From a virus, in the IMG/VR virus record IMGVR_UViG_3300044639_001363, positions 1 to 39,474 of that record: a DNA stretch of 39,474 bases, one strand, 5' to 3'. Positions 1 through 39,474 of this stretch are shown here, piece by piece; position 1 is the first letter of the stretch; the number at the start of each line of letters is the position of its first letter. The notes under the pieces are model-generated. The model saw only the letters and a list, made by a program, of their open reading frames with translations. It ran no database searches and had not been told where the DNA came from. A program made the translations under genes and the position numbers.

Positions 1-404
1 GTTCCAAATATTTCTTTGCAGATCCTACTGTTATTATTACTCCTCCTGATAAAGCAATCAATCTTCCTAGTGAAGATGTATGTTTTGAAGTAAGTACCGA
101 ACAACTTGATAAACTGTTGAAAGCTGCTGCTGTTTATCAACTCCCTGATATTTCTGCTGTTGGTGAATCGGGTGTTGTAAAACTGGTGGTGCGTGATAAA
201 AAGAATGAAACCTCCAATGACTTTGCTGTTGTTGTTGGTGAAACTGACACCAATTTTGTCTTTAACTTTAAAGTAGAAAACATTAAAGTTCTCCCTGGAA
301 CTTATGAAGTTGTTGTGTCTCAAAAACTTTTGTCACGTTTTACCTCTAAGAACCACGATCTGGTGTATTATATTGCTCTAGAACCTGATTCAACTTTTGG
401 ATGA
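1..404 (+). CDS. 45: Sliding clamp, gp45-like (5' truncated)
   Basis: The open frame enters from the left edge and ends at a TGA at 402-404, so only about the last 133 residues are present. Family knowledge: T4 gp45 is the trimeric clamp that tethers the DNA polymerase and also activates late transcription through gp33 and gp55. The visible C-terminal half (ending ...LVYYIALEPDSTFG) and its place directly before the gp44, gp62, regA and gp43 homologues support the call. An internal TTG at 117 is not a real start, because the frame stays open upstream to base 3. The stop overlaps the next gene's ATG (401). The many late promoters in this window fit a gp45-dependent late transcription system. 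Confidence 0.85.
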   Translation, partial: SKYFFADPTVIITPPDKAINLPSEDVCFEVSTEQLDKLLKAAAVYQLPDISAVGESGVVKLVVRDKKNETSNDFAVVVGETDTNFVFNFKVENIKVLPGTYEVVVSQKLLSRFTSKNHDLVYYIALEPDSTFG

Positions 405-913
405 ATATCTTTGTAACTTCGCCTTGGCCTGCAGAGAGTGCTATCTGTCTTCCTGATAAGCACATTGTCAAGATGCCCCTGGAATGCTGCCAAATGCTTT
501 CTATTGTGGCATCTGAAAAATGGGGTCATAACTATGGCCCTTTGTACAAGACTGATAACACTCCTTACCGAACTGAAAAAGGTGCGTTTCGTAATCATCC
601 CTGTACCAAATGGGCAATGGATAGTATCCACAATGCCTATTGGTTGATTAAGCACGGTATGAATCTATGTGATGAGTATTCTGTGCGTTATGGAAAAACC
701 CATTCGTGCTATAATACTTTACTGCAAGCATACTACCTGTTCCCAAAGGGGAAGATTACAGAAGTAACTCCATTTGCTCGTGCAATGCCAGATGAGTATA
801 AACTTGACGACAGCATTGACACTTTTACTGCTTACAAGATGTATATCGCATCCAAACCTTGGGTTGCATCTAATTATCTTCGTATGCCAGAACGTAAACC
901 TGATTGGGTATAA
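401..913 (+). CDS. Conserved hypothetical protein between gp45 and gp44
   Basis: This 170-aa protein starts MNIFVTSPWPAESA; its ATG overlaps the clamp stop by 4 bases. It has a conserved-looking HIVKMPLECCQMLS segment near residues 21-34 and is rich in Trp, Tyr, His and Cys, with no membrane segment. The pattern of an N-terminal IFV strand followed by a D-K-H-x-V-K-M helix recalls a phage family sometimes given a DNA-repair (pyrimidine-dimer glycosylase-like) name, but I cannot verify that and do not assign it. Its position inside the replication operon suggests a DNA-metabolism role. Function unknown. Confidence 0.75.
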   Translation: MNIFVTSPWPAESAICLPDKHIVKMPLECCQMLSIVASEKWGHNYGPLYKTDNTPYRTEKGAFRNHPCTKWAMDSIHNAYWLIKHGMNLCDEYSVRYGKTHSCYNTLLQAYYLFPKGKITEVTPFARAMPDEYKLDDSIDTFTAYKMYIASKPWVASNYLRMPERKPDWV

Positions 914-919
914 AAAATT

Positions 920-1867
920 ATGAGTCGTGATGAATTTTTGTGGGTTGAGAAGTATCGCCCCAAAACAATTGAAGATTGTATTCTCCCTGAGAATATTAAG
1001 AAAACCTTTACAGACTTTCTAAATAAAGGCGAAGTGCCAAACTTGCTTCTTGCTGGTCCTGCTGGATGTGGCAAGACAACTGTTGCAAAAGCACTTTGCA
1101 ATGAATTGGGAGTAGATGTTTATGTCATTAATGGATCCGACGAAGGTAGATTCCTTGATACTGTCAGAAACAATGCGAAAAACTTCGCTTCGACCGTATC
1201 GCTTTCGTCAACTGCTAAACACAAAGTCATCATTATTGATGAGGCAGATAACACAACCTCAGACGTTCAACTCCTCCTACGGGCGTCTATTGAGGAATTT
1301 GCTAACAACTGCAGGTTCATCTTTACCTGCAACTACAAAAACAAAATCATTGAACCGCTTCATTCCCGTTGTGCCGTTGTGGAATTTGGGATTAAGGGAA
1401 AGGAAAAAGTAGAACTTGCTGGTCAGTTTTTTAAAAGACTTCAAAATATTCTTGAAACAGAAGGTATTGAATATGAATCTAAAGTTCTTGCTGAATTGGT
1501 CCAAAAACATTTTCCAGATTGGCGACGAGTCCTCAATGAATGCCAAAGATATTCGGTGGGGGGAAAAATTGACGCAGCAATTCTTGCATCTTTCTCAGAC
1601 ATCTCTGTAAATGAACTGGTTAAAAATCTCAAAGATAAAAACTTTACTGAAGTCAGAAAGTGGGTGGTCTCCAACTTGGATAACGACGCTTCTCATCTTC
1701 TTCGCAGGGTTTATGACGCCTCTTTTGACTATCTTTCACCCGCATCTATCCCCGCTGCCGTTCTTGTTATTGCTAAGTACCAATACCAATGTGCGTTCGT
1801 TGCTGACCAAGAAATAAATCTCCTTGCTGCTCTTACAGAAATTATGGTGGAGTGTGAATTCAAATGA
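920..1867 (+). CDS. 44: Clamp loader large subunit, gp44-like AAA+ ATPase
   Basis: This 315-aa protein would be the ATPase subunit of the complex that loads the gp45 clamp onto primer-template DNA. It shows a Walker A motif GPAGCGKT (residues 46-53), a Walker B IIIDEAD (about 104-110) and a sensor/arginine-finger SRC motif (149-151). These are hallmarks of clamp-loader AAA+ proteins. Length matches T4 gp44 (319 aa). The N-terminal LWVEKYRP box is typical of the RFC/gp44 family. The gene lies 6 bases after the previous stop and its own stop overlaps the next ATG (1864). Confidence 0.95.
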   Translation: MSRDEFLWVEKYRPKTIEDCILPENIKKTFTDFLNKGEVPNLLLAGPAGCGKTTVAKALCNELGVDVYVINGSDEGRFLDTVRNNAKNFASTVSLSSTAKHKVIIIDEADNTTSDVQLLLRASIEEFANNCRFIFTCNYKNKIIEPLHSRCAVVEFGIKGKEKVELAGQFFKRLQNILETEGIEYESKVLAELVQKHFPDWRRVLNECQRYSVGGKIDAAILASFSDISVNELVKNLKDKNFTEVRKWVVSNLDNDASHLLRRVYDASFDYLSPASIPAAVLVIAKYQYQCAFVADQEINLLAALTEIMVECEFK

Positions 1868-2064
1868 GTAAAGAACATCAAGTAAAGGCAAAGTGGTACT
1901 ATATCTTTTGGGGTGCTATGGCAGTTGCTGTAGTTGGTGGCCAAATTTATGTTGGTCTTGGTTACCGTGAAATGGCAAAAGCAACTAAATCAACTGCTAT
2001 TTCTGTTGGATGCACTCCACAATACATTATTCTACCAAAAAATAAAATGGGGGAATTTGAATGA
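1864..2064 (+). CDS. Small single-span membrane protein, unknown function
   Basis: This 66-aa protein starts at an ATG that overlaps the gp44 stop, and its own stop overlaps the next gene's ATG at 2061, so it is translationally coupled on both sides. Residues about 11-33 (YYIFWGAMAVAVVGGQIYVGLGY) form one likely transmembrane helix after a short basic N-terminus. The rest is short and polar. I do not recognise a family. The overlap at both ends argues that it is a real gene and not chance. Confidence 0.7.
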   Translation: MSKEHQVKAKWYYIFWGAMAVAVVGGQIYVGLGYREMAKATKSTAISVGCTPQYIILPKNKMGEFE

Positions 2065-3176
2065 TAGTTTCTGAACAAGATGCTTTGTGGGCTGCAGATG
2101 AGTTTATTAAGTATTTCTCTCAGATGGGAAATATTGAAGACTACTTGCGTTTTGTTAAGAAAGAAGTTATTAAAAGTACTAATACTCTTGCGCCACTTCA
2201 AGATGAATTTTTTAATGAAGATATTCATCCTGAAGATATGGAATTTGATGTAAAATTTATTGGCGATAGGTTTCAACAAGCATTACCGCAAGAACATTAC
2301 AATACTCTTTTGAGAGCAGTTTCTTCTCATAATAACGAATCAAATATTCCAGGAAGAGAACTTCGTTGGATGTTGTTTGAAAAAAATACTAAGAAGGTTC
2401 TTGGATTTATTCGTTTTGGATCTCCTACTATCAATTCAAAACCAAGAAATGAGTGGTTAGGTAAAGTTCCTAATCTTTCTATTTTCAATCGTCATGCAGC
2501 TATGGGATTTGTAATTGTTCCTTCGCAACCTTTTGGATACAATTATCTTGGCGGCAAACTCCTTGCGCTTCTTTGCTGTTCTCATTACGCAAGAGAAACT
2601 CTTAACAGAGTATTTGAAAAGGATATTGCTTTGTTTGAAACAACATCACTTTATGGTTCTACAACAGATGCATCTCAGTATGATGGGTTAAAACCATTTA
2701 TGAGATATAAAGGACTGACTGAAAGTAAGTTTCTTCCACTTCTTCACGATGAAGCATTTCATAGACTGCACGATCGATTCACTCTTCTTAACAATAACAC
2801 TCCGCTGACTGATAATAAAGCTTCATCTAAAAAGATGAAGCGACAGACAAAGATGATTTCCATTATTCGTAATTCACTTCAAGATAAACAAAAACTTAAT
2901 GAATTTAATTCTATAATTGATGCAGCATTTGCGTTGACTCAAAAGAAGAGATTTTACATATCTGATTATGGATATTCAAATGTTAGAGAAGTAATTCTTG
3001 GTGAACAGAAAGAACTTCTTCGTGGTCCTAATTGGGATAAGTTTTATCTAGAAAATATTATTTCTTGGTGGAAAAAGAAAGCAGCAAAACGATATGAAAA
3101 ATTGAAAGAAGAAAATAGATTCAGAACTAAGGTCGAACTCTGGACTGATGATGATGACATTCAAATTATAAGATGA
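2061..3176 (+). CDS. DUF4338/DruA-like protein in the replication operon
   Basis: This 371-aa protein shows a pattern I associate with the DUF4338 (DruA) family. It has LRWMLFE...VLGFIRFGSP (about 101-122), an EWLG turn (131-134), then IVPSQPFGYNYLGGKLLALL (about 152-171) followed by a helix with the aromatic element ETTSLYG (193-199). DUF4338 proteins include DruA of the Druantia anti-phage system; their biochemical activity is not established. Here the gene is wedged between gp44 and gp62 with 4-base overlaps on both sides, so it is expressed with the replisome. The family link is pattern recognition, not a search result. It could also be just a conserved cyanophage protein of unknown role. 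Confidence 0.65.
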   Translation: MIVSEQDALWAADEFIKYFSQMGNIEDYLRFVKKEVIKSTNTLAPLQDEFFNEDIHPEDMEFDVKFIGDRFQQALPQEHYNTLLRAVSSHNNESNIPGRELRWMLFEKNTKKVLGFIRFGSPTINSKPRNEWLGKVPNLSIFNRHAAMGFVIVPSQPFGYNYLGGKLLALLCCSHYARETLNRVFEKDIALFETTSLYGSTTDASQYDGLKPFMRYKGLTESKFLPLLHDEAFHRLHDRFTLLNNNTPLTDNKASSKKMKRQTKMISIIRNSLQDKQKLNEFNSIIDAAFALTQKKRFYISDYGYSNVREVILGEQKELLRGPNWDKFYLENIISWWKKKAAKRYEKLKEENRFRTKVELWTDDDDIQIIR

Positions 3177-3547
3177 CACACGAACTCAAGGATTGGTTGA
3201 ACTCAATTAACTTTACAAAAGAAAATTTGTCTGGAGAAATTAAGTCATATCCTCCGTATATTATCAATCGTTGCCTTTCTGGGCACATTGATTGTGTAAT
3301 GTATGCAAACGAGATGAATATGAATCATCATCTTGATAAAGACCTGCAATATTCTTTTTATCTAAATAGTCTAAGGAAACGGAAGAGATTTTCTCCCTGG
3401 CTCCGAAAGGATAAAGTCACGGACTTAGAATGTATAAAACAATACTATGGATATAGTAACGAAAAAGCATCCCAAGCTCTGAAAATCCTGACACAAGAAC
3501 AAATTAACTTTATTAAAAAACGACTTGATATTGGAGGATCAAAATGA
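3173..3547 (+). CDS. 62: Clamp loader small subunit, gp62-like
   Basis: This 124-aa protein would be the non-ATPase subunit that completes the gp44/gp62 clamp-loader complex. The conserved core YPPYIINRCLSGHID (about 27-41), followed by a helical basic region with WLRKDKV, fits the short cyanophage form of gp62. T4 gp62 is longer (187 aa). Position before regA and gp43 matches T4 order. ATGA overlaps on both sides indicate coupling with the upstream gene and with regA. The call is mainly from motif plus synteny. Confidence 0.85.
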   Translation: MTHELKDWLNSINFTKENLSGEIKSYPPYIINRCLSGHIDCVMYANEMNMNHHLDKDLQYSFYLNSLRKRKRFSPWLRKDKVTDLECIKQYYGYSNEKASQALKILTQEQINFIKKRLDIGGSK

Positions 3548-3981
3548 CTACTACGGTAGAACCTACTGTTGAATGGTCTCAGGACCAGATGGTGGAGGTA
3601 ATTCTTAATGAACCTGATGACTTCCTTAAAGTCCGTGAGACTTTAACCAGGATTGGAGTTGCATCGCGTAAGGAGAAAAAACTCTATCAGTCTTGCCATA
3701 TTCTACACAAGCAAGGTAGATATTATATTGTTCACTTTAAGGAACTGTTTGCTCTGGATGGCAAACACGCAAACCTGACCGTGAATGATGTTCAGCGCCG
3801 CAATCGTATTGTTCGTTTGCTTGCTGACTGGGGATTGATTACGGTTGTTAAAGAAGATAGTGTTACTGATATTGCACCACTTAATCAAATTAAAGTTCTT
3901 GCTTACAAAGATAAGGGGGACTGGATCTTGGAACAGAAGTATAATATTGGTAAAAAAGGAAAAGGTGTAGAAACCGAATGA
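3544..3981 (+). CDS. regA: RegA translational repressor
   Basis: This 145-aa protein resembles T4 RegA across DDFLKVRETLTRIGVA (about 26-41), LYQSCHILHKQGRYYIVHFK (52-71) and the later DWGLITVV segment. T4 RegA binds the initiation regions of many early mRNAs and blocks translation. The protein is about 20 residues longer than T4 RegA (122 aa) because of an N-terminal extension (MTTTVEPTVEW...). The start is fixed by the ATGA overlap with gp62. The gene closes the first transcription block: an intrinsic terminator follows directly at the stop. Confidence 0.95.
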   Translation: MTTTVEPTVEWSQDQMVEVILNEPDDFLKVRETLTRIGVASRKEKKLYQSCHILHKQGRYYIVHFKELFALDGKHANLTVNDVQRRNRIVRLLADWGLITVVKEDSVTDIAPLNQIKVLAYKDKGDWILEQKYNIGKKGKGVETE

Positions 3982-4013
3982 AAAAGTGCGGGAAATAACA
4001 TCCCGCTTTTTTT
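3981..4013 (+). terminator. Intrinsic terminator after regA
   Basis: GCGGGA (3988-3993) pairs with TCCCGC (4001-4006) across a 7-base loop. It is preceded by an A-run and followed by seven T. It begins at the regA stop codon and should end the gp45-regA transcript. Confidence 0.85.
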
Positions 4014-4022
4014 ATGATTTTG

Positions 4023-4028
4023 TATAAT
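4023..4028 (+). promoter_or_regulatory. Possible -10 element (TATAAT) upstream of hsp20
   Basis: A perfect TATAAT lies just past the regA terminator and 60 bases before the hsp20 start. No TTGACA-like -35 sits 16-18 bases upstream (that space is the terminator stem). It could be an activator-dependent (middle-type) promoter or chance. Confidence 0.4.
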
Positions 4029-4088
4029 TAGTAGTGGATGCCGTAAGGGTCCACACAATCAAACCTCGCTTTTAAAGGAGTTACTTAA

Positions 4089-4529
4089 ATGACTAACCTT
4101 GTCCCATCACGATTTACTGCGTCGGATCTTCCTGCCCTGATGGATAGGATCACACGCAACAGCATTGGAATGGATGAATATTTTGATCGTATTTTTAGTC
4201 TTCACGAAACTTCAACAAACTATCCACCTTATAATCTTGTTCAAGTTAGTAATGTAGAATCACGACTTGAACTTGCACTTGCTGGATTTAAAAAAAAGGA
4301 AGTCTATGTCTACACTCAAGACGGCAAACTTTTTGTGGAAGGTCAAAAAGAAGATAAAGAAACAGATTCCAATTATCTCCATAAAGGTTTAGCTCAAAGA
4401 AGTTTCAAGAGAGCGTGGACACTCTCCGATGATACGGAAGTTAAATCGGTTGATTTTGAGGATGGTCTTTTGACCATTACTCTTGGTAGAATTGTTCCTG
4501 AACATCATAAGAGAAAAGATTATCTCTAA
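4089..4529 (+). CDS. hsp20: Small heat shock protein, Hsp20/alpha-crystallin family
   Basis: This 146-aa protein has the alpha-crystallin domain over about residues 47-138. It includes NVESRLELALAGFKKKEVYVY, KLFVEGQKE, the SFKRAWTLSDDTEVKS block and GLLTITLGR, closely following the usual E/A-L-x-G-F, L-x-V-x-G and G-x-L-x-I pattern. Hsp20 proteins are ATP-independent holdases. The gene is near-universal in marine T4-like cyanophages, where a role in scaffold or photosystem protection has been proposed but is unproven. A good ribosome site (AAAGGAG, 4074-4080) precedes the ATG. It lies between the regA terminator and a late promoter. Confidence 0.95.
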   Translation: MTNLVPSRFTASDLPALMDRITRNSIGMDEYFDRIFSLHETSTNYPPYNLVQVSNVESRLELALAGFKKKEVYVYTQDGKLFVEGQKEDKETDSNYLHKGLAQRSFKRAWTLSDDTEVKSVDFEDGLLTITLGRIVPEHHKRKDYL

Positions 4530-4532
4530 ATA
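4526..4532 (+). promoter_or_regulatory. Late promoter candidate (CTAAATA) for the 49-aa gene
   Basis: CTAAATA overlaps the end of hsp20 and lies 9 bases before the next ATG. It matches the variant T4-type late -10 seen before several other late genes here (12661, 14824, 16776). The TAA inside it is the hsp20 stop, so some chance is involved. Confidence 0.45.
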
Positions 4533-4541
4533 AAATAAAAA

Positions 4542-4691
4542 ATGAAAACTTTTCTCCAGTATCTTGAAGAATTAAAAGTAATCGGATATAAGATGGCAAA
4601 ACCTCATTTGGGGTTGCCTAAAGGAAAAGCATATGCGAAGAGATCATCTTCAAGTGCTGGTGGAAGTGGTGGTAATGGAAATGGGGACTAA
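4542..4691 (+). CDS. 49-aa peptide with a T4-like capsid-targeting N-terminus
   Basis: This small ORF begins MKTFLQYLEEL and ends in a Gly/Ser/Asn-rich tail (about residues 35-49). T4 internal head proteins begin MKTYQEFIAE, a capsid-targeting sequence removed by the gp21 protease after (I/L)-x-E. Here L8-E9-E10 would supply a comparable site. Together with a late promoter motif just upstream, this suggests a peptide packaged in the head. A basic middle (KGKAYAKR) would suit DNA contact. The role is inferred; the ORF and N-terminal similarity are directly visible. Confidence 0.6.
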   Translation: MKTFLQYLEELKVIGYKMAKPHLGLPKGKAYAKRSSSSAGGSGGNGNGD

Positions 4692-4722
4692 ATATAATTG
4701 AATATCGTCGGCGCTATGCCAC

Positions 4723-4763
4723 GGGAGGTAACTGGCAAAATCCAGTTGACACCTCCCATTTTT
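4723..4763 (+). terminator. Terminator hairpin containing the next promoter's -35
   Basis: GGGAGGT-AACTGG (4723-4735) pairs with CCAGTT-ACCTCCC (4742-4747, 4751-4757) with GAC bulged. ATTTTTATT follows. The bulge and flanks form TTGACA, the -35 of the downstream promoter, so termination and initiation signals share bases. Confidence 0.75.
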
Positions 4764-4774
4764 ATTGCTAGAAT
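4746..4774 (+). promoter_or_regulatory. Sigma70-type promoter TTGACA-N17-TAGAAT
   Basis: -35 TTGACA (4746-4751), 17-base spacer, -10 TAGAAT (4769-4774). It drives the operon starting at 4796 that leads to gp43. The start point would be about 4781, leaving a leader of some 15 bases containing a GGAG ribosome site. Confidence 0.85.
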
Positions 4775-4795
4775 GACTGGAGGTATGGAGTAAAG

Positions 4796-5179
4796 ATGAC
4801 AATTAAACTTTTACTTTTAAAGTCGGGAGAGGATATTATCTCTGACATTAAAGAAATGGTTATTGGTGAAGATGAAGACCGTAGAGTGGTTGGATATTTT
4901 CTTAACAAACCGTGCTTAGTTAAGATGAGAGATCCAAGTCTTCTTGTCGAAGAAAGCACTGAAGAACAAAAGAAAGCAGCATATCAAGTTTCTCTCTATC
5001 CTTGGATGCCCCTTTCAAAAGATTCAGTTATTCCTGTTGCTGCTGATTGGGTAGTAACAATTGTAGAGCCTATTGTTAAACTTTCTGAAATGTACGTGGA
5101 GGACGTGTTATCTCGTGGAACAGAAAACGATCAAAATTCTAGCACTGTTGAACAATCAAATTCTGATAACTCAGATTGA
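4796..5179 (+). CDS. Conserved cyanophage protein upstream of gp43, paralogue A
   Basis: This 127-aa acidic protein begins TIKLLLLKSGEDIISDI, continues through NKPCLVKM (about 37-44) and VSLYPWMPLS, and ends its folded part with a TIVEPIVKLSEMYVEDVL helix. The tail (about 108-127) is low-complexity Asn/Ser/Asp/Gln. No catalytic motif is visible. The strand pattern and the protein encoded next (5118-5378) suggest two related small beta folds, possibly Sm/LSm-like RNA-binding; that fold is my inference. It is the first gene after the 4746 promoter, and its 3' end overlaps the next gene by 62 bases. Confidence 0.75.
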   Translation: MTIKLLLLKSGEDIISDIKEMVIGEDEDRRVVGYFLNKPCLVKMRDPSLLVEESTEEQKKAAYQVSLYPWMPLSKDSVIPVAADWVVTIVEPIVKLSEMYVEDVLSRGTENDQNSSTVEQSNSDNSD

Positions 5180-5378
5180 AGAAGTTGGTGCTGATATTGG
5201 AGAACCTGATTGCAAACTTATTAATCCATTTGTAGTAAGAAGCGATCAAACACTTGAACCATTCCTTTGTGGATATACCAAGGAAAACACTTTTATGATG
5301 AGTTCGGACAAGATTTTAACCTTGGCAAATCCAACTCCGACACTTCTTGAAAAATATGAGGACTTGATTAAAGAATGA
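5118..5378 (+). CDS. Conserved cyanophage protein upstream of gp43, paralogue B
   Basis: I choose the GTG at 5118. The frame upstream (from a TTG at 5073) encodes an unlikely Cys/Trp-rich stretch, while from 5118 the protein opens MEQKTIKILALLNNQILITQ. The 86-aa product then has GEPDCKLINPFVV and ends NPTPTLLEKYEDLIKE. Its order of elements (I-K-x-L-x-L-L, I-x-x-I-E/K-E-V/M, P-x-x-V, final P-x-x-x-L-x-E-x-Y-E-D) parallels the gene just upstream, so the two look like diverged duplicates. It overlaps the upstream gene by 62 bases and its stop overlaps the gp43 ATG. Function unknown. Confidence 0.7.
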   Translation, partial: EQKTIKILALLNNQILITQIEEVGADIGEPDCKLINPFVVRSDQTLEPFLCGYTKENTFMMSSDKILTLANPTPTLLEKYEDLIKE

Positions 5379-7870
5379 GATTTTACACTAATGTTCAATT
5401 GATTGGAAATCAATTTTTAGTTCGTGGAGTAGATAATGGTAAAAGGTTTGAAACAAGAGATGAGTTTTTTCCGACTCTTTATGTGAAGACTAAAAAAGAA
5501 TCCAAATATAGGACATTAAGTGGCGAATTTGTTGAACCAGTTAATCCAGGAACAGTTAGAGACTGTCGTGAGTTTTATAGTAAGTATGAGGGCGTAGATG
5601 GATTTGAAATCTACGGCAATGACAGATATATCTGTCAATATATTTCAGAAAAATATCCAGAGGATGAAATCAAGTTTGATATTAGTAAAATTAAGCTTGT
5701 AACTTTGGACATTGAGGTTGCATCTGAAGAGGGATTCCCTGACGTTGAATCTTGTTCAGAAGAAATCCTTTCAATTACAATCCAAGACTATACAACTAAA
5801 AAAATTATTACTTGGGGTGTTAAACCATTTAATAATGCACGTAGGGATGTAACTTATCATCATTGTCCAAGTGAGTATGAATTGCTCAGTCATTTCATCA
5901 ACTATTGGATGGTAGATGTTCCTGATGTTGTGACTGGATGGAATATTCAGTTGTATGATATCCCCTATATCTGTAAGAGACTAAACCGTGTTCTTGGTGA
6001 GAAACTAATGAAACGTTTCTCTAACTGGGGACTTGTAACTGAGGGTGAAATATTCATCAATGGGCGCAAGCACACAACATTTGATGTTGGTGGTTTGACT
6101 CAACTTGATTATTTGGATCTTTATAAGAAGTTTACTTATAAAGCACAGGAATCATATCGCCTTGATTATATTGCTGAGGTTGAACTGGGTCAGAAAAAAC
6201 TGGACCACAGTGAGTTTGATACATTCAAAGACTTTTACACCAAGGGTTGGCAAAAGTTTATCGAATATAACATCATTGACGTAGAACTTGTTGACCGTTT
6301 GGAAGACAAGATGAAACTCATTGAACTTGCTTTGACGATGGCATATGACGCTAAAGTAAACTATGCTGATGTGTTTTATCAAGTAAGGATGTGGGACAAC
6401 ATCATTTATACATATCTCAAAAAAAGGAACATCGTAATTCCTCAAAAGAATAAATCATCAAAGGACGAAAAGTACGCGGGGGCGTATGTCAAAGAACCGA
6501 TTCCTGGGTTATATGATTGGGTGGTCAGTTTTGACCTTAATAGCCTTTATCCCCATCTTATTATGCAGTACAACATCTCTCCAGAAACACTATTGGAAGA
6601 GAGACATCCAAAAGTTAATGTTGATAAAATTCTGAATAAGGAACTTACATTTGAGATGTATAAAGACTATGCGGTATGTGCAAATGGTGCAATGTATCGT
6701 AAAGATGTTCGTGGATTTCTTCCTGAGTTGATGGAGAAGATTTACAATGAACGTGTAATCTTCAAAAAGAAAATGCTTGCGGCAGAGCAAGAATATGAGA
6801 AGACAAAAAACAAGGAATTAATCAAAGAGATTGCTCGCTGTAATAACATTCAGATGGCACGTAAGATTCAACTTAACTCTGCCTATGGTGCTATTGGAAA
6901 TCAATACTTCCGTTATTACAAACTAGCAAATGCTGAAGCGATTACTTTTTCTGGACAAGTATCCATTCAGTGGATTATGAATAAGATGAATTCTTATTTA
7001 AACAAAGTTCTTAAGACTGAAGGTGAAGATTATGTCATTGCATCTGATACTGATTCTTTGTATATTAATATGGGTCCTCTGGTTGAAAGTGTATTCAAAG
7101 GCAGAGAGAAAACTACTCAAGGCATTGTTTCGTTCCTTGATAAGGTCTGTGACTTGGAATTTGAAAAGTATATTGAAAGTTCTTACCAAGAATTGGCTGA
7201 CTATGTGAATGCCTATGATCAAAAGATGTTTATGAAGCGAGAGTGTATTGCTGAGCGTGGTATTTGGACGGCGAAGAAAAGATACATTTTGAGTGTATGG
7301 GATAGTGAAGGTGTTCGTTATGAAGAACCTAAACTCAAGATTAAAGGTATTGAAGCAATCAAATCTTCTACTCCTGCACCTTGTCGTAAAATGTTGAAGG
7401 AATCATTCAATATTATGATGAGTGGTAGTGAGGATGATATGATTGAATTTATTGAAAATTGTCGCAATAAGTTTAAAAAACTATCTCCTGAAGAGATTTC
7501 TTTTCCACGTTCTGCATCTGATGTTCAAAAGTATTCATCTTCTGCAGACATTTATATAAAAGGAACTCCCATTCACGTCCGTGGTGCATTGTTGTTTAAT
7601 CATTATATAAAACAAGGTAAACTAACTGGTAAATATTCTCTTATTCAAAATGGAGAAAAGATTAAGTTTGTTTATCTTAAAAAACCAAATATCATTCACG
7701 AAAATGTAATTTCTTTTATTCAAGATTTCCCAAGGGAACTTAACCTTGACAAGTACATTGATTATGAGTTACAATTTGAGAAAGCATTTCTAGAACCTCT
7801 CAAGATTATTCTTGATGTTATTGGATGGAATGTAGAAAAAACTGTAAACCTTGAACTCTTTTTTGCCTAA
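5375..7870 (+). CDS. 43: Family B DNA polymerase, gp43-like
   Basis: This 831-aa replicative polymerase carries both activities expected of T4 gp43. The 3'-5' exonuclease motif I DIE is at residues 112-114. Polymerase motif A (DLNSLYP) starts at D387, motif B (KIQLNSAYGAIGN) at K497, and motif C (DTDS) at D558-D560. It is somewhat shorter than T4 gp43 (898 aa), as is usual in cyanophages. The last residues (LELFFA) would form the clamp-binding tail. The ATG overlaps the previous stop and the TAA overlaps the next ATG. No intein, intron or split is seen. Confidence 0.97.
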   Translation: MRFYTNVQLIGNQFLVRGVDNGKRFETRDEFFPTLYVKTKKESKYRTLSGEFVEPVNPGTVRDCREFYSKYEGVDGFEIYGNDRYICQYISEKYPEDEIKFDISKIKLVTLDIEVASEEGFPDVESCSEEILSITIQDYTTKKIITWGVKPFNNARRDVTYHHCPSEYELLSHFINYWMVDVPDVVTGWNIQLYDIPYICKRLNRVLGEKLMKRFSNWGLVTEGEIFINGRKHTTFDVGGLTQLDYLDLYKKFTYKAQESYRLDYIAEVELGQKKLDHSEFDTFKDFYTKGWQKFIEYNIIDVELVDRLEDKMKLIELALTMAYDAKVNYADVFYQVRMWDNIIYTYLKKRNIVIPQKNKSSKDEKYAGAYVKEPIPGLYDWVVSFDLNSLYPHLIMQYNISPETLLEERHPKVNVDKILNKELTFEMYKDYAVCANGAMYRKDVRGFLPELMEKIYNERVIFKKKMLAAEQEYEKTKNKELIKEIARCNNIQMARKIQLNSAYGAIGNQYFRYYKLANAEAITFSGQVSIQWIMNKMNSYLNKVLKTEGEDYVIASDTDSLYINMGPLVESVFKGREKTTQGIVSFLDKVCDLEFEKYIESSYQELADYVNAYDQKMFMKRECIAERGIWTAKKRYILSVWDSEGVRYEEPKLKIKGIEAIKSSTPAPCRKMLKESFNIMMSGSEDDMIEFIENCRNKFKKLSPEEISFPRSASDVQKYSSSADIYIKGTPIHVRGALLFNHYIKQGKLTGKYSLIQNGEKIKFVYLKKPNIIHENVISFIQDFPRELNLDKYIDYELQFEKAFLEPLKIILDVIGWNVEKTVNLELFFA

Positions 7871-8034
7871 TGGATTTGCCTATTAATGATAAAGAATTGG
7901 ATACTATTGTAAAAGCACTTGGGTTTGGTGGAGATGCTGCATTGTATCACAAACTGAAACTAGTAAAAGAACTTAGGGAACAAGGTTTACCTTATAAAAA
8001 AATACTTCGTGAAGAATATGGGATGGTGGCTTGA
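7870..8034 (+). CDS. 54-aa protein between gp43 and uvsX
   Basis: The ATG at 7870 shares a base with the gp43 TAA, and its TGA overlaps the uvsX ATG. The product starts [14 protein letters not shown] and is mostly helical: [21 protein letters not shown], then [16 protein letters not shown]. There is no Cys, no membrane segment and no family I recognise. The tight coupling on both sides supports a real gene. Confidence 0.7.
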
Positions 8035-9038
8035 TGGACTTTCTTAAAGATATTGTAAAAGAAATTGGTGACGACTTCACCAAATTAGCATCAGACATTG
8101 ATGAGACTGAGACTTATGTTGATACTGGTTCGTACATTTTTAATGCACTGGTTTCAGGTAGCATATTTGGCGGTGTATCTGGCAATAAGATTACTGCTAT
8201 TGCTGGAGAGTCTTCTACTGGAAAGACTTTCTTTTCTCTCGCTGTGGTTAAGAATTTTCTTGATATTCACCCCGATGGTTATTGTCTCTACTTTGATACT
8301 GAGGCCGCTATTACCAAATCACTTATAGAATCTCGTGGAATTGATACTACTCGTCTGGTTGTTGTTAATGTTGTTACTATCGAAGAGTTTCGTACAAAGG
8401 CACTCAAAGCGGTAGATATGTATTTGAAAGCACCAGTAGAAGACCGCAAACCTTGTATGTTTGTATTGGATTCTCTGGGTATGCTTTCTACAAGTAAAGA
8501 GATTAATGACGCATTGAATGAGAAGGAAGTTAGGGATATGACTAAATCTCAACTTATCAAAGGTGCGTTTAGAATGTTAACCCTCAAACTAGGTCAAGCA
8601 AATGTCCCGCTCATTGTCACAAATCATACATATGATGTCATCGGAGCTTACGTACCAACTAAAGAAATGGGAGGAGGTTCTGGACTCAAGTACGCAGCAA
8701 GCACGATCATTTATCTCAGCAAAAAGAAAGAAAAGGATGGAACAGAGGTGGTCGGCAATATTATCAAAGCTAAGACTGCTAAATCGCGTTTGAGTAAGGA
8801 GAACAAAGATGTTGAAGTCCGTCTGTATTATGATGAGCGCGGTCTTGATCGTTACTATGGTCTTCTGGAACTTGGTGAGATTGGTGGACTCTGGAAGAAT
8901 GTAGCGGGACGTTACGAGATGGATGGTAAGAAAATCTATGCTAAGCAAATTCTTTCTAATCCAGAAGAGTATTTCACTGAAGAAGTGATGCAAAAACTTG
9001 ATGAGATTGCAAGAGAAGAATTTAGTTACGGTAAATGA
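8034..9038 (+). CDS. uvsX: UvsX RecA-like recombinase
   Basis: This 334-aa RecA/Rad51-family recombinase forms filaments on single-stranded DNA and drives strand exchange and recombination-dependent replication in T4. Walker A GESSTGKT lies at residues 58-65; Walker B lies in [11 protein letters not shown] (about 141-151). A later [14 protein letters not shown] segment matches RecA loop L2 and the strand that follows. I use the ATG at 8034, one codon inside an in-frame TTG at 8031, because it overlaps the preceding TGA. The TGA overlaps the next ATG. Confidence 0.95.
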
Positions 9039-9577
9039 TTAAAGTTTTAAAAACTGAAATCAACGTATCTAAAGTTGTAGAACAACTCAAGAAATATCCA
9101 CAAGACTGGGACCACCAAAAACATCTTAAAGATTCTCAGTCTTTGGTTGATAGGGGATTTGCAGACTTGCCAGTAAGTGCTCTTCAACTTATAATGGGTG
9201 GAGTTAAAAGCAAAGAAGACTTTGTTGGAGACTCTGAAATTAATATCAAGACTCCCGCATACGAACATCACAGTGAAATAAGAAAGATTATACGCAAGCA
9301 CTTTGGAAATGTAGAACTACATCGTTGTGGATTTCTTTCTTTACCTGTTGATGAAATTGTAGGAGCACATATTGATGAGGGAACTTACTATCAAACAAGA
9401 GATAGATATCACCTTTCTATTCTTGGTAGATATCAGTATTTCTGTGGAACAGACACAGTGATTGTTGAACCAGGGACTCTTTTGTGGTTTAATAATAAAT
9501 TACCTCACGGCACCGTTAATATTGGTGACGAGACTAGAATAACGTTTGTATTTGATATACCGCATGGAACAAGTTGA
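9035..9577 (+). CDS. 2OG-Fe(II) oxygenase, Asp/Asn beta-hydroxylase-like
   Basis: This 180-aa protein has the iron-binding H-x-D pair (H112, D114 in GAHIDEG) and a distal histidine (H158 in LPHGTVN). R168 (ETRITF) is placed to bind 2-oxoglutarate. The order and the [13 protein letters not shown] block fit the aspartyl/asparaginyl beta-hydroxylase-like branch of the 2OG-Fe(II) family. Such enzymes hydroxylate proteins or small molecules; the substrate here is unknown. It sits between uvsX and the helicase gene, overlapping the former by 4 bases and the latter by 14, so it is expressed with replication proteins. Confidence 0.85.
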
Positions 9578-10940
9578 GTTTCTTATTCTTCGCAACCTTT
9601 TGCATAATGAAGAATATGTCCGTAAAGTAATTCCTTTTCTTAAGTCTGAATACTTTGAGGACACTAATCAGAAGATTGTATTTGAGGAAATTCTGAAATT
9701 TATTCAGGAATATAATGAACCCGCTACAAAAGAAGTTCTTTGTATTGAAGTAGAAAAGCGTCAGGATATCAATGATACTTCTTTCAAAGAAATCACTCAT
9801 TTGATTGGATGTCTTGATGATGTCCCTGCGGAGTTTAATTGGTTATGTGACACAACTGAAAAGTGGTGTAGAGATCGTGCCATCTATCTTGCTCTTATGG
9901 AATCTATTCATATTGCAGATGGAAAGGATGAAAAGAAAAATCGTGATAGTATTCCTAGTATTTTGTCAGATGCTTTGGCAGTATCTTTTGATACTCACAT
10001 CGGACACGATTATCTGTTAGACTATGAACGACGTTATGAGTCCTATCACAAAAAGGAAGACAAAATTGAATTTGACTTAGAATTCTTCAACAAAATCACA
10101 AAAGGTGGTTTACCTAATAAGACTCTCAATATCGCTCTTGCTGGTACGGGTGTTGGGAAATCGCTGTTTATGTGTCATGTGGCTAGTTCCGCCTTGTTAC
10201 AGGGCAGGAACGTACTCTATATCACTCTTGAAATGGCGGAGGAGCGAATTGCTGAGCGAATTGATGCCAACCTTCTCAATGTCCCAATTCAGGATATTGT
10301 AGAACTACCAAAGCAGATGTTTGAGAGCAAGGTCACCAATCTTGCAAAGAAAACTCAAGGTACACTTATAATTAAGGAATACCCTACAGCATCTGCTCAT
10401 GCTGGCCACTTTAAGTCACTTCTCAATGAACTTGCACTTAAGAAGTCATTTAGACCTGATATTATTTTCATTGATTACCTTAATATTTGTTCTTCCAGTA
10501 GGTATCGGGGAAACAGCAACATCAATTCTTATACGTTTGTCAAAGCAATTGCTGAGGAACTTAGGGGGCTCGCCGTCGAGTTTAATGTCCCAATTGTCTC
10601 CGCTACTCAGACCACTCGTTCAGGTTATGGTTCTTCTGATGTTGAACTTACTGATACTAGTGAGTCCTTTGGTCTTCCTGCTACTGCTGACCTTATGTTT
10701 GCCCTTATTAGCACTGAAGAGTTGGAGGGACTTGGACAGATTTTAGTGAAGCAACTGAAAAATCGTTATAATGACCCAACCATTCATAAGCGTTTTGTGA
10801 TTGGTATTGATAGGGCAAAGATGCGTCTTTATGACTGCGAACAATCTGCTCAACAAGATATCCTTGACAACGGAAAGGATGAAGAGTATGATTATGAAGA
10901 AAAGAAACCTAAAAAATCATTTGAAGGATTTAAATTCTAA
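9564..10940 (+). CDS. 41: Replicative DNA helicase, gp41/DnaB-like
   Basis: This 458-aa hexameric 5'-3' helicase partners with the gp61 primase. Walker A is ALAGTGVGKS with the lysine at residue 199. Walker B (IIFIDYL) and DnaB-family elements (ITLEMAEERIAERIDAN; SATQTTRSG) follow. I choose the ATG at 9564 ([13 protein letters not shown]); an in-frame start at 9546 would add six residues deeper into the oxygenase gene. Length is near T4 gp41 (475 aa). The C-terminus is acidic then basic (DEEYDYEEKKPKKSFEGFKF). Confidence 0.95.
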   Translation: MEQVEFLILRNLLHNEEYVRKVIPFLKSEYFEDTNQKIVFEEILKFIQEYNEPATKEVLCIEVEKRQDINDTSFKEITHLIGCLDDVPAEFNWLCDTTEKWCRDRAIYLALMESIHIADGKDEKKNRDSIPSILSDALAVSFDTHIGHDYLLDYERRYESYHKKEDKIEFDLEFFNKITKGGLPNKTLNIALAGTGVGKSLFMCHVASSALLQGRNVLYITLEMAEERIAERIDANLLNVPIQDIVELPKQMFESKVTNLAKKTQGTLIIKEYPTASAHAGHFKSLLNELALKKSFRPDIIFIDYLNICSSSRYRGNSNINSYTFVKAIAEELRGLAVEFNVPIVSATQTTRSGYGSSDVELTDTSESFGLPATADLMFALISTEELEGLGQILVKQLKNRYNDPTIHKRFVIGIDRAKMRLYDCEQSAQQDILDNGKDEEYDYEEKKPKKSFEGFKF

Positions 10941-10941
10941 T

Positions 10942-11355
10942 ATGACTAAAGTTATTGATAGCGATAAGTACATTGAGTTTGTGCGCCAAACCACAAGTCC
11001 TGCCAGCAGTGACTTTGCACAACTTCTTGCGCGAATGACAGAACTTGAAGCAACTCACGATGCTGATGTTCCTCGCCTTCTCACTGCTGCTCTTGGTATG
11101 ACTGCTGAGGCAGGTGAATTCACTGAAGTTGTAAAGAAAATCATTCTCCAAGGCAAACCTTATAATGAAGAGAATGTCTTTCATATGAAGCGTGAACTTG
11201 GTGATATCTGTTGGTATCTTGCTCAAGCGTGTATGGCACTTGATACAAACTTCCGTGAGATTATGGAAATGAATTATGAGAAACTGAGTGCTCGTTATCC
11301 CGAAGGTGCATTTGATGTTTATCGTTCTGAGAATCGTGTGGAGGGAGACCTGTGA
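10942..11355 (+). CDS. mazG: MazG-like nucleoside triphosphate pyrophosphohydrolase
   Basis: This 137-aa protein contains the all-alpha NTP-PPase signature: EAGE in LGMTAEAGEFTEVVKK, then ELGD in MKRELGDICWYLAQAC, supplying the four acidic Mg2+ ligands. MazG proteins hydrolyse (d)NTPs to monophosphates. Cyanophage MazG was once thought to degrade ppGpp but is better supported as a dNTP-hydrolysing enzyme; I do not choose here. The ATG at 10942 is used because the longer frame (from 10801) runs through the helicase gene. The last bases overlap the next gene's GTG. Confidence 0.92.
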   Translation: MTKVIDSDKYIEFVRQTTSPASSDFAQLLARMTELEATHDADVPRLLTAALGMTAEAGEFTEVVKKIILQGKPYNEENVFHMKRELGDICWYLAQACMALDTNFREIMEMNYEKLSARYPEGAFDVYRSENRVEGDL

Positions 11356-11537
11356 GCGAAGAAAAACAAGTAACAGTTAAAATGGATGCTCGTGCTGCCG
11401 CTGCAGTTCGTCAAGTTCTATTTGAAGCGCAACGAGGATATACATATGATGAGGTAAGTGTTCCACCTCGTATTGCTGATATTCGTTCAGTCATTCAAAG
11501 TATTGATGATAGTCTAGGTGCGGTTCTTGGTGTTTAA
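11352..11537 (+). CDS. Small conserved hypothetical protein after mazG
   Basis: This 61-aa protein starts at a GTG (11352) that overlaps the mazG stop. It begins SEEKQVTVKMDARAAAAVRQ, with an Ala/Arg-rich helix and then VPPRIADIRSVIQSIDDSLG. It has no membrane segment or known motif. It is the last gene of the early replication block; a late promoter overlaps its stop. Confidence 0.7.
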   Translation: MSEEKQVTVKMDARAAAAVRQVLFEAQRGYTYDEVSVPPRIADIRSVIQSIDDSLGAVLGV

Positions 11538-11543
11538 TAAATA
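11536..11543 (+). promoter_or_regulatory. Late promoter candidate (AATAAATA)
   Basis: AATAAATA is one mismatch from the T4 late -10 TATAAATA. It is followed by CCTAAAAAA, a tract repeated after the promoter at 11681. It lies 12 bases before the 40-aa ORF. Confidence 0.6.
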
Positions 11544-11555
11544 CCTAAAAAACCT

Positions 11556-11678
11556 ATGTATTACTCCGAGTGGGTTAAAATTCTAAAAGAAAAACTTGAA
11601 AAAAAGGATAATACTAAAAATAAATCTAAAAAATCTGTAGATAAAGACTTTGAACATTATCCGATGGAACTAGTTTAA
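11556..11678 (+). CDS. 40-aa lysine-rich late peptide
   Basis: The ORF encodes MYYSEWVKILKEKLEKKDN..., highly charged, ending HYPMELV. It lies between two late promoter motifs (11536 and 11681). The N-terminus has an amphipathic helix; no gp21-like cleavage site is obvious. It may be a small head-associated peptide, by context only. No family is recognised and the ORF is short, so confidence is moderate. Confidence 0.5.
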   Translation: MYYSEWVKILKEKLEKKDNTKNKSKKSVDKDFEHYPMELV

Positions 11679-11680
11679 TT

Positions 11681-11688
11681 TATAAATA
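11681..11688 (+). promoter_or_regulatory. Late promoter, perfect TATAAATA
   Basis: An exact T4-type late -10, 20 bases before the ATG at 11709. It is followed by CCTAAAAAAGTAT, part of a short imperfect inverted repeat (ATACC..AGTAT) also seen in related form after the late promoters at 12661 and 26014. Confidence 0.8.
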
Positions 11689-11708
11689 CCTAAAAAAGTA
11701 TTTGTAAA

Positions 11709-12515
11709 ATGGATCCCAAAGAACTACGCGGTTTGCTGGAAGCATACTCTGAAGTTTATGCTCCTCAAGAAGAAATTGAAGAGGCAGTAAAAGGTGCTTC
11801 TCGTCACGACACTGAAATGAGAAAAGCAGCAGCATCTGAAAGAAGATCGGGTGTAAAAAATCGTCTATCGGCATCTGCAGGTAAAGCAAATGCTGATAAG
11901 ATGGAAAGAGACGTGAAATATATGGATAAATTGACTAAAAATAATAAAATCATTGTTGGAATGGCTCACGAAGAAGTAGATATATTTGATACTGTTCTTG
12001 AGTTCCTCCAAGTAGAAGGATTTGCAGAAACTTTGGAAGAAGCAGAGTGGATGATGGCAAATGTGATTGATGAGGAAGCGATTGGTATTATTCTTGGCGA
12101 AGCAATCACCAGCGAAAAGGGTAAAGCAAAAGCAGCAGCAATGATTGCTGCTCGTTCTACTCCTTCTGGTAGAGCAAAACCAGGACAAGGTGCTTCTGTT
12201 GCTGCAATCAAGCATATCGGTCGTGCTAATGTAGATAATCTTGGAGGAACACCACCTAATCTAAAAATTGCTAAAAATCCAGTTAAGTCTAGATCTTATG
12301 GTGGAACTGGAAACAAAGCAGCAAGAAGAGCAGCAGCACTTCGTCAAGAAGAGTTTGTTGATGAAGCACAAGAGGCTCGCAACAACCCCGAGAAGTATGA
12401 AAGAGAGCAAGCGAAAAAGTCTGCTCCTGTTCGTGGAGAAAAAACTCCTATGCCCCCAAGAGGTGATAAGCGTAGAGAGGACTTTGAGAAGTGGTATGCT
12501 GCTAATGTCCGCTGA
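11709..12515 (+). CDS. Late virion-type protein with a possible gp21 cleavage site
   Basis: This 268-aa protein is rich in Ala, Lys, Arg and Glu. It opens MDPKELRGLLEAYSEVY, in which L9-L10-E11|A12 fits the T4 gp21 prohead-protease rule (I/L-x-E|A/G). A middle segment, LEFLQVEGFAETLEEAEWMM (about 97-116), resembles a short acidic domain that recurs in other late cyanophage proteins, including the 636-aa protein at 14861. The C-terminal part is basic and disordered-looking (RREDFEKWYAANVR end). It has a perfect late promoter. I infer a head-internal or structural role; a family name cannot be given. Confidence 0.75.
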   Translation: MDPKELRGLLEAYSEVYAPQEEIEEAVKGASRHDTEMRKAAASERRSGVKNRLSASAGKANADKMERDVKYMDKLTKNNKIIVGMAHEEVDIFDTVLEFLQVEGFAETLEEAEWMMANVIDEEAIGIILGEAITSEKGKAKAAAMIAARSTPSGRAKPGQGASVAAIKHIGRANVDNLGGTPPNLKIAKNPVKSRSYGGTGNKAARRAAALRQEEFVDEAQEARNNPEKYEREQAKKSAPVRGEKTPMPPRGDKRREDFEKWYAANVR

Positions 12516-12539
12516 TAGATAAAGCGAAAGATTACTCTT

Positions 12540-12569
12540 ACCCACTTGACTTTTAGTTGAGTGGGTTTT
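12540..12569 (+). terminator. Intrinsic terminator sharing bases with the tRNA-Ala promoter
   Basis: ACCCACT-TGAC (12540-12550) pairs with GTTG-AGTGGGT (12556-12566) around a TTTTA loop, with two G-T pairs, followed by TTTT. TTGACT in the 5' arm is the -35 of the promoter at 12546-12574. Confidence 0.8.
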
Positions 12570-12574
12570 ATAAT
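12546..12574 (+). promoter_or_regulatory. Sigma70-type promoter TTGACT-N17-TATAAT for tRNA-Ala
   Basis: -35 TTGACT (12546-12551), 17-base spacer, perfect -10 TATAAT (12569-12574). Transcription would begin around 12581, just before the tRNA (12585). The -35 lies in the terminator stem. Confidence 0.88.
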
Positions 12575-12584
12575 ATCTACATTA

Positions 12585-12657
12585 GGGGATATAACTCAGT
12601 TGGTAGAGTGTCTGCTTTGCACGCAGGAAGTCAGGAGTTCGAGTCTCCTTATCTCCA
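12585..12657 (+). tRNA. tRNA-Ala (anticodon TGC)
   Basis: Acceptor stem GGGGATA pairs with TATCTCC (one G-T pair). Anticodon stem TCTGC/GCAGG encloses the loop TTTGCAC, giving anticodon TGC. T-arm AGGAG-TTCGAGT-CTCCT. The 3' CCA is not encoded. It is the only tRNA in the late block, with its own early-type promoter. Confidence 0.95.
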
Positions 12658-12660
12658 TTT

Positions 12661-12667
12661 CTAAATA
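12661..12667 (+). promoter_or_regulatory. Late promoter candidate (CTAAATA)
   Basis: CTAAATA lies 21 bases before the ATG at 12689. The following ATACTTGAAAGAGTAT can fold as a small hairpin at the transcript's 5' end. Confidence 0.65.
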
Positions 12668-12688
12668 CTTGAAAGAGTATTAATATAA

Positions 12689-13510
12689 ATGGCAAACCAA
12701 GGTCTGCAATTTGAACACGCAGTAATGTATGTTGCTACATCCAGAATAATTGATAGAGATTCCGAGCAAGAAGCGGAATTCAATAATTCTGCTAAGCAAT
12801 GGAGCAGTATTCCTCAGAACATAAAAAATACTGCTGAAAAAATTGTTCTTGATATGGCACCATCTACTGAACCACAAAGACAAAATTATTTTAAATCATT
12901 TAAAAAAATGAGCGGTGGTGGAGAGGAACCGAAAACTGATATATTGTTTAAAGTTGGAACTAAAAAATATAAGTGCTCTATGAAATGGGGGAAATCTTAT
13001 CAATTGACAAGTGCTGGAGTTGATAAGTCAGTTCAAGTCTTTACTGAGGTTTTAAAAAAAGTTGCCAAAGATATTAACCTTAATAAGATGGATGTTAATA
13101 CCTTAGGAAATTTGCAGTTGGTGTTAGAACAAATTTCAAATAAATTTGAAAATGCATCTGGAACGATGGACCAACCAACTGCTAAAAGATTAATGAACGA
13201 TGTAAAAAAAGCCGGAGGCATAAATGAACAGTTGCAAGATATACTTGGGTCTAAAAGAGCACCTACTGGAGATGTTGCATATGATGCGTTTAAATTTGAA
13301 TTGACAAAGGAATGTATGACTGGCGAGATGTTATTTGATGGTGATGATAGATCAGCAACTCATTTATTTACGGAAGATGGCATTAAAGAAATAACGGATG
13401 ATGTTGTTAGAGATGTTATGAAAATTGCAGGAGTTAGATTGTCGTTAAAGGGTCGGGGAACAAAGAATGGAGTTAGACAGAATGCAATTTCTATAAGATA
13501 TGAGGTTTGA
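12689..13510 (+). CDS. PD-(D/E)XK-like protein, possible virion nuclease
   Basis: This 273-aa protein opens MANQGLQFEHAVMYV, with a glutamate placed as in the first helix of restriction-endonuclease-like folds. It then has GGGEEPKTDILFKVGTKKYK (about 76-95), followed by CSMKWGKSYQLTSAG (about 96-110). The E-P-K-T-D ... S-x-K arrangement, with 'QL-S-G' after it, fits the PD-(D/E)XK core (Asp, then E/S-x-K) as seen in several phage hypothetical proteins. Activity is inference. The C-terminal half (ATHLFTEDGIKEITDD...) is unassigned. The upstream late promoter suggests it is made with virion proteins. A structural role without catalysis is the alternative. Confidence 0.65.
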   Translation: MANQGLQFEHAVMYVATSRIIDRDSEQEAEFNNSAKQWSSIPQNIKNTAEKIVLDMAPSTEPQRQNYFKSFKKMSGGGEEPKTDILFKVGTKKYKCSMKWGKSYQLTSAGVDKSVQVFTEVLKKVAKDINLNKMDVNTLGNLQLVLEQISNKFENASGTMDQPTAKRLMNDVKKAGGINEQLQDILGSKRAPTGDVAYDAFKFELTKECMTGEMLFDGDDRSATHLFTEDGIKEITDDVVRDVMKIAGVRLSLKGRGTKNGVRQNAISIRYEV

Positions 13511-13517
13511 TAAAAAT

Positions 13518-13525
13518 AATAAATA
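13518..13525 (+). promoter_or_regulatory. Late promoter candidate (AATAAATA)
   Basis: AATAAATA lies 20 bases before the ATG at 13546, the same spacing as the exact TATAAATA promoter at 11681. Confidence 0.65.
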
Positions 13526-13545
13526 AAAGTATATCAAAACACAAT

Positions 13546-14853
13546 ATGAAGAGTTTTTTCAAATTTTTGTCTGAAGCATCAGAATCGCAAGCAGCAATGC
13601 AGGCGAAGAAACTTGGATTGCGCGGAGACGGCCACGGCGGATGGGTAGACCGTGCTGGAAAGTATGTTGCAAGAACTGATAAAGGAAAACTCAAATTCAT
13701 TGATGGACGCCAAGCGGCACAACAAGAACTAGGAGCAGCAAAACAACCTACAGGAGCTGCACCCACACCACAACCAAAAGCATCGCCGCAAGCACCTGCA
13801 TCTGCATCTCCTAAAGCATCAAAAGGAGCATCAGAGGAGCAAGCACCAGAAGATGGCGATACTATCACTATCGTATTTGGAAGATTTAATCCCCCCACAG
13901 TAGGGCACGAAAAACTCTTAAAATCAGCAAAGAGAATTTCTACTGGTGGTGCAATTAAAATTTATCCATCAAGAACTCAAGATCCCAAAAAGAATCCTTT
14001 GGATCCAAATACCAAAGTTTCTTATATGAGAAAGATGTTCCCCGAATTTGGTGAAGTAATCATTAATGATCCAGATATGAAGTCTATCTTTGATGTTTTG
14101 GTAAATGCAGATAAAGATGGATATTCAAATGTAAATATTGTAGTTGGATCTGATCGTCAATCTGAATTTGAAAATCTTGCACAAAAGTATAATAATGATC
14201 TTTATCAATTTGATTTGATTCGTGTTGTTTCTGCTGGTGTAAGAGATGCTGATGCGGAAGGCGTGGAAGGTATGTCCGCATCCAAGATGAGAAAAGCGGT
14301 AATGGATGATGACTTCCAATCTTTCAGAAGGGGAACACCAAAAACTCTTGATGATGGGGACACACAAAATCTGTTTAATTCTGTTCGTCAAGGAATGGGT
14401 GTAAAGAAATCAAAACTTAAAAAAGAAAGTTACAATCTTTGGGAAATCGCTCCAAAGTTTGATCAAAGAACTCTTCGTGAAAATTATATTGCAGGAAAAA
14501 TTTTTAGAATTGGTGATAAAGTTCAAAACTTAAATACTGGATTAATTGGTGAAGTAATGCGTAGAGGAACCAATTATCTTATTTGCGTCACTGAAGATGG
14601 AAATATGTTTAAATCTTGGATTAAAGACGTGATGGAATATACTGAAGTGAAAATGGAAAGAAAAATGAGAGTACCGGGAAAACCGAATACATTAGTAGGA
14701 ACTGGTGGATATTTTAAGTATGCAGTTGATATGACGCCAGGATTTAAAAAAGGAGATAAAACCAATCTTCAGTATGGTGCAAAATCATATAGTGGATATA
14801 AACAATCTAGTATAAAGGAATTCCTAAATAAGTATAAGGTAAAAAGTAAGTAG
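13546..14853 (+). CDS. Nucleotidyltransferase with a T4-like capsid-targeting N-terminus
   Basis: I use the ATG at 13546 because it is correctly spaced from the late promoter and yields [14 protein letters not shown]. This resembles the capsid-targeting leader of T4 internal proteins (MKTYQEFIAE), with L8-S9-E10|A11 matching the gp21 site. An Ala/Pro-rich linker (about 55-100) leads to a nucleotidyltransferase core: [16 protein letters not shown] (about 109-124) is a variant of G-x-F-N-P-x-H-x-G-H, with Thr in place of the first His. [12 protein letters not shown] resembles the ISSTxxR loop. NMN adenylyltransferase-like or cytidylyltransferase-like activity is possible. The C-terminal ~120 residues are unassigned. 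A head-packaged enzyme is inferred. Confidence 0.75.
14824..14830 (+). promoter_or_regulatory. Late promoter candidate (CTAAATA) inside the 3' end of the upstream gene
   Basis: CTAAATA lies within the last codons of the nucleotidyltransferase gene, 30 bases before the ATG at 14861, and would drive the 636-aa protein. Confidence 0.6.
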
Positions 14854-14860
14854 AATTGCA

Positions 14861-16771
14861 ATGTCCACCAATCCTCTGAATGATATTTCCCGAGTTTATC
14901 TGGAACAGATCGCTGCTGTTGAAGAAGGTGTGAGACCTACTCCAGTTGATAAACCACTTGATAAAGCAGCGTTCAAAAAACGTAGAAGAAGTCTTGTCGG
15001 AAAAGAGAAAAGTGCAGAGGCAAGATCGAGAGGGCACGAAGGTAAAGAATGGTATAACAGTGGAAGAACTTATAGTCCTGATGAAGCAAAGAGAATGCGT
15101 TCAAAACTGGATGATGAAGAAAGAAGTACAAGACATCGTAGTGCTGTAGACCCTGAGGGTGATGATAGTAACTACTCTGCAGATAAAACAAAAAATCCAA
15201 AGAAACTCCGTAAGCAAAAAGCAATGGGAGAGTCTGCAGTTCCTGGAAAACCAGCAGAACGTCTTGGTGCAGTAAGTGCTATTCCAAAAAGTGAGCAAGA
15301 TGCTGCAAGAGAAAGAACCCTTGCAAAAGCTGCTGCAATCAGAGCAAAAAAAGGTATCACTCAAGAAGGTCTTGACCCTGTAGGTAAGGAAGATGCTGAT
15401 GTTGATAATGATGGTAAGAAGACCAAGAAAGATAAGTATCTTCTAAATCGCAGAGAAGCAATTGCTAAAGCAATTTCAACTCAAGAAGCACTAGACCCAG
15501 TAGGAAAAGAGGATTCTGACATTGATAATGATGGTAAGAAGACCAAGAAAGATAAGTATCTTCTAAATCGCAGAGAAGCAATTGCTAAAGCAATTTCAAC
15601 TCAAGAAGCACTAGACCCAGTAGGAAAAGAGGATTCTGACATTGATAATGATGGCGATGTAGATAAGTCGGACAAGTATCTTCATAAGCGTCGTAAGGCA
15701 ATTGGCAAAGCAATTGCAAAGGAGGGATATTCGAATTGGAGGCAAGATCTTTCCGAAGTAATTAAAGATACTGAAACCGAAAAGAAAATTACCGAAAAGA
15801 AAGTTAATAATAAAATTGTAATCAATCCAAAATTAGATCTTGGTGAAGCAGTAGAAGAAATGGGCGGAACTCTTCTTGAAATGGTAGAGATTGATGAAAT
15901 GGATTATATTCTTGAAAGTGTTTATGATGAACTTTTAGAAGAAGGATATGAGGAAGATGATATCGAAGAAGCGATTGAATATTCATTAACTGAAGCAAAA
16001 GTAACCTTCGGTCACGATACTGCTCCCGCAAAGAAGAGAAGTGGATTAATGACTGCTGCAAAAGCAAGACTTTCTTCTCTTAAGAAGTCTGCAAAACAGG
16101 CAGTAGCAACTGGAGCAAGGAAAGTTGCTAAAGGTGCATTGGGTGTTGCTCGTAAGATGGAATCTGGCGATAAAAAACCACGTACCGCAGCAAGAAAACC
16201 ATCAACTTATCGTGGTGCTGGTGTAGGAACAAAGGAAAAAGTAAGCAGTGGATCTTACAAAGCACCTGAGAAGAAGAAGACAGAACCAGTTTCTGATCCT
16301 TGGGAAGGCAGTTACAAAAAGTCTTCTGAGGTAAAAGCAAAACCTAAAAAAGCAGCTGCACCAAAAGCAAAGGCACCTGCAAAAAAGAAAAGAACTAGTA
16401 AGTTAGATGCTCTTCTTGCTGATGTTAGAAAAGAAGAAGTTCAACTTGCTGAAAAAACTCTGACTACTTCTGAAACCAAAAAGAAAGAAGAAATTGTAAA
16501 GTCAATGAAGGACAAGGCAGCAGACTTTGAGAAGAGATATCCTGGTCGTGGTAAAGAAGTAATGTATGCTACTGCCACTAAGATGGCCAAAAGGATGACT
16601 GAGCAGGCAATGGAACTTCAACCTAAAAATCAGTCACAACCACAACAAGATCCCAAAGCAAAGGTAGCAGTACAGAGAGCAAAGTCTGCAGAGATTAATA
16701 TTCTCCAAAAAAGACTTCAAGCAATTCGTCAAACACCAGCAGGAACAGCAGTTACTGGGATTGGAGGATGA
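14861..16771 (+). CDS. Large late repeat protein with DxDNDG motifs
   Basis: This 636-aa protein is extremely rich in Lys, Ala, Glu and Asp and opens [20 protein letters not shown]. Three repeats of about 40 residues (roughly 170-290) each contain LDPVGKED followed by D-x-D-N-D-G, then [17 protein letters not shown]. The D-x-D-x-D-G spacing resembles EF-hand/dockerin-type calcium loops. A later segment ([20 protein letters not shown]) resembles the acidic domain of the protein at 11709. A long Lys/Ala/Pro tract follows. The end ([18 protein letters not shown], then a [10 protein letters not shown] helix) is a module I recall from cyanophage virion proteins. It is probably a head-internal or structural protein; no enzyme motif is seen. 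Confidence 0.75.
15402..15654 (+). repeat. Near-perfect tandem duplication, 120-bp period
   Basis: Bases 15402-15534 are identical to 15522-15654, a period of 120 bp (40 codons). A third, diverged copy of the coding unit runs on to about 15725. Such nucleotide identity implies a recent in-frame duplication inside the 636-aa gene. Confidence 0.95.
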
Positions 16772-16775
16772 TTTT

Positions 16776-16782
16776 CTAAATA
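16776..16782 (+). promoter_or_regulatory. Late promoter candidate (CTAAATA) with 5' hairpin
   Basis: CTAAATA lies 30 bases before the ATG at 16813. AGAGT (16782-16786) and ACTCT (16792-16796) can form a small hairpin immediately downstream, leaving the GGAGGT ribosome site (16803-16808) free. Confidence 0.65.
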
Positions 16783-16812
16783 GAGTTGGATACTCTCTAT
16801 ACGGAGGTCATT

Positions 16813-16986
16813 ATGGGTGCAGTAGTAGCAGTGGTAAAACCACTTTTAATTTCAATTGCAACACATCCAGCAGTTAAAAATCTTGTTCTCGACCTACTGA
16901 AAAAGTATGTTGATAGTACAGATAACAGCATTGATAATGTAGTTTATACTCTGGTTAAGGAAAAACTTTTTACTCCTGAAGTGTGA
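16813..16986 (+). CDS. 57-aa small hydrophobic late protein
   Basis: The ATG at 16813 is chosen because a strong ribosome site (GGAGGT) lies 5 bases upstream; a longer frame from 16786 has none. The product MGAVVAVVKPLLISIATHPA... has a hydrophobic N-terminal half (about 2-20), then a polar helix. It may be membrane-bound or a small virion protein. No family recognised. It overlaps the next ORF. Confidence 0.7.
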   Translation: MGAVVAVVKPLLISIATHPAVKNLVLDLLKKYVDSTDNSIDNVVYTLVKEKLFTPEV

Positions 16987-17147
16987 TTACCTGTTTTGTA
17001 ACTAACTGGGGAGTAACCATTGTCCTTGGTCTATTGTTAACTGCTTCAGAGTGGTTAGCAAAAACAAAAAGATTTGAGGAGAATGGTTTACTTGATTTAA
17101 CAACTAACTTTTTGAGAGTTGTTTTACGCAAAGGGGATCAAAAGTAA
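16983..17147 (+). CDS. 54-aa single-span membrane protein
   Basis: A GTG at 16983 overlaps the preceding TGA. The product MITCFVTNWGVTIVLGLLLTASEWLAKTKRFEENG... has one hydrophobic helix (about 9-21), then a charged tail with a second amphipathic helix (LLDLTTNFLRVVLRKG). Together with the preceding gene it forms a pair of tiny membrane-active late proteins; a holin-like role is possible but there is no direct support. The terminator at 17131 overlaps its end. Confidence 0.55.
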   Translation: MITCFVTNWGVTIVLGLLLTASEWLAKTKRFEENGLLDLTTNFLRVVLRKGDQK

Positions 17148-17161
17148 GGTCTCCTTTTTTT
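17131..17161 (+). terminator. Intrinsic terminator
   Basis: AAGGGGA (17131-17137) pairs with TCTCCTT (17150-17156) with one G-T pair, followed by a T-run to 17161. The T-run merges directly into the late promoter TATAAATA (17161). Confidence 0.75.
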
Positions 17162-17168
17162 ATAAATA
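17161..17168 (+). promoter_or_regulatory. Late promoter, perfect TATAAATA
   Basis: Exact T4-type late -10 abutting the preceding terminator, 35 bases before the virion protein ATG at 17204. Confidence 0.8.
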
Positions 17169-17203
17169 TCTTATAGCAAATAAAATTTTATCGGAAGACA
17201 GAC

Positions 17204-17728
17204 ATGGCACTCTGGGGAAACAATGATAATGTTGGTTCTGGCGGAATAGTATCTCTTAACTACTCCACCCTTATTGTAACTGGTTCTGGCACCACTTTTG
17301 GTAACGCTGGTGCGGCAAAAACCGGTGATGTAATCAGATTTGGTTTTCGTGGCACTGGTGGTACTTATTTTGGAGATGCTGTAATCGTAGGTATTGCTAG
17401 CACAACCCAATTAAGTATTGCATCCACTGCTGGTCTTAGTGGTGCTGCTATTGCTAATACTTCTTTCTATATCAGTGAACTTCCAAAATATACAGTTCTA
17501 GATGCTACATTTAGTCAAGCAGGTTACGGTGTAACTGACAAACAAGTTTATGGAATTTCCACTGATGGTGTTCCTGCAGCATATCGAGGATTTACTCATC
17601 AAGGTTGGGTAGGAATCACAACATATGTTGACTGCCAAGGAAACTTTAGAGTTAAGAGTGAAGTTTTAGTTGCGATGTCTGGTATTACTACTGGATCTGA
17701 CGGAATTTTATATCCAACTGCTAGATAA
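17204..17728 (+). CDS. Virion structural protein (MALWGNND family)
   Basis: This 174-aa protein opens MALWGNNDNVGSGG and is rich in Gly, Thr, Ser and Ala with beta-strand character (GSGTTFGNAG..TGDVIRFGFRG). Proteins with this opening recur in T4-like cyanophages as virion components, by my recollection; the exact position in the particle is not clear to me. A perfect late promoter precedes it. No Cys-rich or enzymatic motif is visible. Confidence 0.8.
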   Translation: MALWGNNDNVGSGGIVSLNYSTLIVTGSGTTFGNAGAAKTGDVIRFGFRGTGGTYFGDAVIVGIASTTQLSIASTAGLSGAAIANTSFYISELPKYTVLDATFSQAGYGVTDKQVYGISTDGVPAAYRGFTHQGWVGITTYVDCQGNFRVKSEVLVAMSGITTGSDGILYPTAR

Positions 17729-17735
17729 TTGACAT

Positions 17736-18128
17736 ATGATTTTTAATGAATTGAATGAGGATAATTTCCTCTTATTTGCAATTAAACATTATGAAAATCC
17801 TCAAGCGGTGACTAAAGAGGATTTTGAAAAAGATTTAAATCATTTCAAATATATTAAAAGACTTTTGAAACGATACAAGAATACGGGTGAGCTAAAAACT
17901 CACCTTCTTCTTAATCACTTTATTATTCTTTATAATATTTTTGGTGAAGCAACAACTCCAATGTTGTTCTTTAAGATTGAAAAGGATTTATGGTCCTCTA
18001 TGAAAAGTTTTATTATCTTTTTGAATAGACTTCCCGAATATCCAAAGTCTACCATACACGATATACAAGTTGATTTAAATTGTTTATCAGAACTTCAAAA
18101 AATCTACAATGGATCCCAAGAAACTTGA
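17736..18128 (+). CDS. Conserved hypothetical protein (DUF7207-like)
   Basis: This 130-aa protein opens MIFNELNEDNFLLFAIKHYENPQAVT and continues with KRLLKRYKNTGELKTHLLLNHFIILYN and TTPMLFFKIEKDLWSSMKSF. I recognise it as a widespread T4-like phage protein of unknown function found near virion genes. It is helical and has no signal or membrane segment. Its 3' end overlaps the next gene by 20 bases. Confidence 0.8.
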   Translation: MIFNELNEDNFLLFAIKHYENPQAVTKEDFEKDLNHFKYIKRLLKRYKNTGELKTHLLLNHFIILYNIFGEATTPMLFFKIEKDLWSSMKSFIIFLNRLPEYPKSTIHDIQVDLNCLSELQKIYNGSQET

Positions 18129-18324
18129 TAAAATTATTTCTATTGTGAGAGAGCAAATGGTAGCAAATGCACCAGGAACTCAAGGTGGGTTTTCTGGTTC
18201 TGCAGATCTAAAAGGACCTGTTGCTGGATTTGATCCTGTAATGGGAACAACAAGAAGAAAAGGTCCTCAAATTAAACTTCCACCAGGTTCTCGTAAACGT
18301 TGGCAGAGGAAACAAAATGTTTAA
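18109..18324 (+). CDS. Small basic protein, unknown function
   Basis: This 71-aa protein opens MDPKKLDKIISIVREQM, similar in tone to the MDPKELRGLLEAY start of the late protein at 11709. It then has a Gly-rich stretch (TQGGFSGSADLKGPVAGFDP) and a strongly basic C-terminus (RRKGPQIKLPPGSRKRWQRK). It may be a head-associated or nucleic-acid-binding protein; that is inference. It overlaps genes on both sides. Confidence 0.7.
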   Translation: MDPKKLDKIISIVREQMVANAPGTQGGFSGSADLKGPVAGFDPVMGTTRRKGPQIKLPPGSRKRWQRKQNV

Positions 18325-18730
18325 CCCATCATCAACAGAAACAAAAATAGCTCTACTTGAAGAGCGCATTAATGTTTACGAGCAGATGATGGAACGCATT
18401 GATACTGCGATTCAAAAGATTGGTGAGACGAGTCAAAATATCAGTCAAATGCTTGCTGTTCATAATGAAAAGATTGAGCAATGTAATAGAACAGATAATA
18501 TTATTGTTAAGATGATTGAAGATATCAAAGAATCTTCAAAAGTACAACACGAAGCAATTAGTAAAGAACTTGGAGAAAGAATAGAAAAGGTTGAAGAAAA
18601 AGTAGAATCACTATCAAAATTTAGGTGGATGGCTGCAGGAGTAGTCGCCATTACTTTAATTTTTGCACCAGTTATTACAAACTTTATTTCAAATAATTTT
18701 TCATCTCACGTAGAAGAGATAAAGAAATAA
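18317..18730 (+). CDS. Coiled-coil protein with C-terminal membrane anchor
   Basis: This 137-aa protein has a long heptad-like helix (about residues 8-100), then a hydrophobic span WMAAGVVAITLIFAPVITNF (about 104-123) and a short polar tail. The topology (long soluble coiled coil, C-terminal anchor) is seen in several phage membrane and lysis accessory proteins, but no family is recognised. It is the last gene of the late block before the primase segment. Confidence 0.75.
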   Translation: MFNPSSTETKIALLEERINVYEQMMERIDTAIQKIGETSQNISQMLAVHNEKIEQCNRTDNIIVKMIEDIKESSKVQHEAISKELGERIEKVEEKVESLSKFRWMAAGVVAITLIFAPVITNFISNNFSSHVEEIKK

Positions 18731-18733
18731 ATA
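18726..18733 (+). promoter_or_regulatory. Possible late promoter (AATAAATA)
   Basis: AATAAATA overlaps the previous TAA stop, so chance is likely to contribute. It has the same layout as others here: motif, then hairpin (18735-18769), then a small ORF. Confidence 0.4.
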
Positions 18734-18734
18734 A

Positions 18735-18769
18735 TTGAGTGTTGGCATAAGATGCCAATGAAAACTCAA
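18735..18769 (+). other. Two-part stem-loop
   Basis: TTGGCAT (18742-18748) pairs with ATGCCAA (18752-18758) across AAG, and TTGAGT (18735-18740) pairs with ACTCAA (18764-18769). There is no T-run, so it is not a standard terminator. It includes the ATG of the 35-aa ORF and could control its translation. Confidence 0.6.
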
Positions 18770-18865
18770 AAGAAAGTAACTCTGTATACCCTACAAAAGG
18801 CAACCAATTCAGTCATTAAGTGGACCGCAATAATGACTGCTCTCTGCCTTGACAAAGCACGTTAA
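18758..18865 (+). CDS. Possible 35-aa basic peptide
   Basis: The ORF encodes MKTQKKVTLYTLQKATNSVIKWTAIMTALCLDKAR. Its start codon lies in the hairpin at 18735-18769 and its 3' end overlaps the primase promoter. It has a weakly hydrophobic C-terminal half. Its length and lack of homology make it uncertain; it is kept because it fills an otherwise empty 160-base gap. Confidence 0.35.
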   Translation: MKTQKKVTLYTLQKATNSVIKWTAIMTALCLDKAR

Positions 18866-18876
18866 TCTGGTAGAAT
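18849..18876 (+). promoter_or_regulatory. Sigma70-type promoter TTGACA-N16-TAGAAT for the primase operon
   Basis: -35 TTGACA (18849-18854), 16-base spacer, -10 TAGAAT (18871-18876). The start point would be near 18883, about 18 bases before the primase ATG. It likely drives gp61-nrdA-nrdB. Confidence 0.8.
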
Positions 18877-18900
18877 AGATCCACAGGTTAATGTTTGTTT

Positions 18901-19869
18901 ATGGACTTTGTTGATGTAAAATACATCAATTTGATATCTTCTCGTTTTCAAAAATTCAAGAAGGTAAAAAATAATCTTTACAATTTTCGTTGTCCGATTT
19001 GTGGCGACTCTCAAAAAAATAAAAATAAGGCACGAGGATATCTGTATCAAGTAAAAAACAATACAAACTTTAAGTGCCATAATTGTGGTGTTAATGTTTC
19101 TTTCAATAATTTTCTCAAGCAGATAGACTCTGTAATTTACAAACAATATACTTTTGAGAAATTTAAAGACGGAAAGACTGGTAGAAACTTCACTGTTGAA
19201 GAACCAGTGTTTAATTTTGAGACACCAAAGTTTAAACCAAAATTAGATTTACCAAAAGCATCAGAAAATTCTGATGCAAACGAATACTTGATAAAGCGAA
19301 AGTTAAACCCACATAACTATTATTACGCCGAAAAATTCAAGTCGTGGACCAACTCATTAAAAGAAGTCTTCGATGATACTACTAAAGATGAACCTAGGAT
19401 TATTATTCCTTTGTTCTATCAAGATACCCTTGTTGGATTTCAAGGCAGAGCACTTGGTCCAAACAAGATTAAATACATCACCGTAATGTTGAATGATGAT
19501 GCACCAAAAATCTATGGACTCGATGAAGTTCAAAACGAAAAAACTGTATACATCACAGAAGGTCCCTTCGACTCAACTTTCATTCCAAACTCTATTGCTT
19601 TGTGCGGCGCTGATGGTGATGTCAGTAAGTGGGGCATTCATGATTGTGTTTGGATATATGATAACGAACCGCGTAATCGAGAAATCCTATCAAGAATTTC
19701 CCGTATTATCGAAGTGGGACAAAAAGTTGTCATCTGGCCTTCAACAATAAGGGAAAAGGATATTAATGATATGGTTTTGTCTGGACTGGATGTTCAGTCT
19801 GTGATAGAATCAAACACATATTCTGGTTTAGAAGCAAAACTTAAATTTACTACCTGGAAGAAAATATGA
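18901..19869 (+). CDS. 61: DNA primase, gp61-like
   Basis: This 322-aa primase makes RNA primers for lagging-strand synthesis with the gp41 helicase. A zinc-binding domain is visible (CPIC at C31/C34 and CHNC at C59/C62). The TOPRIM core follows: VYITEGPFDST, with its conserved glutamate, then ALCGADGD and WIYDNEPRN. The ATG at 18901 is chosen over an in-frame TTG at 18895. Length is near T4 gp61 (342 aa). The stop overlaps the nrdA ATG. Confidence 0.93.
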   Translation: MDFVDVKYINLISSRFQKFKKVKNNLYNFRCPICGDSQKNKNKARGYLYQVKNNTNFKCHNCGVNVSFNNFLKQIDSVIYKQYTFEKFKDGKTGRNFTVEEPVFNFETPKFKPKLDLPKASENSDANEYLIKRKLNPHNYYYAEKFKSWTNSLKEVFDDTTKDEPRIIIPLFYQDTLVGFQGRALGPNKIKYITVMLNDDAPKIYGLDEVQNEKTVYITEGPFDSTFIPNSIALCGADGDVSKWGIHDCVWIYDNEPRNREILSRISRIIEVGQKVVIWPSTIREKDINDMVLSGLDVQSVIESNTYSGLEAKLKFTTWKKI

Positions 19870-22163
19870 GTAACGGCACCAAAGTTAAAAAGCGCGACGG
19901 ACGAATTGAATCTCTTGATTTAGAGAAGATGCATCTAATGGTTGAAGAAGCGTGTAAGGGTCTTGCAGGCGTCTCTGCGAGTCAAGTTGAGATGCAATCG
20001 GGCATCCAATTCTATGATGGTATCACCACCGCAGAGATTCAAGAGATTCTGATTCGTTCTGCTTCTGACCTGATTGATTTGGATCATCCAAATTATCAAT
20101 ATGTTGCTGCTCGCTTGTTGCTATTCTCTGTTCGTAAACAACTTTATGGGAAGATGAAAGAACTTCCTACTTTAGAGCAACACATTATTGAGTGTGTTTC
20201 TGTTGAAGTTTACGATAGCGATATTTACACCAAATATTCTCAGGAAGAAATTACAAAAGCGGATAGTTTCATTGATCATGATCGTGACTATCTTTTCACT
20301 TATGCAGGTTTACGTCAAGTAGTTGACAAGTATCTGGTACAAGATAGAAGCGGTGGTGGTGTATATGAAACTCCACAATTTATGTACATGATGATTGCAC
20401 TGACTATCTTTGCAGAGTATCCTAAAGAAACCAGAATGTCATACGTAAGGAGATACTATGACGCAATCTCAAAACACAAAATCAACATTCCTACACCAAT
20501 CATGGCAGGTGTTAGAACCCCACTTCGCCAATTTGCAAGTTGCGTTCTTGTTGATGTTGATGACACCCTCGATAGCATCTTCAGTTCTGATATGGCAATT
20601 GGTCGGTATGTTGCTCAAAGAGCAGGAATTGGTATCAATGCAGGTCGCATCAGGGGTATCAACAGTAAAATCCGTGGCGGTGAAGTGCAGCATACAGGTG
20701 TTGTCCCATTCCTCAAAAAGTTTGAAGCAACTGTCAGATGTTGTACACAAAACGGGATTCGCGGTGGAAGTGCTACTGTTCACTTTCCAATCTGGCACCA
20801 AGAAATAGAAGATATTCTAGTTCTTAAAAACAATAAAGGAACGGAGGATAATCGTGTTCGTAAACTTGATTACAGCATCCAAATCAGCAAACTTTTTTAT
20901 GAAAGGTTTATTCAAGATGGTGAGATTACGCTTTTCTCCCCACATGATGTCCCTGGACTTTATGATCGCTTTGGACTCCCTGGTTTTGATGAGCTCTACT
21001 GTGCATATGAAAAAGATTCGTCCATTAAGAAAAAAACTATTAAGGCACAAGAACTCATTCTTAACTTACTCAAGGAACGTGCGGAAACGGGTCGTGTCTA
21101 CATTATGAACATAGATCATTGCAATTCTCACTCTTCCTTCAAGGATAAAGTTGAGATGAGCAATTTGTGCCAAGAAATTACTCTTCCCACATATCCCATT
21201 CAGCACATTGATGACACTCATGGAGAGATTGCACTCTGCATTCTTTCTGCTATCAATGTTGGTAAAGTGAAATCGGATGAAGAACTTGAGGAACTTTGTG
21301 AACTTTCGGTACGTGGTCTTGATGAATTGATTGACTATCAAAAGTACCCTGTAGCAGCAGCAGAAATCGCCACCAAGGCGCGTCGTTCTCTTGGTATAGG
21401 ATTTATTGGTCTTGCTCACTATTTGGCAAAACTTGGGTACAAATATGGATCTCAAGAAGCTTGGGATGCTGTTCATGGACTTTCTGAATCTTTCCAATAT
21501 TATCTCCTGAAAGCATCTAACCAACTTGCAAAAGAAAAGGGATACTGTGAATATTTTGGACGCACAAAGTATGCAGATGGGATTCTTCCTATCGATACAT
21601 ACAAGAAGGATGTAGATGAAATTTCTTCTATCAAATTAGAACATGATTGGGAAAGTCTTAGAGCATCAATCTTGGAACACGGTCTCAGGCACTCAACACT
21701 GTCCGCACAGATGCCATCGGAGAGCAGTTCCGTTGTGTCAAACGCAACCAATGGAATCGAACCACCTAGAGATTACTTGTCCGTTAAGAAATCAAAGAAA
21801 GGACCACTTAAGCAAATTGTTCCTCAATATCATACCCTTAAGAATAATTACACGCTTCTTTGGGATATGCCTAGCAATACTGGTTATATTAATATTGTCG
21901 CAGTTATGCAAAAGTTCTTCGATCAAGCGATTTCTGGAAACTGGTCCTATAATCCAGAAAATTATGACAACAATGAAGTTCCTACTTCAGTGATGGCAAA
22001 TGACTTTTTGACTACATACAAGTATGGGTGGAAAACTTCTTACTACCAAAACACTTATGATATTAAAACTGATGAGGTAGTAGAAGAGAAACCTAATCTT
22101 CAAGATTTGCTAGGTGAGTTAAGTTCAGTAGAGGAGGGAGAGTGTGAATCCTGTGCAGTTTAA
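19866..22163 (+). CDS. nrdA: Ribonucleotide reductase class I alpha subunit (NrdA)
   Basis: This 765-aa catalytic subunit reduces ribonucleoside diphosphates to deoxynucleotides. An N-terminal ATP-cone-like segment (VKKRDGRIESLDLEKMHLMV) is present. C226 (FASCVL) corresponds to the first redox cysteine. N433-L-C435-Q-E437 matches the catalytic N-x-C-x-E. A C-terminal CESC pair (C760/C763) serves re-reduction. No intron or homing insertion interrupts it. The 3' end overlaps nrdB by 20 bases. Confidence 0.97.
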   Translation: MSNGTKVKKRDGRIESLDLEKMHLMVEEACKGLAGVSASQVEMQSGIQFYDGITTAEIQEILIRSASDLIDLDHPNYQYVAARLLLFSVRKQLYGKMKELPTLEQHIIECVSVEVYDSDIYTKYSQEEITKADSFIDHDRDYLFTYAGLRQVVDKYLVQDRSGGGVYETPQFMYMMIALTIFAEYPKETRMSYVRRYYDAISKHKINIPTPIMAGVRTPLRQFASCVLVDVDDTLDSIFSSDMAIGRYVAQRAGIGINAGRIRGINSKIRGGEVQHTGVVPFLKKFEATVRCCTQNGIRGGSATVHFPIWHQEIEDILVLKNNKGTEDNRVRKLDYSIQISKLFYERFIQDGEITLFSPHDVPGLYDRFGLPGFDELYCAYEKDSSIKKKTIKAQELILNLLKERAETGRVYIMNIDHCNSHSSFKDKVEMSNLCQEITLPTYPIQHIDDTHGEIALCILSAINVGKVKSDEELEELCELSVRGLDELIDYQKYPVAAAEIATKARRSLGIGFIGLAHYLAKLGYKYGSQEAWDAVHGLSESFQYYLLKASNQLAKEKGYCEYFGRTKYADGILPIDTYKKDVDEISSIKLEHDWESLRASILEHGLRHSTLSAQMPSESSSVVSNATNGIEPPRDYLSVKKSKKGPLKQIVPQYHTLKNNYTLLWDMPSNTGYINIVAVMQKFFDQAISGNWSYNPENYDNNEVPTSVMANDFLTTYKYGWKTSYYQNTYDIKTDEVVEEKPNLQDLLGELSSVEEGECESCAV

Positions 22164-23334
22164 GATTTCTTCCGTAGAAGAACCACAAATGAATATTAAA
22201 GGAATGACCGTATTCAATACGGAAAAAGTGGATACTAAAAAGCAACCAATGTTTTTTGGAAAACCACTTGGAGTTCAAAGATATGATTCATACAAATATC
22301 CAGTCTTCGACAAACTAACGACCCAACAACTTGGATACTTCTGGAGACCCGAAGAGGTATCTCTCCAGAAGGATCGTGGTGACTATCAAACATTACGTCC
22401 TGAACAAAAGCATATCTATACTTCTAATCTGAAGTATCAAATTATGCTTGATTCTGTTCAAGGTCGTGGTCCTGGTATGGCATTTATTCCATACTGCTCA
22501 CTTCCTGAATTGGAAGCGTGTATGGAAGTGTGGGGATTTATGGAGATGATCCATAGTCGCTCATACACATATATTATCAAAAATGTTTATTCGGATCCAT
22601 CCGAAGTGTTTGATACAATCATTGGCGATGAACGTCTTCTGGAACGTGCTAGAAGCGTTACAGAGTCATATGATGACTTTATTCAGTCTGCACAAAGTTA
22701 TGGTACATCTAATGATTGGATGTATAGACTTGAAGGAGTAAACACTGCAAAGGAAACACTCAATGATGTCAAACGAAAACTGTACAGAGCAGTCGCAAAC
22801 GTTAACATTCTTGAAGGTATTCGGTTCTACGTTAGTTTTGCTTGTAGTTTCGCCTTTGGTGAACTTAAGCTTATGGAAGGATCAGCTAAGATCATCTCTC
22901 TTATCGCAAGAGACGAAAACCAACATCTAGCACTTACTCAAAATATTTTGAATAAGTGGAGAGAGGGCGACGATCCTGAAATGCAACAAATTGCAAAAGA
23001 AGAAGAAGAATGGGTTTATGCAATGTTTGATCGCGCTGTAAACGAAGAAAAGAAATGGGCAGATTATCTGTTCAAAGATGGCAGCATGATCGGACTCAAT
23101 GACAAGTTGTTACAACAATATGTTGAATGGATTGCAAACCGTAGACTAAAAGCAATCGGTCTTAAACCGCAGTATGATATTTCAGCAAATAATAATCCAC
23201 TACCTTGGACTCAGCACTGGATTTCCTCTAAAGGTCTCCAGGTTGCTCCCCAGGAAACCGAAGTAGAAAGTTATGTAGTCGGTGGAATTAAACAAGATGT
23301 GAAAAAAGACACATTTAGTGGTTTTAAATTGTAA
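22144..23334 (+). CDS. nrdB: Ribonucleotide reductase class I beta subunit (NrdB)
   Basis: This 396-aa subunit holds the di-iron/tyrosyl radical cofactor used by NrdA. Metal-ligand blocks are visible: EACMEVWGFMEMIHSRSYTYI (ExxH with the radical-site Tyr after it) and LIARDENQHLALT (ExxH). The GTG at 22144 is listed because it overlaps nrdA; an ATG at 22189 (MNIKGMTVFNTEKVD) is an equally plausible start and fits the usual family N-terminus better. It is followed by a terminator hairpin. Confidence 0.95.
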   Translation: MNPVQFKISSVEEPQMNIKGMTVFNTEKVDTKKQPMFFGKPLGVQRYDSYKYPVFDKLTTQQLGYFWRPEEVSLQKDRGDYQTLRPEQKHIYTSNLKYQIMLDSVQGRGPGMAFIPYCSLPELEACMEVWGFMEMIHSRSYTYIIKNVYSDPSEVFDTIIGDERLLERARSVTESYDDFIQSAQSYGTSNDWMYRLEGVNTAKETLNDVKRKLYRAVANVNILEGIRFYVSFACSFAFGELKLMEGSAKIISLIARDENQHLALTQNILNKWREGDDPEMQQIAKEEEEWVYAMFDRAVNEEKKWADYLFKDGSMIGLNDKLLQQYVEWIANRRLKAIGLKPQYDISANNNPLPWTQHWISSKGLQVAPQETEVESYVVGGIKQDVKKDTFSGFKL

Positions 23335-23355
23335 CAATCAATTTAAAATTTATAG

Positions 23356-23385
23356 ATAGAGGAGGTAATACTCCTCTATTTTTTT
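23356..23385 (+). terminator. Terminator-like hairpin directly before an ATG
   Basis: ATAGAGGAG (23356-23364) pairs with CTCCTCTAT (23371-23379) across GTAATA, followed by six T and then the ATG at 23386. The 5' arm contains AGGAGGT, the likely ribosome site, so folding would also hide it. The same layout recurs at 24941-24967. Confidence 0.8.
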
Positions 23386-23541
23386 ATGATTCATATCACA
23401 GACATTTATTCTTTAAAAGCAAAAGTAGAAAAACTTAAATTTAAGTTGGACGAAGAATCAATATCATCCCATGAGAAATGGATTGCTAATAAATATCTGA
23501 ATCATGTTTTAGATTATATTGATGAGTTGCGATTACGATAA
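23386..23541 (+). CDS. 51-aa small protein after nrdB
   Basis: The ORF encodes MIHITDIYSLKAKVEKLKFKLDEES... with two helices ending YLNHVLDYIDELRLR. It is well formed, lacks Cys, and overlaps the next gene by 20 bases. The hairpin with T-run sits immediately upstream, so its translation may depend on read-through and hairpin melting. No family recognised. Confidence 0.6.
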   Translation: MIHITDIYSLKAKVEKLKFKLDEESISSHEKWIANKYLNHVLDYIDELRLR

Positions 23542-23959
23542 TCCGTGGTATTATAACGGTGAACCTTTTGAGTCTAAAGATATTGAAGATTATTTTGGAT
23601 TTGTTTATTTGATAGAGAATAAACTGAATAGTCGAAAATACATAGGTAGAAAATATCTATGGCAATTTAGAACTCCAAAGGGTAAAAGTCGTAAAGTTAA
23701 ATCAGAATCAGACTGGAAAAAATACTATGGGTCTTGTCCGGAACTTAAAGAAGACATTATCAAATTTGGTAGAGAGAATTTTAATCGAACTATCTTATCA
23801 TTACATAAAACAAAGGGCAAAACAAACTACGAAGAGACAAGACAACTATTCACGAATAACGTACTCACAGAGTCCCTTGACAATGGAGAACCCGCATTCT
23901 ACAATAGCAACATCCTCTCAAGGTACTATCGAAAAGATTATTATGAACGCAACGACTGA
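23522..23959 (+). CDS. GIY-YIG-like putative endonuclease
   Basis: This 145-aa protein (ATG 23522) contains GFVYLIENKLNSRKYIGRKY (about 26-45). This fits the GIY-YIG nuclease core, where 'FVYLI' stands for the GIY strand and 'KYIGRK' for YIG with the following basic residue. A later EETRQLF supplies a candidate catalytic glutamate, and a final LDNGEPAFYNSNI fits the usual 'N' motif. Many phage members are free-standing homing endonucleases. The gene lies right after nrdB, a common homing target. Activity is inferred from motifs only. Confidence 0.7.
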   Translation: MSCDYDNPWYYNGEPFESKDIEDYFGFVYLIENKLNSRKYIGRKYLWQFRTPKGKSRKVKSESDWKKYYGSCPELKEDIIKFGRENFNRTILSLHKTKGKTNYEETRQLFTNNVLTESLDNGEPAFYNSNILSRYYRKDYYERND

Positions 23960-24116
23960 AGATATTGTTGCTCACGTTAGAGAATGGTCTCTCGATCGTG
24001 CTGCAGATAAAAGTATTTCAAAAGCAGATGCTCGTGCCATCCTTGCAGAGTTTTATGAATGGATTGAACCAGAAGATGACGAACTTGAGATTGTCTCTCT
24101 GGAACCAGAATCTTGA
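23943..24116 (+). CDS. 57-aa acidic protein
   Basis: From the ATG at 23943 the protein reads MNATTEDIVAHVREWSLDRA... and ends in an acidic stretch (EPEDDELEIVSLEPES). The longer frame (from 23727) lies inside the preceding gene and is not used. It is helical and cytosolic with no known family. Its TGA is embedded in the TTGACA of the next promoter. Confidence 0.6.
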   Translation: MNATTEDIVAHVREWSLDRAADKSISKADARAILAEFYEWIEPEDDELEIVSLEPES

Positions 24117-24141
24117 CAAATCCTAAATAAAAACTTATAAT
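24113..24141 (+). promoter_or_regulatory. Sigma70-type promoter TTGACA-N17-TATAAT, with a late motif inside
   Basis: -35 TTGACA (24113-24118), 17-base spacer, perfect -10 TATAAT (24136-24141). CTAAATA (24123-24129) in the spacer is a candidate late promoter, so this could be a dual early/late start for the lysis genes. Confidence 0.85.
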
Positions 24142-24147
24142 GTTTAC

Positions 24148-24171
24148 AACCCACCCCTCAAAAGGTGGGTT
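24148..24171 (+). other. Stem-loop at the start of the lysis transcript
   Basis: AACCCACC (24148-24155) pairs with GGTGGGTT (24164-24171) across an 8-base loop. It begins where the upstream promoter should start transcription, so it would cap the 5' end of the mRNA. The T-run is too short for a strong terminator. Confidence 0.65.
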
Positions 24172-24192
24172 TCATATTATGAGACTTTGAGA

Positions 24193-24276
24193 GTGAAATT
24201 AGAGCCGTGGGGTCTGCCCTCTGAGAAGAGGGAAGTGCGCTTTCCCTATACGGATGTAGAGTTCAATTTAAGTTAG
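24193..24276 (+). CDS. 27-aa leader peptide coupled to the lysin gene
   Basis: A GTG start gives MKLEPWGLPSEKREVRFPYT followed by DVEFNLS, then TAG. The TAG overlaps the GTG start of the hydrolase gene (TAGTG at 24274-24278), an arrangement for translational coupling. The DNA also contains a hairpin (CCCTCT...AGAGGG near 24217-24232). The amino-acid sequence is balanced and looks coding. Whether it is a functional peptide or a regulatory leader is unknown. Confidence 0.5.
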   Translation: MKLEPWGLPSEKREVRFPYTDVEFNLS

Positions 24277-24908
24277 TGCAAAATTTCTTTACAGTAGCCC
24301 TGCCTCTCGCGGCAATGGTTACAACCAATACGGCAACACTGCCATTGTTTCCACCTCCTCCCGTAAGTGCTCCGCCATTTGCAATCGTTAAGGAGTTTGA
24401 AACACCGACAGCAACCAAAGAGGTTGTTCCTGAAAAGCCAAAAGAGAAGAGGCTAATTTGTAAAGGGTGTAATGAACATGAGAATGCTACCCTGGCATAC
24501 TTCCAGGATCGTGGTATTAAAGACAGAAACGCCCTTGCTACCATTATGGGAAATATTAGACAAGAATCAACATTCGTTCCTAATATTTGCGAAGGTGGTA
24601 GCAGAACCAGTTGGAGTAACTGCGGTCGTGGTTACGGACTGATTCAATGGACATCTGCCAATCGTTATTATGGATTGGGTGATTTTGCTAAGAAGTTTGG
24701 TGGTTCACCATCATCACTTCATACGCAACTTCGTTATCTAACGACTGAGGTTCAATGGCAACGAATTGAGGATAGGATGAAAACTCCGGGTAAATCTATC
24801 AATCGTTACATGGACTATGCGTATAGTTGGATTGGTTGGGGGCATCATGGTGCCCGCACTTCGTATGCTCATGAGTATGCTTCCAAACTGATCACGGTAG
24901 AAGTTTGA
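24276..24908 (+). CDS. Exported phage tail-lysozyme-type cell-wall hydrolase
   Basis: This 210-aa protein starts with GTG and an N-terminal hydrophobic segment (QNFFTVALPLAAMVTTNTATLPL), likely a signal or signal-anchor. A Pro-rich linker (about 26-55) and then a lysozyme-like domain (about 70-208) follow. The domain contains IMGNIRQEST with a candidate catalytic E97, GRGYGLIQWTSANR (about 118-130), and a C-terminal WIGWGHHGA. This matches the phage tail lysozyme pattern of 'GIxGNxxxES...GLxQW'. Free Cys residues (62, 65, 105, 116) could form disulfides outside the membrane. It is either an endolysin exported by its own signal or a virion-associated muralytic enzyme. Confidence 0.8.
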   Translation: MQNFFTVALPLAAMVTTNTATLPLFPPPPVSAPPFAIVKEFETPTATKEVVPEKPKEKRLICKGCNEHENATLAYFQDRGIKDRNALATIMGNIRQESTFVPNICEGGSRTSWSNCGRGYGLIQWTSANRYYGLGDFAKKFGGSPSSLHTQLRYLTTEVQWQRIEDRMKTPGKSINRYMDYAYSWIGWGHHGARTSYAHEYASKLITVEV

Positions 24909-24931
24909 TACAATAGAATATACAACCGAAT

Positions 24932-24939
24932 AATAAATA
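24932..24939 (+). promoter_or_regulatory. Late promoter candidate (AATAAATA)
   Basis: AATAAATA precedes the hairpin at 24941 and the ATG at 24967 by 27 bases. The transcript would start inside or just before the hairpin. Confidence 0.55.
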
Positions 24940-24940
24940 G

Positions 24941-24966
24941 AGAGGAGTGTTGCACTCCTCTTTTTT
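24941..24966 (+). terminator. Strong hairpin with T-run directly before an ATG
   Basis: AGAGGAGTG (24941-24949) pairs with CACTCCTCT (24953-24961) across TTG, with six T up to base 24966; the ATG follows at 24967. It can terminate the lysin transcript. It also hides the GAGGAG ribosome site of the next gene, like the element at 23356. Confidence 0.82.
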
Positions 24967-25365
24967 ATGTTTAATTTTAACTTCGGAAAGAAGAAACCAG
25001 ATAAGAAGCAGATAATCCTTATAAGCGTTGTACTCAGTGGTATTGTGGCAACACTCTCCCAATGTACTGGAACGTCTTCAGAGCGTCTCTGGGACCTTCT
25101 AGACGAGGCACAGAGGACGTTCTTCCCTCAGACCATAATCAACGATGTTCTGCTCCAAGATCCCAACCTCATCAAGAGGAGAGTAGAACGTGATGTAGAT
25201 AAAGCCATTCGTGATTATGAACGCTTGACAAGAGAGTCAGAACCACCTAGAGTACCTTTGCCACGGTTAAGCGAGAAAGCTCCAGATGGCTCTGAGGCTC
25301 AAAGATTATTGGGAGGTGAAATGAGGTTATGTGCTCCTTGGGTTGACACCTGTCCCAAGGACTGA
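24967..25365 (+). CDS. Membrane-anchored protein, spanin-like by context
   Basis: This 132-aa protein has a basic N-terminus (FGKKKPDKKQ), one hydrophobic segment (IILISVVLSGIVATLSQ, about 16-32), and a long charged helical region (LWDLLDEAQRTFF...RRVERDVDKAIRDYERLTRE). Two late cysteines lie in a short tail. A cysteine at 33 is not in a standard lipobox. Type II topology plus its position directly after a cell-wall hydrolase resembles i-spanin (Rz-like) proteins, but no homology is claimed. Its final codons hold a hairpin and the -35 of the tRNA promoter. Confidence 0.65.
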   Translation: MFNFNFGKKKPDKKQIILISVVLSGIVATLSQCTGTSSERLWDLLDEAQRTFFPQTIINDVLLQDPNLIKRRVERDVDKAIRDYERLTRESEPPRVPLPRLSEKAPDGSEAQRLLGGEMRLCAPWVDTCPKD

Positions 25366-25371
25366 TATGAT
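25336..25371 (+). promoter_or_regulatory. Hairpin-loop promoter TTGACA-N17-TATGAT for the tRNA cluster
   Basis: CCTTGGG (25336-25342) pairs perfectly with CCCAAGG (25354-25360), and the 11-base loop begins with TTGACA (25343-25348). The -10 TATGAT is at 25366-25371, 17 bases away. There is no T-run, so it is not a terminator. It overlaps the end of the upstream gene and precedes tRNA-Arg by 11 bases. Confidence 0.85.
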
Positions 25372-25382
25372 ATCAGAGTTGA

Positions 25383-25455
25383 GGGCAAGTAGCATAATGG
25401 ATAATGCAGCATCCTTCTAAGATGTCGATTGGGGGTTCGAGTCCCTCCTTGCCTG
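25383..25455 (+). tRNA. tRNA-Arg (anticodon TCT)
   Basis: Acceptor GGGCAAG pairs with CTTGCCT (G-T first pair). D-arm GCAT/ATGC. Anticodon stem GCATC/GATGT encloses CTTCTAA, giving TCT (reads AGA/AGG). T-arm GGGGG-TTCGAGT-CCCTC. CCA not encoded. Confidence 0.93.
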
Positions 25456-25459
25456 CCTT

Positions 25460-25542
25460 GCTTCAGTGGTGGAACGGTAGACACAGCGGACTTAGAATCC
25501 GCCGCCTTAAAAAGCGTGGAAGTTCAAATCTTCTCTGGAGCA
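25460..25542 (+). tRNA. tRNA-Leu (anticodon TAG)
   Basis: Class II tRNA with a long variable arm. Acceptor GCTTCAG pairs with CTGGAGC; anticodon stem GCGGA/TCCGC encloses CTTAGAA, giving TAG (reads CUN). The next promoter's TTGACA begins two bases after its end. Confidence 0.94.
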
Positions 25543-25543
25543 C

Positions 25544-25572
25544 TTGACAATCAAACCTAAATGGTTTATAAT
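25544..25572 (+). promoter_or_regulatory. Sigma70-type promoter TTGACA-N17-TATAAT for tRNA-Gly
   Basis: -35 TTGACA (25544-25549) and perfect -10 TATAAT (25567-25572). AAACC/GGTTT in the spacer could form a small stem. The tRNA starts 9 bases downstream. Confidence 0.9.
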
Positions 25573-25580
25573 TGTCTCAT

Positions 25581-25652
25581 GCGAAATTAATTCAGCGGTA
25601 GAATGTCTGCCTTCCAAGCAGAACGTCAGGAGTTCGAATCTCCTATTTCGCT
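25581..25652 (+). tRNA. tRNA-Gly (anticodon TCC)
   Basis: Acceptor GCGAAAT pairs with ATTTCGC; anticodon stem TCTGC/GCAGA encloses CTTCCAA, giving TCC. T-arm AGGAG-TTCGAAT-CTCCT. CCA not encoded. Confidence 0.95.
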
Positions 25653-25653
25653 C

Positions 25654-25700
25654 TTGGTGGCACTCGCTAGGTAGATAACCTAGAAAGAGACTACCATTCC
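25654..25700 (+). other. Structured spacer element A between tRNAs
   Basis: TGGTGG can pair with CTACCA as an outer stem, and CTAGGT with ACCTAG as an inner stem around AGATA. It shares the opening TTGG, a GATAACCT core and an AGAG..CT.CC.TTCC tail with element B (25847-25890). Each element follows a tRNA directly. Function unknown; it may be a processing signal or a decayed tRNA. Confidence 0.45.
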
Positions 25701-25771
25701 CTCTGGTAGTCTATTGGTAAGGACAGGCGGACAACGCACTGGGAAACTGGGTTCGATTCCCAGACAGAGGA
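25700..25771 (+). tRNA. tRNA-like element with a disrupted anticodon arm
   Basis: The acceptor stem (CCTCTG/CAGAGG, six pairs), D-arm (GTCT/GGAC), T-arm (CTGGG-TTCGATT-CCCAG) and a total of 72 bases are those of a normal tRNA. The anticodon arm is not: GGCGG and ACTGG do not pair, and the loop ACAACGC has no T33. I cannot assign an amino acid. A perfect hairpin, GACTACCA/TGGTAGTC (25689-25711), overlaps its 5' end and would compete with tRNA folding. Probably a pseudo-tRNA. Confidence 0.6.
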
Positions 25772-25775
25772 CCAT

Positions 25776-25847
25776 TCCCCTATAGCTCAACGGCAGAGCA
25801 GAGAGCTGTTAACTCTAAGGTTCCTCGTTCGAATCGAGGTGGGGGAG
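25776..25847 (+). tRNA. tRNA-Asn (anticodon GTT)
   Basis: Acceptor TCCCCTA pairs with TGGGGGA; anticodon stem GAGAG/CTCTA (one terminal mismatch) encloses CTGTTAA, giving GTT. T-arm CCTCG-TTCGAAT-CGAGG. Confidence 0.92.
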
Positions 25848-25890
25848 TTGGAAGTGATCCTGCGATAACCTCAAGAGCACTCCTTCCAAC
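25847..25890 (+). other. Structured spacer element B between tRNAs
   Basis: GTTGGAAG (25847-25854) pairs perfectly with CTTCCAAC (25883-25890), enclosing the GATAACCT core shared with element A. It starts at the last base of tRNA-Asn. Confidence 0.5.
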
Positions 25891-25894
25891 TAAA

Positions 25895-25933
25895 ACCTAG
25901 AATATTTCTAGGTCAGGGGGATGGCCTCCCCTG
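25895..25933 (+). other. Two consecutive hairpins before tRNA-Val
   Basis: ACCTAGAA/TTCTAGGT (25895-25913) with a 3-base loop is followed directly by CAGGGG/CCCCTG (25914-25933). Only three T follow the second, so it may be a weak terminator or a tRNA-processing structure. Confidence 0.6.
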
Positions 25934-25937
25934 TTTC

Positions 25938-26009
25938 GGGCGATTAGCGCAGCGGTAGCGCAGTTGCTTTACACGCAATTGGTCGGCGGTTCGAATCCGT
26001 CATCGCCCA
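25938..26009 (+). tRNA. tRNA-Val (anticodon TAC)
   Basis: Acceptor GGGCGAT pairs with ATCGCCC; anticodon stem GTTGC/GCAAT encloses TTTACAC, giving TAC. T-arm GGCGG-TTCGAAT-CCGTC. Confidence 0.95.
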
Positions 26010-26013
26010 CTTG

Positions 26014-26020
26014 ATAAATA
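26014..26020 (+). promoter_or_regulatory. Late promoter candidate (ATAAATA) for the Dps gene
   Basis: GATAAATA is followed by ATACTTAAAAAAAGTAT, an inverted repeat (ATACTT/AAGTAT) like those after the late promoters at 11681 and 12661. The ATG is 16 bases downstream (26036). Confidence 0.6.
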
Positions 26021-26035
26021 CTTAAAAAAAGTATA

Positions 26036-26470
26036 ATGGAAAAACTGTTTAAACTCTTAAGTGATGCTCAGTCATCACTTTTTGTTTTGTTTCATAAAAC
26101 TTGGGCATTTCATTGGAATGTAGTTGGAAGTGATTTTACTCAACTTCATCAACTTTTTGGTGGACAGTATGAAACTATGTTCGAAGAGATTGACAGACTC
26201 TCTGAGCATATGAGATACTTAAATATTAAACCACTGAGTTCACTTTCAAGAATGCTTGAGGTTACTCAAATCAAAGAAGCAGCAAGTTCAACAGGAGCAA
26301 AAGAAATGCTTCAGGAACTTCTTGAAAATAATGAAAAGTTTTGTGAGTTAATGCAAGAGATTTCAGAAGAATCTGAATCACAAAAGCAATATGCAACTGC
26401 TAATTTGGTCCAAGATTTAATGGAGTCTCACGGAAAGTTTGTTTGGATGTTAAGATCACATTTACAGTGA
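26036..26470 (+). CDS. Dps/ferritin-like protein
   Basis: This 144-aa protein matches the Dps fold opening: HKTWAFHWNVVGSDFTQLHQLF (from about 20), then EEIDRLSEHMRYL. Dps proteins form 12-mers that oxidise and store iron and can coat DNA. Spacing of the ferroxidase ligands is kept: H26 and H38 (12 apart), D53 and E57. The acid usually four residues after the second His is Gly here (G42), so the iron site may be altered. A late-type promoter precedes it. A head-packaged or stress role is inference. Confidence 0.82.
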   Translation: MEKLFKLLSDAQSSLFVLFHKTWAFHWNVVGSDFTQLHQLFGGQYETMFEEIDRLSEHMRYLNIKPLSSLSRMLEVTQIKEAASSTGAKEMLQELLENNEKFCELMQEISEESESQKQYATANLVQDLMESHGKFVWMLRSHLQ

Positions 26471-26485
26471 TAAGGATGAAGGACA

Positions 26486-26737
26486 ATGTTATCGATAAGA
26501 TGCAAAGATTGTAATAAAGAATTAATTGGACACCCTACAAAAACAATTACTTGTGGGTGTCCTAATATGTCTTCAATTCGTGGTGATAAAATTTCAGCAG
26601 TTGACTTATCACGAGTTGTTATGCTAAACTCTTTAAAAGAAAATCAAAACAAAAATGTGCTGACTTCCCAAGATATTGCTTGGCAAGAAGCACGTCGCCA
26701 GCGTAAAGTGAAGCGACTTGATTTTGAAGTCCGTTGA
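26486..26737 (+). CDS. Small zinc-ribbon-like protein
   Basis: This 83-aa protein has CKDC (C6/C9) and CGC (C23/C25), a plausible single zinc-binding site. A helical and basic C-terminal half follows (QEARRQRKVKRLDFEVR). A ribosome site (AAGGA) precedes the ATG, 15 bases after the Dps stop. No family can be named; a nucleic-acid-binding role is inferred. Confidence 0.7.
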   Translation: MLSIRCKDCNKELIGHPTKTITCGCPNMSSIRGDKISAVDLSRVVMLNSLKENQNKNVLTSQDIAWQEARRQRKVKRLDFEVR

Positions 26738-26747
26738 GGACTTATTT

Positions 26748-26830
26748 GGAAGGAGTCCGGTTGGTCGAGGACACCGCCTTGAAAGCGGCTGGGTTTAAAA
26801 GCTTCGCAGGTTCGATTCCTGTTCCTTCCG
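26748..26830 (+). tRNA. tRNA-Ser (anticodon TGA)
   Basis: Class II tRNA with a long variable arm (TGGGTTTAAAAGCTTCGC). Acceptor GGAAGGA pairs with TCCTTCC; anticodon stem CCGC/GCGG encloses CTTGAAA, giving TGA. T-arm AGG-TTCGATT-CCT core. Confidence 0.94.
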
Positions 26831-26942
26831 TTTAAATGGTTACAAATTTAACAATTTCTTCAACACTGTTACGTATTGAACACAAATGATTGACTTTGGA
26901 ATTTTAATGATTAGTATATAGTAGTATATTAATCTACAACTT
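26831..26942 (+). other. A+T-rich intergenic region with a weak promoter
   Basis: TTGACT at 26890-26895 has a poor -10 candidate (TAGTAT, 26912-26917, 16-base spacer) followed by overlapping TATA-like tracts. I see no hairpin terminator. It probably carries the promoter for the small-gene set starting at 26943. Confidence 0.4.
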
Positions 26943-27092
26943 ATGGATCAACGCACCTATGATAATTGGGTGAAGATCAAAGAGACTTTTGAATCCTCTG
27001 GGAATACCGACAATATGTTCTATAAGAGAGCAGTTGAAATAGTCAAAACCAGAAGAGATCCTCTTGCAAAGTATCTTGGAGATGAAAAATGA
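26943..27092 (+). CDS. 49-aa conserved-looking small protein
   Basis: The ORF encodes MDQRTYDNWVKIKETFESSG, then NTDNMFYKRAVEIVKTRRDPLAKYLGDEK. It is helical, basic and cytosolic. The composition and the ATGA overlap with the next gene support it. It resembles small early cyanophage proteins by my recollection, with no assigned role. Confidence 0.65.
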   Translation: MDQRTYDNWVKIKETFESSGNTDNMFYKRAVEIVKTRRDPLAKYLGDEK

Positions 27093-27295
27093 TGGAACCA
27101 TTTGATGATGATTATGTAACTCGAACAGAAGTGCAGGAGATGATTGATGCCGCAATACGACGACACAACCGTAATGCTTCTATCATTAGTATGTGCGTAG
27201 GTTGGGTGGTTCTTTCTTTATTTGCTGAGGGACTTTTGAGATTAGTCGGCGTTATTCCACCTGTACTACCGTGGTTAAACATTACCTTAAAGTAA
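27089..27295 (+). CDS. 68-aa single-span membrane protein
   Basis: An acidic N-terminus and an amphipathic helix (TEVQEMIDAAIRRHNRN) are followed by one hydrophobic segment (ASIISMCVGWVVLSLFAEGL, about 31-50) and a short Pro-containing tail. It overlaps the upstream gene by 4 bases. Unknown function. Confidence 0.65.
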   Translation: MMEPFDDDYVTRTEVQEMIDAAIRRHNRNASIISMCVGWVVLSLFAEGLLRLVGVIPPVLPWLNITLK

Positions 27296-27302
27296 AAGGA
27301 AA

Positions 27303-27497
27303 ATGTCTACACATACTAAACAAAGATACGCATTTGCCGCATCAGCATTTGTAAGAATGTGGGGAAGAGGTGCATTAACTGATATAAAAATTAAACAGTT
27401 TTGTGTGGAATGGGCCCATAGGAATGTAGATGCACCATTGGATAACACTGTTGATCAATACTTCTATTACGAATTTAAAACTTGGAGGGGATACTGA
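27303..27497 (+). CDS. 64-aa hypothetical protein
   Basis: The protein opens MSTHTKQRYAFAASAFVRMWGRG and ends NTVDQYFYYEFKTWRGY. It is aromatic-rich, basic and soluble. AAAGGAAA just upstream is a plausible ribosome site. The last base of its TGA is the A of the next ATG. Unknown function. Confidence 0.6.
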   Translation: MSTHTKQRYAFAASAFVRMWGRGALTDIKIKQFCVEWAHRNVDAPLDNTVDQYFYYEFKTWRGY

Positions 27498-27610
27498 TGT
27501 TTCATCTAGTCGAAGTTCTTGCAGCAAGCCAATTATGGTTAGGACTTTGTGGGGCAGGGTTGACAGTCGCTCCAATTCTGGGTATAATGCTTATACACCG
27601 AACTAAATAA
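27497..27610 (+). CDS. 37-aa membrane peptide
   Basis: The ORF encodes MFHLVEVLAASQLWLGLCGA, then GLTVAPILGIMLIHRTK. It is almost wholly hydrophobic with a basic end, consistent with one membrane span. The ATG overlaps the previous TGA by one base. The promoter of tRNA-Pro is embedded in its second half. Confidence 0.5.
   Translation: MFHLVEVLAASQLWLGLCGAGLTVAPILGIMLIHRTK
27560..27588 (+). promoter_or_regulatory. Sigma70-type promoter TTGACA-N17-TATAAT for tRNA-Pro
   Basis: -35 TTGACA (27560-27565), 17-base spacer, perfect -10 TATAAT (27583-27588), inside the 37-aa ORF and 30 bases before the tRNA. Confidence 0.88.
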
Positions 27611-27618
27611 CGGTACAA

Positions 27619-27690
27619 CGGGGTGTAAGTCAGCGGTAGACGGCATCTTTTGGGAAGATGAAGACGGGAGTTCGATCCTCTCCACCCCGA
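27619..27690 (+). tRNA. tRNA-Pro (anticodon TGG)
   Basis: Acceptor CGGGGTG pairs with CACCCCG; anticodon stem CATCT/AGATG encloses TTTGGGA, giving TGG. T-arm GGGAG-TTCGATC-CTCTC (one G-T pair). Confidence 0.92.
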
Positions 27691-27707
27691 CTCATAAAAC
27701 TTACTTT

Positions 27708-27941
27708 ATGAAAATGAATCAAGAAATCGAAGAACTTCAATCATTTACAGTCGAAGAGTTTCAAACAGATTTTGATAATCTGATAGACAGGGTTGAGCAC
27801 GGCGAATCATTTATCATAACAAGCGAGCATGGAAATGCAATCATAGTTCCTTATAATGAAGTTGTAGAAATATGTGAAGAGTCAAAGATGGATTTTGAAG
27901 AGATAATCAAAATCCACACTGATCACGAAGAAGGATCGTGA
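27708..27941 (+). CDS. Phd/YefM-like antitoxin without an adjacent toxin
   Basis: This 77-aa protein has the layout of the Phd/YefM antitoxin N-terminal domain: QSFTVEEFQTDFDNLIDRVE, then HGESFIITSEHGNAIIVPYNEV, matching 'a-r-x-x-f-x-x-l-l-d-x-v-x-x-G-e-x-v-x-I-T-x-x-G-x-p-x-a-v-l-v'. The C-terminal helix (CEESKMDFEEIIKIHTD) could bind a toxin. No toxin ORF is adjacent, because tRNAs flank it on both sides. It may neutralise a host toxin or act as a DNA-binding regulator. Confidence 0.72.
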   Translation: MKMNQEIEELQSFTVEEFQTDFDNLIDRVEHGESFIITSEHGNAIIVPYNEVVEICEESKMDFEEIIKIHTDHEEGS

Positions 27942-27948
27942 TTTGATT

Positions 27949-28020
27949 GGGACTGTCGCCTATGGGTTAAGGCCCACTGCTTATAACGGTGTGAACTGAG
28001 TTCAAGTCTCAGCAGTCCTA
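27949..28020 (+). tRNA. tRNA-Ile (anticodon TAT)
   Basis: Acceptor GGGACTG pairs with CAGTCCT (G-T first pair); anticodon stem CACTG/CGGTG encloses CTTATAA, giving TAT, which reads AUA. T-arm CTGAG-TTCAAGT-CTCAG. An unmodified-type UAU anticodon is uncommon in bacteria. Confidence 0.9.
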
Positions 28021-28024
28021 CTTT

Positions 28025-28098
28025 GCTCGTTTACCCATCTGGTTGAAGGGACCGATCTCATAAATCGGCAGAGGTCAGTTCAATCCTGACAACGAGCA
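28025..28098 (+). tRNA. tRNA with CAT anticodon (elongator Met, or Ile2)
   Basis: Acceptor GCTCGTT pairs with AACGAGC, including a G-C first pair, so it is not an initiator tRNA. Anticodon stem CCGAT/ATCGG encloses CTCATAA, giving CAT. Elongator Met is more likely because a separate tRNA-Ile(TAT) reads AUA, but a lysidine-modified Ile tRNA cannot be excluded. Confidence 0.9.
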
Positions 28099-28099
28099 C

Positions 28100-28129
28100 T
28101 TGACAGAATCCCTGTCAAACCTGTATAAT
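28100..28129 (+). promoter_or_regulatory. Hairpin promoter TTGACA-N18-TATAAT
   Basis: TTGACAG (28100-28106) pairs perfectly with CTGTCAA (28112-28118) across AATCC, so the whole -35 lies in a stem. The -10 TATAAT is at 28124-28129. It begins two bases after the tRNA and drives the genes from 28152. Confidence 0.85.
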
Positions 28130-28151
28130 ACATAGGTCAACATTCAAAACA

Positions 28152-28367
28152 ATGACTCTCACAGTAAAATTCAAGAAAGACGTTCAAACCCTTCGTGGCG
28201 CAGCAAACGGAGACTTTTATCTTGATGTAAAGAATCCGAAACTTTACAAAAAAGTTCGTCGTTTCTATGAAAACGAAGGTGTAGTATTCTCTGGTGATCC
28301 TCTGGATGATTATGAAATGCTTATGGAATATGTCTCTAGTGATCTTGAATCTGTTGAAGTAGCATGA
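28152..28367 (+). CDS. 71-aa hypothetical protein
   Basis: The protein opens MTLTVKFKKDVQTLRGAANG and continues FYLDVKNPKLYKKVRRFYENEG. It has a strand-helix pattern, is basic at first and acidic at the end. It overlaps the next gene by 4 bases and is first after the 28100 promoter. No family recognised. Confidence 0.65.
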   Translation: MTLTVKFKKDVQTLRGAANGDFYLDVKNPKLYKKVRRFYENEGVVFSGDPLDDYEMLMEYVSSDLESVEVA

Positions 28368-28609
28368 CTAAAGTTCTTTTGGAACGTGAAGGATATCGCT
28401 TCGTAGAAGTGGGTATTCTTGAGATAAACGGTAAACCCGATTATCGTATGCAAAAACAAAACGAATACACTAAACGATGGAATGACATTTATCTTTTTGA
28501 TAATGTGCTACAATGTTCTACTGCAATGGAGGATATTGAGTATGCGAAATGGTTAGATCCTGATCGCGTTCCTTGTTATGTTCGAGGTTCCGAAGAGTAT
28601 TGGGATTAA
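28364..28609 (+). CDS. 81-aa hypothetical protein
   Basis: The protein opens MTKVLLEREGYRFVEVGILE, is rich in Tyr, Trp and Asp, and ends DPDRVPCYVRGSEEYWD. It has several predicted strands and no membrane segment. It is coupled to the upstream gene by an ATGA overlap. Unknown function. Confidence 0.65.
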   Translation: MTKVLLEREGYRFVEVGILEINGKPDYRMQKQNEYTKRWNDIYLFDNVLQCSTAMEDIEYAKWLDPDRVPCYVRGSEEYWD

Positions 28610-28618
28610 TCGTCACGG

Positions 28619-28885
28619 ATGGACGTTAACAGCACTGGTCGGGAGCAAAACCCCCTTATGTCTAAATCTGATTTACTAAGGTGGATTGGAAATATTCTTC
28701 TTATAATAGGTTATCAAATTATGTTATGGGGAGATTTTAAAAATGGTTTATTGTTAAAGTCTATTGGAGGAATACTCACAGTACCTTTTGCAATCAAACT
28801 CAAACTTTGGGACGTATTATTTTTATGTGCGTTCTTTGGTATTACCGAGATATCAAAGTTAACCCAACTTTTCTTGGTTTCGTAA
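28619..28885 (+). CDS. Small polytopic membrane protein
   Basis: The protein is 88 aa, or 75 aa if the in-frame ATG at 28658 (MSKSDLLRWIG) is used. Three hydrophobic segments are visible: WIGNILLIIGYQIMLWG, LLLKSIGGILTVPFAIKL and VLFLCAFFGITEISKL. The inner start is attractive because the first 13 residues are polar. No family recognised. Confidence 0.6.
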   Translation: MDVNSTGREQNPLMSKSDLLRWIGNILLIIGYQIMLWGDFKNGLLLKSIGGILTVPFAIKLKLWDVLFLCAFFGITEISKLTQLFLVS

Positions 28886-29018
28886 AACCAAGTGGTGGAG
28901 TCAAATGACCCCTTAAGGTTTCTTGCTTCCTTAAAAAGTAAGTGGTGCGGATGGGGTAACCCCGCCTGGTTTCCAATTTCCAGTCAAAGAATTGGTGGCG
29001 AGCCTGAAAGACCTGTGA
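28886..29018 (+). other. Noncoding region with short hairpins upstream of the glycan module
   Basis: No convincing gene lies here. GGGGTAACCCC (near 28954) can fold as a tight hairpin. An open frame across it (28892-29086) runs through the terminator and is rejected. I tested it by eye for cyanobacterial riboswitch motifs (glutamine, preQ1) and saw none. Confidence 0.5.
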
Positions 29019-29045
29019 GGGAGTTGACAACAACTCCCTTTTTTT
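29019..29045 (+). terminator. Strong terminator containing the -35 of the glycan promoter
   Basis: GGGAGTTG (29019-29026) pairs perfectly with CAACTCCC (29031-29038) across ACAA, followed by seven T. TTGACA (29024-29029) spans the 5' arm and loop. Confidence 0.9.
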
Positions 29046-29052
29046 GTACAAT
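29024..29052 (+). promoter_or_regulatory. Sigma70-type promoter TTGACA-N17-TACAAT for the glycan module
   Basis: -35 TTGACA in the terminator stem-loop, 17-base spacer (including the terminator's T-run), -10 TACAAT (29047-29052). The epimerase ATG is 27 bases after the -10. Confidence 0.88.
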
Positions 29053-29078
29053 ATATAAAAAGAGTTTTAGTGTAATCT

Positions 29079-30146
29079 ATGAATGATTATAAAAAAACAG
29101 CACTTGTACTTGGTGCTGGCGGTTTTATTGGAAGTCATATGGTAAAAAGACTTCGTTCAGAAGGTTATTGGGTACGTGGAGTGGATCTTAAACTTCCCGA
29201 ATACTCTGAAAGTGAAGCGAACGAATTTATTATTGGGGATCTACGCGATGTTTCTTTTGTAGAAAGAACTCTTCAGTATAAAGGACCTTATCGCAATTTC
29301 TATAATTTTGTTCCTTCAAAGTATATTGATACTTTTGATGAGATTTATCAGTTCGCTGCTGATATGGGTGGCGCAGGATTTGTTTTCACTGGTGAGAACG
29401 ATGCAGATATTATGCATAATTCGGTTACTATTAATTTGAATGTTCTTGAGGCACAGCGTCAGTTAAATGATTTTAAGGAAGTAAATAAAACTAAGATCTT
29501 TTATTCTGGTTCAGCGTGTATGTATCCAGAATACAATCAACTTGATCCCGATAATCCTGATTGTCGTGAAGAATCTGCATACCCTGCAAATCCAGATTCC
29601 GAATATGGATGGGAAAAACTCTTTTCAGAGAGACTATATTTTGCCTATTATCGTAATTATGATATTCCAGTTCGGGTTGCTCGCTATCATAATATCTTTG
29701 GTCCTGAAGGAACTTGGGTTGGTGGAAGAGAGAAAGCTCCCGCAGCAATTTGCCGCAAAGTAGCAGAACTATCTTTAACCGGCGGAACTATTGATGTTTG
29801 GGGAGATGGTAAGCAGACTCGTTCTTTCCTTTATATTGACGAGTGTGTTGAAGCAACACGTCGTATGATGGATTCTGATTTTATCGGACCTGTGAACATT
29901 GGATCTGAAGAAATGGTTACAATTAATCAACTTGTAGACATTGCTGCTAAGGTTGCTGGAAAAAATGTTGAGAAGAATCATATTGATGGACCTCTTGGTG
30001 TTCGCGGCCGCAATTCTAATAATGATTTAATTCGTGAGAAACTTGGTTGGGACTATTCACAAACACTTGAAGATGGAATCAGAAAAACATATAATTGGAT
30101 TCACACTCAAATATATAAAGATAAATTAATGCATCATCCTGTTTGA
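29079..30146 (+). CDS. GDP-mannose 3,5-epimerase-like enzyme
   Basis: This 355-aa extended SDR has GAGGFIG (12-18) for NAD binding. It also carries the GME-diagnostic QFAADMGGAGF, SACMYPE, YGWEK with Y176 and K180, NIFGPEGTWVGGREKAPAA, TRSFLYIDEC and GVRGRNSNN. These blocks follow plant GDP-mannose 3,5-epimerase closely; that enzyme makes GDP-L-galactose and GDP-L-gulose. It is the first gene of the glycan module, behind the terminator-promoter at 29019. Other NAD-dependent sugar epimerases are possible, but the combination of motifs favours GME. Confidence 0.88.
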   Translation: MNDYKKTALVLGAGGFIGSHMVKRLRSEGYWVRGVDLKLPEYSESEANEFIIGDLRDVSFVERTLQYKGPYRNFYNFVPSKYIDTFDEIYQFAADMGGAGFVFTGENDADIMHNSVTINLNVLEAQRQLNDFKEVNKTKIFYSGSACMYPEYNQLDPDNPDCREESAYPANPDSEYGWEKLFSERLYFAYYRNYDIPVRVARYHNIFGPEGTWVGGREKAPAAICRKVAELSLTGGTIDVWGDGKQTRSFLYIDECVEATRRMMDSDFIGPVNIGSEEMVTINQLVDIAAKVAGKNVEKNHIDGPLGVRGRNSNNDLIREKLGWDYSQTLEDGIRKTYNWIHTQIYKDKLMHHPV

Positions 30147-30147
30147 T

Positions 30148-31050
30148 ATGGTTGAATATAAATTTTTGGATGATTGCTTACAAGTAGATAAAAGTAAATT
30201 TAAATATGAAAATTGGTATTTGATGAACTGGGGAATGGGAGATGCTATTGATGCAACTCTTTTTCTTGAATCAAACTCTCCAGTTTCTTATAAAATTTTA
30301 TGCAGACCTGGAATTTTTAATGGTATTAAATTTGTTTTAGATAATTTTGTAACCAATCCAAAGTGTGAAGTTGTTGAAGTTTTTCCTTTAGAAACTGGAT
30401 ATCCAATTCCTGAAGAGGAAGTTATTATGTCTAAACACGGTTTTTATCCCCAGGATTTAAATATTTTGAGTAATGCACATAATATTAAACAACTTAAGGT
30501 ATGCCATATGGCACCAAAGATGTGGTCTGTTACCCAGAATCTTCATAGTACAGGAATTCTATCAAACATAGAAAGGTATTCTAATGTAGAGAAAAATATT
30601 GAAGAAAAGACTTGCATTCTTTTTCCAGAAAGAGGTGACAGTTACCAACTAGATGATTCTTTTTGGAATAATATTGTCAATAAGATGAAATCGAAAGGAT
30701 ATAAAGTAATTGTAAATTGGACTAATAAAACAAATGTGTTTACCAACCAAAAAATTTTTCAGGGTACTGAAAGATTGGATAAACTAGAACTTCAAGATCT
30801 TTTAGATTATTTGGTTCGTCATAAAAATTTGGTTACCATTGGGCAGATATCAGGAATTTTTGTTTTACTTAAGTACTTTGAATTTTTAAAAATTGCTTTT
30901 TTTATAGATTATAATGATCCTGAGATGAAAGATCCAACAAGAGCATTGTATGAATCTTGTAGTCTTTCCGATGGTCTTTATACAAAAAATATGATAGAAT
31001 TTAAACTATCAGAATTTAATATCAATCAACTTGACCTTGTGGTTCCATGA
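30148..31050 (+). CDS. Putative GT-B-type glycosyltransferase (GT9-like)
   Basis: This 300-aa protein has NWGMGDAIDATLFL (about 27-40), like the glycine loop of ADP-heptose-type transferases. A second-domain pattern follows: TCILFPERGDSYQLDDSFWNNI (about 154-175) with KVIVNWTNK, then LLDYLVRHKNLVTIGQISGI. It starts 1 base after the epimerase stop and overlaps the next gene. The donor is unknown. Similarity to the protein at 36643 is in layout only. The family call is tentative. Confidence 0.55.
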   Translation: MVEYKFLDDCLQVDKSKFKYENWYLMNWGMGDAIDATLFLESNSPVSYKILCRPGIFNGIKFVLDNFVTNPKCEVVEVFPLETGYPIPEEEVIMSKHGFYPQDLNILSNAHNIKQLKVCHMAPKMWSVTQNLHSTGILSNIERYSNVEKNIEEKTCILFPERGDSYQLDDSFWNNIVNKMKSKGYKVIVNWTNKTNVFTNQKIFQGTERLDKLELQDLLDYLVRHKNLVTIGQISGIFVLLKYFEFLKIAFFIDYNDPEMKDPTRALYESCSLSDGLYTKNMIEFKLSEFNINQLDLVVP

Positions 31051-31850
31051 AAACAAAATTTAATCTGGTTGGAAATACTTTTACGCATTTGACAAACGGG
31101 AATAAAGGATACTCTGTTCACGGCAAAGAATCTAAGTATATTGAATGGGTCAGCGATGGAACTGGAGAAGCAACATTTTATATTGACAGCACTCTTTCTC
31201 AGGCAACCATTGATAAAGTTTCCGGACCAAAATACGGGTGGCTTCTTGAATCAAAATACATTACTCCTCAGATTGTAGAGTCTGTTAAAAGTCATCCCGA
31301 AAAATATCTAGAAGTATTTGATACAATTTTTACTCATAATCAAGAACTTTTAAAAATTGATTCAAAATTTAAATGGGTTCCCGCTCAAGGATTTTGGATT
31401 AAAGAACCCAAGATTTATGAAAAGTCAAAAATGATTTCTATGATCGCTTCAAACAAACAAATGTGTGAAGGTCATAGACTTCGCCTTGAATGGATCGAAA
31501 GACTTTGGGGGCAAGTTGATCTTTATGGTCGTGGATTTAATGAGATTGCAAATAAAGAAGAAGGTTTGTGTGATTATATGTTCTCAGTTGCAATTGAAAA
31601 TGGGCAATACGAAACTTACTTTACAGAAAAACTTTTAGATTGTTTTGCAACAGGAACTATTCCAGTTTATCTTGGTGCCCCTGATATTGGAGATTACTTC
31701 AACAAGGATGGTATTATCGATTTGACAGATGAGTTTTACATCTCTGACGAATTGTATTATAATAAGATAGATGCAATCAAAGAGAATCTAGAGAAAGTAA
31801 AAGAGATGGAAATTCTTGAAGACTATATTTACCTGAGGTATCTAAAATGA
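31047..31850 (+). CDS. GT10 (alpha-fucosyltransferase-like) glycosyltransferase
   Basis: This 267-aa protein contains the GT10 donor-binding signature SVAIENGQYETYFTEKLLDC (about 177-196) followed by FATGTIPVYLGAPDIGDYF. This corresponds to the canonical 'F-x-I-x-x-E-N-s-x-x-x-x-Y-x-T-E-K-l-x-x-a-f-x-x-G-x-x-P-V-x-x-G'. GT10 enzymes use GDP-L-fucose. GDP-L-galactose, the product expected from the epimerase two genes upstream, differs only by a 6-hydroxyl. It overlaps neighbours on both sides. Confidence 0.88.
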   Translation: MKTKFNLVGNTFTHLTNGNKGYSVHGKESKYIEWVSDGTGEATFYIDSTLSQATIDKVSGPKYGWLLESKYITPQIVESVKSHPEKYLEVFDTIFTHNQELLKIDSKFKWVPAQGFWIKEPKIYEKSKMISMIASNKQMCEGHRLRLEWIERLWGQVDLYGRGFNEIANKEEGLCDYMFSVAIENGQYETYFTEKLLDCFATGTIPVYLGAPDIGDYFNKDGIIDLTDEFYISDELYYNKIDAIKENLEKVKEMEILEDYIYLRYLK

Positions 31851-32542
31851 GTATGTTAGGAGCATATGCCTCTTATAATGAGGAAACTGGATTTAACGAA
31901 TATTGTCCTGGAGAAGTATTTGTTGGTATTTTTGAACGGATTAATATCCATCCAAAGGGGATTATACATGTTGGTATGTGGGATTTTTGTGAACACGCAT
32001 GTTACACAAAACTAGTTGGTAATAAAGTTATTGGTGTGGAAGCAAATAAGTTCATCTACGAAACAATGTCAAAACCCGTAGCTGATCGTTGCGGTTATAA
32101 AAGTTTCAACGAATATCTTTATAGTGAAGATAATGTTGAAAAAGACTTCTATATGGCAGGGGAGGGATCAAGTTTATATCCTGGACCATCTTATTGGAAC
32201 AAAACTAACTCAGTTAAGATTAAAACTAAGACTCTTTCTACTTTGATTGAAGAAAATAATATTGATATGAATGAATATGATTTTCTAAACATCGATGCTG
32301 AAGGAGCAGAACTTGATATCTTAAGGGGGTTTGAAAAGTATCTCTCATATATTAATGTAATTGATTTGGAAACCTCGGTTGATGATCGCCATAATAGTGG
32401 AGTAACTCACGAATTGGTTGATGAGTGGTTAAGTGAAAGAGGATTTGAACTTACTGAAATGTCTTCTTCGTATAAACATCAAGGGTGGGGAGATTCTTTG
32501 TTTGTAAGAAATACGAGGGATCACGCACCATTTAGAAAGTGA
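31847..32542 (+). CDS. FkbM-family methyltransferase
   Basis: This 231-aa protein shows the FkbM SAM-binding pattern: GIIHVGMWDF, then VIGVEANKFIYE with its acidic ribose-binding residue. YDFLNIDAEGAELDILRGFE (about 144-163) is the usual 'D-x-E-G-x-E-x-x-V-L-x-G' block. Such enzymes mostly O-methylate sugars in secondary metabolites and surface glycans. The glycine loop is degenerate (HVGMWDFCEH), so SAM binding may be altered. It overlaps the GT10 gene by 4 bases. Confidence 0.82.
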   Translation: MSMLGAYASYNEETGFNEYCPGEVFVGIFERINIHPKGIIHVGMWDFCEHACYTKLVGNKVIGVEANKFIYETMSKPVADRCGYKSFNEYLYSEDNVEKDFYMAGEGSSLYPGPSYWNKTNSVKIKTKTLSTLIEENNIDMNEYDFLNIDAEGAELDILRGFEKYLSYINVIDLETSVDDRHNSGVTHELVDEWLSERGFELTEMSSSYKHQGWGDSLFVRNTRDHAPFRK

Positions 32543-32570
32543 TTAAATAGTCTATTATTCTTATAAAAAA

Positions 32571-33194
32571 ATGCTTGAGAATTACGCAAAAAATGAAGAT
32601 GGTATCATATACCAAGTAAATAGAGAACCATTTAAATACGATGAATTTTATTTGAAGCATTATAAAAATATGGGTTCTCTTTTACAACCAACCTCCATGT
32701 TGAGACTTGGATATATTATTGGATCTATTGGGAAAATACCTACTAGTTTGTTAGATGTTGGATATGGTAATGCTGCATTTTTGAATTCTAGTCGCCCACT
32801 AATTCCTAAACTATATGGTAATGATGTTGCAAGGCAACTTCTTCCAGATGGAGTTGAATATGTTGAAGATATCATGGAAGAAAAATATGATGTAATTACT
32901 TTTTTTGATTCTCTAGAGCATATGGAAGACATTGAATTTGTGAAAGATTTGAAATGTAATTATATTTGCGTATCTCTTCCTTGGTGCCATTACTTTAACG
33001 ATGAATGGTTTGAAAGTTGGAAGCACAGAAAACCAGATGAACATCTTTGGCACTTTAATAAGGGATCCTTGGAAAAATTTATGACTAGAATGGGTTACGA
33101 GACAATTGATATTTGTAATCTTGAGGATGCTACAAGAGATAATGGAGAAAAATACGAAAATATTCTTACAGGAATTTTCAAAAAAATTAAGTAA
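32571..33194 (+). CDS. Class I SAM-dependent methyltransferase
   Basis: This 207-aa protein has LLDVGYGNAAFL (motif I; about 61-72), then KLYGNDVA, and a typical post-motif block DVITFFDSLEHMED (about 106-119). It ends with FNKGSLEKFMTRMGYETID, matching the Methyltransf_23/UbiG-like pattern found in sugar clusters. The substrate is likely a sugar or lipid-linked sugar, by context. It is separated from the previous gene by 28 A+T-rich bases holding a TTAAATA that could be a weak late motif. Confidence 0.8.
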   Translation: MLENYAKNEDGIIYQVNREPFKYDEFYLKHYKNMGSLLQPTSMLRLGYIIGSIGKIPTSLLDVGYGNAAFLNSSRPLIPKLYGNDVARQLLPDGVEYVEDIMEEKYDVITFFDSLEHMEDIEFVKDLKCNYICVSLPWCHYFNDEWFESWKHRKPDEHLWHFNKGSLEKFMTRMGYETIDICNLEDATRDNGEKYENILTGIFKKIK

Positions 33195-33196
33195 TT

Positions 33197-34045
33197 ATGA
33201 AAAAAATTGCAGTAACTACATGGGTTACGGATGATTACCGTGATTTTATTGGAGTAGAAGAACTAAAAAATTCTTTCAAATACTTTCATCCAGACGTGGA
33301 TTTCTTTGTATTTGATACAAAGATGACTGAGGAAGCAAAACAGAAAGATCCTTGGTTAAATCCCGTATGGATGATGCCTCCAAGTTGTCTTCCATTTGTT
33401 GAAGATTATGATATGGTTGTTCATATTGATGGCGATTGTGTTGTAACTGGACCTCTTACGGAACTTTTTGAAAGTGATGAAGATTTAATTGGAGTTAGAA
33501 ATAACAATTCATTTGGAAAGGCAAGTTCACATAAAGGAATTACTATTGCTCACCTCCATCCATTTGGGGAAGGCCATCTCATTCCAGTTCAAAACTTTAT
33601 TAATGCTGGTTTGATTGCATCAAACAATAAAGAATTTTGGTATGAGTGGCATGAATTAAATCGTCAAGCATATAAAATTAAGACCGAAATAAATCCATAT
33701 TTTCATGGTCTTGGTGATGAGCAAGATACTTTAAACCAAATATTTCATAGTGGTAAGTATTCTTCAAAAATTATTGATGCCATGGGAACAGGATTGTCTT
33801 ATGGTTTATGTAATACTTGGGGAAATCAAACTCATTGGGACAGTTGGAATAATCTTTATGTTGAAAATAATGAATTGTATCTTGACGATCCTGTAGATAA
33901 TGTTAAAATGAAAGTGAAGGTTTTGCACCAAGCAGGTGGGTCATTGGCAAGTGAGTTAAATAGAAAGCATGGAACATTTAGAAATTGGTTAAAATCTACC
34001 TTAAAAGGAGATGTTCTTAATTACGTAAACAAGGTATCAAAATGA
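33197..34045 (+). CDS. Putative GT-A-type glycosyltransferase
   Basis: This 282-aa protein opens KKIAVTTWVTDDYRDFIGVE and has VVHIDGDCVVTGPLTELFE (about 74-92), a D-x-D metal-binding motif of GT-A transferases. QNFINAGLIASNNKEFW and GLGDEQDTLNQIF follow, typical of GT8-like enzymes. Donor and acceptor are unknown. It starts 2 bases after the previous stop and overlaps the next gene. Confidence 0.75.
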   Translation: MKKIAVTTWVTDDYRDFIGVEELKNSFKYFHPDVDFFVFDTKMTEEAKQKDPWLNPVWMMPPSCLPFVEDYDMVVHIDGDCVVTGPLTELFESDEDLIGVRNNNSFGKASSHKGITIAHLHPFGEGHLIPVQNFINAGLIASNNKEFWYEWHELNRQAYKIKTEINPYFHGLGDEQDTLNQIFHSGKYSSKIIDAMGTGLSYGLCNTWGNQTHWDSWNNLYVENNELYLDDPVDNVKMKVKVLHQAGGSLASELNRKHGTFRNWLKSTLKGDVLNYVNKVSK

Positions 34046-34746
34046 CAGTTTTAACTTTTAAAGACATTTGTAGAAACGAAATAGATTTATCTTCGTCTGA
34101 AAATTATAAAAATCATGCATTTGCTCAACATTCTTGTGTGGGCGCGATCGTTCAGCAATTTGATCAAGATTTTTATTATTTTCTTAAAGGACAAGAAGAC
34201 TTGAATATTATTGATCTTGGTGCAAATGTAGGTTTGTTTTCTTTATACGCATCACCAATCGCAGAAAAAATTTATGCAGTAGAACCAACTCCATCTCATT
34301 TTTCCCTTCTTAAAGAATTAGTTGAGTTAACTGAAAGGACTAATATCGAACCACTAAATCTTGCCATAGGGATGGAAGATGGTGAATCTGAATTTTTTGT
34401 TCATGAGGGAAATTCAACAATGAATTCGTTTGTTAAGCATACTACTAATCCTCACAGTGAAACTAGTGTTTTGGTTAAAACTAAAACACTGAATAGTTTG
34501 ATTGATTCTTTAGGTTTGGATACAGTTGGATTTGTTAAAATGGATATTGAGGGATTTGAAAATCAAGTTATTTTTGAACCTTCTTTTGAAGAAGCAGTCA
34601 GCAAAATTGATGCAATGTATGTGGAAGTTCATGATTTTGAAGAAGCTGGTAAAATGCAGGTGAATTTTAATAAAATAAAAGATCAATTTGTATCTTGGGG
34701 TAAAACTGTAGAAAAACTACAGTTTGATGGTATGTTTGTTTATTGA
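34042..34746 (+). CDS. Second FkbM-family methyltransferase
   Basis: This 234-aa protein has a clear motif I (NIIDLGANVGLFSLYAS, about 55-71), then YAVEPTPSHFSLL and GFVKMDIEGFENQVIF (about 165-180). Unlike the first FkbM protein (31847) its glycine loop is intact. It overlaps the previous gene by 4 bases. Two FkbM enzymes in one module suggest methylation at two sugar positions. Confidence 0.88.
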   Translation: MTVLTFKDICRNEIDLSSSENYKNHAFAQHSCVGAIVQQFDQDFYYFLKGQEDLNIIDLGANVGLFSLYASPIAEKIYAVEPTPSHFSLLKELVELTERTNIEPLNLAIGMEDGESEFFVHEGNSTMNSFVKHTTNPHSETSVLVKTKTLNSLIDSLGLDTVGFVKMDIEGFENQVIFEPSFEEAVSKIDAMYVEVHDFEEAGKMQVNFNKIKDQFVSWGKTVEKLQFDGMFVY

Positions 34747-34750
34747 TCAA

Positions 34751-35368
34751 ATGAAAAAACTTTATCGTAGACTTCTTGATATTTGTTATCAAAATAAATT
34801 ACATCATCTGGGAAGTTATTTTTCATCATTACAAATTCTTGACAACATTTATAAAAATATGAATAAGGATGATATCTTTATTCTATCTAATGGACACGCT
34901 GTTGTTGCTTTATATGTGGTGCTTGAAAAGTATCACGGACTGGATGCTCAAGAACTTCTTGATAAGTATGGTGAACATCCTAAAAGAAATGAACTAGATA
35001 AGATTTTTTGTTCTACAGGAAGTCTTGGGATGGGAATTACTGTAGCAATTGGAAGAGCGTTGGCAAATCCAAAAAGAAATGTTTATTGTATGATTTCTGA
35101 TGGAGAATGTGCAGAAGGATCTGTATGGGAAGCACTTAGATTTTCAAATGATTATGGAATAAAAAATCTGCAGATTTATGTAAACGCTAATGGATGGGCT
35201 GCATATGATCCTGTTAATTTAATTCTTCTAGAAGATCGCATCAGAGCATTCAATCCCAGAGTTAAATTTTGTAGAACATCTGTAGAACACTTTGGACTAA
35301 AAGGTTTAGATGCACACTACACTAATTTTACAGAAGATCAATATCAGGAGGCAATTAATTCATTATGA
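34751..35368 (+). CDS. Split transketolase, N-terminal TPP-binding half
   Basis: From the ATG at 34751 the product is 205 aa (MKKLYRRLLDICYQNKLHHL...). It contains SNGHAVVALYVVLEKYHGLD, GSLGMGITVAIGRALANPKR and the TPP/Mg motif SDGECAEGSVWEAL (about 119-132), where GDG is SDG. A downstream NAN (about 145-147) serves as the metal ligand region. It is shorter than a normal transketolase PP domain. It overlaps the second half-gene by 4 bases, so the two probably form one heteromeric enzyme. Confidence 0.85.
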   Translation: MKKLYRRLLDICYQNKLHHLGSYFSSLQILDNIYKNMNKDDIFILSNGHAVVALYVVLEKYHGLDAQELLDKYGEHPKRNELDKIFCSTGSLGMGITVAIGRALANPKRNVYCMISDGECAEGSVWEALRFSNDYGIKNLQIYVNANGWAAYDPVNLILLEDRIRAFNPRVKFCRTSVEHFGLKGLDAHYTNFTEDQYQEAINSL

Positions 35369-35835
35369 GACGTAGATTTCAAGAACTTCTCACCGAAGAA
35401 ATGAAAATCAATAAAGATATTTTTCTTCTTGTTGGAGATGTTGGATATAAAGTATTTGATCATCTAAGAGATGAATTTCCAGAACGGGTAATTAACCCTG
35501 GTGCCGCTGAGCAGTTGATGATTGGTATGGGAGTTGGCCTTGCTTTAGATGGAAAGATTCCCGTTTGTTATTCTATTACTCCTTTTGTTTTGTATCGTCC
35601 CTTTGAGTTTATTAGGAACTATTTGCACCACGAGCAAATTCCTGTTAAACTAGTAGGTAGTGGTCGTGATGATGACTATGGACCTTGTGGGTTTTCTCAC
35701 TATGCGTGTGAAGACACTAAAGTGTTAGAAGCACTTCCAAATATTGAAGTGTTTCGCCCACAATCACCAGAAGAAGTTGATATTAAACAATTTTTGTATT
35801 CGGGCAAACCATCATACATTAACTTAAAACGATGA
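35365..35835 (+). CDS. Split transketolase, pyrimidine-binding half
   Basis: This 156-aa protein matches the transketolase PYR domain: FLLVGDVGYKVFDHLRDEFP, then NPGAAEQLMIGMGVGLAL (about 45-62), with the glutamate that activates the TPP pyrimidine ring. ITPFVLYRPFEFIRN and KLVGSGRDDDYGPCGFSHYA follow. The usual third (C-terminal) transketolase domain is missing. With the upstream half it should make a minimal TPP enzyme acting on sugars or alpha-keto acids. It overlaps genes on both sides. Confidence 0.85.
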   Translation: MRRRFQELLTEEMKINKDIFLLVGDVGYKVFDHLRDEFPERVINPGAAEQLMIGMGVGLALDGKIPVCYSITPFVLYRPFEFIRNYLHHEQIPVKLVGSGRDDDYGPCGFSHYACEDTKVLEALPNIEVFRPQSPEEVDIKQFLYSGKPSYINLKR

Positions 35836-36653
35836 AAATTTTATTCACCGGCAGCCGCGGTAATCTTGGTAAAGAACTTATTCCTCTTCTTGAGGAGGAT
35901 CATTTAGTTCATTATTGTGATATTGATTATGCTAATTTTGATTGTGTAAATTCTTTCTTTCGTAATAGGGAGATTGATTTTATAATTCACGCAGCTATTC
36001 GTGGTGGTCGTCGTGTTCGTGCCGATATTGCAGATGATTTTTACAACAATACAATGATGTTTGAGTGCCTAGCATCTCAAAATGTTCCAATGATTAATCT
36101 ATGTAGTGGCGCTGCATATGGTAGAAATGATGATATTATGTCTGCATCGGAGAGAGACTTTGGAAAAAGAATTCCAGAAGATTATTATGGATTTTCGAAG
36201 TATTTGATTACTCATAGAACACATCAATTAAAACACGTATACAACCTGAGATTTTTTAATGTCTTTGGTAAGCAGTCGCCAAAAGATATGTTCACCACTG
36301 CCAACATTCTCAATTACATTAATAAGAGAGAGATTGTTATCTTTAAAGATAAATTTATGGATTTTTTTGGTATTCTTGATGCCAAAAAAGTTATCGATCT
36401 TTATCTCAGCGGCAAAAAAAATCTTCCACAAGAACTTAATCTTGTTTATCCAGAAACAACTAAACTCTCTGAAGTTGCAGAAATGATCAATAATCTTTCT
36501 GATTATAAAGTTCCTATTGACATTCTTGAATGTGGATTTGATAAGTCTTATTGTGGTAGTAGTGAGTATCTTTATGATCTTGGAATTCAGTTTAATGGAC
36601 TAAAAAAATCACTTCAATATTGCTATGATAGTTTTGTAAAAAATGCCAAATAA
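35832..36653 (+). CDS. SDR-type NAD(P)-dependent sugar epimerase/reductase
   Basis: This 273-aa protein has GSRGNLG (7-13) for the cofactor, HAAIRGG, a catalytic serine region LCSGAAYG and YYGFSKY (Y-x-x-x-K). It then reads LRFFNVFGKQSP. This fits the extended SDR group containing RmlD and GDP-fucose synthase. Length is slightly short. It follows the split transketolase with a 4-base overlap and overlaps the next gene by 11, so it may reduce or epimerise the transketolase product; that is inference. Confidence 0.85.
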   Translation: MKILFTGSRGNLGKELIPLLEEDHLVHYCDIDYANFDCVNSFFRNREIDFIIHAAIRGGRRVRADIADDFYNNTMMFECLASQNVPMINLCSGAAYGRNDDIMSASERDFGKRIPEDYYGFSKYLITHRTHQLKHVYNLRFFNVFGKQSPKDMFTTANILNYINKREIVIFKDKFMDFFGILDAKKVIDLYLSGKKNLPQELNLVYPETTKLSEVAEMINNLSDYKVPIDILECGFDKSYCGSSEYLYDLGIQFNGLKKSLQYCYDSFVKNAK

Positions 36654-37371
36654 AGTTTGTTTAATATATCAACCTCTGGGGTTGGGAGATATACTCTGGG
36701 TTCAACAAATTATTGACACTATTATTTCTGATGGATATATTGTTTATTATCCAGTGGGAAATATCTACTATGACATAGTATCTTCTTATATCAAGAAAAA
36801 AAATTTAATTTGGATAAAAGAAACCGATGATTTTCCTTTAAAGCAGTATTATGGGCAAATTAATTTTCATCAAACTGAAAATGAACTATATGTCCCGTTG
36901 AGTTATGCAGATAGGTACGTTCCGAACGCATCTGTAATGATTTCAAAATACTACTTTCTTTCTGTTCCAATTGGTGATTATCGTAAGCATTTTTCAATTA
37001 GGAGAAACTATGAGAGAGAAAATAATCTGGCTCAAAAATATGGATTGATTGATGATTATATTTTAATAAATCCATCTTTTGGCACAGAGTCACAGCAAAG
37101 AGATATTGTAATTGAAACTAATTCAAAAGTTCACTATATGAATATTCAACAGGATCGTGATAATGAATTTCATATTTTTGACTGGATTATGGTACTTGAA
37201 AATGCAAAAGAAATTCATACAGTCGAAACATCTTTATGCTATTTGATAGATAAGTATTGCAAAAATACTAAGTTGCATATGTATGAAAAAAGAACTTCTT
37301 CTCAACCTAATACATATTATAACAATGTAAATTTAGTTTACCGCAATTCAAATTGGATTTATGAAAATTGA
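36643..37371 (+). CDS. Putative GT-B-type glycosyltransferase (GT9-like)
   Basis: This 242-aa protein opens NKVCLIYQPLGLGDILWVQQ (2-21), matching the 'G-x-G-D-x-l' loop of ADP-heptose-type transferases. It continues with YILINPSFGTESQQRD and ends its second domain with WIMVLENAKEIHTVETSLCY. Related proteins in other clusters are annotated as glycosyltransferases or hypothetical. It overlaps genes on both sides. The donor is unknown. Confidence 0.6.
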   Translation: MPNKVCLIYQPLGLGDILWVQQIIDTIISDGYIVYYPVGNIYYDIVSSYIKKKNLIWIKETDDFPLKQYYGQINFHQTENELYVPLSYADRYVPNASVMISKYYFLSVPIGDYRKHFSIRRNYERENNLAQKYGLIDDYILINPSFGTESQQRDIVIETNSKVHYMNIQQDRDNEFHIFDWIMVLENAKEIHTVETSLCYLIDKYCKNTKLHMYEKRTSSQPNTYYNNVNLVYRNSNWIYEN

Positions 37372-37732
37372 AGTATCGATTGGCGAAATAGTTGATAAGT
37401 TTACTATTCTAGAAATAAAAGAAGAAAACTGTTTTGATTCAGATAAATTAAAAAATATTCAAAAAGAATTAACTTACTTGAAAACCATTGTAAGTGATTT
37501 AGATGTTCCTAATGAACTAGTAGATAGTCTTCGGTTGGTAAATAGAGAACTGTGGAACATTGAGGATGATATCCGAGTTTGTGAAAGCAAGTGGAAATTT
37601 GATGATGATTTTATTCAACTTGCAAGATCAGTTTATTATACAAATGATAAAAGATTTCAAATAAAAAACGAAATTAATTCTCTTATGGGAAGTAATTTTA
37701 AAGAAGAAAAAATACTCCCAAAATATATTTGA
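37361..37732 (+). CDS. DUF6165-family protein
   Basis: This 123-aa protein opens MKIEVSIGEIVDKFTILEIK and continues with NRELWNIEDDIRVCESK, then FIQLARSVYYTNDKRFQIKN. I recognise this as the DUF6165 pattern. Members occur next to glycosyltransferases in surface-polysaccharide clusters; no activity is known. The protein is helical and cytosolic. It overlaps the upstream gene by 11 bases. Confidence 0.82.
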   Translation: MKIEVSIGEIVDKFTILEIKEENCFDSDKLKNIQKELTYLKTIVSDLDVPNELVDSLRLVNRELWNIEDDIRVCESKWKFDDDFIQLARSVYYTNDKRFQIKNEINSLMGSNFKEEKILPKYI

Positions 37733-37733
37733 T

Positions 37734-39287
37734 ATGAAAGTAGTCGTTCCAATGTCAGGAATGAGCAGTAGATTTTCTTCTGCTGGATATAAAATTCCAA
37801 AATATTTGATTGAGGTTGATGGAAAACCTGTCATTGAGCACATTGTAAATCTGTATCCTAAAGATACTGAATTCGCTTTCATTCTTAATGAAGAACACTA
37901 TAAAAGTACTGATATTGTTGATTTGTTGCAATCAATCACCAACACTCCTTTAATAGTTGTTATTCCCCCCCACAAGAAGGGTCCAGTATATAGTGTTTTT
38001 GAAGAAAATTGGATAATCGATGATGAAGAACAAGTCATCATTAACTACTGCGACTTTTCAATGCATTGGAACTATGATAACTTTGAACAATTTGTAAATG
38101 AAATGGATTGTGAAGGGTGTGTAGTTTGTTACACCGGCTTCCACCCCCATATGCTTGGGAGTGACAACTACGCATTTTGTAAAACCGATGAAGTCAATAG
38201 AATCTTAGAAGTTCGTGAGAAGCAACCATTTACAGATAATAAGATGTCTGAGTTTGCTTCTACGGGAACATATTATTTTAAAAAAGGAAAATATATTAAA
38301 AAATATTTTAAGCAATTGATGGATGAAGATATCAACATCAATGGTGAGTACTATGTAAGTCTGATTTATAACTTACTTGTTCGTGATGAACTTACAAGTC
38401 TTGTTTACGAAGTTCCTCATATGCTTCAATGGGGAACTCCATTTGATCTTAATGTTTATAATAGTTGGTCAAATTATTATCGTAAAGCACTAGACGGTCA
38501 GAAAGAAGTTAGACTAGAAAACTGCACTCTTGCTCTTCCTATGGCAGGTGCTGGGAGTCGTTTCTCAAAAGAAGGATATGAAAAACCAAAACCATTCATT
38601 CAAGTCAATGGTAAAGATATGGTAGATCAGGCAGTTCGCTGTCTACCAAAAACTGATGATGTCATTTATGCTTGCTTAAAAGGTCATCAATCTCCTGGTC
38701 AAAATACTGTTTGGATTGATGATGTTCTTGAAGGTCAGGCGTGTACGACAGAAAGAATTGTCAATTTGATCGATCCAGATTCTTCTATTTTAATTTCTGC
38801 TTGTGATAATGGAGTATTCTATGATGCTGATAAGTTTTTAGATTTGGTAAATGATGAAGAAAATGATATAATTGTATGGACATATAGAAATAACTATACG
38901 AGTCATTTGCAACCAGAAGCATATTCTTGGGTTAAATGTGATGAGGATGGGAATGTAAGTCGTGTTGATATTAAAAAATTTACTGGAACTGATCCTGTAA
39001 ACGAGTTTGCCATTACTGGAACTATGTTTTTCAGATCAAAAGAAATCTTTAACCTTTCTCTTGAATCTCTCTACAAGAATAATAATAGAACTAATGGTGA
39101 GTTTTATGTTGATAGTATGCTTAACGAGGCAATAGAGTTGGGATACAAAGTGAAGAACTTTGAGATAGAGAATTATATTTGTTGGGGAACTCCAAACGAT
39201 TTAAAAACATACGAATATTGGCAAAGATTTTTTAATAAAGTTGATTGGCATCCTTATGAATATTCAAAAGACTATTTTACCAATTGA
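37734..39287 (+). CDS. Tandem-duplicated sugar nucleotidyltransferase
   Basis: This 517-aa protein has two similar halves, each opening with a nucleotidyltransferase P-loop: PMSGMSSRF (from residue 6) and PMAGAGSRF (from 269). Each is followed by K-x-P-K-x-x-I-x-V-x-G-K. Each half also has an FA(S/I)TGTYYF/MFF block, NGEFYV/NGEYYV, and ends with a WGTP segment. Such enzymes activate sugar-1-phosphates with an NTP. The first half has lost glycines in its loop (GMSSRF), so it may be the weaker or regulatory copy. Its 3' end overlaps the next gene by 32 bases. Confidence 0.85.
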   Translation: MKVVVPMSGMSSRFSSAGYKIPKYLIEVDGKPVIEHIVNLYPKDTEFAFILNEEHYKSTDIVDLLQSITNTPLIVVIPPHKKGPVYSVFEENWIIDDEEQVIINYCDFSMHWNYDNFEQFVNEMDCEGCVVCYTGFHPHMLGSDNYAFCKTDEVNRILEVREKQPFTDNKMSEFASTGTYYFKKGKYIKKYFKQLMDEDININGEYYVSLIYNLLVRDELTSLVYEVPHMLQWGTPFDLNVYNSWSNYYRKALDGQKEVRLENCTLALPMAGAGSRFSKEGYEKPKPFIQVNGKDMVDQAVRCLPKTDDVIYACLKGHQSPGQNTVWIDDVLEGQACTTERIVNLIDPDSSILISACDNGVFYDADKFLDLVNDEENDIIVWTYRNNYTSHLQPEAYSWVKCDEDGNVSRVDIKKFTGTDPVNEFAITGTMFFRSKEIFNLSLESLYKNNNRTNGEFYVDSMLNEAIELGYKVKNFEIENYICWGTPNDLKTYEYWQRFFNKVDWHPYEYSKDYFTN

Positions 39288-39474
39288 ATATTGGAATTCT
39301 GGAAGAACAAGAATCATTAAGGAGAAAGATGAAAATGGTAGAGACATAGAAGTCGCATATTTCTTTTCTTGCCAATTTGTAGGTCTTTCTAAGCATTATC
39401 CTCAACCACTAATCTATTCGCATCAAACTCAGAGACTGACTCTTCCAACCAAAGAAATGTTTATGTCTCTTGGT
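39256..39474 (+). CDS. Unidentified glycan-module protein (3' truncated)
   Basis: An ATG at 39256 opens a frame, MNIQKTILPIEYWNSGRTRI..., that stays open to the window end (73 codons). It overlaps the nucleotidyltransferase gene by 32 bases. The fragment has strands and aromatic residues but no motif I recognise. By position it belongs to the glycan operon. Confidence 0.6.
   Translation, partial: MNIQKTILPIEYWNSGRTRIIKEKDENGRDIEVAYFFSCQFVGLSKHYPQPLIYSHQTQRLTLPTKEMFMSLG

Follow-up and report, generated by a model that had tools for sequence, protein, structure and literature searches.

Could an enzyme of nucleotide metabolism be carried inside the head of a T4-like phage? The question is raised by an ORF at positions 13546-14853 (+ strand, ATG start) whose 435-aa product joins a nucleotidyltransferase to an N-terminus resembling that of T4 internal head proteins. 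The window, meaning the whole stretch of DNA analyzed, is an IMG/VR fragment of 39,474 bases. The isolates closest to it, Bellamy, S-SRM01 and S-SCSM1, are T4-like Synechococcus cyanophages, and the source of the ORF is a T4-like cyanophage. Metabolic enzymes appear in the particles of cyanophages according to published proteomes, and two of these papers leave undecided whether they are cargo or contaminants.

Gene and domain organization

The structure of the enzyme was modeled with AlphaFold2 from 73 sequences. The model begins with a helix, behind which come a small beta module (pLDDT ~86 at residues ~20-52), a disordered stretch at 57-102, an alpha/beta domain (105-285) with pLDDT mostly around 90, and a small beta domain at 320-364. 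Linker residues 56-98 have the highest variation among 60 distinct close homologues (entropy 1.94 bits). The C-terminal beta domain also stands as a gene of its own in P-HM1 (PHM1_163). The features are collected in Table 1.

Table 1. Features of the enzyme gene and of the surrounding island, in positions of the window
Feature	Start	End	Strand	Remarks
Island neighbor	11709	12515	+	ATAAATA at 11682; homologous in part to gp089, a virion protein of S-SCSM1
Island neighbor, phrog_22045	12689	13510	+	No leader; orthologue SSM1_188 in S-SM1
T4-type late promoter element AATAAATA	13519	13525	+	27 nt before ATG
Capsid-targeting-type leader	13546	13575	+	Cut predicted between E10 and A11 (codon 13576-13578)
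Module, residues ~14-55	13585	13710	+	Matches phrog_3561, cluster C kinases and S-CREM2 gp12; pLDDT ~86
Ala/Pro/Gln low-complexity linker, residues 56-103	13711	13854	+	Top entropy; pLDDT 31-36
Adenylyltransferase-fold domain, residues 104-288	13855	14409	+	phrog_395; PPAT/NadD fold; motif conservation
Small C-terminal beta domain, residues 320-364	14503	14637	+	Strands at pLDDT ~88
Island neighbor, Asp-rich dockerin-like repeats	14861	16771	+	Homologous to S-SCSM1 virion protein gp280
Island neighbor	17204	17728	+	TATAAATA at 17161; 61% identity to gp277, a virion protein of S-SCSM1

Catalytic domain

The assignment to the nucleotidyltransferases made in the preliminary description was confirmed. 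The PHROGs family of phage cytidyltransferases, phrog_395, matches residues 98-402 with an E-value of 4.6e-106. The top structural matches of the alpha/beta domain are phosphopantetheine adenylyltransferases (PPAT; Z 14.2, rmsd 2.9, 156 residues aligned), about equaled by NadD-type enzymes (Z 12-13), and the Foldseek E-value is 1e-5. Besides the fold (residues ~104-287, Z 12-14), the enzyme shares with PPAT (CoaD) and with NadD, NadM and NMNAT both signature motifs, (T/H)xGH and S-x-x-K-x-R. These are found as T-x-G-H at residues 118-121 and SASKMR at 244-249, so that an adenylyltransferase fold, an (H/T)xGH motif and an S-x-x-x-x-R motif are all present. Across 73 diverse homologues there is no or almost no change at G112, R113, N115, P116, H121, S244-K247 and R249, and this conservation suggests that catalysis is retained. 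The enzyme differs from these families in its low identity to their structures (10-17%), in scores under every family cut-off and in its extra N- and C-terminal modules.

No curated substrate-specific model of NCBIfam passes its cut-off. The NMNAT model TIGR01526 gives 16.4 bits against a cut-off of 341, and the PPAT model TIGR01510 gives 14.6 against 103.3 bits, despite a fold match as good as that to NadD. The S-SM1 homologue reaches 16.5 on TIGR00482, for which the cut-off is 112. Pfam CTP_transf_like also scores under its cut-off, and the full-length sequence, used as query against the PDB, gave no match.

The T-x-G-H motif had earlier been read as a change from H-x-G-H and as the mark of an unusual reaction, a reading that we abandoned. 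Phosphopantetheine adenylyltransferases normally carry T-x-G-H. Within the phage family the position alternates between H and T, with PPHKGH in S-CREM2 and PGHLGH in S-CRM01, which are thus of the H-x-G-H form, and PPTVGH in S-SM1.

A leader of the T4 internal protein type

T4 ipII and ipIII both start with MKTYQEFIAEA. The enzyme has a 10-residue leader that agrees with theirs at K2, the aromatic residue 4, F7, the aliphatic residue 8, E10 and A11, the last being the residue after the cut, and it resembles them also in its late expression, as suggested by the promoter. Unlike the small basic proteins of T4, the mature part is here a 425-aa enzyme, and a further module of ~40 aa lies behind the leader. 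M1, K2, F4, F7, L8, E10 and A11 are fixed in 60/60 distinct close homologues, and positions 3, 5, 6 and 9 vary (0.8-1.8 bits). These positions are invariant, too, in a second clade (~47% identity, 58 distinct members), where position 6 is fixed as well and position 5 almost so. When g127 of S-CRM01 (43%) is added to the alignment, M1, K2, F4, F7, E10 and A11 are still invariant. In T4, mutants of the IPIII leader trace targeting chiefly to residues 4 and 7, and processing to 8 and 10 (PMC9026906), and the invariant positions coincide with the residues singled out there.

The preliminary description had proposed a T4-style capsid-targeting leader ending in the protease rule L-x-E/A (the slash marks the cut), and had named homologues devoid of a similar leader as grounds against it. 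The leader is kept in the 60 and 58 homologues, its fixed positions equal the T4 determinants, and L8, E10 and A11 are invariant in the close homologues; both parts of the proposal stand. Homologues from an Erwinia jumbo phage and from P-HM1 are leaderless, so the leader is a feature of the lineage and not a component of the enzyme fold.

Codons vary synonymously at most fixed leader positions, which indicates selection on the amino acids and rules out a constraint on DNA or RNA. A Sec-type signal peptide was also rejected, as no hydrophobic stretch long enough for one was seen on inspection.

A pattern of fixed positions was built from those of T4, M..[FYL]..[FY][LIVMF].E. It heads 11 of the 1072 ORF starts in four cyanophage genomes, where 0.44 would be expected from shuffled N-termini, a 25-fold excess. 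Judged from sequence, the T4 parallel in the 435-aa enzyme is not due to chance. The window is without capsid genes, and relatives stand in for it with regard to the protease. S-SCSM1 has a prohead protease of the Peptidase_S77 family (E 2.5e-35), and its gp23 reads SFLAE/A where T4 gp23 is cut (SFLTE/A); FLSE/A in the leader fits both the site and the protease.

Late promoter and neighboring genes

A late promoter before the nucleotidyltransferase, as first described, was verified by comparison. Of the 60 distinct homologues, 56 have ATAAATA <=45 nt upstream and four carry CTAAATA at the same place; among background windows, ATAAATA occurs in 12 of 540. The second clade has no ATAAATA directly upstream, and the promoter is therefore not universal. 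Every ATAAATA copy in the window (8/8) is on the + strand, and four of the eight directly precede ORFs in an island at 11.5-17.2 kb; their count is not enriched (8 against 15 expected), and strand and placement alone are informative. The late promoter of cyanophages is NATAAATA (PMC2984593), and this promoter points to late expression of the enzyme.

Among the island neighbors, ORF 11709 starts with MDPKELRGLLE/A, which has an L-x-E/A site without the aromatic pattern, and no capsid-targeting sequence (CTS) was found at the N-termini of ORFs 12689 and 14861. The N-termini of ORFs 11709 and 14861 share another signature, also present in gp132 of Pelagibacter phage HTVC008M, which may possibly represent a second type of head targeting. 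Inside ORF 14861-16771, positions 15359-15654 hold ~2.5 tandem copies of a 120-bp unit with a weakly dockerin-like product. There is a tRNA-Ala(TGC) at 12585-12657 within the late-gene island, and S-SCSM1 has a tRNA-Ala in the matching position.

The leader on other cyanophage proteins

In S-CREM2 the leader pattern was found on gp6, gp12, gp13, gp14, gp136 and gp154, all of them virion proteins detected by MS. The first is a SAM hydrolase/lyase (PF23780, E 2e-19), and gp12, gp14 and gp154 are annotated as Cas9, kinase and cytidylyltransferase. The pattern used for the following count allowed more residues after E10, a loosening made with the N-termini already in view. Virion proteins account for six of its eight genome-wide matches, compared with 52 of 221 annotated features (Fisher p 0.0025). 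The two other matches are the small gene gp71 and a site without an annotated gene on its strand.

The distant S-CRM01 (cluster C) carries the pattern on a kinase gene, the cytidyltransferase g127, g129, g33, which adjoins the terminase genes, and a GNAT acetyltransferase. One report places the kinase in the S-CRM01 virion (PMC10665884). A search for relatives of g127 returned S-CRM01 itself only. The GNAT acetyltransferase (139045-139440) has the leader MKTFDEFLTE/G and TATAAATA upstream, and is predicted to be a head-packaged enzyme; no virion report was found for it. In several leaders of S-CREM2 and S-CRM01, E10 is followed by F, Q, E, D or K and not by A, G or S, which makes cleavage less sure for these proteins. 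In S-SCSM1, a hypothetical protein of 106 aa (gp030, 44215-44535) has the leader MKTFKQFMSE/S and is not labeled as a virion protein.

The module at residues 14-55 recurs in part on kinases (S-N03, E 9e-10; S-CREM2, E 1e-5) and on S-CREM2 gp12 (E 2e-7). The latter, annotated Cas9 (OR473000.1 7704-10313), has no Pfam match. It forms one family, phrog_3561, with ACG-2014f gp185 (7682-10360), which is annotated as a cytitidyltransferase. Both names look wrong, and that of gp185 probably derives from the shared N-terminal module.

Orthologues in virions

The presence of orthologues in virions is already published, and hence is not new. Under the name cytidyltransferase/NMNAT, the orthologous gene product was reported in virions of S-SM1 (T4-GC190, gene SSM1_190; PMC3037559), S-SCSM1 (ORF91, 58% identical to the enzyme; PMC9602691), S-SZBM1 (S-SZBM1_140; PMC9146016) and S-CREM2 (ORF154; PMC10665884). 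An NMNAT-like virion protein of S-CBWM1 is also cited in those papers. The leader is found on each orthologue compared, those of S-SM1, S-SCSM1 and S-CREM2; the accessible portions of the proteome papers name no targeting leader for the orthologues.

The parallel with T4 Alt drawn in the preliminary description holds in part. Carriage of an enzyme in a T4-type head is consistent with these reports from four cyanophages, in two of which contamination is possible, and the likeness covers packaging only, since Alt is an ADP-ribosyltransferase of unrelated fold and chemistry. Alt is processed at both ends, by loss of a 7-residue propeptide from the N-terminus and by a cut at the C-terminus (PMC9026906).

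The protein could be packaged through its leader and yet serve as a structural or scaffold-associated head protein, with an activity that is incidental or lost, and be no injected effector. Sullivan et al. class T4-GC190 as a structural protein (PMC3037559), the enzyme carries extra small domains, and it is surrounded by virion proteins of no known enzymatic function; in S-SCSM1, the syntenic neighbors of the orthologue are virion proteins too. We consider this unlikely, given that the catalytic signature is kept across the 73 diverse homologues.

Less likely again is that an ordinary metabolic enzyme, made late and in abundance, ends up as a contaminant of virion preparations, its N-terminal helix being a domain or solubility feature that has nothing to do with packaging. 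The authors of the S-CREM2 and S-SCSM1 proteomes concede that contaminants are possible in CsCl-purified virions (PMC10665884, PMC9602691), and only 2-3 peptides of the orthologue are given for S-SZBM1 (PMC9146016) and S-CREM2 (PMC10665884). However, unrelated proteins detected in virions bear the same leader, its fixed positions equal the T4 CTS determinants, and the leaderless homologues show that the catalytic domain does fine without it. Least probable is that the enzyme, in parallel to Alt, adenylylates a protein or RNA and synthesizes no cofactor, for although that macromolecule modifier is among the packaged T4-like enzymes of known function (PMC9026906) and none of the small-molecule family models fits, adenylyltransferases acting on small molecules have this fold and these motifs.

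Proposed role and significance

The explanation that we favor, and regard as probable, joins what was computed here or published (the conserved leader, the late promoter, the fold, virion reports of orthologues, and other virion enzymes with the leader) to steps that we infer, namely cleavage, a position within the head, injection and the substrate. The gene would be transcribed late from its NATAAATA promoter. Residues 1-10 would act as a T4-type capsid-targeting sequence, binding the prohead core through K2, F4 and F7. After cleavage past L8-x-E10 by a gp21-type protease, the mature enzyme, starting at A11, would lie free among the packaged DNA. The enzyme would then enter the cell with the genome and be active before phage gene expression. 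As an adenylyltransferase of PPAT/NMNAT fold, it would most likely serve to synthesize or replenish a nucleotide cofactor, either NAD+ or a dinucleotide. This leader would likewise sort a SAM lyase, a kinase, a large nuclease-annotated protein and probably an acetyltransferase into cyanophage heads. Replenishing NAD+ or a related cofactor as infection begins, to counter defenses that deplete NAD, is a plausible role in view of the modeled fold and of published NAD+ salvage by phages (PMC9503650).

Black's review suggested that the CTS may allow T4-like phages to load various proteins (PMC9026906). No description of capsid targeting or of propeptides in cyanophages was found in a literature search that covered few of the subscription journals. 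A sorting code common to several virion enzymes looks to be the new part of this work. More broadly, T4-like cyanophages may possess an interchangeable cargo code, in which a CTS leader, often followed by the ~40-aa module, is placed on varied enzymes. These would be packaged and then injected as a set for early takeover of the host, and further cargo could be predicted from the leader; on this wider proposal our judgment is evenly balanced. By sequence comparison, its scope would take in leader and module on the adenylyltransferase, the Ser/Thr kinase and the Cas9-annotated protein, and the leader alone on the SAM lyase and the GNAT acetyltransferase.

A leader that fits the mapped T4 targeting residues and is common to unrelated enzymes detected in virions offers a candidate mechanism for the presence of such enzymes in particles, and turns the choice between cargo and contaminants into a testable question. 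It may also serve as a sequence rule that predicts which proteins these abundant aquatic viruses bring into cells, among them a SAM lyase, which could pre-empt restriction.
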